A model generated the notes under the pieces. It did no database searches, was not told the origin of the DNA, and saw nothing but the letters and a program-made list of their open reading frames with translations. From Paracamarosporium sp. OC-R06-R3 (Eukaryota; Ascomycota; Dothideomycetes; Pleosporales; Didymosphaeriaceae), in the NCBI GenBank assembly GCA_019828545.1, contig JACVRA010000160.1:174425-238424 (forward strand): 64,000 bases of DNA. Direction: 5' to 3'. The position numbers and the translations under genes were made by a program. Shown piece after piece: positions 1 to 64,000 of this stretch (its first letter is position 1; each line of letters starts with the position of its first letter).

Positions 1-425
1 TTCAACGACTGCCTGCCTACGATTAGGTGCAGAATATGTGTTGCGGCTGCCAATTCAAAGTCATGGGAAAATCGCAGATATTATAGAGGCATGTAGTCGA
101 ATTAGTGAGCAATGGCAAAGCTTCAGGACAGCCCAATGCTACAGTCTGAATCTATGATGCTGCTCGAATAGCTCTAGTGACATACTTACGCATTCGACCA
201 TTGCAAAGTCTGAACATATCACGCACATGGAGCTGCATTGATGCTCGCCCTAGAAAACCATTACAACAATCGGAATGAACTCTTGACCGCTAAGCGATAT
301 TCAAATCTACTATCCATACTCTGTGTCCGACTGAAGTAAAAGGAAGACGGCACAGACGCCATGCATTAAATATTTTTGTCTATCTTCCAGACCGGCCAGA
401 TTTGCAATCGCGAACGTGCGAAATG

Positions 426-800
426 TCACACACTTGCTAGATCAAGAAAGCATTCATTTGTCACTGGAATAAGATTGCTTGAGAACATGGTATGTGCGTG
501 TCGTTGTCTCTTCCGTTCACAATGGATGGTGAGGACTTTCGTATTCTCTTCTTCTGGTTCTCCAATAGGAATGAACAGGTCAACGCCCTTTGAGACATCC
601 AACGTAAGGGGTTGCGCGTCTGCTTCTTTTGCTCCTCGAGCCTTTTTGGCAGATCTCTGCCCGGACACCCATTCGCCTGTCTTGCTTGAGCGCTGAACGC
701 TGGCGTGTAGTGCCGGAACTTTCCTCCTTGGCGTTTCGCACTCGGACTCGCACTCGGACAGCGTCTTTCACATCCGGCGGATCCATGTCACGTGATACGA
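426..800 (-). CDS. Possible 3' end of an unrecognised gene
   Basis: A reverse-strand frame is open from about 800 down to a stop at 426. It has a hydrophilic, protein-like composition: a Ser/Glu/Lys-rich start, a basic KKARG stretch, then the motifs VDLFIPIGEPEEEN and LDLASV at the end. No ATG lies in this frame, so it would need an upstream exon or be a relic. I recognise no family. It could equally be a chance open frame; transcript data or conservation of the C-terminal 80 residues would decide. Confidence 0.2.
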
Positions 801-1814
801 CATCAGCCCTAAATGGTGCGGCGATTGATGTGCATGCTGACATATGCAGGGCTGAATTTATCTGCGTCTGTAAATGCTCCCTTTCATCTGGCGATCCGTG
901 CGAGGCCTGATTTGAGAAATCCGTCTCGAGTCTCTTGGCTTGGTAATACTTTTGTCTTTAATGGTTGTATAGCATGGGCGACCTTGCGAGAACCGCTTCG
1001 CGACAAGATACGAAACAGTGCAGCGATAGCTCCCAATTTCAATCGTCCTTCTGAGACGTCTTAAATAGAAGAGAATTTATTAATTATACAAGCTCTCCCA
1101 TTGATTGTGTTCTGCTCAACGTCACGCGCCTGAGTATTCGAATGTCGAATTCCCTCCGCGCGTTATGATATGGTCATCGCGATCCCTGTGCAGTTCTGAA
1201 TCCCTCCTCTCGTTTTTGACATCATTAACATCATCATCATTCACCATCATTTATGTCAGCCGGCCAAGGAGCCAGACAGATAGTCAAGACTTCCCAACTA
1301 ACATCCTTGTTCTTCCTATAGAAACATCTCCAGCGTATTTATCCGAAGTACCTTTAAAGGTAACGCGACCGAAGACCCTAAAATCGACTATCTGCACGAC
1401 TGGGAAGACACATATCTTTCTTGCACTTGCTTTCAGAAGAGCACCGACCACAAGCATGCATTGAAGCGGGCTATCCATGGAACGATCACACCACGACGAA
1501 GCGCATGTCATCTTGCCATATGTCCTCCAGAAACTACCACAACCAGATATATCAAGCTCTTCATAGGCCTCCGCCACAGTAACATGATATTTTGACCACG
1601 AAGTTTCCAATTCATGCCCGGCTAGCATATGTTCTCTTTGGTCAAGTGTATTCGAGAGCCCTGAGAGACGGGCAGACTCCCACATCCTGGCATAAATTAA
1701 ACGGATGCAACAGCCACAAACATAGAACCTTGTTGTTCAGGATTTTGGAGCATCCACCCATTATTCGTTGTCTTCCAAACATCCCACAGAAACCACATGA
1801 TGGTATCTCCCACT

Positions 1815-2030
1815 GTTTTCGAACCAATCCCGCAGCCGCACACATAGCAAGTTCTAGTCGGATTTCAAACCACCGACACACCAAGCACATAGCATTCCTC
1901 ACAGTAAGTTTGGAACCCACTCCAACCGCCATGAAGATGTATAATATTCTGTTACACCCTCCGTCCACACAGCACATCGCCCAAGGCGCTCATGCTTTTC
2001 GAACCAACCAGCCACCACATTTCACTCATT
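1815..2030. repeat. Degenerate direct repeats with TTCGAACCA core
   Basis: Four diverged copies of a motif close to TTTTCGAACCAA begin near 1818, 1861, 1908 and 1997. Each is followed by a C/A-rich stretch, and two copies share CACATAGCA about 20 bases further on. The spacing is roughly 45 bases for the first three copies and twice that for the last. This looks like an old tandem duplication in non-coding DNA. Confidence 0.4.
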
Positions 2031-2858
2031 TTATAGCTTTTCCGAGCGCGTCTCCGAAAAACATGTACTCGATGCGGTTCAGGTTTTAGACCCCACACGC
2101 ACGCACACGCGCATCGAATAAATTGCTTGAACTTTTGAGACGAGCCCGGCACAACTCCCATATTGGTGTACGGCTATTCTTTTCGTCGGTCCGGGAAGCG
2201 CGCACCGGACTCGCATTGGATACCTTCAGCATTATTTTTAAAAGTACCTCATATAGGGGATGGGCAAGGTTTTAGTGCTCTGTGAGCGGGAAGTGTGGTC
2301 GAGAAGGAGGTATCCGGGGGTGGTATTTATATGCATGGGAGGGAGGTAGTGCGGTTAGTGGGCGAATAGTGCTGGGTTTACGGAGACAGGGGTGTGTTTG
2401 TGGGATGGTGAACTTCATCGTGTTGTGATGATGATGGAGGTGAGCATTGAAAAGTAGTCGTTCAACCCAGGAAGCACAACGCGATTGGATTGCAGATTTC
2501 CCAGGGCCTCAAGTTCCAGCATCACAACACTGTCGCCTTCTCGAATAATTCCGTATCCATGTATTTATACGTTTTTAACACTCGGTAGAGAAAAGCAACG
2601 TGGACATGAACCAAGTAGCTATGTTTTTGACAAAGATTCGGTACAGGCCTGAGTCCAAACCTCTGGCAAGTCTTTTTCAAGAACACAATTACTTGATCCA
2701 TGTCCATGTTGCATCCTCTACCAAGCGTTAAAAGCGTAGAAAGTCATCTCAATATATCGCTATAGCATATCTGCACGCACCTGTAAATGCATCGTGCCCC
2801 AATACCATGCCCATGTACACAGACCATCCTGTGTCCCCCCACTGCATTACATCCCTCC

Positions 2859-3963
2859 CTACCTCTTACGACTCTTCCAAATCTTGACGAACTCGATTTT
2901 CTCTTTAGGACCCAGACCCACCCGTTTGACCCTGCCTAGGCGTGCCAGATCCTCGCCCACCCGGTCCAGAACCTTCTGACCCTCGCCTCCTGCACTTCCC
3001 TTCTCATCACCTAGATGTACACCGTTCCTTAGATGCGGACTGTCCCAGATGTTGGTCTCGTATCCCATGTCCGCGCCGCTCGCTTTTTCTGTCTTTGCAC
3101 TTGGTGTATCGAGAGATGGGGAGTTGTACACCGGTCTTGCGATGCGCACGCGCATCTGATGCGTCGGCTTCGAGAGGAGCTTCCACACCCAATTGAATGC
3201 TCCACCAGGCACGGGAGTCGTAATGTCGCCAGGGGTGTACCTCAGATTAACAGGGTAGATCTTCGTCTTGGAATCCGCGGTCAACAAGCAGGGGCTCAAA
3301 GGCAGGATGCCTCGACCATTCGTCGTCGTGCTCTCAGGGAACACGCAGATGATGCTACCGGGATACTTCTTAGTCAGCTCTTTCAGCTCGACGAGTTTCG
3401 CGCTGGCGGAAGGTTCAAGCTGCGGTCGCGAGAACGCCATGCATATCGCGGAGAAGAGCGATATGACCTGCACCCTCTTCTCGCCTGGCCAACTTCGTAC
3501 AAACACCGGGCAGAATATTCCTGCTAGATATAACGGGTCCAATGGGCTTGTGAAGCTGCTCGCCACTATATCGCCCTCCCTCGGCAGGCTTCCAGCAGCT
3601 TGTTTGTCGGAGAGACGTCCGCGCTTCACACCATCGACTTGCAGGTCAACCCACCACACGCCCGGCACCGCGAGGAGCAGCCAGAGCACACATTTCTTTA
3701 TTATCGTGGGCACCGGGAGGATCTCGAGGAGTAGGAAGTAGAAGAGGGAGAGGGAAAGGACGGGGAAGAGGCGGAGGGCGAAGAGGAGTGCGTGAACCGG
3801 TGTCCACAGTAGGTTGGCGGGGGGCGAGGGAATAGGAAGGAAGGGCGCGATCGCCGTGCCTGTTGTTGCTGTCAGCCTGGCTCTCTCCCCCCAACATACG
3901 GAGCTGGGCGCGGAATAGAGAGGGTGACGTACCTTTGTCTCTAAATTGCGAGTATTTCTCCAT
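2859..3963 (-). CDS. LOA1: PlsC-type lysophospholipid acyltransferase (Loa1/Vps66-like)
   Basis: This is a predicted membrane-bound 1-acyl-glycerophosphate acyltransferase of 343 residues, of the type of yeast Loa1/Vps66, which makes phosphatidic acid and affects lipid droplets and vacuolar sorting. The CDS is spliced: exon 1 is 3963-3933 (10 codons plus one base), then an intron with a GTACGT donor and CAG acceptor, then exon 2 3859-2859. Splicing joins the short N-terminus MEKYSQFRDKG to a hydrophobic segment rich in Leu/Phe (about residues 25-50), a probable membrane anchor. A FPES-type acyltransferase motif (FPESTTTNGRG) follows near the middle. The C-terminus is basic and hydrophilic. 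The canonical HX4D box is not obvious; SPLDPL occupies that position, as I would expect for this divergent subfamily. The family call is firm; the orthology to Loa1 is inferred. Confidence 0.8.
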
Positions 3964-5165
3964 GGCTGCTGCTGCGTGTCTTTCCCAAAGGTACTTCTCG
4001 CCAGGCTTCGTCGTTACCGGTCCATGAGCTTCAGCGTGGGGTCAACGGGTTCACAGCAGCTGAGCTGATCTCAGAGCAGCAGGTGGCGCGACTTTGTATG
4101 CAGCTCGCCCGGATTTATCTCTGTCGCATGCGCACCGGCAGGCGATGACAGAAGCAGCGAGTCATGTCTCGCCGTGGTCTGCTTTGGCGGCATGTGAATT
4201 TCGGTTGCTGGCGTATGCCAAGACTTCGAACGTGGTTGACAGGCCGCGGTTCACACTGCTTGCCACCTTCTCGGAGTCCTGGGAGACGTCGTACTTGGTT
4301 TCCAACTTGGCTGGCGACCAATCACCACTGACGGGAGCAATTTGAAATCAAGAGTGGGAAATTGGAATGTGTATTCGTTGTACTATACCCTGCTACGCTC
4401 CCCTCCAGCAAACCACTACCACAAGCCCTCAACTCAGCTCCTATGCATCCCCACGCGCTGCTCTGCCAACGCTACAGATCTAATTAGAAACAAAGGAGGG
4501 CACCTAGATGCCACAAGTAAAGCGCACATTCAATCGCACCAAGAAAAGGTTCTTTCCATGACGGACAGAGTCCAACAACATTGTGATATGCTCCCGCCAG
4601 CCATGCTAGTAAAGCAACACTGAGAAGAAATAAAAGGGAACGTGTACATAAGAGATGTGATAGTTACTTGCAACCCAGTAACGGGCGTACATGAATCGAT
4701 AATACCAAAATTAGGCTTGAGTAAGTCCTTCCCAAAACGCCCTCAGTCCCTCCAGCTCCTTCTCTTTTGTTCCCCTCTCTTTTCAAAATGCGAGTATGTG
4801 AGGAAGGTAGGTACTTTTGTATGGACAAAATCGATCTGCTTGGCGAGTGCGTAAGGGTATTGTTTGGTGAAGATGAGAGTGCTGAGAATGAGACGCGCTC
4901 ACAGCAGGCTATGGAAACGTGTCGTAAAGCGAGAAGATCTATTTCTTCCCTCTACGGCCTCCAAGAATGCTGCATGCACGTCCACCCCATCATGCAGATT
5001 ACAACTTATTACAAAAGGTACATTGGACGGAGAATCCTAGGCGATACTCTCTTCCGAAGCAAAGGGTTTAGAGCCCGGAGCCCAGTTATGGCCAGATCCC
5101 GGGTATGGTGTTAAGTATAACGCGGTCGAAGATCAACAGTGGGTATCGAAATGGCGACAAAACTC
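3964..5165. other. Intergenic region
   Basis: This lies between the 5' end of the acyltransferase gene and the 3' end of the phosphatase gene, both on the reverse strand. The part next to 3963 should hold the acyltransferase promoter. Short open frames here have no family resemblance and I see no RNA gene. Confidence 0.6.
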
Positions 5166-7079
5166 CTACAACGCAACATCAAGCACCAGGCTAACATCGC
5201 TAACCTGGGACCCAGCGAGGTCCTCGAGGACGGGTATCAGATCGAGAAGTTCGTTGTCGTGGGCATCAGAAAACCAGCTGCTGATAGGGACGGCGTGTTG
5301 CGGGTGGAAAATGTACGACGTGGGCGAGTTGTCGATGATGATGGTGTCCTTCAGGTCTCGACCGATCTGGGAAAGGTCCTGGACGCTGTTAATTTCACAT
5401 CGCACTAGCACCTGAACTTTGCTTACCTTGACATAATTACCCTGGTGGTTGTAGCAACTCTCTCGGAAAAGACGGTGGTGCACAACGCCGTGAATATCTA
5501 ATATATCAAGAAGGGGGTCGCCGTACTACTGGATGTTAGCTTTATTCGCTGATGCAGCTTGGCGACGTACCTTTGAAACGGAAGCTGTGAATACCACAAC
5601 CTCGTACAGCTCGCCGACCCTCTTCATAAACTGGTCAACGCCTGGCCGTTTAATCACATAGACATTGTGATACTGTCCCTCGATCTCTACGGGAATAGTA
5701 AAATCGGCCTGAGCCAGAATCTACACGATGTCAGAATGTGCTAACAGGTTGCTGAATCTAAGAGATTACCTTGAAACTACTGTGCACTAGAGTTTCATCC
5801 AAGTCCAATACCAGGCATTTCTTCCCCTTGAACTCTGGTTTTATCGGGCCCAAAAGATATTTCTGCTGAGGTTCGGACATACTGGTATCCGAGGCCTGAT
5901 CACGAACCGCATCTCGGCGTTGCTCAAGTGGCGGTGGTGGGGGTAGGTCGACCTTTGGCGGAATGTCGTTCTGGGCATCGGTAGAAGTCTCGTCAACTTC
6001 GTGTCGGACTTCGGTTGAGGCAAGAGGCACATCGTTCATCTCAATGTCCTGGTCTTTCTCTTCTTGCGACTCAGTTCGGTCATGTATTATCTGTTCCTGT
6101 TCGTGGGACGGTCTCGGCTGCACAGGTGTTGTTCCGGGAGTGGGGCCTTGAACACTGATCTGTGGACCTGTCTGCAAAGTACCGGGCTGGTTTGGTAACG
6201 GAGGAAGGGGCGTTTCTGCTTGCTTCTTAGAGGGGCTTCTTGTCACAATCTTGGGAGTTCCGTCGTCAGATGGCCTGTCCGCCGTACCATCACTGTGTAC
6301 TTCCTCACGGTCTACACCCAGCGTCTCACCAGCATGCTTTTCATCCAATGGTTCCTTCGAGTCTGCAGTGCTTGACTCTGCCGTTGGGTCGACCTTGTGC
6401 ACAGGTTGCGAGTTCCGCGAGGGTTGGACCTTTTCAACTTTCTTAACATTTTCCGTAGTTTCCCCCGCTGGGGTAGAGTCCTTTGGCGCAAAGCATGGCA
6501 AACACGACAGCAAACCCCCCGTCTTCTTCGCTTTGCTTCTCGTCGAGCCCTCTCGGTTCTCCACTACCGGAACAGGTGGTGGCTGCTCAGGCTTTTCCGA
6601 TGCTGCGGCATGCTGCGATCGTTTGCTGCTCGCGGTGCTGCCCGCTCGGCGCTTTCCCAGAAAGCTCCGCTTCGAGCCTCGACCGATGCTCTCCGAGTCT
6701 GCCACGGTTGCGCCGCTCAAGCCGGTACCGGTAGGGGTCTGCTCCTCGTTGGATTGCGAGTTGGAGCGGGGAATGTTGAGGAAGGACCGTTTTTTCTTGG
6801 GCTCGCCCTCGGGTCCTGCAGAAGCTTCAGCCCCGTCGTCGTTCGCGGACGGGTCCTGGGATAACGATTGGGACGGTGGTGCCGTGGAGGCAGCATTAGA
6901 TGCTGGATGGATGTCAGTGCAAGTACTAGTTGGAGTGCGTACTGGCGCAGCAGTGCCTGCGCAATCTACATACCAGTGCCGTTGGGGTGGTCGGCGGTGA
7001 CGTCGTTGGCAGCGGGCTTCGCGACTGACGGCTGCACAGCGGCGTCGGCAGCAGCCTGGGTGGACGGGTCGTGGCTCAT
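5166..7079 (-). CDS. psr1: Psr1/Psr2-type FCP/SCP HAD phosphatase
   Basis: This encodes a protein phosphatase of the NIF/SCP (HAD) superfamily, 566 residues, related to yeast Psr1/Psr2, plasma-membrane phosphatases of the sodium and general stress response that act with Whi2. Five exons fit: 7079-6974, 6902-5770, 5720-5571, 5525-5427 and 5378-5166, all with GT...AG introns. The N-terminal two thirds is a disordered Ser/Pro/Glu-rich region that includes the two-cysteine motif LLSCLPCF, a plausible palmitoylation site. The catalytic motif [10 protein letters not shown] sits at the end of exon 2. The later exons carry VVFTAS, the Lys-containing stretch [16 protein letters not shown] and the IIIDNSP motif followed by [14 protein letters not shown], the normal order for this family. 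The ATG at 7079 is chosen because splicing from it gives a continuous frame. Membrane localisation is inferred from the family. Confidence 0.9.
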
Positions 7080-9211
7080 TGTTGAGCTACGGGGGCCTCA
7101 GATGGGCGACGGATGCGGAGTGCTCGGTATGGTGTTGGCGATGCAGTCGCTCCTTACGTGCAGTCGCGTGGTGATTGCCTCGTGGGGCGCTGGTTCGATC
7201 GCGAGCTCGGCCGGTGAGATGGAACCTGGCGACGAACTGGACCGGGCGCTGCGCGAGAGTGGGCGACGGTCGCGGAGAGCGCTGAGGGTGTGCAGGACGC
7301 GGGTGAAGGTGTAAGGAGCTCGGGATCGCTGTCGTCGATGAGGCTGGGCTAGCTCGCTAAAGCGGAAATGAGTGTTCACTTTAAGGTTGTCATCAGCGGT
7401 CCCCCACACCAACAAGCTGCTTTGGACGCAGCGGCAATGTGCGGTTCTGGGGAAAGCGCAACGAGGCGGCGACACGGCACAATCAAACGTCGATGGACGT
7501 TGGGGCGAATCGGCCGTCTGCTGGCAGCTGAGAGGGTGTGCCACACCCGTGTGGCAGGGGGCTCCGCACTCTTTATGGCAGAGGGTACCCTTGGGCTTGC
7601 TCCTAGCACCGCTGCGTCTAGCGACTCGGCCGCTGGCCAGGCCTCTGGACATGGACATGGGCGCTCGTCTGCTGCTCCAGGCCCAGTTGGAGGCTCACTG
7701 GGCTGCTCTGGGCTGCTCGTCGCCCGCCATGACCGTGGTCAGCAGAGGTTGCTTGTTCCTGTAGACAGGACCCTTGGGCGGGACGTTGCAAGCTCTGTGC
7801 CCTGCATTCTGATGCATAAGGAGCCGATTCCACCAAGACAAGGCCTCGAGACCATCTCCAAGTCTGTGGCCGTTTTGTGCGGCCCTGGGCCTATCCCGTA
7901 TCACGGCGGTTAGCAATGGAGCCATTCCATCATCCAGCCTATCACCGCCTCGGCCAGCCGTAAGCGCACATTGCCCGCCCACTTCAACCGCCACATCCCG
8001 GCTCCCGCGTCGATTCTCCCGCGTGCCCGTCTGTAGCTCGACCTCGCAACCTCTCTGCCTTTCGCGACCGCATTCCTCGCCGCGACATGACCTGTAGATG
8101 GAGTCCGGCCCTCTGGAACGCTGTGCGCGGCACGTCAAGTCGATGTGGGCATGTGACAGCTGCCGACCCCACTGATTCGTCTGTTTGAAGCCTTGTGGCG
8201 AGCGAGGAGCGGTCCGTCGTACGTCGAGTCATATGGCAAAGTGCCGATCCCTACCCTTCCATGCATACGAGATCACGAGCCCGAAGTGGGTATGATACGA
8301 TCGAGCGTCCAGGAAATGGTACATGGGGAAAGCTCCAAGTGGTATGATGTGATGTAGTGTTTAGTAATGGCTCACAGGAATGGCTGGGACCATCTTGGGG
8401 ACCTCAACAGTGCGCGAATTCAGCGACTCCTCACTATGTACACTACTTTCCACTACTTTCTGAATGCTGTTCAAGAATGGCAGTGCTTGGGGTCAGTGGC
8501 AGCATCCATCGTGTCTTTAAGACGACTGCCCCCGTAGTTCCACTTGTTTTCATCGGTTCGTTGTTTAAGAAGGAGCTTTGCGATGTAGTAATAGAGACTC
8601 AGACAAAAGACCACGCGCGAGTTCTGCAAACGTGAGTAGGTTGAGAATGATGTAAAACATGTGGCGTAGGAGCGCGGTGGACAGAAATGGTGGTTTCATA
8701 AAAGCTACATGATGATGGCGAGATATCATATGAGAAACCTGCGACACCATAGATCCAGATCGACATTAATGGCGATTGTACAGCCAGTTGCTCCTCCTCT
8801 CAACTCTCGCCGTCTTGTATGCACGCGTATCAACGATGGTTTTCATTGGAGGCCGCATGGCATGCGAGCATTGTGAGCAGCAATGGTCATTGAGATCCCA
8901 CTGGACTCATCGAAGGCTATTCCAGGACATACACAACCATCAGCAAAAGCCCAAGGAGTCTGCAACGGCGTCTTCACCTCCAACTCCACGAATCGAAGTT
9001 GCGGTTGCACAGATGATTATCGCACTAGCCGGATGTGCCCTAGGCAACGACAAGGATAGTAGCTCTGTTTACGTCCAAACCGTGCCCAAACATGCGACCC
9101 GCAAGCACGCCGACCATCACCGCCGCCGTCTCCACGCCCGACACGTTGACATAGATAGCATGCTTTGTTGATATTTCTTATCGCTCGAGAACTGGCTTGG
9201 ATGCAGCGACA
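7080..9211. other. Divergent promoter region, GC-rich on the left
   Basis: This separates the head-to-head phosphatase (reverse) and kinesin (forward) genes. The half nearest the phosphatase (about 7080-8250) is GC-rich and open in several frames at once, which explains its many spurious reading frames. The half nearest the kinesin has average composition. I find no protein family, tRNA or repeat here. Confidence 0.6.
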
Positions 9212-12200
9212 ATGGACACCTCGACCGAGAATCAGGTACGTACGCCGTCGACTCGCCGTTCCGCCGTCACTCACACATGCGCTGCAGTCTTTCGCAAAGC
9301 CCTCGGGCCTGAAGCCCCCTTCGAGAATCCCCGCGCAGTTCAAAGAAGATCCCACATCGCCCACGAGTATATCCTCGGCATCGGTACGCGCAAGCGGCCT
9401 CAGCGAGTTGACTGATGCCGCGCAAAACGCCCGCGGCGCTATGGGTCTTTCGCTACATGGCAGCATCAAGCACAAACCGACTGGCCGTAAGCTTGCATCA
9501 AGGTGCCTGTGGTCAGAATCTAACATTTGCAGTTCCTGAGCCCGAAGCAAAACAACGGAAGACACTCGCAGAACGCGCTGGCGAAACATTGAACTCCAAA
9601 ATTGCAGCACCGCAAACTTCGCGTCCCACCAATAACGCAGTCAAAACCGCCGTCAGCAATGGCAACCGCGGCTTCTCCAATTCGCTTTCACGATCCACTT
9701 CGACGAGAGCGCCGAAGCACAAGACCATAAACCCGAGCAGCAGCGTTGGTCATGGTCCGAGAGCAACGAGCGCGAGCTCTGGGAGACCGAAGTCGGCTTA
9801 CGGTGGCCACAACCGTAGCAAGTCGCAATACCAACGGCCTGCGACTTCAATGGCGCAGCGCGAGGTCGATCAGAAACCTGAACCCCAAGGTGGGCACCCT
9901 TTTTCAATTTCTACAAACCCCAAAGTGAACCGGGGTATGCTCCATGTGCAGAAATCCTCATCCCGAGGTCCTGCAAACCGCATGTGTTCCCTTGATGTAC
10001 CTTCAACGCCACCTCCACCATCCACTCAGCGGTCCATTTCATCTCCTCCGTCTCTACATCCACACGGTTCAACGTCAGACGATCCTGCCGATACCGACTT
10101 TGATGAGTTCTTGAAAGGCTTTGGAGCGCTCACATTGGGAGCTCCGCGTAATCAAGCTCGTGAAAGTCGCACAGGACGTGGAACGAAAGCTGGCAAGAAC
10201 CTGGATCTTTCTTATACGTCTCATATCCCCCGGCAAATGCCTAATCGGCCAATGCCGCCTCCTCCTATACCGGTGGGCAGGTCTCCGAGAAGGCCACGCA
10301 CTCCAATGACACCTTACTTGAATAGGTTCACTAACGACCGTGTTCCAGTCTTTGATGACACTCGCGTTTCAACACTAGAAGCCCAGTTTGCAGCATGGAA
10401 GGAACAAATGGAGATCGACATGGATAAGCAATCCAAGGTCCAAGAAAGCATCAAATTATATGAAACAAAAAGTAAGTGCAAAACCGACAACATACAAGCG
10501 TAGCTCAATGAATGCCTGGGCCAACCTCGGAATTTTCATTGACCAAGTTGTCTTAGATGCTGCGTTGGAAGATAGCTGCACAGAATACAAACGGCTGCTG
10601 GAAGAGTATAAGACTAATTTGGCCGATGTCAAAAGTCTCAATTCAACAATCACCCTGGAGCTCGAGAATGTCAAGCGGAGCCATTCTTACGAGGTTGATG
10701 ACCTCCGACGGAAGTACCAAAACGATATGCAGGATCTCTGCGATCGACACAAGCGAGAGCTTGAGCGATCACGCGACGAAAACAAAGACATCGCCAATAG
10801 AGTGGAGAGAGAGCTCAAGGCCGAGATTGACAAACTTCTTAAATCGCACAAAGAGGAGTTGGAGATGTTGGAGAGGAAGCTAAAGGCAGAGCTAGAAGAA
10901 GAGCAGGGCAAACGACAACGAGAAAGGCAAGACGTGCAGAAAGAATTCGACTCGGAGCTGAGGACCGCGCGACTGGAAGCCGATACAAAGGAGCGTGAGA
11001 ACCAACTGCTTCAGGGCGAATTAACTAACGTCAAATCTGAGTTGGACCGAGAGAGGACGTTGAAGAATGCGTTGCAAGGGCAACTTACAGACGCAACCAC
11101 TAGCAACCTCACGCTTGAAGCGTCCAACAAGGCGATGAAGGAGAAGATTAATTTCCTCGAATCAGATAGTCAGGCACAGTCATCAGCGTTCAACGATCTA
11201 CATCGCCGAATGCAAGAGGCCTTCGCTGCCGCCGAGGCAGCCCAAGAGAAACTCCGTCAGGAGGAGACGCTGCGCCGCAAGCTACACAACCAAGTTCAAG
11301 AGCTTAAAGGTAATATCAGAGTGATGTGCCGTGTACGCCCCACCCACAAATCCGAGATCGATCCTGCAAAGATCGGCTTCCCAGACGCAGACACAGACAG
11401 CAAAGAAGTCGCTGTGCAAGGTCCGGAAAAGACCAGCGCAATGGGTACAAACATCACCCAGACGTATTCCTACGCCTTTGACCGCGTTTTCAGCCCCACG
11501 TCACAAAACGCAGAAGTTTTCGAAGAGATCAGCCAGCTGGTACAAAGCGCACTGGACGGCTACAATGTCTGCATTTTCTGTTACGGCCAAACCGGCTCAG
11601 GAAAGACATACACCATGTCCTCTGCTGATGGTATGATACCCCGTGCCACAGCGCAGATATACGCCGAAGCCACACGCCTACAAGAAAAGGGCTGGCAATA
11701 CAAGATGGAGGGATCCTTTGTTGAAGTATATAACGAAACATACAACGATCTGCTCGGTCGTTCAGAAGATCTTGATAAAAAGAAGATTGAAGTGCGCCAC
11801 GATGTCGCGAAGAAGCAGACTACGCTGGAAAACGCAGTATCCGTCACGCTGGACGGACCGGACCGGGTCGAAGAAATCCTGCAAAGGGCCGACAAAAACA
11901 GGACAGTGGCGGCAACGAAGGCGAATATGCGTTCGTCGCGGTCTCATTCAGTGTTTATACTGAAGCTTGTTGGTGAGAACAGCGTCACAGGTGAGAGAAG
12001 CGAGGGCACGCTTAATCTTGTCGATCTTGCTGGATCGGAGCGCCTCGATCACAGCAAGGCGGAAGGCGCGCGCCTGAAGGAGACGCAGAACATCAACAAG
12101 AGTCTTAGCTGCCTTGGTGACGTGATCAACGCTCTGGGTTCTTCGAAAGAGGGCTCACACATCCCGTACAGGAATTCGAGGGTAAGTCGTCCTTGGCATA

Positions 12201-12409
12201 GCCGTGCAGTGTCAAATACTAACGAGACGTTACAGCTCACGTACCTGCTACAATACTCGCTCGGCGGCAACTCAAAGACGCTCATGTTCGTTATGGTCTC
12301 CCCCTTGCAAGCCCATCTCCAGGAAACCATCACCTCGCTCAAGTTCGCGACAAAGGTGCACAACACGCATATCGGCACCGCAAAGAAGCAGACGAAGGCG
12401 AGCGGGTAG
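9212..12409 (+). CDS. klpA: Kinesin-14, C-terminal motor (KlpA/Kar3 type)
   Basis: This is a minus-end-directed kinesin of 986 residues. Its family cross-links and slides spindle microtubules and opposes kinesin-5. Exons: 9212-9235, 9288-9486, 9533-10471, 10557-12181, 12236-12409. The N-terminal third is basic and Ser/Pro-rich, as expected for an ATP-independent microtubule-binding tail. Residues from about 390 to 690 are a long charged coiled coil. The neck GNIRVMCRVRP leads directly into the motor, the order diagnostic of kinesin-14. Motor motifs are the P-loop GQTGSGKTYT, switch I SSRSHSVF and switch II DLAGSE, all intact. The last intron (12182-12235, 54 nt) has no stop in frame, so a naive reading frame runs through it; the family sequence (NSR joined to LTYLLQ) shows it must be removed. 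The ATG at 9212 is the first in the spliced frame. Confidence 0.95.
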
Positions 12410-14515
12410 GGTAAAAACTGCAACTGCCCGCGCTTTGTGTACTTGGATCTGGCGTTTCCGTGGTCGGTTGGCCCTGCTATTTTGCTTCGTTCGTCGCGGC
12501 GACTGTATGAAGTGTTCATGTCGCCTTGCGCATATGTTGGCTAGGAGAGATTTGGGGCAGTTACGGAAAGGAGGGATTGATGTGTTGGATGGGCGAGGCC
12601 TTTGTAACTACTTGCTTGGTCGGAGTTTTTGAGCGTTTTGGCGTGCAGGGGCGCTGTCCGGTGCGGTGCGGTGCTGTTATGTGCTGTAATGAATGACTAC
12701 CATTTTGATTGAATTATGCTTCCTCTTCCACCACCTCCGCCTCCTCCTCCACCTCCTCCACTACTACCGCCTCCGCCTCCGCCCCCACCGCTGCCACTGC
12801 CACTGCCACTGGTAGCAAGTGGTGTGCCTAAACAGCTGCTAACTGAAGTAGCTATTTCCTTCTTCTCTACCACCGCCGCCGCCGCCGCCGCCACCACTTG
12901 CTTTTTGATAATGATGGTTTTCGTGCCTGAGAGAGATTGGTGATTTAAGTGGGTGCGATGTGGGAGTGTGTGGAGGAAGAGGTTAAGATGGGAACGAGAG
13001 TTTACTTGTTAACGAGGGGTGGCGGAGGCGGAGGCGGAGGCGGACGTGATAATTACTCTAGCTGGCGGGTGTTTAGGCGCATTGCTAAAGGTGGTGGTGG
13101 GGGAGGAGGAGGAGGAGGAGGAGGAGGAGGAGGAGGAGGTAGTGCTGGTGATAGTAGCGGTGGCGGTGGCGGTGGCGGCGGACACGAGCGCGAACGGGCT
13201 GGGATGGGCGCGGAAGGGTCTGCAAGGGAGGGGAAAAGAGGTAGTGGTGGAAGAGTAGTGCGTAATGGTTTCCACGGCGGTGGAGGTGATGGTAGAGGTA
13301 GTGCTAGTAATAAGAACGGCGACGGCCTGGGGAGGACGGAGGAGGAAGTAGTACTATTAATAATAGCGGCGGCGGTGTGGGAGATAATAGGGCGGTAGTA
13401 AGTAGTAGTAAAAGAGGAGGAGAAGGAGGGAGATGTAGTAGTAGAGGTAGTACTAGTAATAGTAGCAGAGGCGGCTGCGCGAGGGTGGGAGGAGAAAGTA
13501 GTACTAGCAATAATAACAGCAGAGGTGCTAGCGACAGCTGGGCAGTAGTGGGTGGTGATAGAGGAGAAGGAAGAGGTAGTAGTAGGGGTAGTAGTAGGGG
13601 TAGTGCTCAGTGCTGGCGATAAAAAAGGCGGCGGCGGTGGTGGTGGGCAGGGAGCGGGCAGGGAGCAGGCTGAGAAGGTGGTAATGAATACTTTGGCCGG
13701 TAATTGTTTGGGCATATTGCTAACTGATGGATGGTGGTGGTGGACGAGAAGGGCGAAGGGGAGGAGGCGTCTGCGGCTGCGGCCATATCGTTGCATGGAA
13801 ATTGTGCAGTCATTTCAGAGCTCTCACGTATACATTAGATTTGAATATCTGGCAAAGATACAATGACGGTGACAGAGGGTGCATACGTGCCAGTGGATGG
13901 ACGCGGTAAGTCGCCCACCTGACAAACGTAACAAAAAATTATTATTCTATATCAGAACCAAAAATCCACATATCCACAGTCATAATCAACATCACTATCT
14001 AAGTATGTAAGATGGTGCATTGAATTAACCATCGAGCAACTTGCTAGTGCGACATGCATGGGATCGCTGCACTAGCCAATCGTGCGCTTAGAGGAAGTAG
14101 ATAGCGATAACTTTCTTCACGACCGATCACTGTATCATACGAAGTACAAACTACCACAAAATTAGTATAATACTGCCTCGGATCCAACTGCATGGCTGAC
14201 GGTAGCAAATAGTTCGAGGCAGGAGTGACAGCGAATGCAGGTCCGTATCTGCAATATTCACTCTTTATTTATTGGTGAGTTGTCAGAAGCTATCAGTTGC
14301 CTTATCCTGAAACCTGCGCTTTTAATTGGCATGTTTTTAATTGGGATGGATGGACATGTCCGACAGGCGTGACAGCGTTGCAGGCTGACACCAACATGAG
14401 GGGTATTTAAATCAATCTCTCCTCCAGCCACACTCTCATATGAAACTCCTCAGAATCACATTGTTTAAGATACGCTTTCATCCCACGTATACAAAAAATA
14501 ACACCATTCACCAAC
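12410..14515. other. Intergenic region dominated by low-complexity DNA
   Basis: About 2.1 kb without a convincing gene. From 12716 to 13770 it is a patchwork of trinucleotide runs, described separately. The stretch 13860-14515 is ordinary AT-richer intergenic DNA that should contain the promoter of the small gene starting at 14516. Confidence 0.6.
12716..13770. repeat. Trinucleotide-run block with three copies of a short conserved core
   Basis: The block consists of CCT/CCG runs on the left and GGA/GGT/AGT runs on the right, with a pure (GGA)n tract at about 13101-13138. Embedded in the runs are three related cores: 12813-12834 (inverted), 13070-13087 and 13705-13722, consensus TGTTTAGGCGCATTGCTA. 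The reverse strand of the third and the forward strand of the first translate to PKQLPAKVFIT and PKQLLTEVAIS, so the cores may derive from one coding segment. All long open frames here are homopolymeric Pro, Gly or Ser and are not supported as genes. Confidence 0.7.
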
Positions 14516-14856
14516 ATGACCAACAACACCGAATCTACTGCCACATCCGGTGCCCAGTTCGATAATCAGATTAGTACCGATAGGGAGACCGGTACGCATC
14601 AACATGCAACTACAAGTAATGCAGGCACTGCTATAGTGCCACCGCCGCCAACATTTCGTTCTGTGCGAGCCATCACCAATACCAACGGTCAGTCATCTTT
14701 GCTTCGATACACTTCGATAATATTTAATTATTCTATTATATAGGATCATTCGAATTACCTTTACATCTTTCTTCAAGCCGTTCCAGCTCTATGGAGGTCC
14801 TTGTCGGTGTTGACAAGAGTAATGGCAGCAAAGGAGGAGCTGACAAGAGCTCGTAA
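14516..14856 (+). CDS. Small orphan protein, possibly frameshifted
   Basis: A two-exon reading (14516-14687 and 14744-14856, donor GTCAGT, acceptor TATAG) gives a 94-residue hydrophilic protein with no signal peptide or membrane segment. Exon 1 is Thr/Asn/Ser-rich and ends in PPPPTFRSVRAIT. Exon 2 begins GSFELPLHLSSSRSSS. I do not recognise the family. A related copy lies at about 19990-20263. Compared with that copy, this one lacks two bases near 14805; beyond that point the other frame (containing VMAAKEELTRAR) resembles the second copy better than the annotated frame does. The gene may therefore be truncated by a frameshift, or the family may tolerate different tails. Confidence 0.45.
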
Positions 14857-15908
14857 ATGCCAAAGAACGTTAGGAGACGTCAGCGTTATAATTGAAATTT
14901 ATTACGTTCTTCCGAATTAAAGGCCCTTTGCTTTGAAAACTGTGATGGCTCGGTCGTTGGTGGATTTGGAATGGTTCATCGCCAGGCTTGATGTGGGCGA
15001 TAACGAGTACCGCACGCCGTAACAGAATCGTACCCCTTACGTCAGCGTACAACTTTACATGTGTGCAACGCAAATACAATATGAATAATTCTAAAATACT
15101 AAGAAACATACTCTCCTCTGTAGGGTGAATTTATCCTTTAGTTCTTATACAATATTATTGCCTTGATTTTGGTATGGTATAAAGAGATCGGGTTGGTAGT
15201 CTCGCTACACTGGTGTATAGTTAACCGCAGCATCTTGATTAGATTCGTTGTCCCTCTCTATTGGCTGACAGCTCAAAGGTACAGCATTCAGTGCGCAGCT
15301 CCACTGTGGAGCCGACCTCCGCCGCAGGGAGAGCAGCGAGCAGCAGGTAGACTCGGTGAGATGGAGAAGCAAAACGAGAGGATAAAGCAAGAAAACGTAA
15401 GTACGTGTCATCAGGCTGCACCCTTAATAGCGCAGTGCGCGATGTGTGCATGCCGTTACCGCCAACTTTTGTGTGGTTGCAGCTGGGCTTCGTCATAGCC
15501 GGCCCTGCACCGGTAGAGTCCCACACCTTGTCTAACACCCAATCGATCAATAAAAATAAGCTCCTTCCTCTAAACATCGCACTAATACTCGTTGAAGGAT
15601 CCTATAGCCGAGCTTAACTAGCGACTCGATACGAAGTTATACGAAAACAAAACTAAAGCCTCCTGCATGGTTTCTTGCGACCGTTGAGCAGTGTATAAAT
15701 CTGTATATTGGCTCTATCCCTTGATTACAGAACGAGTGACTAAATGAAGCTATTCTAATTTTGTGAGATGTCATATATGTATGAAGCGAGAACGAGTCGG
15801 GAGAGTAGATCGCGAGAGTGTGTAGCGAGAGCATGTTGCTGACAGATGGGCTTCAGGAACGCTGCGCGAAGCGGGTACAATCTAGCTGTATCATGTGCAC
15901 TTGCCCCT
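14857..15908. other. Intergenic region
   Basis: About 1 kb between the small orphan gene and the 3' end of the glutathione transferase gene. It is moderately AT-rich, with only short frames and no domain. I see no RNA gene or repeat. Confidence 0.6.
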
Positions 15909-16916
15909 TTACAGAGCGGCATCTCTCTCTCGGGCCTCATCCTGCCACTTCCTGCCCTGTCTGGCGACCTTTTCGAGCTCATCCTCGGTGAGACTGTTGA
16001 GGGTGATGTGAAAATGAGGACGGGGGATGTTGCGGCCGGCCTCAAAACCAGGTCTTTGGAGAAGCTTCTCAAACCATTTTGATATCTCGGTGTACTGAGC
16101 AACGGAAGGAAGTCCAGAGAAGTCTGCGGATAAATGTTAGAACAAATGTGCTTTAAGATCTTATTGGCTTACTGTGTGCCGCAAACCATGGCCAGACTGC
16201 GATATCCGCGACGGTAACGCGGTCACCCACGATATAGCCAGTTCCGTTCTTGGCCAGATGGTGTTCTAGGGTGCGGTAGAGACGATGGGTCTCGTTGACA
16301 TAACGATCAATAGGATACTGAAGCTTCTCGGGGGCAAAGCCTATTATGAAAAATCAATGAACTGGCTGCATTTCTCAAAGGATGCTTTCAGGGCTTAGAC
16401 TTACGAGTGAAGTGGTTGGCTTGACCTTGCATCGGACCAAGACCACTCATTTGCCACATGAGCTGTCAATGAGTTAGTACCTAAATTCCAGAAGTACCAG
16501 ACCACCTTAGAATAGCGCAGCGTAACATAAAACGGCAAGACGTACCCAGCTGACCGTCTCCCAATGCTCCTTGGTGCCGTAAGGATAAGAGATCTTGTTA
16601 TCCTTGTCATACTTGGCGACTATATACAAGAGAATAGCACCACTTTCAAAGATCTTGATCTCGCGGCCGTTCTCGTCCTTATCAGTGAGGGCAGGAATGC
16701 GACCGTTAGGGTTGATCTCGAGGAACCAGGGTTCCTTTTGCTCGTGCACATTGAAGTCCAGGGGCACGACCTTAATGAGAAGTTAGTAGTGGGGACAAGC
16801 CCCCAATCTTTTGGCCATACCTTGTATTCAAGACCAAGCTCCTCCAAGACGATAGAGGCCTTGAGTCCGTTGGGTGTGCCCTCGGTGTAGAGCGTGATAT
16901 CTGTCTTAATACCCAT
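15909..16916 (-). CDS. Glutathione S-transferase, Ure2-like
   Basis: This cytosolic enzyme would conjugate glutathione to electrophiles or reduce disulfides. Five exons are spliced by short GT...AG introns; the first ends after GLEYK and the second begins VVPLDFNVHEQKEPWF. The thioredoxin-like N-terminal domain shows LYTEGTPNG at the start, then NPNGRIPAL (the cis-Pro glutathione-binding loop) and FESGAILLYIV (the ESxAI glutathione site). The helical C-terminal domain carries VGDRVTVADIAVWPW, the conserved N-capping box of the family. The protein ends with a charged tail (KWQDEAREREDAAL-like). It is transcribed away from the Zn2Cys6 regulator at 17623, with which it shares an intergenic region. 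The Ure2-like/YfcG-like subgroup is inferred from the loops; nitrogen regulation cannot be deduced. Confidence 0.9.
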
Positions 16917-17622
16917 GGTGAACTCGTTGGTTATAGTGGTGGAAGCTGGAAATTGAGATATTGTGTGAGATGTTTTGTGAATGTAGTGTATGTTTCTTAT
17001 GTTGCAAATACGATGGAAAACTCAAGACCATATATACTGATTTTTGACGTATATTTTTACTTCCATCTCTTTGTTCCTCGATCCGCTCATAGCGGCCAGG
17101 TCTCACTCCGCGGAACTCATTTTGTTTGAGTAAGAGTTGAGCATACGTATAGGTGGTTCCGTGATGCGATATGCTACCACAGCTGTCTCGCGCGAGAACT
17201 TAGCGCTCATACCTTCCCCTCAGTTTTGGACAAGGCTGACGCCAAGAAATCTGCTTCTTTTCGTTGCTTTGTCAGATCAATATCGAAGGATCTGCTCACA
17301 ACAATCTAAAAAGAGAAAATAGTATGGGGCCGACCATCGAAGGCGAGGCCTGAGAGTGCCTCTGGGTTTGGAAAGGAAGCCTTTCTAAGCTCCGAGGATT
17401 ATTATAGCGAACCTGTTCCGAAATTCTTCGCCGCAATGTTTTCATGATCTAAGGTATCTTACTGCGCAAGACATTGGTAAGCTCTGCCGAGACTTGGGTT
17501 CCGCGGAACCGACGATCCCGTTGTAGGCCAACATTCCCCAAGCTCGGATGTATTCCTGTACCAACCTCCCAAAGATACATCTCGCATAATAATAACAGTT
17601 CGCTTGAACATTACGGAACATT
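16917..17622. promoter_or_regulatory. Divergent GST / regulator promoter with repeated GTTCCG sites
   Basis: This 0.7 kb separates two genes read away from each other. GTTCCG or its complement CGGAAC occurs at 17111-17116, 17156-17161, 17415-17420, within 17497-17510 (both orientations), at 17614-17619 and again at 17660-17665, inside intron 1 of the regulator. The 17497-17510 site, GGTTCCGCGGAACC, is a perfect 14-base palindrome containing an everted CCG/CGG pair, a layout typical for Zn2Cys6 dimers. Binding by the adjacent regulator is an inference. Confidence 0.5.
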
Positions 17623-19510
17623 ATGACGGAGCTTCACAGGACCCAGATTCGAAAGGTTGGTTCCGAAGCGGGGTCTCGGTATCTGATACGGTGACAATGA
17701 CATTGGCTGACATGAAAATTACAGGCTTGTGACTTGTGCTATCGCAAACGCATCAAGTGTGATGGCCAGACGCCTCGCTGTTCAAACTGCCTGATATACG
17801 ATTGTCAATGCACCCACCAGGCTGCTAGCCGGCGAAAGAAGCCCCCCAAATCCCGCCTGACTCAGTTATCAAAGCCCCAAGTTACCACTACCAACACGGA
17901 CTTGGATGCACTCTGCCCTAATAGATTAACCAACCGTTTTGGAGACGAGGACGATCTATACTTCGACTCCCAAACGCTTAGTCTGACTAAGCAGCTGGAA
18001 ATGCCGTTAGAAGATATTATGCAACCCTCGGTATCCACCATCAGCCCGAGCTTAGATACACTCCTCTCGAGTAGCTCTGAGTGTTCTTGGGACACAGACT
18101 TTGCAAGCCAAGACTCCGCAACGGGAACACAGATGGATTTGCCAGCTGAAGGTCTTGTGCGGCAACTGATTGACACATACCTAACAAACATTAACACTAT
18201 CCTACCGTTGTTTGATCCTCAGCAGTTGACCCAAATAGTTGACCAATGGTACAACAGTCCATCGCAACGGTCTCGTACATCCTGGGCGGTGATCAACGTG
18301 GTAATGGGCGTCGCTCAATACTGCAGCTTTGGCCAAGTCAGTTCTGGCCATGCAGATTCATCTGTTGGCAGTGTCCCAGATTGTCTCAACAAAGCACAAT
18401 CTGCCTTGACCGAAATCCTCATGGAAGATGTCGAACTTGAAAATCTACAGGTAGTATTGGGACTAGTCATGATCTTTCAGGGTACATCCGATATCAAGCC
18501 TGCCGTGTTTCTGATCTCTACCGCGCTGAGGCTCTGTCATGTACTGGGTATCCATCGCAATGACAGCGACTACTACAGCAACGCTACTCCTAGAGAAGCT
18601 CTACAACTGAGGCGAGTCTTTTGGATAGCATATATCCTTGACCGAGGTATTGCTATGCGCATCCGGCAGGCACCTATCCAGCAAGATGCAGATATCAATA
18701 TCGAGCTCCCGCCAGAGAAGCCGGATGCGGATGCTGCAGGATTCGTCAGCACGCCTGAAACGTACGAGCATGGCTTTAATGTGTTTCGTGCCCACGTCGA
18801 GCTTGCTCAAATCCAAGGCTATGTTTACGATGCTGTTCTCTCGGTCCGCTCGCGGCGGCTGAGTCCCGGCGAAAGAGCAGCCAGTTGCCAGACGATTCGA
18901 AAATTGTTGAAAAATTGGAAAGGTCGCATACCGGTAACTATCGGTGCAGAGGCTTTGTCCCAGACACAGATTTACCTCCCATGCATTCCCAGGTTTCTCT
19001 GCATGTTGTACGGTACGGTTGTTCAATGTCTTGGACAACTTTGCCAGGTTAACTCGATGGATTTTCATTGGGTGGATCACCTTCGTAGTTATGGACGCAG
19101 TATAACTGTTAGTCCAGGCAAGCCTTGCCTCCCACCGTCTCAGCCACAAGGTTGGAATGCTCTAGTGAACGAGTGTCGAGAGTTCATGACGCTATTTATT
19201 AGCATTCGAGACAAGAGTCCCGCATTTATCTGGTTAGCCTTCCTTCCATGTCCCTTCTCGTATCGGTAACGCTCAGCAATTTAGGACGAATGTATGCCCC
19301 TACGCCTCAGGACTTGTGTGCCTTTCAGCCAACTCGATAATGGATTTCGATAACAGAGACAGCCTCGAAGATCAAGATAGACGTCTTAAAGTTGAGGCTG
19401 TCAACGTCTTAGGCGAGATGGCTAGACAAACTAATCATAAGACGCTAGCCAAGGTCTTAGAGGCATTCATGGAGCTTGACTCTCAATATCGATTCATGAC
19501 TGCAACCTGA
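17623..19510 (+). CDS. Zn2Cys6 fungal transcription factor
   Basis: This is a nuclear Gal4-type regulator of 588 residues. Exons: 17623-17655, 17725-19232 and 19285-19510. The first intron splits the zinc cluster: exon 1 gives MTELHRTQIRK and exon 2 opens with ACDLCYRKRIKCDG, followed by CSNC and C-x-C, giving six cysteines in the expected spacing. A basic linker (RRKKPPKSR) follows. The middle homology region typical of fungal_trans proteins is visible around LRRVFWIAYILDRG. The last exon, rich in Asp/Arg/Leu, comes from a frame shift across a GTTAGC...TTTAG intron that restores W-T at the junction. The target is unknown; the divergent GST and the repeated sites between them suggest autoregulation and control of the GST. 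Confidence 0.88.
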
Positions 19511-20609
19511 GATAGATTTGTACTCGGAGCATTGTATATTACGTCTCTTACCTTCTATTAGCGCTTGTGAAATACGTCACAGTAAAAGACAGGTGTATGG
19601 AGTTGCTTGGCATGCTTGGGCATAGGGATGTAAGTCACATGCTTACATTTGTGTGTACGTAGTGGTTACGCCTATCCCTTTAACGAAAATGATTTCATTT
19701 TTTTATCAGCACCTTAGTTTAGTTATCTTCTCGATCGGACTCACAGGGTACTATTCTGTCTGTTCAACAAGACGATAATCGCGTGTGGATAAACAATTCA
19801 TACACCCCCTCTTTTTGACAATTGTGTAACAATATAGATGAGCTGTCTAGCTAATTATTAGCTGCCATACCATGCTAATGACTAGAACGTGAGAAGGCCC
19901 TCAGACACAAAGTTTAAGACCTCAGATACAATGGTTCCGAACACCGAGTTAGATAAAAGCCTTTACACCCTGGTCGCTGATGGCGACGAACCAAGGTAAG
20001 ATCTTCGACTTCGAGCTCACATTCAACAGCTACCTACAGTATTTTATTTTGTTGGAAATATTATCAACAACCATGGCCAGTTACTCTCGCTCAAAAATAA
20101 TGACTCTCAACGGACTTGTAACGTAGGATCGTTTGAACTGCCTTTGTATTTTACACCAAGCCGTTCTAGCTCCACGGAGGTCCTTGCTGCTGTGGTGACA
20201 GCAACGATGGCAACAAGGGAAGAGCTGACAAGAACAATTAATGGTATTTCTAACAGAACATGAGCGCGGAGGGGTGGCTACACCAATCGAAAGGACAAAG
20301 CAACGTTAGCATATCTCACCGTCGGCATCAGAAGCTTATTCTAGGCTTCTGTGATTCCAATCCCTTATTGTTACATAGTGTACTACATCTATTTTTGCAT
20401 CCATGCAAAATTACGACCTAATGGTGAAAGATTTCGTCAGTGCATATGCCAATCTATGTTGAAAATTTAGCAGGTAGAATTCTCACATAACGATAATCGT
20501 ATGCCAAGCTGATAGTTACACTCAGCATTTCTCCGGAAAAACGTAGAATTTTCTCCGCACAATGTCCTATCACGCCCTTTTTGATGGTTCTAGTTGGACG
20601 GTTTGGCCC
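19511..20609. other. Intergenic region containing a gene relic
   Basis: AT-rich sequence between the regulator and the secreted-protein gene, both of which end here (convergent). Apart from the degenerate copy of the small orphan gene at about 19990-20263, I see nothing functional. Confidence 0.55.
19990..20263 (+). pseudogene. Degenerate second copy of the small orphan gene at 14516
   Basis: Bases 20127-20186 match 14744-14803 at 47 of 60 positions, and most differences are transitions. The acceptor TAG just upstream is kept, and the sequence around 20076-20100 resembles the end of exon 1 and the donor of the first copy, with GTCAGT changed to GCCAGT. Upstream I find no exon 1 in a compatible phase. 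In the homologous frame the 3' part reads FELPLYFTPSRSSS and then TMATREELTR before a stop at 20261. It is best explained as a decayed duplicate. Confidence 0.55.
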
Positions 20610-21968
20610 TTAGCCTGGCGGTGTCGTTATCAAGCTAATAGCGATTTCTGAGAATGCCGTGATTGTAGACCTGCCCAAACTCATTTCTGGCCCTATCCTT
20701 GTCAGTGTCGGAATCCGTATCTCCCCGTTCCAAGTGGAAGTCGAGGAGCTGAATGTTGAATTGCTCGATGTTGACGCTTCGTATCCAATAATACTCTGGG
20801 TGAAGTTCTGGAAAATGTCGAAAGAGTCCAGCGGCCGAGGGTTCCTATAATATTGCATGAATCTTAGCAAAATTCGCCCTCAATGTGTATATTATATCGT
20901 GATGGTGTACTCCGTATATACTCACCACAACATCGACTCCACAACGACAAACTCAGCCACACCCGACACCGACTCCTTCGTAACCGTAAGCCTAGCCGTC
21001 TGCCCAGGCCTCCTCGCAACCGCAGCCTTCGTATATGGCCACGCCCTCGGAATCTGCGCCAGCTGCCCCGTCGGCACAGCAGCTGGCATCGAAGTCGTAA
21101 CCCCAGCTCCACCACTCGCCTCAGTCGTCATCAACCAATTCCCACCACTTGTCTCCTTCGTGCTAGTCCTACTCACCACACTTGTATTATTCCGCCCCAT
21201 AGCATCCCACTGCCTCACGAGAGTCTCCACCCTTGGATTCAACCCAGCGGGCTCGATCCCCAGTGGATCCTCAACCATGTCCTTTACAAAAGCTAGTACG
21301 CCCACAGATAAATCATATACGGAGGGTGTATTAGTAGTGCAGAAGCTCTTCACCGTCTTCTCGAACGTGTTCCATACGTCTCTCGTGCGGAAGTCGACAT
21401 CCGAGCACTTGCGACACTCCGGCATTTGTCTGGAAAGAAAGCGTCAGTTTGATAGTTGTTTCAAAGGAGATGGGAAAGGGGAGACGACTAACTGTCCCTC
21501 GCGGGATTCGCGCGCAGACTGGTTGCAGAAGGTGGATGCGAAGGCATTATCTTTTGTCCAGGGGGGCGTGTTATCCGGGAGGTCGTTCCAGAAGGCTGTT
21601 GTGACGGTGATGAGGGGGCGGCAGTGTCCGGCGGCGACGAAGCAGAATTTCAGGCGGTCGGTGTTGTCTGTGGGTGTGGACGTGGCGCTTGAAGTGCGGT
21701 CACCCAAGGGCGAAAGCAAGGTGGGGCTTAGGCATGGCCCGACCGTACCTTCGGGGGATAAACAAAAGGATATCGTTTCTCCTGATGCGATGGGGATGTC
21801 GATACCTCGTTTACTTTTTGAGTCAACATGGTCGCTGAAGGTGTCCATTGACGTAAGGCTATTTCCGATGACAAGGGTAGTGGTACTACTATCCAGCGCT
21901 GTCTTAGTCAAAGGAGATGCCATGATAGCCAGAGCAATGGCGATGGAAAGATATCTATGAAACCTCAT
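20610..21968 (-). CDS. Orphan secreted protein
   Basis: Three exons (21968-21493, 21429-20926, 20844-20610) give a 404-residue protein. Residues 1-24 form a signal peptide with a hydrophobic core (YLSIAIALAIMASPL). The mature part has several cysteines in the first half (FCLSPEG, GPCLSP, KFCFVAAGHC, STFCNQS, PECRKC), Ser/Thr-rich linkers and several Asn-X-Ser/Thr sites, for example NNTS, NFTQS and SNSTFSSS near the C-terminus. There is no second membrane segment and no catalytic motif I recognise. The splice junctions restore a continuous frame at QQMPEC and MLWNPRP. Extracellular location is predicted; the function is unknown. It could be a Pezizomycotina-specific cell-surface or effector-like protein. 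Confidence 0.7.
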
Positions 21969-22675
21969 CCTGCAATGACGAGAGATTTAGGGTTTTTTTC
22001 ATGAAGAGGTAGCAACAAGAGGTAAAAGCAGGCGAGAGAGTGTACGTTCTTGTTGTCTGTACTTGGCGACAAACGCTCTTCACATCACGTTTCGATTGCT
22101 CAACGACGTGTATGTGAAGAAAAGGTGCCAAGCTGCAACCTTGACAGTAGGCACTGCGTGAGCCTCTTCCTACATGGCGAAACATGGTGCAGGTCAGCAC
22201 GCAGCGCCTAGCACTATGACGTGTAGTCAAAGAGCAAGTTGTTGTGGCCATTCTGCATGCCATTTAAAAAATCCGACACAACGTGTGACTGAACTTAACC
22301 GAATAAATTGCTAAAGCGCTGCACTGAGTTCTCACTGCTTTCTTCGCACGACCTCCGCCAGACCGAAATAACAAGACTGCGAATGTGCTAATGTATTAAA
22401 ACAAAAAATACCAAATGCAAAAGGGTATGACTGAATGACGAAATAAGGACTAAATAGCAGCGTGAATGAGAAGGGAAAGGGGAGTACCAAATACATACAA
22501 TAGAACAGAGAAGATGCTAGGCAAACTAAACAGTAAACAAGGGGAGGGGTGGTGATTATAAAGAAAATAGAACGAAGCCGTGATGCAAGGTATCACAACA
22601 GTAAATGGGGGAGAACAGACGCCATGCAAGACGCAAAAGACAAGGACCGCCCAAATCACGTGACGCGTCGCATCA
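21969..22675. other. Intergenic region
   Basis: This lies between the start of the secreted-protein gene and the stop of the DUF1349 gene, both on the reverse strand. It should contain the promoter of the former. I see only short frames without domains. Confidence 0.6.
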
Positions 22676-23488
22676 TCAAAAGATCTCCAGTCCCTCAAAG
22701 TCCACGCAGAGGTTTCTGGGACTCGAACTGAAGCCGTGGCTTCTCTCGTACATACTTGTGCCAAAGTTCGCCGGTCGACTCGCATATACGCCGACTCTTA
22801 CGGCTTTGTCCTCAACCCCCCAGAAGAAATACGTTACTTCTCTGAGCTTCTTCCATCCTGACACTTCATCTTCATACCACACCCACAATGCACACCCGAT
22901 GCGCTCGATCTTCACGCGTAGCTCTGGCCGTTTCACGACATCGGCGCGCGCCCAGTCGGCTCCGTCCGATGTCGCGACCACAGACGTAGCGTGGCAAGCG
23001 CCATTGCAGAACTCCAGCCCGACCTTGACCCATTTCGAGGCCGGCGCAGGCGGCATGTACGCTGGTGGACCTTGTGCGACAGCAACAGGTACAGGGTCTG
23101 GGTTCTGCCCCGCATTTTGCGATGTTGGTGCCGGGGTCTGAGTAGGAGCCGGTGGGTTATTACGGGACGAAGAGGATGAATCGGGACCGTTCTGGTTGGG
23201 ACTGGGGGTGGAGGGCGTAACGCGGCCTGGAGGCGCGCCTGCGAATATGACGAGCCCGCCTTGATCCCACTCGAGCTCCCAGTCGGCGGCAACCGTGACC
23301 TCGGCGGCTATGAAGGGGTTGCGCAAGGCGGTGTAGAGGATCGGCGCCGTTGAGGTATCTCGCGATGGTGGCTTTCGCCAAAGGTCGGTATTGGGCGGCG
23401 CGGCAAGGCTGAACAAACCCATATGTTCAGGTAGCACGGCATCGTGGGGGCAGTTAAGCGCCGTAAACGACGAGCTGTCGGGAGGCAT
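22676..23488 (-). CDS. DUF1349 family protein
   Basis: This 270-residue protein belongs to the DUF1349 family, a concanavalin-like beta-sandwich fold whose yeast member Ree1 is linked to regulation of enolase. Diagnostic blocks are FSLAAPPNTDLWRKPPS near the N-terminus, AEVTVAADWELEWDQGGLVIF, then KWVKVGLEFCNGACHATSV and VRVGVYASRPA towards the end. A Pro/Asn/Ser-rich low-complexity insert of about 55 residues (encoded around 23060-23210) separates the two halves of the domain. I chose the ATG at 23488 because the domain starts just after it; the frame stays open to about 23770 without an ATG, so a short 5' exon further upstream cannot be excluded. Catalytic activity is not known. Confidence 0.8.
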   Translation of the reverse strand: MPPDSSSFTALNCPHDAVLPEHMGLFSLAAPPNTDLWRKPPSRDTSTAPILYTALRNPFIAAEVTVAADWELEWDQGGLVIFAGAPPGRVTPSTPSPNQNGPDSSSSSRNNPPAPTQTPAPTSQNAGQNPDPVPVAVAQGPPAYMPPAPASKWVKVGLEFCNGACHATSVVATSDGADWARADVVKRPELRVKIERIGCALWVWYEDEVSGWKKLREVTYFFWGVEDKAVRVGVYASRPANFGTSMYERSHGFSSSPRNLCVDFEGLEIF

Positions 23489-26400
23489 TGCTTCTGGGAA
23501 AGGGTACAAAACGAATGTAGAAGTGCTGTGCCGCAAGAAGGATTGCGCCGGGCCTGCGGCTTGAGGGAGCGAGTTCTGTCTTTGCTTGGGCGCGCGGTTG
23601 CTCCCTGGGCAGTTTATGTGTAGCTCTGCGTCCGGCGGTATGTGGAGTGTCCCCGCCAAAGATGCCGACAGGTGGTTGTGGATGTTCTGTACGACGTCGC
23701 GGAGCCGGAGATGATTCGCTTCTTCGCTTCGTAGCAAGACTCGTGCGCAAGGATCGCGCAGCAGTAAGCCTGCGCGCTGTCAGCAGCAAATCTCCACTGT
23801 TCTGCACCGCGCGCGTGTCGTGGGCGCCCAAAAGAAGAGAAGCGAGCCAGACTTTGGTCAGGCCTCTGGCCCCAATGCGCTTATGCCACTTCAGCGTTGC
23901 AGTGCTCATGTTGGCACCAGCGCGCCGAGTACCGCAACCCGATGGAGAGAGGGAAGGAAGTTACTGACTGGGAGGGCGTGATCGGGTGCGTCTAGCACCG
24001 CCGGAGAGATTGGAGCCAACATGCTACCGATGCTCGCTCTATATAAATAATCGTCGTGCGAAGAAAAGAGCATTCGGATCCAGGGCCCGCTCCAAGCTGA
24101 ATGCCTCCAGCCACCGCGCACCGGGCGAGTTCCAGGGTCTGATATGCGTTGCCGTCATAGTACCGGAGCAATGACCGTTAGGATGGCAGAAGGGCATTTG
24201 CCAACAAGGTAGAGGGTACTGCCGGCACGCCCAGTGCGAGGGAGGTGCAGCGAAGAGAAGTATGCTGCCGGCTGCCGCTGCGGGCGACGTGGCAGACGAG
24301 ACCTCAACGGTGAAGCGTCCTTGGACCTGGGCGAGGTACTCGATGCCATGCAGGCGAGTGCTTCCAGTATCGTGCGGCGTCGGTCGAATTGGTTTGGGTT
24401 GGTTCTCATGCTGTGCATCCGTGTAGAGCAGTTGTGTCCAAAGGTGTCTCGACGTGGCACCCAAGGCCCAGAAAGCTGAGATGTCTTGCAGCGCCAGCAA
24501 GGGCATGATGCAACCCCATGTCTCCGCCTATCGTATTGGAGCAGAGTCCGTAGGCGTGCAAATCATTGCAAGCCGATTACGTAGGGGACGGATGTCCGAA
24601 CGCGGGAGAACAACACCGCACACCATCTCGCTTCTTCTTCGCGCGTCTCCCACACATTACGCTAGCAACTTGCAAAGTACTGCTTATCCCTTTTCGTCTT
24701 CTCAGTCCGATTCGCAACTGCCAAATTCTTCCGCATTCCCGTCTTCCGACCGGGGAAAGCGAAGGAGAAGGGCGCTTTGTACATCGATGCATGGCTGGGC
24801 AGCGACATGCGTTAGGAACAGGTGGCGCCGAAGCGGAAAGCAACATACGGTCCGTCCTTATTCGTTACCTGGGACGGGAATGCTGCAAAACGCCGTTGTA
24901 CATTGGCACGCCATGTTCTGTGCAGCTATCCGGTGTGCTGGCAGTCAGATACCCTTGCAGTGTTCAACGTGTTCATGAAAGGTACTCGAGCGAATTTCTC
25001 CAGCAAACGGTAACTAGGCGAAAAAAAATTCAGATCTTGGGTCAGGTGGTCGCATTTGTGCGACAGAGGCTGCTGGCGGCTTTTTTGCGTCGACAGAAAT
25101 GACTCTCATATCGTACAAAGGTCCTCCTCGTCCCGCCTACATCCTTGGCCCCAGTATCCTTCAAAGGTGCTTGAATAGTGTGTCGCTTCTTGACGGGAAA
25201 CGTAGACACAATGTAGGCAGTATATTTTGTCAAAATTATTGGACAATATTGTACTGAGGATGCGCCAGGAGCTTCTCGTTCGGTAACGTACTGTCCACGG
25301 GCAATGTAGTGATGGTACAGTATCCGCTTGCCGATCGAGGCACGACCATATTGTTTCGATAAATGCAGACCAGTAACACAGATTCAAAAAGAGCCTCGTG
25401 AAAGCAGTTAGCCTTGATCGCAGGCATCCCTCTACCCAATTTCTCTAGCGACACAGCGGTCCATTCGTGGATCAAAGGCTTCTTCATCGTTACTAGATAT
25501 GCCACGCTGAAGAGACCTGCATGTCATGCACCAGAGTCATGGTTCTCGGAGTCGGTATGCCTCGCTGCCGGGCCTCAACCCTTATTCTGGGCTACGTTTG
25601 CTCGTGCTTGTGGCTGACTGAAACAGTGAAACAGCCCGCCACTTCGTCAAGTTCGCCGCCTCGTCCATCGCTCATTGGTATATCGGTCATCTCATCGGAC
25701 AGCCTTAGGTTCCACGTGGCACGCTACGTCCCGCGCGAGAAGATTGATAACGTGGACACTGTTTCTCCGCCATTGGCTGCAGACTCTGAGCGATATCAAG
25801 GCCGTCCTATTTTGTTGCACTAGCCTGCCACTTCACACCAGGCCGCTGTTGTCCAACCTCCAGAACGCGTTATCTGAGTACCGTACCAAGGTGCGATCGG
25901 GAGACAGCGGAACACGCGCAGGATCAGGACCAAAGTCCAATGTCGGTAAGCAGCCTCCTGAACGCTGCGGTGCTCGAGACCTTGTCTCGTCCACTGTAGC
26001 TCAGCGTCTACGTCGTGGTACCCGATGTCTGCAGAGCGTTGTAGTTCAAGCATATGTATTGTGGCTGAAGTGGCTGCACTCTCGAGTACATCGTGCCGAG
26101 ATGTCTGAGACAACCGTGCCTCTCGTTGCTGTTGCAGTGTCAGTGTTGAGCAAAGTATTCAGAATGGTGAGAGATCTCTATCCAGTTCCGAAGAGTCAAC
26201 TCTGCTATCGATAGGTTACTTTAGTTCGTCGAGCTTGTGTTGCTGTAGGGGTGGTTCTTTGACACATGAATTCGTCAGACTGGAGTAGGTAGGCTGTGCC
26301 TAAAGAGCCCGGGCAGGCTAACTTTGTTTGCCAGTGTACAGCACGTCTGCTTGAGGATGTTGGAGCGCTAGTGAGTTCCTGGTGCTAGCGACCCGAACTT

Positions 26401-28546
26401 CTGTACAAACACGATTACTGAGAGTGGCAACTGTTAAACATATACAGTCTGTAACTGTACCCCGCGAGATATCGCGGCGTTGAGTAGGCAGAAGTTTGCC
26501 AAGCCATCATGGCCCTTCTTTTCCTTCTGGCGTTCAACTGAGGAAAGTACGCGTCCTTGCCATAGGCAAATCGAGTGGCCATGCGAGAGACTCCATGTCT
26601 CGGAGTTGACGGTAGTCTGTCTATGCCGTTGCTCCCTGGCGCAAAGATGGCAGATTTCCGTACACTGAAACCAGCGGGTAAGGTGGAGACTGAGGCCTTC
26701 CTACCTCTAAAAAGGATTGACAGTATCATCGCAATCTTTAATCAAAACGAGTCCCATGAAGGCCAGCAACACCTTGCTGCAGACTCGCTCTTTGTCGTGT
26801 TCCAATTGTTCAACGGTCACGTGAAGAAATCCATAAGTATAGCAATACGCCTTGCACAACACCACTAGGAACAACATTTACTCAAACGAGACGTCAGCCG
26901 TCTCTGCAGTGTATCAATGGCCCTTCTCCGCGAGGAAGGTAACCGAGCAACGACGTTAATGTTGCAGCACTAGCACACGCACGGCTGTACCTCCTACGGT
27001 GCCGTACGGTACCCTGTGCGCCCATATAGACAAACACCTCCTATAACGACGTGAGCGTCAGTTCATATATGCACACGCCATGGAGAAATGAGCTCCACAG
27101 CGAAGTGCGGCCGAGTTAATGCCATTCCCAAAGGACCACATGCTGCAACGATCGCTGCAACGATCACGGCGCCTGCATCTCGTAAACGCCCTCGACGGAA
27201 CACACGGCTTGAGCCGCCGTAATTCCCTCTTCGGGAACGCCCACCTAACCGAGCTTTGGACATAAATTGCTGCATAACGCAGCTTGTTGGCCGGTTTCTG
27301 GAAACAGCCAATCCTCCCGCTGGTACAGATGCTGATCCGTGTTCCGGGTGGAGGGACTGCGACAATGTCGCACAGAACAGAGTTTTCGTGCTTGCAGAAA
27401 TGCGCGCATGACGCAAGGGCATGTACTGTGGTATTGAGATGCTGCAGCAAACGAGGTGGTAGCGGACAACGGAGTTTCACGCAGATTGCCGAATGAACCG
27501 AGGCGCTAAGTAAATTGAGCCGAGCTGGTAGGCAAACTATCTACCTAGTAGAGACCGCATACATCGGTTGTGCTTGACTTTTATGCTTTGCATGCATCGG
27601 GCCCGCGCTGCAGCGCTGGCCGCAGCTGTAACAAAATTGTTCTTACTCGCCATATGGGGACATTTGGCGAGGCTAGGTGAGACACTGTTGAAGACCGTGG
27701 ATCTTACACATAGTCCACTTCCCTTCCGAATATTGCGGGTACGGCCATGCATGGAAACATTGGATCGCCAACAATACTATTTGTGCCACCTTGGGAGCTG
27801 AGGCCGCCACCGTTCCCGGATACTGGCGCAAGGCGCGCCTGTTACCTCTCGTGTGAGAGGTGTCGACATGAATTTGTATATGACATACTTTACCGAGCAA
27901 ATGAAAGTGGAGTGGTCAGCGGATTCGAGAGTACGCATGAGTCAAGCCACAATAGCCAATGCGCTATAGCAGACAGAGTTGTGGAGCGAGGAGGTGGCCC
28001 CTGGGTACAGCGTCGATCAAGGCGTTCGCTTGAGCCGGGAGGAGCTGAATAGACTATTGAGACTTTTGATACTGAGATACAGATAGGCTGCTGTTGTCCC
28101 ACGTGGGGTGGAAGAACGGTGAATCCTCATCAGAGACCAGTAAAACCAGACCATGTTAGCCGGATAAGACGGGTTAGAGAGAGAGAGAGAGCATGCCAAC
28201 CAAGCAACATGTCCGGATTTCACAGCGGGTGGTAACCAGTCAAGAATTCTTTGTGAAATTTGTGTTCAACTTATCACAGGGTTGAGTTATGGTACAGAAG
28301 CTTTGCCCCTGGTGTTGCAGCTGCCGGAGCTTGACCACCAATAGCAGCTTCGCATTGGCTAGCACGACAAAAGTGCCGTGCAAGGAGGTGGATTGGCCGG
28401 TTGTTTTGGAAGAAACCTGGGTGAAGTCTAATTAATTCCCGAAAGTTATAGATGAGCAGCGTGGTCTTAAGAGGAAAGACCTGGCTGGTGCACCCAGACC
28501 TGGCACTAACGGGTGCGGAAGTGCAGCCGCCCTCCACCCCGCATTT
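23489..28546. other. Long region without a convincing gene
   Basis: About 5 kb between the DUF1349 gene and the Bin3-type methyltransferase. Base composition is near that of the neighbours, not the AT-rich signature of repeat-induced point mutation. Open frames are short, rich in Arg/Ser/Cys, overlap on both strands and show no domain. Minor features are a (GA)n tract at about 28172-28190 and a repeated TGCTGCAACGATC-like element at 27140-27165. A small frame at 26647-26868 is the most protein-like, but I cannot support it. Confidence 0.5.
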
Positions 28547-29603
28547 TCATGCTTTGCGGTAGATGGAGATGGGGCGACGTAGTTGATCAGATGTCGCGCA
28601 GAGATTGAAGCCTTCATCCTGCAATAACTTTGCAAACGAGGTCTCGGGACGGTACTTCAAGCGTTCCAAGTTTTTGGCGAAGTGAGGAGCGGCGTTTGGT
28701 CGAACAGCTTGTAGATATGAATTCCAATTCTGCGCCTCCAGGATCAGGTAGCCGCCTGATGCGAGCGACGTTTTGCACTTGTGGAAGAACTTGACCAGCC
28801 CCTCATCCAGGTGCTCGAGATGGATCCATTTTATCACGCTTAGGACCAGGATGACATGGTAAGGACCTACAAGGGCCGGGTGTGTCGAGACGACCCAGTC
28901 GGCAGCGATAAACTTGACACTTGGCCAATGGGGGGTAGGCGAGGTAGAGGCTGGTGGCATGCGACCGTGACGAAGGACGGCGGACATGGGAAAGTGGTCG
29001 ACGAGTCGCTCAGATGGCTCCGAGGACGGGCGGACACGCGAGGCCTTGAGAGAGCACAGATGGACGGCTTTGCGCACCAGGTTGGGGTCAATATCGACGC
29101 CGACGACCTCGCTCGCTTCGAGGTCGAAGGCTTGTTTGTATACTATCAGCAGGGAGCGAGTATAGTCGGTTGTAGGGTTGGGCAGGGGACCCCTCACCAA
29201 TTTGGGTCGACACAGTGCCATCATTGCAGCCGACGTCCAAGCAGCGGCGGCCCTTGAAGTCGACGCCCAGGGCGGCGATGACGCTCAGACGCAGATCACG
29301 GACGTGAATTGCTGGCGGCGAGCCGGGCGTGTGGTTGGGGCCGAGATAGTCTGGTGGGTCGGTCGGTCAGTCAGTCAGTCAGTCAGTCAGTCAACGGAGG
29401 CTGAAGTGTGGTGTTCCAGACGAGTAGATAGAGTGCGACGTACGGTGGTAGTTGCCGCAATTGGTGGACTTGGAGGCCATGAGGCGGTCGTCGGAACTTT
29501 TTGCAGGGCGTTTGCACGTCGCCCGTCTGGGAGCGGCGGGCGTGAGGACGACGAGGTGCGGTGCCGAAAGGGGAGGTGGTGGCTTCCCGGTTCTAGTGGA
29601 CAT
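28547..29603 (-). CDS. Bin3/MePCE-type RNA gamma-phosphate methyltransferase
   Basis: This predicted S-adenosylmethionine-dependent enzyme would methylate the 5' gamma-phosphate of small RNAs (human MePCE on 7SK and BCDIN3D; fission yeast Bmc1 with telomerase RNA and U6). Three exons, 29603-29444, 29350-29198 and 29130-28547, give 298 residues. Exon 1 ends in the family signature GNYH, continued by HYLGP in exon 2. The SAM motif I is CLDVGCNDGT, motif II VVGVDIDP, and the hallmark Bin3 block is SVIKWIHLEHLDEGLVKFF followed by GGYLILEAQNWNSY. These are the standard Bin3 motifs in order and complete. A tetranucleotide repeat lies in intron 1. The RNA substrate in this fungus is unknown. Confidence 0.85.
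29357..29393. repeat. Tetranucleotide repeat in an intron
   Basis: About nine copies of GTCA/GTCG (GTCG first, then GTCA) lie within intron 1 of the Bin3-type gene, just inside its 3' splice site on the reverse strand. Its length is likely to vary between strains. Confidence 0.8.
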
Positions 29604-30550
29604 GGCGGGTTCGGGCAGGTGCGTTGGAGCGCCCCTCGTCAGGTGTCTCGCCGCCAGCACCGGCCGGCCCACGGCGACAACAACAACACCACCCGCACCG
29701 GCGCCGCCAGACAACAAGGCCCCCAGCGTCGTCGCCGGCGCGTTCCTGCAGCCGTCCAAGTCCCAAGTCGCCGCCGTCGACGGCCAGGTGTGATGGCGGG
29801 TTGCATCCACACTGCTCCACTGGCCCACGGCATCCGAGCGTCCAATGCAGGCCAGTCACACGTCCGCCCACGCTCGTCACGGGCTGTCCGGAAGCAACAC
29901 CTCCAAGCCCTGCATTGCCCCTTCAGGACGAGGGCGCTGGCCCGTTGCGACCACGCACCAGGATTGCGGAGAGGCAGGATCCTTTTCACCCGCCGCCGGC
30001 TGATAGGTGAGCCTGGCGAGAATGCATGTCGATAGCGCCCCGTCGTCTGCTCGCAATGCCCCGTGCGAGCCCTCTGAGCCCCCGGGTTACGCTGCGACCG
30101 CCGCGCCGTGGGCTCAAGGCCCTCAGGCGCAACCTGAGCCCGTCCCAGGTGCGACGATCCTACGTGTGGAGGCAGGACCAGAGACCAGACGTACCCTAGG
30201 TCTTGTTTAGCCGACTGCCAACGGCTGCTAGGTCGACACCACAAGCTATAAGCTGCCAATCACGCCGCCATTCGCTCGCCAGGGGCCCATCCATGTCGCC
30301 GTTTGAGGACAACTCATCCACCCTGTTTCCAGGGATTTTGCTCCCGCATTCCCAAGCCATCCTAGTTGACCGTTGTCTGAGCGCCTCTGGGGTCGACCAT
30401 CACTGACTGCCGATAGAAAACCAAAGCGCTTCCCACGCCACACTCGATTCCTGACTTTGTGTACCCTCTCGACCACCCCTGCCTGAACACAAACTCCCCA
30501 AGCAACCAAATGCGGCTTCTCGCATATTTCAAGGCCCGTGAACAAAACGC
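29604..30550. promoter_or_regulatory. Divergent promoter region
   Basis: 0.95 kb between two head-to-head genes, the Bin3-type methyltransferase and the velvet factor. It is GC-rich next to the methyltransferase. Long open frames on both strands here show no family resemblance and lie where regulatory sequence is expected. Confidence 0.5.
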
Positions 30551-32018
30551 ATGTCGTCCCGCCCGTCTGCTATTCCATCGCTCCATCCGCCCCCGCCATT
30601 CCGCTCCTCTGCAGACAGTAAAATGACCACCGAGACTCAGAAACCTCCAGCTTTCTCCCCTCCGTCCTTTCTTGACTATCCAAACAGCCGTCGTCTGCCG
30701 CCGCTCAACATCCCAGCCGCTGTGCCACCACCGCGGGCCGACTTCCCTTTCCATTCGCCTGTGAACCAGCTACCCTCCATACAGCCTGGCCCTCCACGCC
30801 ACGACCCTCACCATCCGCCATCACTCCCAAGGCACGCAGCACCATCGTCAGTCGACAAACTTTTGCACAGGTCTTCATACACCCCGCCAAGGCCCGACCC
30901 TCCTTATTCTCCCCAGCAGTATGGCCCGTCAATATCTCCGCGCACAGAGTACGACAGCAGAGTGCCAAGAAGACTGACTGAGCAACGCCATCCATACGAA
31001 GACGCGAGAACTCAACACCACCACCCTCCTCCTCCTCCTCCGCATCATGAGCAACCCTACGCCCTTACGTCGCCCGTGGAACTATCGCAACAGAGATCGT
31101 ATGCTCCGCTGCCGTCGCCTGGCTACACGCCAAGTTATGCATCGAGCTCCACTCCATTCCGCGGGTCCGTGGGCTCCCATTCACATCGTGGATCTGTACC
31201 GAGTTCCTTGGGTCAACTAGCGTATCCAGAGCCCCCAACTACTGGTCCTCCACCTCGGCAAGAGCCTCGAGCTGCCCCTCTCCCTGGGTCCATACCGCAG
31301 CCTGTGTACAACGACCAGCTGTAAGCATGCCACACTCTCGTTCAGGAAATCGTATCCCGCTGACCCAAATAGGAATCTCAACTACGAGCTCGTGGTTCGA
31401 CAACAACCCATCGCCGCGCGTGCGTGCGGTTTTGGCGAAAGAGACCGCCGGGTAATAGACCCTCCACCAATTATCCAACTCAAGGTTACCAACGCCAAAA
31501 ATGAGCCCGAGGAGGAAGAGCTGCGCTACTCTCTGAATGTGGTGCATTGCACGTTATGGAATGCCGAGGGGACGAGCGAGGAAACGGCCCTTATTCAACC
31601 CGATCGACGAACGACGCGACGACTGATGGGCCAGCTTGTGGCGTCGCCGTCGGTGGCCAAGGATGAACACGACAACGAAGGCTGCTTCTTCTGCTTCCCA
31701 GATTTATCCTGCCGCACCCACGGCCGATACCGCCTCCGTTTCGTCCTCATGCGCATCGACCCGATGAACCTCCATGTCGGCGGATTTTCCCCCATTCTCA
31801 CCGAGGTGCTTAGCGACGTATTCACCGTCTACACAGCAAAGGATTTTCCCGGCATGCGGCCCAGCAGCGCGCTCACCCGCGCACTGAAACTGCAAGGATG
31901 TAATATTCAAGTGAAGAAAGGCAACGAAAAAGCATTGGCGCGGAAGCGCCTCACGCAGGGTCAAGAGCTCGACCATGACGACGATGACGAACTTGGAAAA
32001 CGACGGCGCAAGGAGTGA
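30551..32018 (+). CDS. velC: Velvet-domain transcription factor, VelC-like
   Basis: This is a velvet-family DNA-binding regulator of 471 residues, a group that controls development and secondary metabolism in fungi. Exons are 30551-31320 and 31373-32018. Residues 1-257 are a disordered Pro/Ser/His-rich region. The velvet domain follows: YELVVRQQPIAARACGFGE, then RRVIDPPPIIQL, and later GCFFCFPDLSCRTHGRYRL and SDVFTVYTAKDFPGM, ending near LQGCNIQVKKGNEK. A basic KRRRKE terminus may be a nuclear localisation signal. The long Pro-rich N-terminus with the domain at the C-terminal end, and an undivided domain without the large insert seen in VelB, favour VelC over VosA, VelB or VeA. The family is certain; the member is inferred. 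Confidence 0.85.
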
Positions 32019-32607
32019 TTCCGATTTCAACATGGATGCAAATGGGCTTTCTGGTGGCGTCAAGCTTCGGCTACAATATTGTTTAGGGCATTGGATTCCG
32101 ATTAGAGCAATGGGCGGCATTATGATATTTTGGACATGTGAAGCATTTTCTCCGCTATCGATTAGCATTCTCACGATAAGACGAACAGTATTATTTGGTG
32201 CGAGGAATGGAACCGTCTGGAGCTGGATCTGGTACAAGGGTTCTGGGCGAAGACTCAGCTGTAATGCATTATCAGAGCATCTGAAGCACGATGCCGAGTG
32301 AGTGGGTGTACCGCAGCCTGCACACGATGCAGAGCCATGCCTACAGATGTGCGTAATTTGTGTAACTCCAAGATAGGCAATACAGAGATAGATTGGACGC
32401 AAGTCGATATCCGAAGGTGTTTGTAAGGTCCCCGTGAGGTCAGCATTGGCGGTTGGTGGAGGAGTGCCTGACGCGTTTTCGGTAGCGACTAGGCTTAGCA
32501 CGGCAGCCCCGCTAAGCTGACGCCTAGGTATAATTTTCGTTCGGCGGCCGTGAGATTCTTTTCTTCTCTCCCCTTCCCCAACCGCAACAAAGCCGCCGCA
32601 AACAATC
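32019..32607. other. Intergenic region, CTP synthase promoter
   Basis: About 0.6 kb between the velvet gene and CTP synthase, both forward. No feature stands out. A CT-rich stretch at 32560-32580 just before the start codon is typical of strongly expressed fungal genes. Confidence 0.55.
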
Positions 32608-34646
32608 ATGAAATACGTGCTCGTTTCCGGAGGTGTGATCAGCGGCGTGGGGAAGGTGAGTAGCACAGCAGCAGGTTGCTCGCTTCTTGATCGCTCGAAC
32701 TAACACGCGCAGGGCATTATAGGTAGTTTCTGACTGACCTTGATTGAGACGTGTTTAGAGCTGACTCGACGCGTTCACAGCCTCTTCTACGGGCCTGTTG
32801 CTTAAGACGCAGGGCTTAAAGGTTTCGTCGATTAAGGTCGACCCCTACCTCAATGTCGACGCTGGGACTATGAATCCTAGGGAGTATGTCCTTACACGGA
32901 CGAGGAGCTTCCAAAATGGTTTCACTGACTAGTGTAAAGGCACGGCGAGGTCTTTGTTCTCTCCGATGGCGGCGAGGTCGACCTGGATCTGGGCAACTAC
33001 GAGCGCTACCTTAACATCACCCTCACGCGCGATAACAACATCACAACAGGCAAGATCTACCAGCATGTGATCGAGCAAGAGCGTAAGGGTGCGTACCTGG
33101 GCAAGACGGTTCAGGTGGTCCCTCACATCACGGATGCGATTCAAGACTGGATCGAGAGAGTTGCGCGGATACCTGTCGACGATACGAACGAAGAGCCTGA
33201 CGTATGTATAATTGAGTTGGGTGGAACCGTGGGTGATATCGAGAGCATGCCGTTTATCGAGGCTATGACACAGTTGAGGCACCGCGCCGGCAAGAACAAT
33301 TTCCTGCAGATCCACGTTTCGTACGTGCCGGTCATCAATGGAGAACAAAAGACGAAGCCTACGCAGCAGGCTATCAAGGCGGTCCGTAGCGCGGGCTTGG
33401 TTCCTGATTTGGTATGTCGCTCCACCGTCCTTTCCAAAGTGCCCTGAGTTGCCCCAGGATAGACGATACTGAGGCGAATTGTTCGCTGTAAAACTGACCG
33501 TAGACTAACACGATTCAGATTGCCTGCCGCTGCAAGATTGCCCTCGATCAAGGTGCTTTGCAAAAAATCGCACACTTCTGCCAAGTCGACAACGAGCAGG
33601 TCATCATGGTTCGCGACATGCCCTCCATCTACCAAGTGCCTATGCTTCTCGAGCAACAAGGTCTTATCGTCTCCCTTAGGAAGATCCTGGCCCTGGATAC
33701 TCTTCCGATATCTGACGCCATTGCTAAGAGGGGAAAACAGACCTGGACACAATGGCAAACCCTGACTGGAACACAGACCCGCAATTTCCACGATACGGTT
33801 GAAATTGCTTTGGTTGGAAAATATACAGAATTGCATGACTCGTATCTCTCGGTCATAAAATCACTCGAGCACTCTGCTATGCGCTGCAACCGCCTCTTAA
33901 AGATCCGATGGATTGATTCAGAGCACCTGGAACCAAAGACGCAGACTGCGGACCCCGCTGGGTTCCACTCCGCATGGCACGCCCTGTGCGGAGCAAATGG
34001 TATACTCGTCCCAGGTGGTTTTGGCACACGCGGCACAGAAGGAATGATCCTGGCTGCAAAGTACGCACGTGAGAACAAGGTACCATACCTAGGTATCTGC
34101 CTAGGCATGCAGATTGCGGTGATTGAGTACGCGCGGCACATCTGCGGCATCTCGGATGCGACATCTGAGGAATTCAACGCCCAGGCGCCCAACAAACTCA
34201 TCATGTTCATGCCCGAAGTGGACAAGGAGACTATGGGCGCGACCATGCGTCTCGGCTTGCGACCTACGCTCTTCCAGGAGGGCAGTGAGTGGTCACGTCT
34301 GCGCGCGCTGTACGCGGGATCAAATGAGATTCTCGAGCGTCACCGCCACCGGTACGAAGTCAATCCATCGTACATCGAAACGCTTGAAAAGGGCGGATTG
34401 TCCTTTGTCGGAAAAGACGATGCAGGTGTGCGGATGGAGGTGATCGAAATCAAAGACCACCCATGGTACGTTGGTGTCCAATTCCATCCCGAGTATCTTT
34501 CGCGAGTGTTGGATCCTAGCAGGCCATATCTGGGCTTCCTGGCTGCAAGCGCTGGCCTACTGGGCCAAATCACGAAGGAGTATCAGGCGGACGGTGTTGC
34601 CAACGGCATCAATGGACTGTCATTGAACGGGAGTAGCCTCTTCTAA
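32608..34646 (+). CDS. URA7: CTP synthase
   Basis: This cytosolic enzyme converts UTP, ATP and glutamine to CTP, the last step of pyrimidine nucleotide synthesis. Five exons give 586 residues: 32608-32655, 32713-32722, 32781-32883, 32940-33411 and 33519-34646. The second exon is only 10 nt long but is needed to keep the frame (GVGK, then GII, then ASSTGLLL). The synthetase domain begins [17 protein letters not shown] and has the [11 protein letters not shown] motif. The class I glutamine amidotransferase domain occupies the last exon: GGFGTRG, nucleophile Cys in GICLGMQ, and the His-Pro-Glu triad element in VQFHPEY. All catalytic motifs are intact and the length is normal. Feedback inhibition by CTP is known for the family. 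Confidence 0.96.
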
Positions 34647-35147
34647 ACGGGGTTGAACAATTTCGAGTACCCTGAAATACCCCAGCATGGGCAATCAGCA
34701 GTCGATCGTACTTAGGTACCGTGTTTTAAGGTGTGATAAATTGGACCTGGGACCGGTCTGTTATGGCGTTTGGCATGGATATAGAAAAGGCCTCCTAACT
34801 GGCATCATTGATACCTTACCTATCGTAATAGTATGAAAAGCCAAAAGCCACATGGTGCTGATAAGCTTGGTACTACATCTGAGAACGGTATGTGAGTTCC
34901 GAGCTGTTTGCAGTCTTAGTCAGACTTGCTTTAGGTACGGCGTGCCGTCAACAGGCGACCAATTTGGCAGCATGCAGCGAGCTACTGCGTGAGGATTAAA
35001 AGTGACCACTCAGAAACATCTGCAGAATACAGCCAGGCGATCGACCGCATCTGATCGTCTATAAATCACCTTCGTCTATTGCCGATTCATCTCACCCACA
35101 CCCAGCAACCTCTCCATCCCATACCACTACGGCTTCTGATTGTGAAC
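34647..35147. other. Intergenic region
   Basis: 0.5 kb between CTP synthase and the O-methyltransferase gene. A TATAAATC element about 90 bases before the downstream start codon is a possible core promoter. Nothing else is recognisable. Confidence 0.5.
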
Positions 35148-36323
35148 ATGGCTGATATTTCGATCCACGACTTGCGAGCTCTGCAAAGCACCCTCAATGC
35201 AACCATAGACGCATACGAGGCCTCCAGCAACCCAGAGATAACAGCAAAGATCAACAAAGCCGCAAAAGCAATCGCCGCTGTGACACGCGGCACAAGCACC
35301 GACTTCATAGGCCTCGGCTTCCAGCCCCTCGAAAATATGGCCATCCGCATCGGCATCGATCTTGACCTGTTCAACATCATCGAGGAAAACGTAACTCTGG
35401 AGCACCTCGCCAGCAAAACGGGCGCAGACCCCGACCTCCTCACCCGCATTCTCCGCCTCCTCGTAGCAACCAAAGTCGTCGTCGAGCCAACCCTGCACAT
35501 CTACTCCGCAACGCCGCTCTCCAAGCTCTTCCGCATCCCCCCAATCCGCGACTGGATGAAAGCAACCTACGACTCGCTGCTCCCCATCTGGCTCGAGACG
35601 CCAGCCTGGCTCCGACAAAACGGATACAACGACATCACCGACCTAAATCACAACCCCACGCAATCTCTATACGGAAAAAGCTTCTGGGCCGCCCTCGCAG
35701 ACGATCCCCGCCGCGAAGCAGACTTCGCCTCCGCGATGAAACTCCAGGATAACATCCCCAAAGTAGCAACCGCGCAGTTCCCCTGGGAAGAAACCTTCCC
35801 CACATTCGACGCCTCGAAGTCAGATGTGTTCGTCGTGGACGTAGGCGGCGGCCAGGGACAGTATCTCGCGCGCCTGGTCGGCGAGTTCCCCTCGATGCCA
35901 GGGCGGAAGATCGTGCAGGACCTGCCGAGTGTAGTTGCGGGCGTGGACGCGCAGCTCAAGACGAAATTCGAGGCGCTGGCGTACGACTTCTTCACGCCGC
36001 AGCCTGTGCGGGGCGCGAGGTTTTATCATCTCCGCGGCGTGTTGCATGACTGGCCGGATGAGTCGTGTGTGCAGATTCTAGGCCGCGTGATGGAGGCGTG
36101 GACGCCGGGGTATTCGGTGATACTTGTTCATACTGTTGTGCTTCCTGAGCGCGGTGTCGGGCGCACTGATGCAGCGAATGATGTGAATATGTGGACTTGT
36201 GTTGGGAAGGAGAGGACGATGGGGGATTGGGAGGTGTTGCTGGGGAAGGTGGGCTTGAAGATTGTGCGGGTTGTTATGCCTGAGACGGGGTTCTTGGGGT
36301 ATATTGAAGTTGGGCTTGCGTAG
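35148..36323 (+). CDS. SAM-dependent O-methyltransferase
   Basis: This single-exon gene encodes 391 residues of the plant COMT-like / fungal secondary-metabolite O-methyltransferase family. The N-terminal winged-helix dimerisation domain (residues about 60-150) is followed by the Rossmann domain with glycine-rich SAM motif VDVGGGQGQYL. The catalytic region is RGVLHDWPDE, in which His is the general base and Asp-Glu contact the substrate. Translation is assigned to the ATG at 35148; the frame is open further upstream but without another ATG. No polyketide synthase, peptide synthetase or transporter lies nearby, so the substrate (probably a phenolic or polyketide hydroxyl) cannot be deduced. 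Codon use is more GC-rich at third positions than in neighbouring genes over the first 900 bases. Confidence 0.88.
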   Translation: MADISIHDLRALQSTLNATIDAYEASSNPEITAKINKAAKAIAAVTRGTSTDFIGLGFQPLENMAIRIGIDLDLFNIIEENVTLEHLASKTGADPDLLTRILRLLVATKVVVEPTLHIYSATPLSKLFRIPPIRDWMKATYDSLLPIWLETPAWLRQNGYNDITDLNHNPTQSLYGKSFWAALADDPRREADFASAMKLQDNIPKVATAQFPWEETFPTFDASKSDVFVVDVGGGQGQYLARLVGEFPSMPGRKIVQDLPSVVAGVDAQLKTKFEALAYDFFTPQPVRGARFYHLRGVLHDWPDESCVQILGRVMEAWTPGYSVILVHTVVLPERGVGRTDAANDVNMWTCVGKERTMGDWEVLLGKVGLKIVRVVMPETGFLGYIEVGLA

Positions 36324-36750
36324 TTGCGGGCACATGCCTGTTTGGTCGTGGGTGGACGTATAGTCATATCGTTATTGAAGAGCAGTAACGAAGAAATATA
36401 CAGTTATTGAGATACTATGGATATGTTCAACATATGAGGGCACTAGGCGGTAGGGAAAATAAATGCGTCAGGAATATGGTAATGGTCCAGTCAGGATTTA
36501 CCGAGGCGAGGTAGGAGGGAGGTGCATTACCGTACGGTTCTAGTAAAACTGTGGTGACGAAACGCGGTACTGCACTTCTACGTGACCAGACGATAAGATT
36601 GAGGATAGCGGGTAAGCATAATGTTTCATAGATATATCTACTCAAGATCTCATACGGCCGGGAAACCCCGTTTTTTCACGTAAGCGTCACCCACAACATG
36701 TTCACTTCCACGTAAGGCTGTACCAGCAGCCCCCACTCCTCAGTCACCGT
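36324..36750. other. Convergent intergenic region
   Basis: 0.4 kb between the stop codons of two convergent genes (O-methyltransferase and twinfilin). It should contain both transcript ends. I see no gene. Confidence 0.6.
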
Positions 36751-37785
36751 TTACTTCCGTCCCGGCCTCTTTGGCTTAGCAAACCCTTTCTTCTCTTCTT
36801 TCTCTTCCACCTTGAATTCATCCTCGACCACCTGCGCTGTGATTTCTTCCGGGTTTGTGGCCTCTAATCTCTTCGCAACTTTCAAGCCGCCCTCACTCTG
36901 CGCCAGAGAAATAACGTTGCTCCGACTCGCAGCATACAGCATCCTTTCCTTGATCTTCGCGCCGCTCGGACAAGTCGAGATAAACACGATGGATGACTCG
37001 GGATCGCTATGCCTGTAGAACGAAAACCGGGGTTCCTGCTTATCGATGGAGGACGCAAGGCTAGCTGGTGTGGCGGAGGATGAGGAGACAAGCTGTAGAG
37101 TTTCGGTAGGAACATCCATGCGAAGTTGTACGAGGTTGTCGGAACCGCCCTCGCCCAGCTGTCGCAGAGCACCAGAGATCCCTTCGTCAGCGCGAATTGC
37201 TATCCGACCGCCCTGTGCAAGGCCCTGGCCTCGTGTACCCCGGCTCTCCAGCGCCTCTGCTTCCTTGATATCCTGCAGACTCTGCTCTTCTGCCGTAAGC
37301 GGGTTGCTGCTCTCGGAGTGCTTGACGTGCTTCTCCCATCCCTCGGCCGTCAATTCGTCTGCCTCGGTGCAGAATATGCTCTCGGGGAAGTGCTCGCCAC
37401 CGAGCTCTCGTACTAACGTCAACCTCGTACTCGCGAAAAGCATTTTCTGCCGCACGGGTGCGGCATTAGGTACATATGTTACGGCGACGAGGGTCTTGTC
37501 TGGTGACGAGAGGACGTCGTTGCGGCGGAGGAGGATGTAGAGCGCTTCATTGGGCTTGACGAAGTCTTTCAAGTTGGAAAGGTCTTGGAGGAAGGTTACG
37601 TGCGTTGATGGAATGGGCGCTGCGGGGACGATGGTTTCTTGGGATATGGTTGCGAGTATACCGCGTTGGGTGGTTGAGGTTATGAGGTTTTGGAGGGCTT
37701 CTTGGAGCTCCGCAGAGGCTAGTGGGTCGTCAGCTGGATGCGACAACACAAGAGGAGAGTACATACCGGAGATACCTGATTGCAT
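36751..37785 (-). CDS. TWF1: Twinfilin, actin monomer-binding protein
   Basis: This 328-residue protein has two ADF/cofilin-homology domains; the family sequesters ADP-actin monomers and caps barbed ends in cortical actin patches. Exon 1 is only 19 nt (37785-37767). The intron at 37766-37719 is 48 nt, contains no in-frame stop and would read straight through; removing it gives MQSGISASAELQEALQ, the conserved twinfilin start. The first ADF-H domain covers about residues 1-135 and the second about 165-300, with YVPNAAPVRQKMLFAST and FISTCPSGAKIKERMLYAASR as equivalent actin-binding helices. The basic tail (KKGFAKPKRPGRK) matches the C-terminal capping-protein/PIP2-binding tail of the family. 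Confidence 0.93.
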   Translation of the reverse strand: MQSGISGMYSPLVLSHPADDPLASAELQEALQNLITSTTQRGILATISQETIVPAAPIPSTHVTFLQDLSNLKDFVKPNEALYILLRRNDVLSSPDKTLVAVTYVPNAAPVRQKMLFASTRLTLVRELGGEHFPESIFCTEADELTAEGWEKHVKHSESSNPLTAEEQSLQDIKEAEALESRGTRGQGLAQGGRIAIRADEGISGALRQLGEGGSDNLVQLRMDVPTETLQLVSSSSATPASLASSIDKQEPRFSFYRHSDPESSIVFISTCPSGAKIKERMLYAASRSNVISLAQSEGGLKVAKRLEATNPEEITAQVVEDEFKVEEKEEKKGFAKPKRPGRK

Positions 37786-38111
37786 GGTAGCAGATTCGGC
37801 TGTCGAATGATCTCGAAAGTTCTAGACGTCGGCTATGGAAGATCTAGGGCCGAATTGAGCGGATGATGAGAGTTGAAGGCTGACGCCGTGTTTACGCTGA
37901 CGTCGGAGGGGTTCTAGTGGGGCTATCATCATGCGGCGCCTTGGCAAGGTACACTGTGGTTATTGGTTGCGATCAGTATGCATGCGAATCCTTCCAAAAC
38001 TTTAAGTTCATGTATAGGTGACACTCGGTTCGAAAACGATGCTAAGCAACTCTATGATAATGCAGAGTGGTATCAACAATCCCTCCTTCGCGATGAGGTA
38101 CAACCTTCCGG
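37786..38111. other. Intergenic region
   Basis: 0.3 kb between the twinfilin start and the 3' end of the carrier gene, both on the reverse strand. It includes the twinfilin promoter. Nothing else is recognised. Confidence 0.5.
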
Positions 38112-39358
38112 CTACTCCTCGTATTTGCCCCCTGGCAGCATCTCTCTACTTCTCTCCAGCACGCCTTTGAGGTATTCATAAACGGTGAACGTAACAGCTT
38201 GACCGGGAGCGACACGCATGATTCGGGGTGTGATACCCTTGTAGAAACTTCGGCTGCCTTCTTGCTTCCACATATCCCTGCATACTGTTAGCTCTGTATG
38301 AAATCTGCACTAATGGATCCTTACTTAGAGATTGCAAGAATGCGACCCATAGCAGTCTGGCCCGGTTCAGCAGGCGTTTTCTGCAGTCTTGTCTTGATAG
38401 TGTCAATAGGCGCATTGCTCAAAGGCCCCATGGCGCCAGACACGAGTCCAATAAGCATGGTCTCATAACTTGGGAGGTCTGTGGTCCCATGATATTTCTG
38501 CAGAGCAGCTCTGAATTCTGAGTATGCAGTAAAGTTGACAGCTTGGTTCGAGCCTTGTCGAAGTGCCGTCAGCGACACACCACGATATAGAGCACCAAAA
38601 CCTTCTTCGCGAACCACCGTGTAAAGGGCGTGTGCGGCGTTACGGTATTTTGGTATGTCGAGGGGATCAGCCATTGAATGGTGTTGGGCCTGTAACCGAA
38701 TCTTGACGACTTCCATGGGTGTTACAACAGCGACAGCTTCGGTAACACCCGCAGACAGACCAGCTGCGTAAAGTCAGCGAAACATTCGCGTTTTGAATAC
38801 GCGCATACATACCCAGAAATGTCGATCGCCCACTGACATTACCATCCTTGTCCGCCAACATCTGCTTGTACCATTCGTAGCTCGTAAATCGGATGGCCAT
38901 CTTCGGTATGATGCCAGTGAGGACTGCGCCGAGACCCTTATAAAGGCCCAATGGTGTTTCCCGTTTGATGATCTCAGAACCTGTCTTCAGAAATCCACGT
39001 CGAGGTGCCTATCAAAGTGTGTGAGCCGGCTTGTTGGCGCACACGGGGCGCTTTGGGTGACATACTCCTGGAGCGCGTGCTCGCCGGGACAATTGCATTC
39101 GAACTTTGATGGTATCTATCAATGTTGTGAGCTGATTGTAATCAAGGAACTGCTAATCGGAATCAGAAAGCTTACCTAGAGGATGGCACGCGAGCGCTTC
39201 CATCATGCCTGCGCCTCCACCAGCTATGCGCGCAATGTCAACACTTGTTCACTGAAGCTTCAAAGCTCCAAAGCGTTCGATTTGAGCTTACCGATCAAAT
39301 TTGTGGCAGCAGAAGCGGGCTTCTTGCCGTCAGGGCCTTTTATTGACTTCGCAGACAT
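38112..39358 (-). CDS. SFC1: Mitochondrial succinate/fumarate carrier (Sfc1/AcuL type)
   Basis: This inner-membrane exchanger imports cytosolic succinate for fumarate, which is needed for growth on acetate and other C2 sources. Six exons are supported: 39358-39292, 39223-39176, 39115-39066, 39008-38813, 38763-38325 and 38277-38112, giving 321 residues. Three mitochondrial-carrier repeats are visible, each starting with a PX[DE]XX[KR] box: HPLDTIKVRMQL, TPMEVVKIRLQ and APIDTIKTRLQ. GGGAGMMEALACHPLDT is typical of the fungal succinate/fumarate carriers, and GLGAVLTGIIPKMAIRF matches their second helix pair. The subfamily assignment rests on these motifs. In Aspergillus the orthologue acuL is acetate-induced; no such control element is evident here. 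Confidence 0.9.
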
Positions 39359-40404
39359 GGTGCGCAAAGTGAGCTCACGCTCTATGAGTCGAAAGGATGT
39401 TTAGGAAAATAGACGCCGTTCAGCCACTTTGGAAATTGTTCTTGGAACGGAGAAAGAGGGTAAAGTATTTTCTGAAGCTCCTTCTAGGTGTTGGATCTTC
39501 AGCTACTAGGTACGTTGTTGTCTCTCAAATATAACAAAGAAATGGTCCAATCGCAAAGCGGAACGAGACACGAGGTAGACAGAACCAAAATCTAAGGACG
39601 AAAAAGACAGAGGGAGCAAGACGAAATTAAGCAAGAACGAACGACAACCATCGCAGTCATATTTCCCTAGTTAGCCGCGGGTGGGAGGACGCGATTAGCT
39701 CTACCAAGTATCCTCGGCTCGGCCCTGCGTGAGCCCAGGCCTAACGCTGGTGTCAAAGAGCATGCGTCCGGTCGCTTCGAAGAATCGAAGATCCTTGGCG
39801 CGCGGGTGCCCCAGATCAGCATGGTGGACGAACGGAAGGCATCTTCAAGGTGCGAACTTCGGCTGCAGCCCGGCTACTGGAGTCCTTTTCCGACATGACT
39901 GGTCAAAATCGAAGCGTAGGCCCGTCTCCCCTTTTCTCAAAGGGGGAAGAGGCGGCATCGTGACTGACGCGGGCTGGCGTTGTGCGTATGATCATTTCTC
40001 ACAGATTCATGTGAAGGCGCTGGTGATGGATCGGCTTGTGAAAGAGTGACGTTGAGGTACAGCCGGAAAGGAGCCGCACAGAATGCGGGGGCTGTCCCGC
40101 TTTTGTCCGAGAGGCACCCATGCACGAAGACTAATCGGGACGGCGAACACGAGCCACAGCTGGCTCTCTCTGTGGCTTTCAATCCTGATCTTTTGCTGTC
40201 GAATCGAACCTGTAGTGTTGGGTTCGGGCAGATGTGAATGAAAGAAAGAGAATATCCTCTCCATGCAAGAAGCGTAGGAATACTTTATATTTGAGCCTCG
40301 ACGGCATCTCGCTAAATGTGCCATCATATCAATAGGCTCACGACATAGGATACCAGTAAGTCATGTGTAGATGGCCGCGTCTACTGGGAACAACCGCACG
40401 TAGC
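39359..40404. other. Intergenic region
   Basis: 1 kb between the carrier start codon and the stop codon of the next reverse-strand gene. It holds the carrier promoter. An A/G-rich tract lies at 39530-39650. I see no gene or RNA. Confidence 0.6.
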
Positions 40405-42207
40405 CTAATCATCATCACCACCTCTTAGGAACCCTCCGCCAGTGGCTCTCCTTTCCATCTTCTTGGAGTTCATCCCTTTCCTGCCTCCCCGGCCCTTCCT
40501 ATCCGCCTCCCTCCCCTTCAACCAATGTTCCCTGATGCTCTTCGTGTCGCGATTAACCTTCGGTGCAAGCAGCGCGTTTCGCTGCGCCAACACCGACACG
40601 TTGACCTTGCCTTTCTTCACATCTTTAACAGGCTTTTCACCACGCTCGAGGAATTTAATATGCCTATTCATTTTCTCCCTCCTCAACTCCTCTTCTGTTT
40701 TGCCGGCACTAACAGGTGGCGGCAAAGCAGGGCGACGATCGCCCGCCGCCTCAAGGATCGAGTCTGGTAAGAGATCTGGGAGATCTTGCATGTTGACGTC
40801 CATCGGAGCTCTCGATGAAGGGAGCTCTCCGCGTTGTTGTTGGCGAGCGAGCTTCGCTTGGGCTTTGGCCAGCTTCCGCGCTTTCTTCTCCTCACGCTCG
40901 CGCTTTTCAGCCTGTTCTTGAGCTATGCGGTCTGCACGCTCCTGGCGGCGTTTCTCTTCTTTCGCTTCTTGGACTCGTCGCGCACGCAATGTTTCCTCAT
41001 CTTTGGCTTTGACTTTGGAGGCGGCCACTGAAGTGGTGACCATTTCAGGGGCCTCGTCAGAGTCGCTTCCATCGTCTTCGTGCTCAGCCGCTGCTGTGTC
41101 TTCTCTTGGCTTGCTGGGTAAGATAGTCTCGGTAGGCTCTGCAGGCTCCTCGCTCCCGAAACGCTGATGACGTCGGGGCGGTATTATCGTCGTATCTGGC
41201 GCCACATCTTCATATGCTATACCGAGAGATGCTAGATCTTCGACCTGGTCTTTTGATGACTCATCCTCCGCGCTTGATGCGGCGGCAGCATCGCCTTGAG
41301 CGGTATCAATATCCAGTTTTTGCTGCTTTCCTGAGATTTCAGATCCCCTAGTAGCCTTCAAGGTGGTCTCTTCCGGAAGTGATGCAGAAGTTCTAGTACT
41401 GTCGTCCTGCTTTACAGGAGAAAGTGCAGCTTGCTCGCTTTCCCAAGTGGAAGAGGGTATCTCGTCCGTACCTGTGGGTTTGATAGGACTGTTTTCGGGC
41501 GAAGCGGCCTTGGGGTATTTTCTCGGTCTACCTCTTTTGCCAGTGCCTTTACCCGATGCTGGTGTAGCAGTGGTAGCTTTCGTAGTAGGCTTTGGAGTGA
41601 CAGAGCCTTCTCTGTCTTCTTCATCTACAGCTGTTGCAAACGAATGCTGAGCGGGTGTGTAGAACATGTCCGCTTGACTAGATGCGGTTTCCGATTCTTG
41701 TGCTTCATCTGCAGATTCTTTCGAAGGAGGTGCGCGGACGTTGCGACTGCTGCGACGAGCAATAGGTGTACTTGCTTCGGCGGAATCGTAGGTCCTCTTG
41801 CCTCTCGTCCTATGCGGCATTGCCTTTGTGATGAAATCCGGTTCATTGGATTTTTCTCCGTCTACAGAGGCTTTGATGCTATCCTGCGCTTTTTCACCAT
41901 CGTCATCGGTAGCCGCCTCTTCTTTCGGCGCACCTTTCCTCTGCCTCTTGCTTGCGGTAGGTGTCTCCTGGCCCTCGGCCTCTAGATATCGCTTCCCCCT
42001 CGTCTTCCTCGCAGAGCTTGCCGGCGTGCTCTGGACTGACCCCTCAGTGCCAGTACCTCGACGCGTTGTAACCATGTCCTCGTCCTCGGTTTCGGCGGCA
42101 ACTTGTGCACTTCTCGGTATGCCCTGATTGGTTTCTTCGGACTCTCCCTGGTACGACGGCGAGCGACTCAAAATTCGTTTAGCTGTATCAAAGACGCGGG
42201 CAAACAT
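40405..42207 (-). CDS. U3 snoRNA-associated protein (Utp16-like)
   Basis: This 600-residue nucleolar protein resembles the U3_snoRNA_assoc family (yeast Utp16), part of the small-subunit processome that cleaves pre-18S rRNA. The conserved part is C-terminal: DLPDLLPDSILEAA, then NRHIKFLERGEKP, NALLAPKVNRDTKSIREHWL and GRKGMNSKKMERR. Upstream is a long disordered region, alternately acidic and basic, with an AT-hook (GKRGRPRKYP) at about residue 225 and a charged coiled-coil stretch (about 400-470, Glu/Arg/Ala). The ATG at 42207 is the first in this frame; the few codons before it start only at a TTG. It is divergent from the next gene, with starts 164 bases apart. Function follows from the family only. 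Confidence 0.8.
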   Translation of the reverse strand: MFARVFDTAKRILSRSPSYQGESEETNQGIPRSAQVAAETEDEDMVTTRRGTGTEGSVQSTPASSARKTRGKRYLEAEGQETPTASKRQRKGAPKEEAATDDDGEKAQDSIKASVDGEKSNEPDFITKAMPHRTRGKRTYDSAEASTPIARRSSRNVRAPPSKESADEAQESETASSQADMFYTPAQHSFATAVDEEDREGSVTPKPTTKATTATPASGKGTGKRGRPRKYPKAASPENSPIKPTGTDEIPSSTWESEQAALSPVKQDDSTRTSASLPEETTLKATRGSEISGKQQKLDIDTAQGDAAAASSAEDESSKDQVEDLASLGIAYEDVAPDTTIIPPRRHQRFGSEEPAEPTETILPSKPREDTAAAEHEDDGSDSDEAPEMVTTSVAASKVKAKDEETLRARRVQEAKEEKRRQERADRIAQEQAEKREREEKKARKLAKAQAKLARQQQRGELPSSRAPMDVNMQDLPDLLPDSILEAAGDRRPALPPPVSAGKTEEELRREKMNRHIKFLERGEKPVKDVKKGKVNVSVLAQRNALLAPKVNRDTKSIREHWLKGREADRKGRGGRKGMNSKKMERRATGGGFLRGGDDD

Positions 42208-42370
42208 GACGTTGAACAAAAATTATTTTCGTATCACCGCCAAGCGGAAAAGCGCGACCCACGACGGCTCGGACCCATGTTTTTCCTACTTAGCGCCGTT
42301 TGCGGACCTCCGAAGCCTGAGCTATGGGGGAGTACTACCCCTCCTCCAATCGCATTGCTTCCGGTCAGTA

Positions 42371-43729
42371 ATGATGTTAATTCGTCCGAGCATTGTTTGG
42401 AGCGCTCGTCGAGTTCTCAAAGGTGAAGCATGTTCTTTCTGCTTGTATCGAAGCCCTCAGCCTGTACGCCGCTATGCTTCGCAGTACCGCCTAGACCCAA
42501 CGAAGACACCGCAAGAGATACGCACCGACATAGACAAGCGCAATAGAAATGCATATTATCGTATGCTTCAAGCCGACAAGCTTCTGCCATGCAAACTCGA
42601 GGACGCTAACAAAATTATCCATCAATTCATCGTCAACAAGAAGAATAATGTGGATCCAGCAACCAATGTACGCAAGGTAGCAGAACGTAAGTAATACGTT
42701 GTCTGATCGCGACATACTTCCTGACCAAGCCCAGAGTACAATGTAAAAGTTATTCATTTACCGATGCTCGCGATTCCATTGTTTCGAATACCGGACGTCA
42801 ATGACACGAAAGCGCAACTACCTCCGAATCAACAAACCACAGTGGCTGCTGCCTTGCTTCTTGCTTGTAGCGCTGCCGGGGATCTTCAGTCGACGCTGCA
42901 GATCCTTAACGCTGTGTACTATAGTAGAAACGGCTATGACATACCCAAAGCTGCGGAGATCGCGCGCCTTTTCTCACCAAGCGACATAATCAATTGCAGG
43001 AAGATGCTGGAGCGGCTGGCAGAAGGCAATGACAGCAAAGCCAGCCCTAAGGGTGACGCGAATGCAATGACGTTGCACGGAAAATTTCTCGAGCTGGCTG
43101 GGAACGAACAAGAAGCCAAATACTTCTACGAGAAGGCACTGGAAAAGTACGACACCAGAATTCATCGTGGGTATCCCCATCCGATGGCACTGCCATGGTT
43201 GACACCGTGGACGGAACTTGTAAAACTCGAACAAGCATCCCAGACGCCCTCGCTTGAAAGGATAACGAAAGCACTAGAATTTGGTGCTCTACAAGCTGAC
43301 GACCCAATGGCATACTACCAACTCGCTTCAGTTCAAGAGACCACGAACCCTGAGTGGCTCGCGTACATGAGCAAATCCGCTGCTTCAGGCCATTCTGAAG
43401 CCATGTTCAAATTAGGTCAATTTTATCTTCATGCGAGCGAGCAGCCACCTAATTCCCTGACAAACATGGGGTTCAAAAAGGCGCTAAGTTTCATGACGTC
43501 CTGGAAGCGGAATGCAACTACAGACTTCGCGATGGAGTGGTTCAAAGCTGCGGCAATGGGCGGGCACAAGCCGGCTTTGATTGAGATGGCAGAGCTGTAT
43601 GGAAGGCAGAATGCAACAGAACACGTCAAGAACTGCTTGAGGGCCGTGTTGAATGCGCCACCTAATGGAAAGAAAGAAGAATGGCCACATCTTGTAATGC
43701 AAGCTAGGCAACGACTGGCTGATTTGTAA
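42371..43729 (+). CDS. Mitochondrial Sel1/TPR-like repeat protein
   Basis: Two exons (42371-42686 and 42735-43729) give 436 residues. The N-terminus is Arg/Ser-rich without acidic residues up to about residue 37 (ARRVLKG, VRRYASQYRL), a credible mitochondrial presequence. The body is all helical, with Sel1-type features such as MAYYQLASVQE, GHSEAMFKLGQFYLHASE and EWFKAAAMGGHKPALIEMAELY, which are spaced like Sel1 units. I do not recognise a named orthologue. Two adjacent ATGs open the frame; either is possible. The short divergent promoter with the U3-associated gene suggests a housekeeping role. Confidence 0.75.
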
Positions 43730-44210
43730 AACATTTGTTTGGAGAGAGAAAGCTGGGGTCTTCGATCTGTACATTACTTGAGATACCCTAGAAACACCAG
43801 CTTACTCAAATATCGATTGCGATACAATTAAAACAACTTCATACTGAATACTTGAGCTCTGAACGATCAAGAAAATGTGCTCTCTTACGATTCTGTTTGA
43901 AAGAAGTAGGAGCGTGAGAGAAGTCCTGGCACCTATCTGCGTACTTTTGTCAACCAGCGAATATTCACTATTGTGTGTCTTGTGGTCGCTCGCCCTGCTC
44001 TCTGTTCAGGTTACTGCTTGAGTTTCTTGTTTGTACAAAAGTTGCGAGCCTCGGTAGCTTAATTGGCTGTATCACATTTTGAAGTATAACCTGCTGTTGT
44101 AATAACTCTCGCTGCATCACACATCGCCTTGTGATTAACTCACATATACACAAAAATAACTTCTTAACTAAATTCATGTTTATCCCACACGCTCATCAAC
44201 CTCCACCTTC
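43730..44210. other. Convergent intergenic region
   Basis: 0.5 kb between two convergent genes, AT-rich. A sequence at about 44048-44075 resembles a tRNA D-arm but lacks the rest of a tRNA. Nothing else is seen. Confidence 0.6.
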
Positions 44211-45170
44211 TCACGACTCCCTTCCTATATTTTCCATTCCTTTCGCCACCTCCTCACAAGTTGTGCAAAATCCATAGGTCCTCTCAGCATTGTACTCCCA
44301 AGTCTTCTGCGCGGCATCACCACTGGTCGTTCCGCAACCATCACTCAACAGAACGCAGTCATATCCGCGACTAAACGCATCCGTCAGCGTGCCTCCTACG
44401 CACTGATCTGTATTCACGCCTGCAAACAGCAGCGTCCGTATCCCCTCTTCCTCCAAGAAAGTTTGTAGAGGCGTGGAAGAACCCCAGAGACCAGACATGC
44501 GGTTCTTATGTACGATGCTGTCAGAGGACGGGTCGTAAAGCTCCTTAAGAAACGGATAGATATCCGCGTTCCAGGATCCTCGCACAAGGAGATCTCCTGC
44601 ATCTACTTGCTCTCCAGATTCTAACGTGACAGGTCCACAGGGCGCGCCGAGACCGTGGTACATCGCGTCCTTTCCGTGCTTGTCGCGCGGGACACCGAAC
44701 CTGTCGACACCGACGCTGTTCGGTCCTGCGCTGAAATCGCGTTCGAATTCGTCGCCCTCAGGTATCGAGTAGAATCCAAAGCAGCGTTTCACAGCTGGTG
44801 GCATGGTTTGGACGTCTTCTTTTGTGAGACCCCAGTTGAGCCAGATGATTCTCATGCCTGCTTTCCTTGCTGCGGGAATTGCGTAGTTGGCTAGGTTGGA
44901 GCACGCAGTGTGACCGGGGCCGCGGGTTCGACCAAGCGCTTCGGAAAGGAAGAAGTTCTGCATGTCGATGATTACAAGGGCGGACTTGGCCGGATCGATT
45001 GTGATGGGGATGGTGGTGGTTTGAAGGGTACATGTTGGGGTGTTTATGAGGTTGGTCGGGGTTGATGGGTGTGTCAAGTCGAAGCCATGAGTGGTACGGT
45101 GGAGCCAGAAATTCTCGGGTGAGCCGATGAGTGATTTGCGCGCATTGTTTGGTGATTCGTTTGAGGCCAT
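44211..45170 (-). CDS. Isochorismatase-family cysteine hydrolase
   Basis: This single-exon gene encodes 319 residues. The fold is recognisable from the nucleotide-hydrolase-like core: SALVIIDMQNFF carries the catalytic Asp, IVHKNRMSGLWGS the catalytic Lys region, and LLFAGVNTDQCVGGTLTDAFSRGY the nucleophilic Cys. The family includes isochorismatases, nicotinamidases and N-carbamoylsarcosine amidases; the substrate cannot be told from sequence. The protein has an N-terminal extension of about 55 residues before the core and a long insertion (PEGDEFERDFSAGPN, GVPRDKHGKD) common to fungal members. There is no signal peptide, so it is probably cytosolic. Confidence 0.88.
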   Translation of the reverse strand: MASNESPNNARKSLIGSPENFWLHRTTHGFDLTHPSTPTNLINTPTCTLQTTTIPITIDPAKSALVIIDMQNFFLSEALGRTRGPGHTACSNLANYAIPAARKAGMRIIWLNWGLTKEDVQTMPPAVKRCFGFYSIPEGDEFERDFSAGPNSVGVDRFGVPRDKHGKDAMYHGLGAPCGPVTLESGEQVDAGDLLVRGSWNADIYPFLKELYDPSSDSIVHKNRMSGLWGSSTPLQTFLEEEGIRTLLFAGVNTDQCVGGTLTDAFSRGYDCVLLSDGCGTTSGDAAQKTWEYNAERTYGFCTTCEEVAKGMENIGRES

Positions 45171-45770
45171 CTTAGTGTCCTATATGTGTGGTTTCAAGGA
45201 AGGTTTGAGTTGCAGATACGACTCGGAGGACGTAGTTCAATGTGGTATATGGAGTTCGAGAACAGAAAGATCTCTCATTCAATACACCCAAGATGGGCAA
45301 AGAGGTGTAAGTTTCAATGTCTTTAGGCTATGTATTCTGGAGGATTTGTGGGGTATTATTCCCGTTCCCTGGCGTGTCTAATCGTCAAACTAAGAACTGG
45401 AGACGATAAAAGAGCGCAGCAAGGTTGAGGAAATCTTGAGCGGTCTTATATATGTTCATAGATAGACTGTTCGCCACCTGTTGTTGTGCGTGGAGATAAC
45501 AGCGACCTTCCGTTTGGCGTTAGTTCGATTGTGGGGAAGCTATATTGCCCTGCATGGACTTTAGAACTCAGAGCTGCGGTAGACCATATTCCATCGCAAA
45601 AGCAACGCTACTATAAAGCATTGTTTCGGTGATTGCCTCGAGCGTTCTGTTCTGAAACTTATGGTCCCGCATTTTATAATATCGGAACAGCTACCACACC
45701 ATACGCCGCGAATCCCCAACTTATATCGGGCTCGTCGCACGCAGAGGATGTGGAGCGAGAACCCGTTGCA
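45171..45770. other. Intergenic region
   Basis: 0.6 kb between the hydrolase start codon and the stop codon of the F-box gene, both on the reverse strand. It contains the hydrolase promoter. No gene is visible. Confidence 0.6.
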
Positions 45771-47243
45771 TCAATAGTCTTCAAGTTCATATTTCTCAAT
45801 CAACACCCATCCTGGCTCACTCTGTAGCTCGACCCACTCAATATCCGTCATGGTATATACCGATGAGCCAATCATGGCAGGCACAGAAGAAAGTTGCGTC
45901 CCAAGGTCTCCTAGCATAGTCCTATAGTAACCTATGTCTCGCGGAAAGCTGCCGTACCACGGATGCCATTCCTTCAAGGTCAATTTTTGTAACTTCGGTA
46001 GCTCACCTTGCCGTTTGCGGGTTGCCAGCTCCATGATATTCCGCTCAACATCTGCAAGAATTATAGCATCCTCTACATATTCGCGACCGAAGAAACAGTC
46101 TATTGTTAGGTTCTCTAGATTTGGAGGTAGATTCTCCCAACTAGAAGCCCGATAGTTCAATACTCGAGATGGATACGGGACTTCGAGATCGGTCAAATTA
46201 GGGAACCCTTGCAGGGTGATATCCGGATCGTCGGAAAAATCTGTCAAAATTCCAAAGAACTTCCTGTAAGAAAGACATACTGAAATTAATGAACATTGTT
46301 GGCGTGTTAGCAGTTCACCGAGGGCTTCCCAGTTGAAGTCTTGCCATTGTAGACTTAGGTCGTTCTGCTCGTGCTTGTAGGCGAAAGACTTTAGACCTCT
46401 CATGGCGCGCACGGCGAGTGCGACGTCCGCGAGGTCAAGGTAAGAGTCCAGAAGGTGGAAATGTTCAATATTCGAGCCACGCTGATTTAGAAGTGTTTTA
46501 TATCGTTGTTTTTCAGGCACAGTCTCCCATTGAAATGGCTGATCCTGCTCCCTTCGCATCTCAATAACCTGGGTAAGCTCCAGACGTCGCATTGAAGGGA
46601 GAAGCAAAAGTCCCGTGACGTTTTCCAAGCGCATTGGGCCTTGCAAGGTGGCTGATGTGAGCCTTGAGAAGTCATTTGGGTCACCGTAGAGAATGGGCGT
46701 GAACCAGTAAACATGGTCGTTCCATCTGTATGTTTCATAGACTTCCAAGTGCTCAATGTACCGAGTGAATATCAACAGCACTTCTAGTGCTCTTAGATCA
46801 CCCAAGTATAATCCTCCTAGCTTTAGCGCACTGGTCAGCTCTTTGGCGATCCAATTGTCTCCTGTGGCCAAGGAGTGTAGTTTGTCGCAAGTACCATCAA
46901 GTTGGAGTCGTTGTTTCACTGCTGAGGGATCCTGCTCGTACAATAAATCTCTTGATACACTGGTGTCATAATCCCAACGAACGGTATTCACCTGAGAGGC
47001 CAGATCGAGATTCTGAGACATGGTACGGTAAAATAGATAAGGGACTCCAGCATAGAAGGAGAAGGTCGAATAAAGATACGGTTTGCTCAAGCGGTAGAGA
47101 CGTCGATTGGTGAGGCTGAGGTTGTAAAGTGAACTGGTCCGCCATGTATATGTGGTTCCATCGACGTATCTGAGTATATCAAGCAGAAGTTCATCAGGTA
47201 GTTTCAACAGGCTTGCTTGAGAGAGCGAGGAGGAAGTGGCCAT
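45771..47243 (-). CDS. F-box protein
   Basis: This single-exon gene encodes 490 residues. The F-box is at residues about 12-55: LLKLPDELLLDILRYVD, then SLYNLSLTNRRLYRLSKPYLY, the pattern that binds Skp1 in SCF ubiquitin ligases. The rest has irregular leucine-rich strands (LEVLLIFTRYIEHLEVYE, LPPNLENLTIDC, LPKLQKLTLKEWHP) like the degenerate LRR tails of fungal F-box proteins, which bind the substrate. No partner can be deduced. It is divergent from the ETF beta gene, with 366 bases between starts. Confidence 0.85.
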   Translation of the reverse strand: MATSSSLSQASLLKLPDELLLDILRYVDGTTYTWRTSSLYNLSLTNRRLYRLSKPYLYSTFSFYAGVPYLFYRTMSQNLDLASQVNTVRWDYDTSVSRDLLYEQDPSAVKQRLQLDGTCDKLHSLATGDNWIAKELTSALKLGGLYLGDLRALEVLLIFTRYIEHLEVYETYRWNDHVYWFTPILYGDPNDFSRLTSATLQGPMRLENVTGLLLLPSMRRLELTQVIEMRREQDQPFQWETVPEKQRYKTLLNQRGSNIEHFHLLDSYLDLADVALAVRAMRGLKSFAYKHEQNDLSLQWQDFNWEALGELLTRQQCSLISVCLSYRKFFGILTDFSDDPDITLQGFPNLTDLEVPYPSRVLNYRASSWENLPPNLENLTIDCFFGREYVEDAIILADVERNIMELATRKRQGELPKLQKLTLKEWHPWYGSFPRDIGYYRTMLGDLGTQLSSVPAMIGSSVYTMTDIEWVELQSEPGWVLIEKYELEDY

Positions 47244-47609
47244 CTTGGAAGAGTGGGGGCTATGGATGTTAGATATCGAGTGAGTCCTGCTTTAGTTCCG
47301 TCCACGGACTCAGAAAGTCTTCACACCGGTTTGAAAACTTTGACGGTGTCGGGCTAACAGGAGGCGTGAATGTAGGAATGCAGTGGTATGGAGTGTGGAG
47401 ATGCTTTCTACCCCACCAGACCGAAAGCGGATGGCAAGTGATTATGTCACGTCCCGGAAAACATCGGTGGGGACTTTGTCCGATCCTCGGCTCAGACGCC
47501 AACCCCGGCAACAAGCACAAGCTCCAACCTGCTATCCCACCCTTGCCCACCTTTACGTACATCCTTCTATATACTTCCCAACGACGTCTGGGTGGAGGCA
47601 GAGCTTGCA
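47244..47609. promoter_or_regulatory. Divergent promoter region
   Basis: 0.37 kb between the F-box gene (reverse) and the ETF beta gene (forward). It contains TATATACTTCC about 40 bases before the ETF start, a possible TATA element. No other feature is recognised. Confidence 0.45.
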
Positions 47610-48506
47610 ATGTCTGGATTGAGGATTCTCGTGCCCGTGAAGCGCGTTATTGACTATGCGGTAAGATATACCAGATCCAAGCTCTCGAGCTCAATGGCGC
47701 TTTGAAACGACACTGGTTGCTCACAACCAAGGCATTGGACACCTGGCTCTTCATCTATGATGCTATATGTACTAATAAACATGCGATAGGTCAAACCGCG
47801 CGTCAACCGGGCCCAAACCGCTGTGGAAACGGCCAATGTAAAACACAGCATGAACCCGTTCGACGAACTCTCTGTCGAAGAAGCCATCCGCCTTCGCGAG
47901 CGCAAAGTCCCCATCCAAGAAATCGTCGCCTTCTCCGCCGGTCCCACAAAATCTCAGGACATCCTCCGCACCGCCATGGCCATGGGCGCAGATCGGTCTA
48001 TTCACGTCGTCGTCGAGGACAAGGACCCGCAACTGGAGCCGCTCGGTGTTGCAAAGCTGCTCAAGAAGGTTGTCGAGGAGCAGAAGAGTGATTTGGTCAT
48101 CTTGGGCAAGCAGAGTATCGATGACGACGCGAGCCAGACGGGGCAAATGCTTGCGGGGTTGCTTGGGTGGCCGCAGGCGACGCAGGCGAGCAAGGTCGAG
48201 ATTTCGGATAAGACAGTTACCGTCGTAAAGGAGGTGGATGGTGGTGTGGAGACTGTTAAGGCAAATCTGCCCATGATTATCACAACGGATCTACGGTTGA
48301 ACGAGCCGAGGTACGCTAGTCTGCCGAACATTATGAAGGCGAAAAAGAAGCAGCTAGAGAAGAGGACTCTGAAGGATTACGGCCTAGACGAGCAGCCGAG
48401 ATTAAAGACTGTCAAGGTCACAGAGCCACCACCACGGAAGGGCGGTGTCAAGGTGGATGATGTGGATGGCATGATTAGCAAGTTGAAGGAGCTTGGTGCT
48501 TTGTAG
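47610..48506 (+). CDS. ETFB: Electron transfer flavoprotein beta subunit
   Basis: This mitochondrial-matrix protein pairs with ETF alpha to carry electrons from acyl-CoA dehydrogenases to ETF-ubiquinone oxidoreductase. Exon 1 (47610-47660) encodes MSGLRILVPVKRVIDYA and exon 2 (47790-48506) the remainder; total 255 residues, exactly the usual length. Family motifs are visible: NPFDELSVEEAIRLRE, the AMP-binding loop region AMGADRSIHV, DLVILGKQSIDDDASQTGQM and the ETF beta signature in KANLPMIITTDLRLNEPRYASLPNIMKAKKK, with the recognition-loop Leu of the family. The protein is complete and shows no anomaly. Confidence 0.96.
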
Positions 48507-48921
48507 ATTGGTATGTGACTTGATTTGTATGTACTGTACTGCTTGAGTTAGACTTTTGCGAGCGCGATTAAAAACGAAGAGCAATGAGACAATATACCCC
48601 TCGAGCGTTACTCGCAACAAACTACTGTTAAAGTTGGGAGGCATACAATACAGCTAGGGCGGATCCAACCAACAACTCTGATCTTAGGATTAAAGCGCTT
48701 ACTGCTGACTGGCGTGTATACGGCCAAGAGGTGGCGCACGGCTTACCAATGTAGGGCATGCAAGCTACTACACGTGCGTGCCAGATTAGGCTATTCACGG
48801 GCCAGATTTCCGACACCCGTTGTGAATGTTGGCGGAGGCATACATGAAGTCGGACATAAGAAGCACAACCATTGCGATGTCACTGTTACGTCAAGTCAGC
48901 GTATTCATTCAACAAGGCAAC
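48507..48921. other. Intergenic region
   Basis: 0.4 kb between ETF beta and the secreted esterase, both forward. Only short frames are present. I see no additional feature. Confidence 0.6.
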
Positions 48922-51097
48922 ATGCACTACTACGATCTGGCTGTTGCACTTATGACCGGCTTGATCGGATTGTCCACGGTCAACGCTGCAATCCCTGACA
49001 TAGCAACACTGGGCTCTGTTACAGTTCTTAGTGACAACGATCTTACTGGTCTGTCAGCCGCGCCCAATCAACACTTGAATTACATTACTCTGACCAATCT
49101 CAGGGAATCTCACAACCCGGACTACAGGCGCGCTCCTCCTTTCACCATCTACCTTTTCAGATGCTGCCCGACGATGCGCTTCACTAAACGAAAGACTGTG
49201 GTCTCCATCACACTCGAATATTTCTCTTGGCCTTGACAATGCTGTGTCTTATCAGGCATACCTCAATGGGAGCAACGCCTTGCACTATTGGATCTCGTCT
49301 CCATCCAACACCCCTGACCTGTGCAACACATTGGTTACGGATGGTACTTTCTCACAGAAGCCTTGTAACACGACCTTACCAGCCCTCTGCACAAATGCAG
49401 GACCCATCCTCAGCGCCGGGGAATCTTCTCCCATTCCCTCCTTGCAGGTACGCGTACAATCCGGCACACAAATTATCACAGGATTCCGCGACTTCTATAC
49501 CTTCCAATTTCGAGGAATACGCTTTTCGCGCCAACCTAAACGGTTCACGTTTTCAAGTTTGTATGAGGAAGAGGGCGAAGTCAACGCAACGAAGTATGGT
49601 CCAGGATGCTTGCAGGGTCCTGACCCACGATGGCCAGATCTCAGCGAAGATTGTCTGTTCTTGAACGTTTGGACGCCTCATATATCTGCCAACTCGTCAA
49701 CATCAGAAGAAAAGAAGAAGCTAAAGGCAGTTATGGTGTGGCTATATGGCGGAGGGAATACGGCGGGCACAGGTACCGATCCGGAGAAAGAGGGTGGCAG
49801 TCTTGCGTCTAGAGGAGATGTCGTGGTGGTTACGTTCAACTACCGGGTTGGTAACCTAGGTTTCCTATCCTTCAATGACGGCGTGCATAACGGCAACTAC
49901 GCCATTTCTGACATGATTAACGCATTGCGCTGGGTGCAGAGGAACATCGAGAACTTCGGCGGTGATCCAAACCGTGTGACCATCTGGGGTGAGAGCGCAG
50001 GTGCGACGAATATCCGGACACTGTTGGCCGTTCCTGAGGCGGAGGGCTTGTTTCATGGAGCTATTATGCAGAGTATGCCTGGCGAGATTGGGGCTCAGGC
50101 AGGATTCACTCTGTGGGATACACCTTCCGCTCTTTACTCTGGTGTCACGAAAAAGGTGCTTCAGGAAAGCGGCTGTGCTGGTTCAGAGTCCGAAATACAA
50201 TGCCTAAGAGAGTACGACGCACTAAAATGGTCCAACGAGCCAGGGCGCACACAAGCCTTCGCACCGGTTCGCGACAACCAACTTATATACACCCGTGCTC
50301 TGCCTCTTTCCGGGCCCTTCTCTCACAGCCACAATATCCCAGTGCTGCTGGGTGTAAACCGTGACGAAATATCCTACTATTTCACGACCCCCACTACAAA
50401 CTTCACATCAAACCTCGAGATGATCACTGCCGCAGCCGGCTTCTCCCTAACACACCTCGCAAACTCATCTTTCTCACCAGAGCGACTCCCTGCATGGCCA
50501 TCCTATACAAAAGCGGAGAAAGAGGCGGCCGTGTTCAACGCAACAGATAGAGTAGCCACAGGTCTGTTTTGCACATGCCCTGCACACGCCTTTGCGTATT
50601 CTGCCTCCAAAAACGAAGTGTTTACCAAAGCTTACGAATTCCAATTTAACCGCACATATCAGACTCCGCGTTTTGGCGATGCCGCGAGGCCTATCTGCGG
50701 ACGCGACGTAGAGAATCCAGATCAGGAGGAATACTATAAGTGCCATGCGGGCGAGGTACCGTACACATTCGGGAATATACTGCAGCAGCGGTGGCCTGAT
50801 AGAGATGGATATGATACGCCATTTGCTCAGCTGGTTGTGGATTACTGGAGTGCGTTTGCGCGGACGGGGACGGTAGTCCCTGAGGTAGGGTATCTTGAGG
50901 CTCGAGGCTTCGTTGCAAGTCGCAAAAAAATGGCTGAAGCTGGCGTATGGGACGGTGATGGGACGGAGGTGATGCGATTGCAATGGAGTGGGTTGGGCCT
51001 GGTATCGCTCGATGCGGATGCAGTAGGATGTCGAGAGCTTGGAGTAGGAAAGGATTTTTATGAAACCTTTGATTATGGAGGCGGTGGTGAGAACTAA
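48922..51097 (+). CDS. Secreted type-B carboxylesterase with N-terminal extra domain
   Basis: This is an extracellular esterase/lipase of the carboxylesterase B family, 706 residues. Exon 1 (48922-49048) encodes a signal peptide (hydrophobic core LAVALMTGLIGLSTVNA); exon 2 (49104-51097) the rest. Residues about 45-165 form a separate Cys-containing domain (ALLLSPSTFSDAARRCASL, HYWISS, LPALCTN) reminiscent of a C-type-lectin-like fold. The esterase domain follows: EDCLFLNVWTP, the nucleophile in GESAG (Ser about 340), the acidic residue in GVNRDEISYY and His in CHAGEVPY. The oxyanion-hole stretch is WLYGGGNTAG. Several N-glycosylation sites are present. The motif order is normal for the family; the extra domain has no secure assignment and might target the enzyme to a surface. 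Confidence 0.87.
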
Positions 51098-51785
51098 GCG
51101 TTTCAAGGAATGTCTGCGGACTGGATTTCGCTAGTCCTCAATTGGAACGAAATCTCGACGGAGTAGCCTTCTGCACCACGTCCGCTTTGTAAAATACCCT
51201 CCGCGGGTCGTGTGACTGCAACTCTAGCCTTGAGTGCGCAATCGTGAAAGCATAGATAATGATTTTTGGGAAGCCAGCAATGTTATCTCTTTGCTTGAGG
51301 CTGAGGTCGAAAATACTCACCACAAGCCCACGGGAAGAACAAACACCTTCAACTCGGCACGCAAACCGTATCCTACAAAGAGGGTTCATGAATGGCTTCC
51401 AGAATACCAAGGAGTGACCAGTGTTGCTTACTATCCCGATCTATAAGAGTAGGGCACGATCTAAATCAATTTCCAGTAATACTATACTTTCAAAAATGCC
51501 GTTGCAAGGAAAGATACTTATCAATGCCTAGTCCGGTCGCTCGAGTACATCCCAATCACGGCTTTCCGCTATTCAGCGACTCTCAACACGCTTGTCGAAG
51601 ACTGTATTCAAAGTTATGTCATAAATGGATCGTTAGTGCGCGGAGACCAAACGGCTTAGAGGAATAAAAACATAGACATATCAAGCATTTATTGCGGCAA
51701 GAAAGCGTAACACTCTACCCAGTCTCGGGCTACAACTTTCTTTTAGGCCAACTACTATAAGCCGTCCCTTCCCCCTTAATCACGC
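51098..51785. other. Convergent intergenic region
   Basis: 0.7 kb between the esterase stop and the stop of a reverse-strand hydrolase. Only short open frames are present and none is convincing. Confidence 0.6.
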
Positions 51786-52589
51786 TTATATATACTCCCT
51801 CGTCCGCTCAACAACGTACTCCGCAAATGATTCGGGATTAAAGATATACGGAAAATGTGATCCAGGCAACATCCTGACTGGAATGCCCACCCTGGTCGCT
51901 TCCACAACATTATCAAAGAACATACCCATTGGTGTCGCCGCCCCAACGCTCCAATCCAACCTCCCTTTCCCTTTTGCTTTCACATCTTCTACCTTCGGAA
52001 GCGAAGGCGTGAGCGTCGTTCCGTACCCTCGAACCCAGCGTGGATAGTTCTTCCACAAACGAGCATGAAATTCTGTACCCAGTGCATTCCAAGTCTCGAT
52101 ATCGCCTGGGAATTGCTTCATCAATCCATCAGCGATAGTCTTGGAAATAGTTTCGTCGTCCATGGCGGCGAGGGCTTCCAAGAATTTCTGCGGGCCTATG
52201 GGGACTTCGTGGGGTAAGGCACTGCGCACGCGTTCGGGATACAGTGTGGCAAGTGCGAGGACTGTTGCGCCACCGGAACTGCTTCCCCAGAATGTGGCTG
52301 TATCGATATCTAAATTATTCAAGAGCCCAATGACTTGTTCAGCAAGCTTCGGCGCAGTGACGTCTTGGTATGTTGAGGCGGCGGCGGCGGAGGAGCGGGA
52401 CATGCCTGGATTGTCGAACGTGGTGACTGTGTAGCCTGAGGAGGCTATCAGGGGGAGACAAGCGGCAAATTCATGGCAGTCGCCTATGCCGTCCGGGATG
52501 AGGACGATGTGCGGGCCAGTACCGAGTTGTTCGTAGTACCATGTAATGCCGTCCGGCGTTGTTGTCGTGGATTTGACGTGCGACAGCAT
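51786..52589 (-). CDS. Alpha/beta hydrolase
   Basis: This single-exon gene encodes 267 residues of the alpha/beta hydrolase fold. The oxyanion strand is HIVLIPDGIGD, DNPGMSRS matches the conserved DxPG turn, and the nucleophile elbow is GSSSGG. GIPVRMLPGSHFPYIFNPESF near the end supplies the His. The ATG at 52589 is used because the frame upstream continues only to a GTG. There is no signal peptide. The family is broad (esterases, epoxide hydrolases, dienelactone hydrolases) and the substrate is unknown. Confidence 0.83.
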   Translation of the reverse strand: MLSHVKSTTTTPDGITWYYEQLGTGPHIVLIPDGIGDCHEFAACLPLIASSGYTVTTFDNPGMSRSSAAAASTYQDVTAPKLAEQVIGLLNNLDIDTATFWGSSSGGATVLALATLYPERVRSALPHEVPIGPQKFLEALAAMDDETISKTIADGLMKQFPGDIETWNALGTEFHARLWKNYPRWVRGYGTTLTPSLPKVEDVKAKGKGRLDWSVGAATPMGMFFDNVVEATRVGIPVRMLPGSHFPYIFNPESFAEYVVERTREYI

Positions 52590-53466
52590 TATTGTATGTA
52601 GATCAAGTTTTCTCACGTTTTAGACTGGGAAATGAAGCTTCTGAAATAGTTGATATCACCTTGTCTTGATGCGCTGCGTGTTTAGGAAAGATAGAAATGC
52701 TCGACTATGACTGACAAATCGAGAGTCATTACCATAGTTTATATATTAAAATATGCGCGATCTTCCCATAATAGGGGCCTTGGCCGCAGCCTATGTTACA
52801 TATTCGCATTGCGGTAAGATCTTTCCCAAATGAGCGATTTGCTGGGAGTCTTCGGTGGTTCGGGGAAGTTGTGTCACCGCCGGACTTTCGACAACCATCA
52901 AATTGCGTTATCGTGTCAAAATAGAGTAAATGCCAAGTTGGATGCGTAAAGATTCAGACAGTCCGTCGGGACGAAAAGTCAAACAAAAGCACCGAAGTTA
53001 TAAAGTTGCCTGTGCAGAGATATTGCCTGTAGGTGCAAGAGTGAAAAGATTCTCTTGGCATAGTAAGGCTACAAGGCTTCGCAATCAAAAGAATGCCCAG
53101 AAGTACTAGGTCAGGCTCGAGATCTTAGTCAGTTTCCATACGAACTCTTTAGGTCACGTTGCATTCCTTGTATTACTCTTCGAAGATATGGTTCAACATG
53201 CTTTTCATGCGAGGTGGGTTGGGATATGTAAGCTGAAGTAGGACTGAAAGACATAATAGATGCAAATTTACTTCGAGCTGCTAGACATGTCTAGTTTGTG
53301 CTTAGATTCTATTGAATTTGTAGCGCCTTCGGAGATGATCTGTGCACGTGTATTCTTAATTCTGAGAATGGCAAGTGTTATCTTTCTAAAGTCTAGGTAC
53401 TCATAAACTTGACCTGTGCCAAATCTTTGTTGACGTCGCATCAGCTTAAATGTCTCCATGAGAAAT
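52590..53466. other. Intergenic region
   Basis: 0.9 kb between two reverse-strand hydrolase genes. It is AT-rich and holds the promoter of the gene ending at 51786. I see no conserved frame. Confidence 0.6.
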
Positions 53467-54375
53467 CTATATACCTTCGCAACTAGACAGTACTTCAAAC
53501 TCCTTTGGCATCTCACTTCCATTGACCCAGGCTCTCACGCCTTGGGCGAATAACTCGGGAAATTGCAGGTCCCAGAGATGAACCGCGTCTCTCACCACAA
53601 ATGCTTTGCACGATGGATTCTTGCTACTGAGCACCCTTCCAGCTTCCTTCGTGTCCCTCACACTATCCCGCTTCCCGCCCGCCACGATAGCGATCCTCAC
53701 GCCGTCAATCTTGGAAAGATCCTCCAATCCCACTGCGTGCGCGGCAGTGTATCCTGCCGTTAGCAGTGCCATAGATTGATTCTTTCGAAACTCCTCCCTG
53801 AGGCCTGGAAGCGGCTCTACACCGATGGGTAACCAGAACATCGAATCAGTGGCTAGTCTGCTTAACACAATGCCGGCCCCACTTAACAGACGGGGCTGGG
53901 ACATGATCCATCGTCTAAGCCCGCTATATGGCGCACACCCGGTGCAAAACAGACTGAGCACCAGCTCCGGGTACTTTCGCGCAAATTCTAAACCTACGAA
54001 ACCGCCCAGTGACATACCAACAACGTGCGCTCTGCCTCCAGCGACTTCAGTTGAGATAAGATGGAAGAGCGCATTGGCAGCGTTTTCGAGGGTTAAGGGA
54101 AGGACCTCCTTAGACCCTGAGTGCCCCGGTAGGTCGACGAGGATCATTTCGTAGTCTTTGGTAAGAAAGGGGGTGATGCGGGAGAATTCCATATGGCAGG
54201 TTTCGAGGCCATGGAGGAAGACGATGGGCTCGTTAGAGGAAGCACTGCCGTTGGGGTGTGGCGGGGGGGAAAGACGGATGTAGGAGAGTTCTAGATTTGA
54301 CTGCTTGGTGCTGGGCTCTTGCGAAGCCATTGCTCTGTTTCTGGGGATGGACCGAGCACGAGTGACAACCGGCAT
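53467..54375 (-). CDS. Alpha/beta hydrolase, second copy of the fold
   Basis: This single-exon gene encodes 302 residues. Motifs: PIVFLHGLETCHMEF (oxyanion loop), MILVDLPGHSGS, the nucleophile GMSLGG and a C-terminal His in VVRDAVHLWDLQFPELF, with an Asp upstream (GGKRDSVRDT). It resembles the MhpC/3-oxoadipate-enol-lactonase-like fold group, but the substrate cannot be named. A second ATG 15 codons in (54330) would remove a basic start (RARSIPRNRA) that could be a weak mitochondrial signal. It is not a recent duplicate of the neighbouring hydrolase; the sequences differ widely. Confidence 0.83.
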   Translation of the reverse strand: MPVVTRARSIPRNRAMASQEPSTKQSNLELSYIRLSPPPHPNGSASSNEPIVFLHGLETCHMEFSRITPFLTKDYEMILVDLPGHSGSKEVLPLTLENAANALFHLISTEVAGGRAHVVGMSLGGFVGLEFARKYPELVLSLFCTGCAPYSGLRRWIMSQPRLLSGAGIVLSRLATDSMFWLPIGVEPLPGLREEFRKNQSMALLTAGYTAAHAVGLEDLSKIDGVRIAIVAGGKRDSVRDTKEAGRVLSSKNPSCKAFVVRDAVHLWDLQFPELFAQGVRAWVNGSEMPKEFEVLSSCEGI

Positions 54376-55291
54376 GAGATAGCTGCCGAGAAGGAACGCT
54401 TATGCCGTAGTGTGCTGAAAATAGTCATCACCTAACCTTTTCTAGACGGGCGCTTCGACCTAGTCAGACATAGTGTAAAATCCACTTGTAAGGGCACACT
54501 AGGCAGGTTTCTAGGTTCTTGGACCATGAAATGATGTAAAATCTATGACCTAAGTTTCCTAGTTACAGTCCCTCTACGGATGGCAGAATAGGGAAATTTT
54601 GTTCTCACGGTGATTTCGCTTAGTTAGGTTCGATTATCGATGCAGATTTGGTCGATCCATGACCAGCCTTGAGTTCTATTTCGTAGGATCTCTAAGAGCT
54701 GGTATAGGTTTCTACCAACCGCCATCTCTTGACCGGCAATTCGTAACGTGCAGCCATTAATGTTTTCACCCCAGGTGTATGAGCCTCATATTCAGGTCTT
54801 ACAACTCTTTGCGCGTCGGGAATGTGCACTGTTCCTTATCCCTTTCTAAGCTGCCTGCTGTCTCCCTCTAACCATCTACTTCCCATTCATTCTCCGTCTG
54901 TTATCTCTCCACTGAAGAACATCAAAGCCAAAGACGTTCCCACCCCAGAACTTCTGGCGTAGGTGGAGAAGGCGGTCCTCCAGTCGTGGGCGTGCAACAT
55001 TACGGCATAGTGGACAAATGTAGGTGGAGTCGTGTGTTGCTAACGACGTCTTATCCTCGACCTAGCCACACAATCATCGTGCATAGAAATACCCGTGCTC
55101 TCTCTATATACACAGTCTGCAAAACCCACGCCAAGCCATGCAGATCCCGTAGATGCCATTATACATACACCCTAACATGCCGTTCGTTTCGTGACTCATG
55201 TACATTCCTTCTCGCATCCGCATCCGCGTTTCCCGCCGGTAGATGGGGCGATACTGCCAGATTAGGTAAACGGAAATATGGATGGATAGCG
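54376..55291. other. Intergenic region
   Basis: 0.9 kb between the hydrolase start codon and the stop of the membrane-protein gene, both on the reverse strand. No gene is recognised. Confidence 0.6.
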
Positions 55292-56675
55292 TTATTGTGC
55301 GGGTGGAGTCCCGCGGTTTTGGTCCTGGTGGTGGCCGGACTGGAAGCGCTGGGAGGAGCTGCCTATGGAGGCCCGTCGGCTGCGTGGACTGCGTGGGCCG
55401 GCGTGCTGCGCTCCGTTCTGCTGGTTCTGTTGCAGGTTCAGGGCTGGGCGGTTCCTGTTTTGTTGATGCTGTTGTTGTAGTTGGGCTTGGGCGTGTTGGT
55501 GTCCCTGCGCGAGTGGATGTCTCTGTGCAGGTGGATGGCCTTGCTCTGGTCTACCTCGCCCATCTACATGGCCTGACCTTGTACTGCGTGGATCGGCGCC
55601 CTGGCCGCCGGAGTGCTGCGATGGGCCTTCCGCGTGCGGGCGACCCTGCGTATTTGCACCGCCCTGCGCCTCTTGGTCTCGCGCCTGCGGACGGTTTCCC
55701 AAGGGACGCTATTGCCTTGTCAGTTGCGGTTCTCGTGAGGGGCATAGAGGGGCGTACAGATGATTGCTCTGGCTCAGTTCTCCGTATAAACAAGAGTGCG
55801 AGCGCTTCGGCCGCCATGCCTGGTAGTGGGTTTTCCGGCGGTCTTCGCCTTCTGGGCTGAGTGGCTCTCATGACGGAGCGTATGCTCTGGGTATCATCGG
55901 GTTGTCTGATTGCTGGAAATAAAGGAGGTTCATATACATAAATAGGGTCTTGCTGTGCTGGAGCGGGTGGCACCGGGGCGTGTGGCTCTTCCGGCGCTGG
56001 AGCAGGAAGCTCCTGAGGTCCTGGAGGAGAAGGCTCGTTAGGTCCTGGAGTAGGGGGCTCGTCAGGTCCTGGAGCAGGGGGCTCATCAGGTCCTGGTGCA
56101 GGGGGCTCGTCAGGTCCTGGGGCGGGAGGTTCTTCAGGTTCTGAAGTGCGCTCTGCTCCGCCACTTGGGCGCAAAGGCCTATCTGGATTCGGATTCGAAA
56201 GGCGGTCTGCGCTTGTACTGGAACCGTCACTCTGGCCTCCATGGCTTGAAACATCATCTGGATTCGTATCTGAAAGCTTTTCGGAACCCCCCTCTGGATA
56301 TGGTCTACCACCACCCGGCCTTCTCGTGGGTTTCGACGATGTTGTTGACAGGGGCGGAGAGTTAGGATGACGTCTCGTTCTACAACAGCAGCAGACCATA
56401 AGGAGTGCTATGCATGCCACACAGGTGCCAATAACAGCTCCAAGCTTGTCGGCGAACGCTAAACCTTCGGTTCTAGGTGTCGCTGGAGATTGTGTTGTCT
56501 GACCAGCGAACGATGAAGTCGCGAACGAAGCAGGGTCAAAGCTTGCAGAACGCAGGCGTGTTTGCCAGTAGTCGTTACCATGCAAAGAGTTGAGGCTCTG
56601 TGAGATGAAGGCCGTTGTTGACGGGATGCCGCGGTCTGCTTGATGGCCATGGGTGTTTATTGGCACCGCCGACAT
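55292..56675 (-). CDS. Single-pass membrane protein with proline-rich cytoplasmic tail
   Basis: Two exons (56675-55758 and 55708-55292) give 444 residues. The 49-nt intron has a GTACGC donor, AACTGAC branch and AATAG acceptor. Without splicing the frame runs on into an Arg/Gly-rich terminus; with it the C-terminus becomes Gln/His-rich, which is more protein-like. Residues 1-75 are Ser/Thr-rich. Residues about 77-98 are one hydrophobic helix (LGAVIGTCVACIALLMVCCCC) ending in four cysteines, possible palmitoylation sites. The tail contains six or seven PGPDEPPA-type octapeptides encoded by a 24-bp minisatellite. No family is recognised. The start lies 400 bases head-to-head from the subtilase gene, so the two may be coexpressed. 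Confidence 0.65.
55990..56135. repeat. 24-bp minisatellite in coding sequence
   Basis: About six tandem 24-base units, each starting GGTCCTGG on the forward strand, encode the PGPDEPPA repeats of the membrane protein on the reverse strand. Units differ by few bases and preserve the frame, so copy number can change without frameshift. Confidence 0.85.
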
Positions 56676-57075
56676 TTGACAGGACGACCTCGCCCCGCCG
56701 ATGCAAGAGCAGGTTTCGCGACATGAAAAGAAAGTTGGGGCTTCCGACCTCGTCAGGTAAAACTATCCATTTGGTATTACCGGGCTATACACAAATATGA
56801 GCTCGTCGTTATGGCAACCTGGACCAGGCTGAGAGGCGACGCCATGGCGGCAAAGCTGCAGGTGGCTTCGAGGGGCATGATACGAGCCTTTTCGAAAAGC
56901 CCTCAGCCGCACCTGCCGTCAGCACAGCCTTGCGGCTCTATTAATCATCCCATCTATCGTTACCACAACCACCTTCTGGGCATCTTGCTTGATGAGAATC
57001 CGCCATCCGTAGGCGCTCAAGGATCGAATGCTGTTTTGACGACACTGTTGCTGTTGGTGTCCTTGCACGCCGCGA
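56676..57075. promoter_or_regulatory. Divergent promoter of membrane protein and subtilase genes
   Basis: A 400-base region between two head-to-head start codons. It is open in a forward frame that shows no protein resemblance. I see no TATA box or repeated operator. Confidence 0.45.
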
Positions 57076-60000
57076 ATGGACGGCCAATTACCCCTCCGCA
57101 CGCTAAGCAGGGCACAGAAAGAGCAGGCTAGAAAAGCGGGCGACCACAAAACAAATGCAAATTATGCAGAAGCCATCAAGGAGTACAACAAACTCATTGA
57201 TGCGCTGTCATCCGAAGCCCAGAAGGGTCCGGAACGCCATATCGACATCCTGGGCCTACGATGCCACAATGGCAGCTGTCTATGTGAGCCAAAACGATTG
57301 CAAACCGAAGATGAAGCATCCGAGGCGGAAGCATATGTTAGAGCAACACTGGTGGAGTGGGAGAAAGCTGAAGGAGAGCATTGCGCTAAGGGCATCGCGT
57401 TTACCAAAGCTGAACTAGGCAAGTTTCTGGTCTGGCAGGCCGAACAAAACGAAGATAAGGAGGACGAATTCTTTGATAGCAAGGGTGAAGAAGCTCTTTG
57501 CTATCTGGAAGAGGCCTGGGAATTCTACAGATCCACAACTGGTTCACCGGACGACAACCTACAGGCGGAGTCGATACTCTTGAGCCTGTCGAAGGCCGCC
57601 TCGATACTGGAATTCTACGAGAAGCTAGAAAACTTTAGTCGGAAAGGTCTTGAAAGATATGGGGATCTTTCGAAAAATGCCCCATATGCAAGGAAACTTG
57701 ACGTCCTCCTACTCAAGCTCAATTTAGCCACGTCTCTCCTCGAACAGCTCAATTTCCAGGGGGCAAAGAAGTTGTATCTAGATCTTGTGTCTTGGTTTGA
57801 CCAATACGCTATAGATGATTCTATGGGGTTGCAATATTGCAAAAAAAGTGTTGAAATTTGCGACCAAAGGATTCAGCAAGAGGAAAATTCCTATGCACGA
57901 GTGGAAGAAGTAGAAGTGAGGGTGCTCGACGTTCGCAAACGATGGAGAATAGCCAGAATGGCTGTCCAATTTGCCGCGAGGCTAGTAGTTGCCAGGAGAA
58001 GGAGCAGGCCACACGGAAGTAATTGGCGTATCGTATACTGCGCTGCGATATTTATAGTACGGCACCGAAGGCTCAAACGATCTCGGACCCGGCGGAGATG
58101 GAAAAGAGCCATAGGCGCTAGTGGAGTTGCCGCGAGGCTAGTGGTTGCGGCCAGAAAGAAGAAGCTCTGCCGGATTAATTGGCGCATTGTACACTATACT
58201 TCGATTTTCATTATATGGTTGAAAAGGCTAAGAAAGCGTCGGGTTCAACAGAGATGGAAAAGAGCCATAGGCGTTAGTGGAGTTGCCGCGAGGCTAGTGG
58301 TTGCGGCCAGAAAGAAAAGGCTCTGCCAAATCAACTGGCGTATCCTACACTACGCTTCGATATTCATTTTACGGTTCAAAAAGCTGAGAAAGCGACGGGT
58401 CCGTCAGAGATGGAAAAGAGTCACATTGGTTGTTGAAGCTGCCGCGAGGCTTGTAGTTGTCAGCACAAAGGGTCGGCAATGTCGCGACAATTGGGCCATC
58501 GTGTATTACGCTTCGATCTTCGTTGTCAGACTCCAGAAGCTGAGGAGAAAACGCCGAGTCCGGCATAGATGGAAAAGAGCTATATTGGTTGTTGACACTG
58601 CCACGAGGTTAGCAAAAACGGGAAGGAAGAGAAGAGAGAGACAAAAATGCCAAAACCACTGGTTTTTTATATATTGGGCTTCGGTCTTCGTTATACGGTT
58701 GCGAAGGCTGAGACGACGTCAGGCCCGGCAGAGATGGAAAGAGGCTGTGTCACGCATATGCATATCGATCAGGGTGCAAAGAACCATCAAAATCTTCCAT
58801 GAGCGCAGAGCAATTACTCAACAGAGATGGCGAAAAGTCCTGAGGTTTATGAAAATAATTGGTCGCTTCAAGCTCCGTCTCATTCGCAAAGTCCAGCAGC
58901 GTAAGAGAAGATGGACCCTCGTTCTCTCGTACGTTACGCAACGAGCACATGACAAAATACAGAATCAAGAACGACGCATAGGAATGTGGCGCGCGGCAAT
59001 AACTCACGCCAAACTTCGAATGAATTGGTTTCGTTTAGTCCATTATGCTGTTTGTGCCATAAGGTTGAGAATGCGAGTGAGGATCAAGCGACAAGAATCG
59101 ACAGATATACTGCATATGGTCGACCAAGTGCCGCCAATTAAACCCAGCCGCCAAATTTTCTTTGGTACCCGGTTTCCAAGAAAGTTTCAAAGCCTCAACG
59201 AAGAAGACAGAGAACAATCAGATATTTGGCTAGAATCATACGCAAATTTCTGCGAACATCTGGCCAAGTACAGCAAAGCAACAAGCACTACTAATCCAGT
59301 GAAGATCGCAATCATCGATAGTGGAATCGACGTCAACAACTCGTTCATCGCGCAAAGATGGCCCCCACTGGGTAGAACAAAGGAAGAATTGGATGAGATG
59401 GGAGAAAATGCGAAGGTAGCGCTACGCGAAAAGCTCATAGATAAGCGCTATAAAGATTTTCTTGATGGACCATCGGGACCGGGAGATAAGGACGGACATG
59501 GCACTCATATCGCGGGCCTGATTCTTCGATACGCGCCAAATGCCCATTTATATGTTGCACGTATTACCGAAACTACTTCGTCGTGTAGGAGCGATGTCAA
59601 GTTTGAACAGAGAATTGTTAAAGTGAGTAACTCTATATGCCGTTGAGTTTGAAATGGCTTCTAACGTGCTTTTGACAGGCCATTCAGCATGCACTGACGG
59701 TATGGAAAGTAGACATTATCTCGCTCTCGTTCGCAATGCGCGGAACAGGACTACAGCAGACGATCGACGATCTCATTGACCAGGCTCACGCCGGTAGAGT
59801 CGAGAGGAATCGTAGAATGAGGACCATAATACTCGCCGCCGCGTGCAACGAAGGGGGAAGAGAGCCCGTCCCCTACCCTGCAAATCACACTCGCGTCTTC
59901 AGCATTCGAGCTCTGACGGGATACAACAAGGATGCAGACTTCAGTGCCTTTACTGACAGTTGCGATGCTAATTTCTCCATCCTTGGCACCCACGTCTTGT

Positions 60001-60413
60001 CAACATGGCCGACGCAACTCTACAATCCCAAGACGATCGGCTCGCAGGATGTAGATGGTCCTGAAATCAGAGAATTTGGAGAAGAAGGTCGCAAGGTAAA
60101 GTGCGTAACGCACTACATGAATGGCACATCATTTGCGGCACCTCTAGCAGCTGCCCTACTCGCTAACGTTTTCGCGTATCACCGCGAACATAAGAAGGAC
60201 ATTGCACCAGATCCGTCTATGGAGGACGACTATACTTTCCAGCTGCAAAGATTTGAATCCGTTATGAAGCTTTTGAAGGCAATGAGCTTGATAGCCGGGG
60301 TGGTGCATATTCTTACCCCTTGGAGGCAGGGCAGCAACTTTATGATGACTCCACGGGCAAGGTCAATCCAAGAGCTTAATATTGCGATAAGGGTGGCACT
60401 TGAGGCTTCGTAG
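57076..60413 (+). CDS. TPR-like / Trp-Arg repeat / subtilisin-like (S8) protease, het-Q2-like
   Basis: Two exons (57076-59622 and 59679-60413) give 1093 residues. Residues about 1-280 are all-helical and TPR-like (YAEAIKEYNKLIDAL, ALCYLEEAWEFY, LLLKLNLATSLLEQ). Residues about 285-560 are a tandem array of 52-55-residue units with Trp at 290, 342, 394, 446, 499 and 554, each with a WKRAI...AARLV half and a NWRI.(H/Y)Y.SIFI half, very rich in Arg/Lys; less regular units continue to about 690. Residues about 740-1090 are a peptidase S8 domain with the complete triad: Asp748 in IIDSGID, His808 in DGHGTHIAG and Ser1000 in NGTSFAAP, plus the oxyanion Asn906. There is no signal peptide, so an intracellular signalling protease is more likely than a secreted one. 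It lies tail-to-tail with a gasdermin-like gene, the arrangement known for regulated cell-death pairs. Confidence 0.85.
57934..58740 (+). repeat. 156-bp tandem repeats encoding the Trp/Arg array
   Basis: Five head-to-tail units of about 156-165 bp begin at the Trp codons 57943, 58099, 58255, 58411 and 58570; a sixth diverged unit begins at 58735. The first 76 bases of the second and third units (58096-58171 and 58252-58327) differ at only three positions, while the rest of each unit has diverged more. That mosaic pattern suggests recent duplication or gene conversion within the array. Confidence 0.85.
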
Positions 60414-60608
60414 CGTTGCTATCAAGATAACATACCAAACTACAGTGATGTGGTAGAGCTAAATGATGAACCAACTCAAGCTTTAAGAAGTCATGTCACA
60501 CGATGTCATCTTAGAGTTCAACTTGATAGAGATAAAAGGAATGTGCAACCAAAACTGTAAAAGAATTTTCCAAAACGACCTAATAGTGTGGTCAACTAAA
60601 CGGCTCGC
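60414..60608. terminator. Shared 3' region of the protease and gasdermin-like genes
   Basis: A 195-base AT-rich interval between two convergent stop codons. Both transcripts must end here or overlap, so antisense overlap between the two messages is possible. No specific polyadenylation signal can be fixed from sequence alone. Confidence 0.4.
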
Positions 60609-61502
60609 CTAGTCTTCGGAGTACAAGAAAATGTCATCCGCATCGTCGGGCTGTCCTGAATCTGCCTCAATGAATCCATTCGGAACCATGTCACTTCCAA
60701 GATCTTGCTCCAAAGTGATCTTATCGATAGTTTGTGGTTCATCCTCATCCCGCGGCGGAGCCCCCTCCTCCTTTTCGCGCTTACCCCTAACGCCAGCGAG
60801 ATCGCCACCAACCTTCTCCTTCGCCTTTACACCCCCACCTAACCAACTAATATGGATCCTTTGCAAACGATATGCCCAGACAAAGTCCGAACAACTAGAG
60901 TATGCCTCGACCACTTCGCTCTTCTTCTCAAGCTCGGCAGTCGGCCCCACTCCCACCGGCGCGCCAGTGAAGGCTGTCAGATCGACCGTAACGTCGCCGC
61001 CTACACCTTTAGCGCGAGTCTTCTTCCTGAAAAACTTCCCTCCCCTCGCAATCTTGATCCCAGTGACCATGTACACCGCACCTGTCAGTTTTCGCTCATC
61101 CAACCACTTCTTAACTTCAGGAACCCGCAACACGCTATCCTCGATATACTTTTGCGTCGGTTCAATGAACTCGGTCTCCAAGCGATCAAAAATCCATTTC
61201 AGAACGTCGCCTTTCTCACGGCTCACTTCGCCACCTCCGCTGAGCGGACTGCCCAACTGTGCGAGAAATTGAGCTTGGACGCCCAAGCTCCCGGAAATGG
61301 CCTCATAGTGGTCAAAGGTGTAGTTTTCTCTCAACGCTTTGTGGGGATCTGGTAGTGGAGTCGTAGCTGTGTCGAGCGGAGGGCTGAGCGGGCGGTACGG
61401 GAGGCGGATGCTGGTGCAGATTTGCCCGAGCTTGATGTGCTGAGGGCCATAGTCCGAAGTTGGAAGGATGAAGTAGGTCTTGCGCTCGGGAAGTGCCGGC
61501 AT
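60609..61502 (-). CDS. Fungal gasdermin-like protein (het-Q1/rcd-1-like)
   Basis: This single-exon gene encodes 297 residues. I read it as a member of the fungal gasdermin-like family of pore-forming cell-death effectors (Podospora HET-Q1, Neurospora RCD-1). Supporting features are an N-terminal block with KLGQICTSIRLPYRPL after a short beta-rich start, a central VYMVTGIKIARGG segment and a SDFVWAYRLQRI segment near residue 210, the order I know from this family. No signal peptide or classical membrane helix is present, as expected for a protein that inserts beta-strands. The last 75 or so residues (60609-60838) are charged, mostly acidic and disordered, and could act as the inhibitory tail that a protease removes. 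The neighbouring subtilase is the obvious candidate protease. The assignment is from motif recognition and needs a profile or structure search; it could also be a related beta-rich fungal family. Confidence 0.62.
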   Translation of the reverse strand: MPALPERKTYFILPTSDYGPQHIKLGQICTSIRLPYRPLSPPLDTATTPLPDPHKALRENYTFDHYEAISGSLGVQAQFLAQLGSPLSGGGEVSREKGDVLKWIFDRLETEFIEPTQKYIEDSVLRVPEVKKWLDERKLTGAVYMVTGIKIARGGKFFRKKTRAKGVGGDVTVDLTAFTGAPVGVGPTAELEKKSEVVEAYSSCSDFVWAYRLQRIHISWLGGGVKAKEKVGGDLAGVRGKREKEEGAPPRDEDEPQTIDKITLEQDLGSDMVPNGFIEADSGQPDDADDIFLYSED

Positions 61503-62394
61503 CTTTCACTTGGTCTGCTGGCGGATGGAAAGCGACGGGTGAATTGAAGAAGTTGGGTTGCTGTTACCAGGCTGAACGGTCGTCATCAGCTGAGCGCTAA
61601 TCAATACGAGGCTGAAGTGTGGACATGAACAGCCTACATTCAGCCCCGCCAAAGCTCGATACGCAACTATGATTGGCTAAATTCCATACATACACTCATC
61701 TTTGCTCATTGTGGTGGTGCACATGCGATGCCACCATTTGGCCTACTGATCGGCTTCTGTTGCTTGTGGTCTTTCTCTATCTGCTATCAGCTGAATATTC
61801 GCTGCGATCTCTGCTTCTGACAGGGCTCTCTCTGATTCAATATAGGCATAAAGAAGTGCAACAACACGAACCGCGCGATTGAGGTTTCTTCATCAAAATC
61901 GGTGTATCTCTGGGGAGATGATTGTTACCATCTCGCGCTCAAGATAGGGTATCGCGCAGTATGTTTAAATTCCTCCAATTAACCTAAGGTAGGCATAGAG
62001 CTGTTGGAGCAGGCGTGAGGAGTGCTTCGTGGAGGATAAGGGGAAGGAAGGGGGAGAGTGAGAATAGAAGAGTACGCGTAAGGGAGAGTAAATGCTACAG
62101 GTTAAAGTCCTCCTCTATGTATAGCTTATGTAGGAAGTAAGGAGCTTAAGGGTGTTAGAATAAGCCGTTAAGTATATAGAGTACTATGCTACTGCGGGAC
62201 CTCGACCTAGAACACCCTATACAAACGTGACCACAACTGTGTATGGACTTCATTCAGCCGATGTTATGTTTCCATCAAATGTTCCGAAGTAACGGAAAAG
62301 CTAAGACTGCATAATACTCCAGATAATACTGAGGAGGTACTTTACTTGTGAGTGCCATTTTCCCACAATTGACTTCTAGACTTCGCGCTTATTC
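61503..62394. other. Intergenic region towards the subtelomere
   Basis: 0.9 kb holding the promoter of the gasdermin-like gene. The part 61980-62200 is A/G-rich and then AT-rich, with recurrent TAAG/CTTA words (for example AGCTTATG, GAGCTTAAG), as in decayed transposon ends, but I cannot assign a family. Confidence 0.4.
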
Positions 62395-63660
62395 TTGAAA
62401 ACTAGAGATCTAAAGAACGTCCGATACCTTGAATGGGAGCTCCTTGACAGTATGGGGTTGGATACCAGGGGAAACAGCTTTGATATACACCGATACGAAC
62501 ACGACAGTGTCACATACATAACGTCCGATCAAACGAACGGTGAAAGTCTCAGAAAACTAGTTGTCGCTGCGAAGCCTAAGTCCGAAGAGTTTTGAAAGGA
62601 ATCATACATTGCGACATTACCTACGCAATTCAGCGTTGTCTCATTATACGAGTTCAGCACTTACAACCAAAACGCAACGGTCACTAACTTCTCTATTCAG
62701 TGTGGTCTGTGGAAATGCCGCAACCTATCGTGCAAACTGATTTTCTGCTTATGAATATCGGTCACGACAGTAGTAATACTGTACCATACATCCGAGACGA
62801 CAGTTCCATCGGGTCATTGTTTAGCTTTGGAGAGTTTTTTCCCACATCAAGGCTGTTGGTGATTTCAATACAACCACACATTACACTAACTCTTCCCGGA
62901 TACTGTACTATCCGTCAATATGGTTGTCTTCACCCGAAACCGGATCCTCTTCATTAGTTGGTGTCTTCGCCGGAACCGATATGGGAACCTCGGGTTATAA
63001 CTTATCATTGATATCTACAATAGAACGGAGACAGACTTCATCAGAGACGGATCCTTAGGCATCAAGACCTACACTTTTCGATTGTACTGGATATCTGCCT
63101 TGCTATCTTTTGACGGTGAGAAGTTCGCAGTGGACAGTGATGTGAATCAGCACTTCGTCGATCCAATTAGCGAGAACCTTCAACCAATTGCCCTGCACCT
63201 AGCTAATAACTCGATCCTTCGCACTGCGGTCTTCATAAGTAGTATGGACAACTAGATGGGCCTACTGCAAATATCTGGAATTTTTGCCATTGGACTATCA
63301 GGAGTGCCTCCATTGTTCGTGTCCGAAGTAAAAGACAAAATTTTCCAAACACCGTTTAAGTTCACTCAAACTCTTACCGGCTACGGCTACGGCTACGGTC
63401 ACTCGTCAACTTCGGATATTCTATCTGTTATAGTCATGACTGCATATTGCATTGCTACGGTCGCATACATAATCTACACCATCTTCACTGGTAGCGTATC
63501 CACAGCTTGGAACTCTCCCATCGAACTCGTAGTTCTGGCCCTCCAATCTAAAAGTGTCGACCATCTAGGCCACACATCCGTCGGCATAGACTCAATACAC
63601 ACGTTTCGAGAACGGGTCGGGATTCGTGTCAATGATCAAATTGCTCTGGAGCTGGTCTAG
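62395..63660 (+). pseudogene. Broken fungal membrane-protein gene
   Basis: Several forward frames together resemble a fungus-specific multi-pass membrane protein. The clearest part, about 63010-63660, has a YWISALLSF segment, then GYGYGYGHSS, a hydrophobic helix (ILSVIVMTAYCIATVAYIIY) and the block WNSPIELVVLALQS, followed by LGHTSVGID and the ending RVNDQIALELV. An in-frame TAG at 63253-63255 interrupts it, and the upstream pieces (62395-62595, 62700-62957) are in other frames separated by stops. Some breaks could be introns, but the TAG has no suitable splice sites close by. The gene looks inactivated. Confidence 0.55.
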
Positions 63661-63893
63661 GCTGGTAAATGGGTAGGGTATACCCAGAGGTTAGGTAGGG
63701 GTTGGGTTGGGGGTGGTCCAAGCGTGGGTAGGGTTAAGGTTAGGTTGGTCAAAGCTTGGGTGAAGGTAGGGTAGGGGTGGTCAAAGCGTTAGGTAGGGGT
63801 AGGGTAGGGTAGGGGTAGTCAAAGCGTTGGGTAGGGGTAGGGTAGGGGTGGTCAAAGCATTGGGTAGGGGTAAGGTAGGTGTACCCACTAGGT
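63661..63893. repeat. G-rich, telomere-like minisatellite
   Basis: Tandem units of about 31-39 bp, each beginning GGTC(A/C)AAGC and continuing with GGGTAGGGGTAGGG-type sequence, start near 63715, 63747, 63780, 63818 and 63850. TTAGG and GGGTTA words are interspersed with the GGGTA words. All G-rich sequence is on the forward strand, as expected if the chromosome end lies to the right. Confidence 0.75.
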
Positions 63894-64000
63894 TGTTTAC
63901 AAATAATTGTTTAATTACAAAGTTTTATCACAGTATCGCTGTTTGGAATGTATTTGGAATGTACATTCCTACTTAGTAAGACCCACCTTAACCCTATTAT

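Follow-up and report, generated by a model that had tools for sequence, protein, structure and literature searches.

A gasdermin gene adjoining a subtilisin-like protease with a basic tryptophan-repeat array in Paracamarosporium sp. OC-R06-R3: a candidate two-gene cell-death unit

Most fungal gasdermins are apparently regulated by cleavage, according to the parts of three papers covered here (PMC12881547, PMC10197012, PMC10989679), and approximately 80% of fungal gasdermin genes are reported to be clustered with protease genes, the figure given for S8 proteases being about 63% (PMC10197012). The same sources describe multidomain Q2L proteases, with repeats beside the protease part, as putative sensors (PMC10197012, PMC12881547). 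HET-Q1 is a 278-residue protein from which 40 residues (about 5 kDa) are removed, likely at F238, and HET-Q2 is a protein of 388 residues (PMC10989679, in the sections covered). The het-Q1 and het-Q2 genes are presented in the consulted part of PMC12881547 as idiomorphs at one locus. That part also reports that RCD-1, with 244-257 residues, acts without being cleaved, through pairing of two alleles, and names the trigger of the sensor proteases of fungal gasdermins as an open question.

The window analysed here, a stretch of 64,000 nucleotides from Paracamarosporium sp. OC-R06-R3, contains an S8 protease gene and a fungal gasdermin gene lying tail-to-tail, and the predicted distance of 195 bases between their stop codons was confirmed from the coordinates. 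The original prediction had taken the pair as a variant of the het-Q system, with het-Q1 and het-Q2 as known neighbours. What stands of this proposal is a fungal gasdermin beside an S8 protease with an unusual receptor region; the neighbour comparison had to be given up, het-Q1 and het-Q2 being idiomorphs according to the portion of PMC12881547 covered. The proper comparison is therefore with the wider Q2L/gasdermin two-gene clusters, and identity with the het-Q idiomorph locus itself is ruled out by the presence of both gasdermin and protease side by side. Q2L proteases are recognized by location (less than 10 kb from a fungal gasdermin gene) and by an S8 or CHAT domain with its catalytic residues; the window protease lies 195 bases from its gasdermin gene and carries an S8 domain with the catalytic residues in place. 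The parts of the protease gene are as follows.

57076..59622, +, exon 1 of the protease gene, 849 codons; N-terminal region, Trp/basic repeat array and first part of the S8 domain
59623..59678, +, intron, GT..AG, 56 bases, phase 0, read from the sequence
59679..60413, +, exon 2 including the stop codon; remainder of the S8 domain
59317..59319, +, catalytic Asp748
59497..59499, +, catalytic His808
59847..59849, +, oxyanion-hole Asn906
60129..60131, +, catalytic Ser1000

Translation from the ATG at 57076 through a single intron gives a spliced product of 1,093 residues. This splice reading is supported by two relatives, P0021, whose frame stops just beyond the equivalent exon-1 end within a similar intron-like stretch, and P0022, which by eye is continuous across that point into exon-2-like residues. 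The complete S8 triad that had been predicted is correctly placed in the spliced protein, with D748 in DSGID, H808 in HGTH, S1000 in GTS and the oxyanion residue N906. Peptidase_S8 (PF00082) matches both exons, at 25.9 and 44.3 bits against a Pfam cut-off of 21.8, and is the one Pfam family above cut-off in either exon; residues 716-1093 have a net charge of 0. No NACHT or NB-ARC match was found with Pfam in either exon (E <= 1) or in the N-terminal region plus array (E <= 10), which rules out a NOD-like receptor (NLR) identity for the protease. The predicted lack of a signal peptide in the protease rests on a charged N terminus and a Kyte-Doolittle scan, the six best windows of which all fall within the C-terminal protease part. 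The protease gene is adjoined by a frame of up to 403 residues (55551-56762, -), the product of which is Cys-rich at its start, has one apparent membrane segment, ends in Pro-rich repeats (PAPGPDEPP) and by eye resembles a small surface protein or wall sensor. The window also holds a 310-residue frame (53467-54399, -) that by eye is alpha/beta hydrolase-like, with a GMSLGG motif.

The partner gene on the opposite strand comprises the following features.

60609..61502, -, fungal gasdermin gene, single open frame of 297 residues
60804..61502, -, pore-forming (gasdermin N-terminal) domain, about residues 1-233, from the RCD-1-2 structure alignment and sequence alignment
60612..60782, -, C-terminal tail of acidic character (residues 241-297, net charge -14), a candidate for the autoinhibitory part by analogy with HET-Q1

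Assignment of the 297-residue protein to the fungal gasdermin family, as originally proposed, is supported by sequence homology and predicted fold. Residues 56-241 match RCD-1-1 (8jyz_A) at E = 3.6e-17, and the three motifs quoted earlier were found to begin at residues 24, 143 and 205. The predicted structure aligns to RCD-1-2 over ranges 7-232 and 9-232 (VIA-align), in agreement with a gasdermin N-terminal fold, in a model of moderate confidence (mean pLDDT 61) that does not resolve the tail. An acidic tail is found in all 19 aligned gasdermins (the window protein and 18 of its 20 relatives, two short ones being left out), with net charges of -9 to -27 compared with 0 to +8 for the remainder of the proteins, and by homology residues 241-297 would be the candidate part removed by cleavage. 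One further protein, P0007 from Ascochyta clinopodiicola, is annotated as a fusion of a piece of PF00300 (histidine phosphatase) with the gasdermin, which probably reflects neighbouring genes joined in one gene model.

A search of the genome (43.1 Mb in 337 contigs), in which match counts are lower bounds, returned at least 33 S8 matches at at least 26 loci and, at E <= 1, at least six gasdermin-like matches, down to E = 4.7e-5 for the weakest. Every one of the six gasdermin-like matches found has an S8 match at 340-724 bases, five tail-to-tail and one on the same strand, and the probability of this by chance is about 7e-18, a rough figure that assumes independent placement and ignores gene density. 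The pairing of gasdermin and S8 genes is thus not a matter of chance, and a pair as such is to be expected from the published clustering frequency. When the exon-1 part of the window S8 domain was used as query, all four other genome matches at E <= 0.01 were at gasdermin-linked loci. In tblastn the whole domain scored 116, 115.5, 100, 78.6 and 43.9 bits at the five other linked loci, whereas at the unlinked loci tested (eight of 20) six scored 24.3-33.9 bits and two gave no hit; the lowest linked score, at L025, extends over 28 residues and hardly exceeds that of the best unlinked locus (33.9). None of seven CHAT-protease matches shares a contig with a gasdermin match. Pieces of four of the five other linked loci were scanned for domains (L025 was left out), and DUF7580 was found at three.

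L023 1805-3967, L024 3004-4107, L026 2864-4333, -, DUF7580 at gasdermin-linked S8 loci; at L023 it shares a single frame with the S8 domain

One effector family thus seems to be served by more than one type of sensor, indeed by several, in this genome. The pair at L025 (6140-7900, C209 of the same genome) adjoins very AT-rich repeats, has in-frame stops in the first S8 part and matches the gasdermin query over residues 122-235 only, and may be decaying.

The original prediction also held that the receptor part of the protease was unusual, and this is borne out by a basic Trp-repeat array with no credible library match at the position where a sensor should be.

57076..57936, +, N-terminal region, residues 1-287; TPR-like at scores below library cut-offs only
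57943..59070, +, basic Trp-repeat array, about residues 290-665
57943..58098, +, repeat unit 1, 52 residues
58099..58254, +, repeat unit 2, 52 residues; 86% DNA identity to unit 3
58255..58410, +, repeat unit 3, 52 residues
58411..58569, +, repeat unit 4, 53 residues
58570..58734, +, repeat unit 5, 55 residues
58735..59070, +, further Trp-started segments, more diverged

Units of 156 bases were detected between about 57918 and 58740 by Tandem Repeats Finder and a repeat search. In the protein, the array opens with five units, each 52-55 residues long and divided into two halves that start with Trp; more diverged Trp-started segments come after them, and a few segments have an extra internal Trp. 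Lys and Arg make up 31% of residues 288-672 (385 residues, net charge +112), the basic residues recurring most strongly at 52 and 26 residues, and the N-terminal residues 1-287 have a net charge of -16. DNA identity is 62-67% for all unit pairs other than 2 and 3, and dN is below dS in all ten pairs, which were aligned in register and are not independent of one another. TPR models match the N-terminal region in the window, P0021 and P0022, all under cut-offs (E 0.12 to 1.8). At E <= 1, the genome yields no second match to the array or to residues 1-300. The array found nothing credible or above cut-off in Pfam, NCBIfam or PDB, and neither two single segments nor a half-unit profile matched PDB at E <= 10. 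The predicted structure of the receptor part is mostly drawn as helices at low confidence (mean pLDDT 40, with block means of 56-77 confined to residues 211-270) and is unusable for showing an array superstructure. Helix-like periodicity (100 degrees) of the segments is not significant, the window value being reached by 0.109 of shuffles and that of P0022 by 0.349; strand-like periodicity (160 degrees) is somewhat stronger in the window array (0.021 of shuffles), but not in P0022 (0.334), and is slightly favoured for the window array alone. As far as these libraries and searches tell, the array is an undescribed module in a Q2L role; the primary Q2L survey falls outside the literature covered, and first description is not claimed.

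Two relatives with the array were found. P0021, which is 92% identical in the multiple alignment and 68% identical over 78% of the query in local alignment, has three units compared with five in the window, and its third unit resembles window unit 4 at its start and unit 5 thereafter, a composition such as unequal recombination would leave. P0021 is on four contigs among the matches listed and may come from a short-read assembly, where repeats can collapse, and the count of three may reflect such a collapse. The more distant P0022, a JGI protein, is 41% identical in the S8 part and has Trp-started segments mostly of 31-37 residues, with a net charge of +50 in 260 residues. All three proteins share the order of N terminus, basic Trp array and S8 domain, and the occurrence of this order in P0022 with different segments implies that the arrangement of parts predates these individual units. 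A difference in repeat number between close relatives is also reported for the WD repeats of fungal non-self receptors and would fit diversifying recognition; PMC2873952, as far as the portion covered shows, deals with repeat instability in such receptors from Podospora.

Homology, the predicted gasdermin fold and analogy with described systems together make it very probable that the two genes form a regulated cell-death unit of Q2L/gasdermin type. The gasdermin would remain inactive until the protease removed the acidic tail of about 57 residues, and the freed N-terminal domain would then insert into the plasma membrane and kill the cell. The protease may be its own sensor, with the TPR-like N terminus and the basic Trp array restraining the S8 domain or keeping it from its substrate until ligand binding or oligomerisation released it. 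That the adjacency is incidental, and the protease serves another role, is highly improbable: an S8 match lies less than 0.75 kb from each of the six gasdermin-like matches, the linked S8 domains outscore the eight unlinked loci tested, and clustering of gasdermin and protease genes is already published (in the part of PMC10197012 covered). It is also unlikely that the basic array acts not as a sensor but as a docking arm by which the acidic gasdermin tail is captured. Such an arm would account for the opposite charges (+112 in 385 residues compared with -14 in 57) but not for the pairing of acidic-tail gasdermins with DUF7580 elsewhere, since acidic tails occur generally, in all 19 gasdermins aligned, yet three other linked loci carry DUF7580 and the array has no second match in the genome; a docking arm alone would, moreover, still require a sensor.

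The Trp/basic segments might instead be tandem sites for calmodulin or a calmodulin-like protein, such that calcium entering a damaged or fused cell would activate the protease and then the gasdermin pore. Four occurrences of Trp-anchored 1-5-8-14 spacing in the window array (shuffle mean 1.03, with 0.019 of shuffles reaching the count), four in P0021 (0.003) and two in P0022 (0.042) speak for this idea, as does enrichment in the window array of 1-14 spacing (0.027), any 1-5-8-14 spacing (0.022) and loose IQ motifs (three matches, 0.016). The spacing, with Arg at 13 and Leu or Phe at 14, resembles that of the peptide through which skeletal myosin light chain kinase binds calmodulin, and the segments, spaced at 25-31 residues, are reminiscent of IQ and Sfi1 arrays. 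On the other side, calmodulin classes 1-10, 1-5-10 and 1-8-14 are not enriched in any of the three arrays, loose IQ motifs are absent from P0021 and P0022, the repeats are not independent, helix periodicity is not significant, and the PDB searches with array segments and half-unit profile (E <= 10) gave no match. An IQ repeat protein is rejected, with no strict IQ motif in any of three arrays and no IQ or Sfi1 match in Pfam at E <= 10 for the N-terminal region plus array. The Sfi1 centrin-binding repeat follows the pattern A-x7-LL-x3-F/L-x2-W-K/R, and this identity is likewise rejected, as none of three arrays contains the pattern, loose form included. With several pattern and library tests failed, support for the calmodulin idea is weak and it is considered rather improbable.

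Within the reading as a Q2L/gasdermin cell-death unit, the charge of the array suggests a polyanion or an acidic protein as ligand. A tentative extension, possible but doubtful, is that an unstable, strongly cationic Trp array fused to a gasdermin-activating protease represents a new class of cytosolic danger sensor that would respond to a polyanion, to an acidic partner or to calcium/calmodulin signalling, with repeat number setting how recognition specificity differs between strains. The pair itself is one more member of a common family, and the array is its unusual part: a distinctive candidate sensor module whose copy number differs between two close relatives and which is amenable to deletion and swap experiments on what is sensed.

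Among known systems, het-Q1/het-Q2 of Podospora anserina resembles the window in combining a gasdermin with a subtilisin-like S8 protease, but differs in that these are idiomorphs, with a HET-Q2 of 388 residues in the sources as covered, whereas the window genes are side by side and the protease has 1,093 residues. RCD-1 of Neurospora crassa is the closest solved gasdermin by both sequence and fold; the match ends at residue 241 of the window gasdermin, leaving a 56-residue end without RCD-1 counterpart. Loci L023, L024 and L026 of the same genome share the gasdermin-linked S8 domain, but have DUF7580 in place of the TPR-like region and array. Like the window, the Q2L/gasdermin clusters, in the parts of the literature covered, have an S8 gene adjoining a gasdermin gene, a multidomain protease with repeats and a short C-terminal gasdermin tail; the repeats reported for them are ANK, TPR and WD40, whereas the window protease carries a basic Trp array ahead of its S8 domain.
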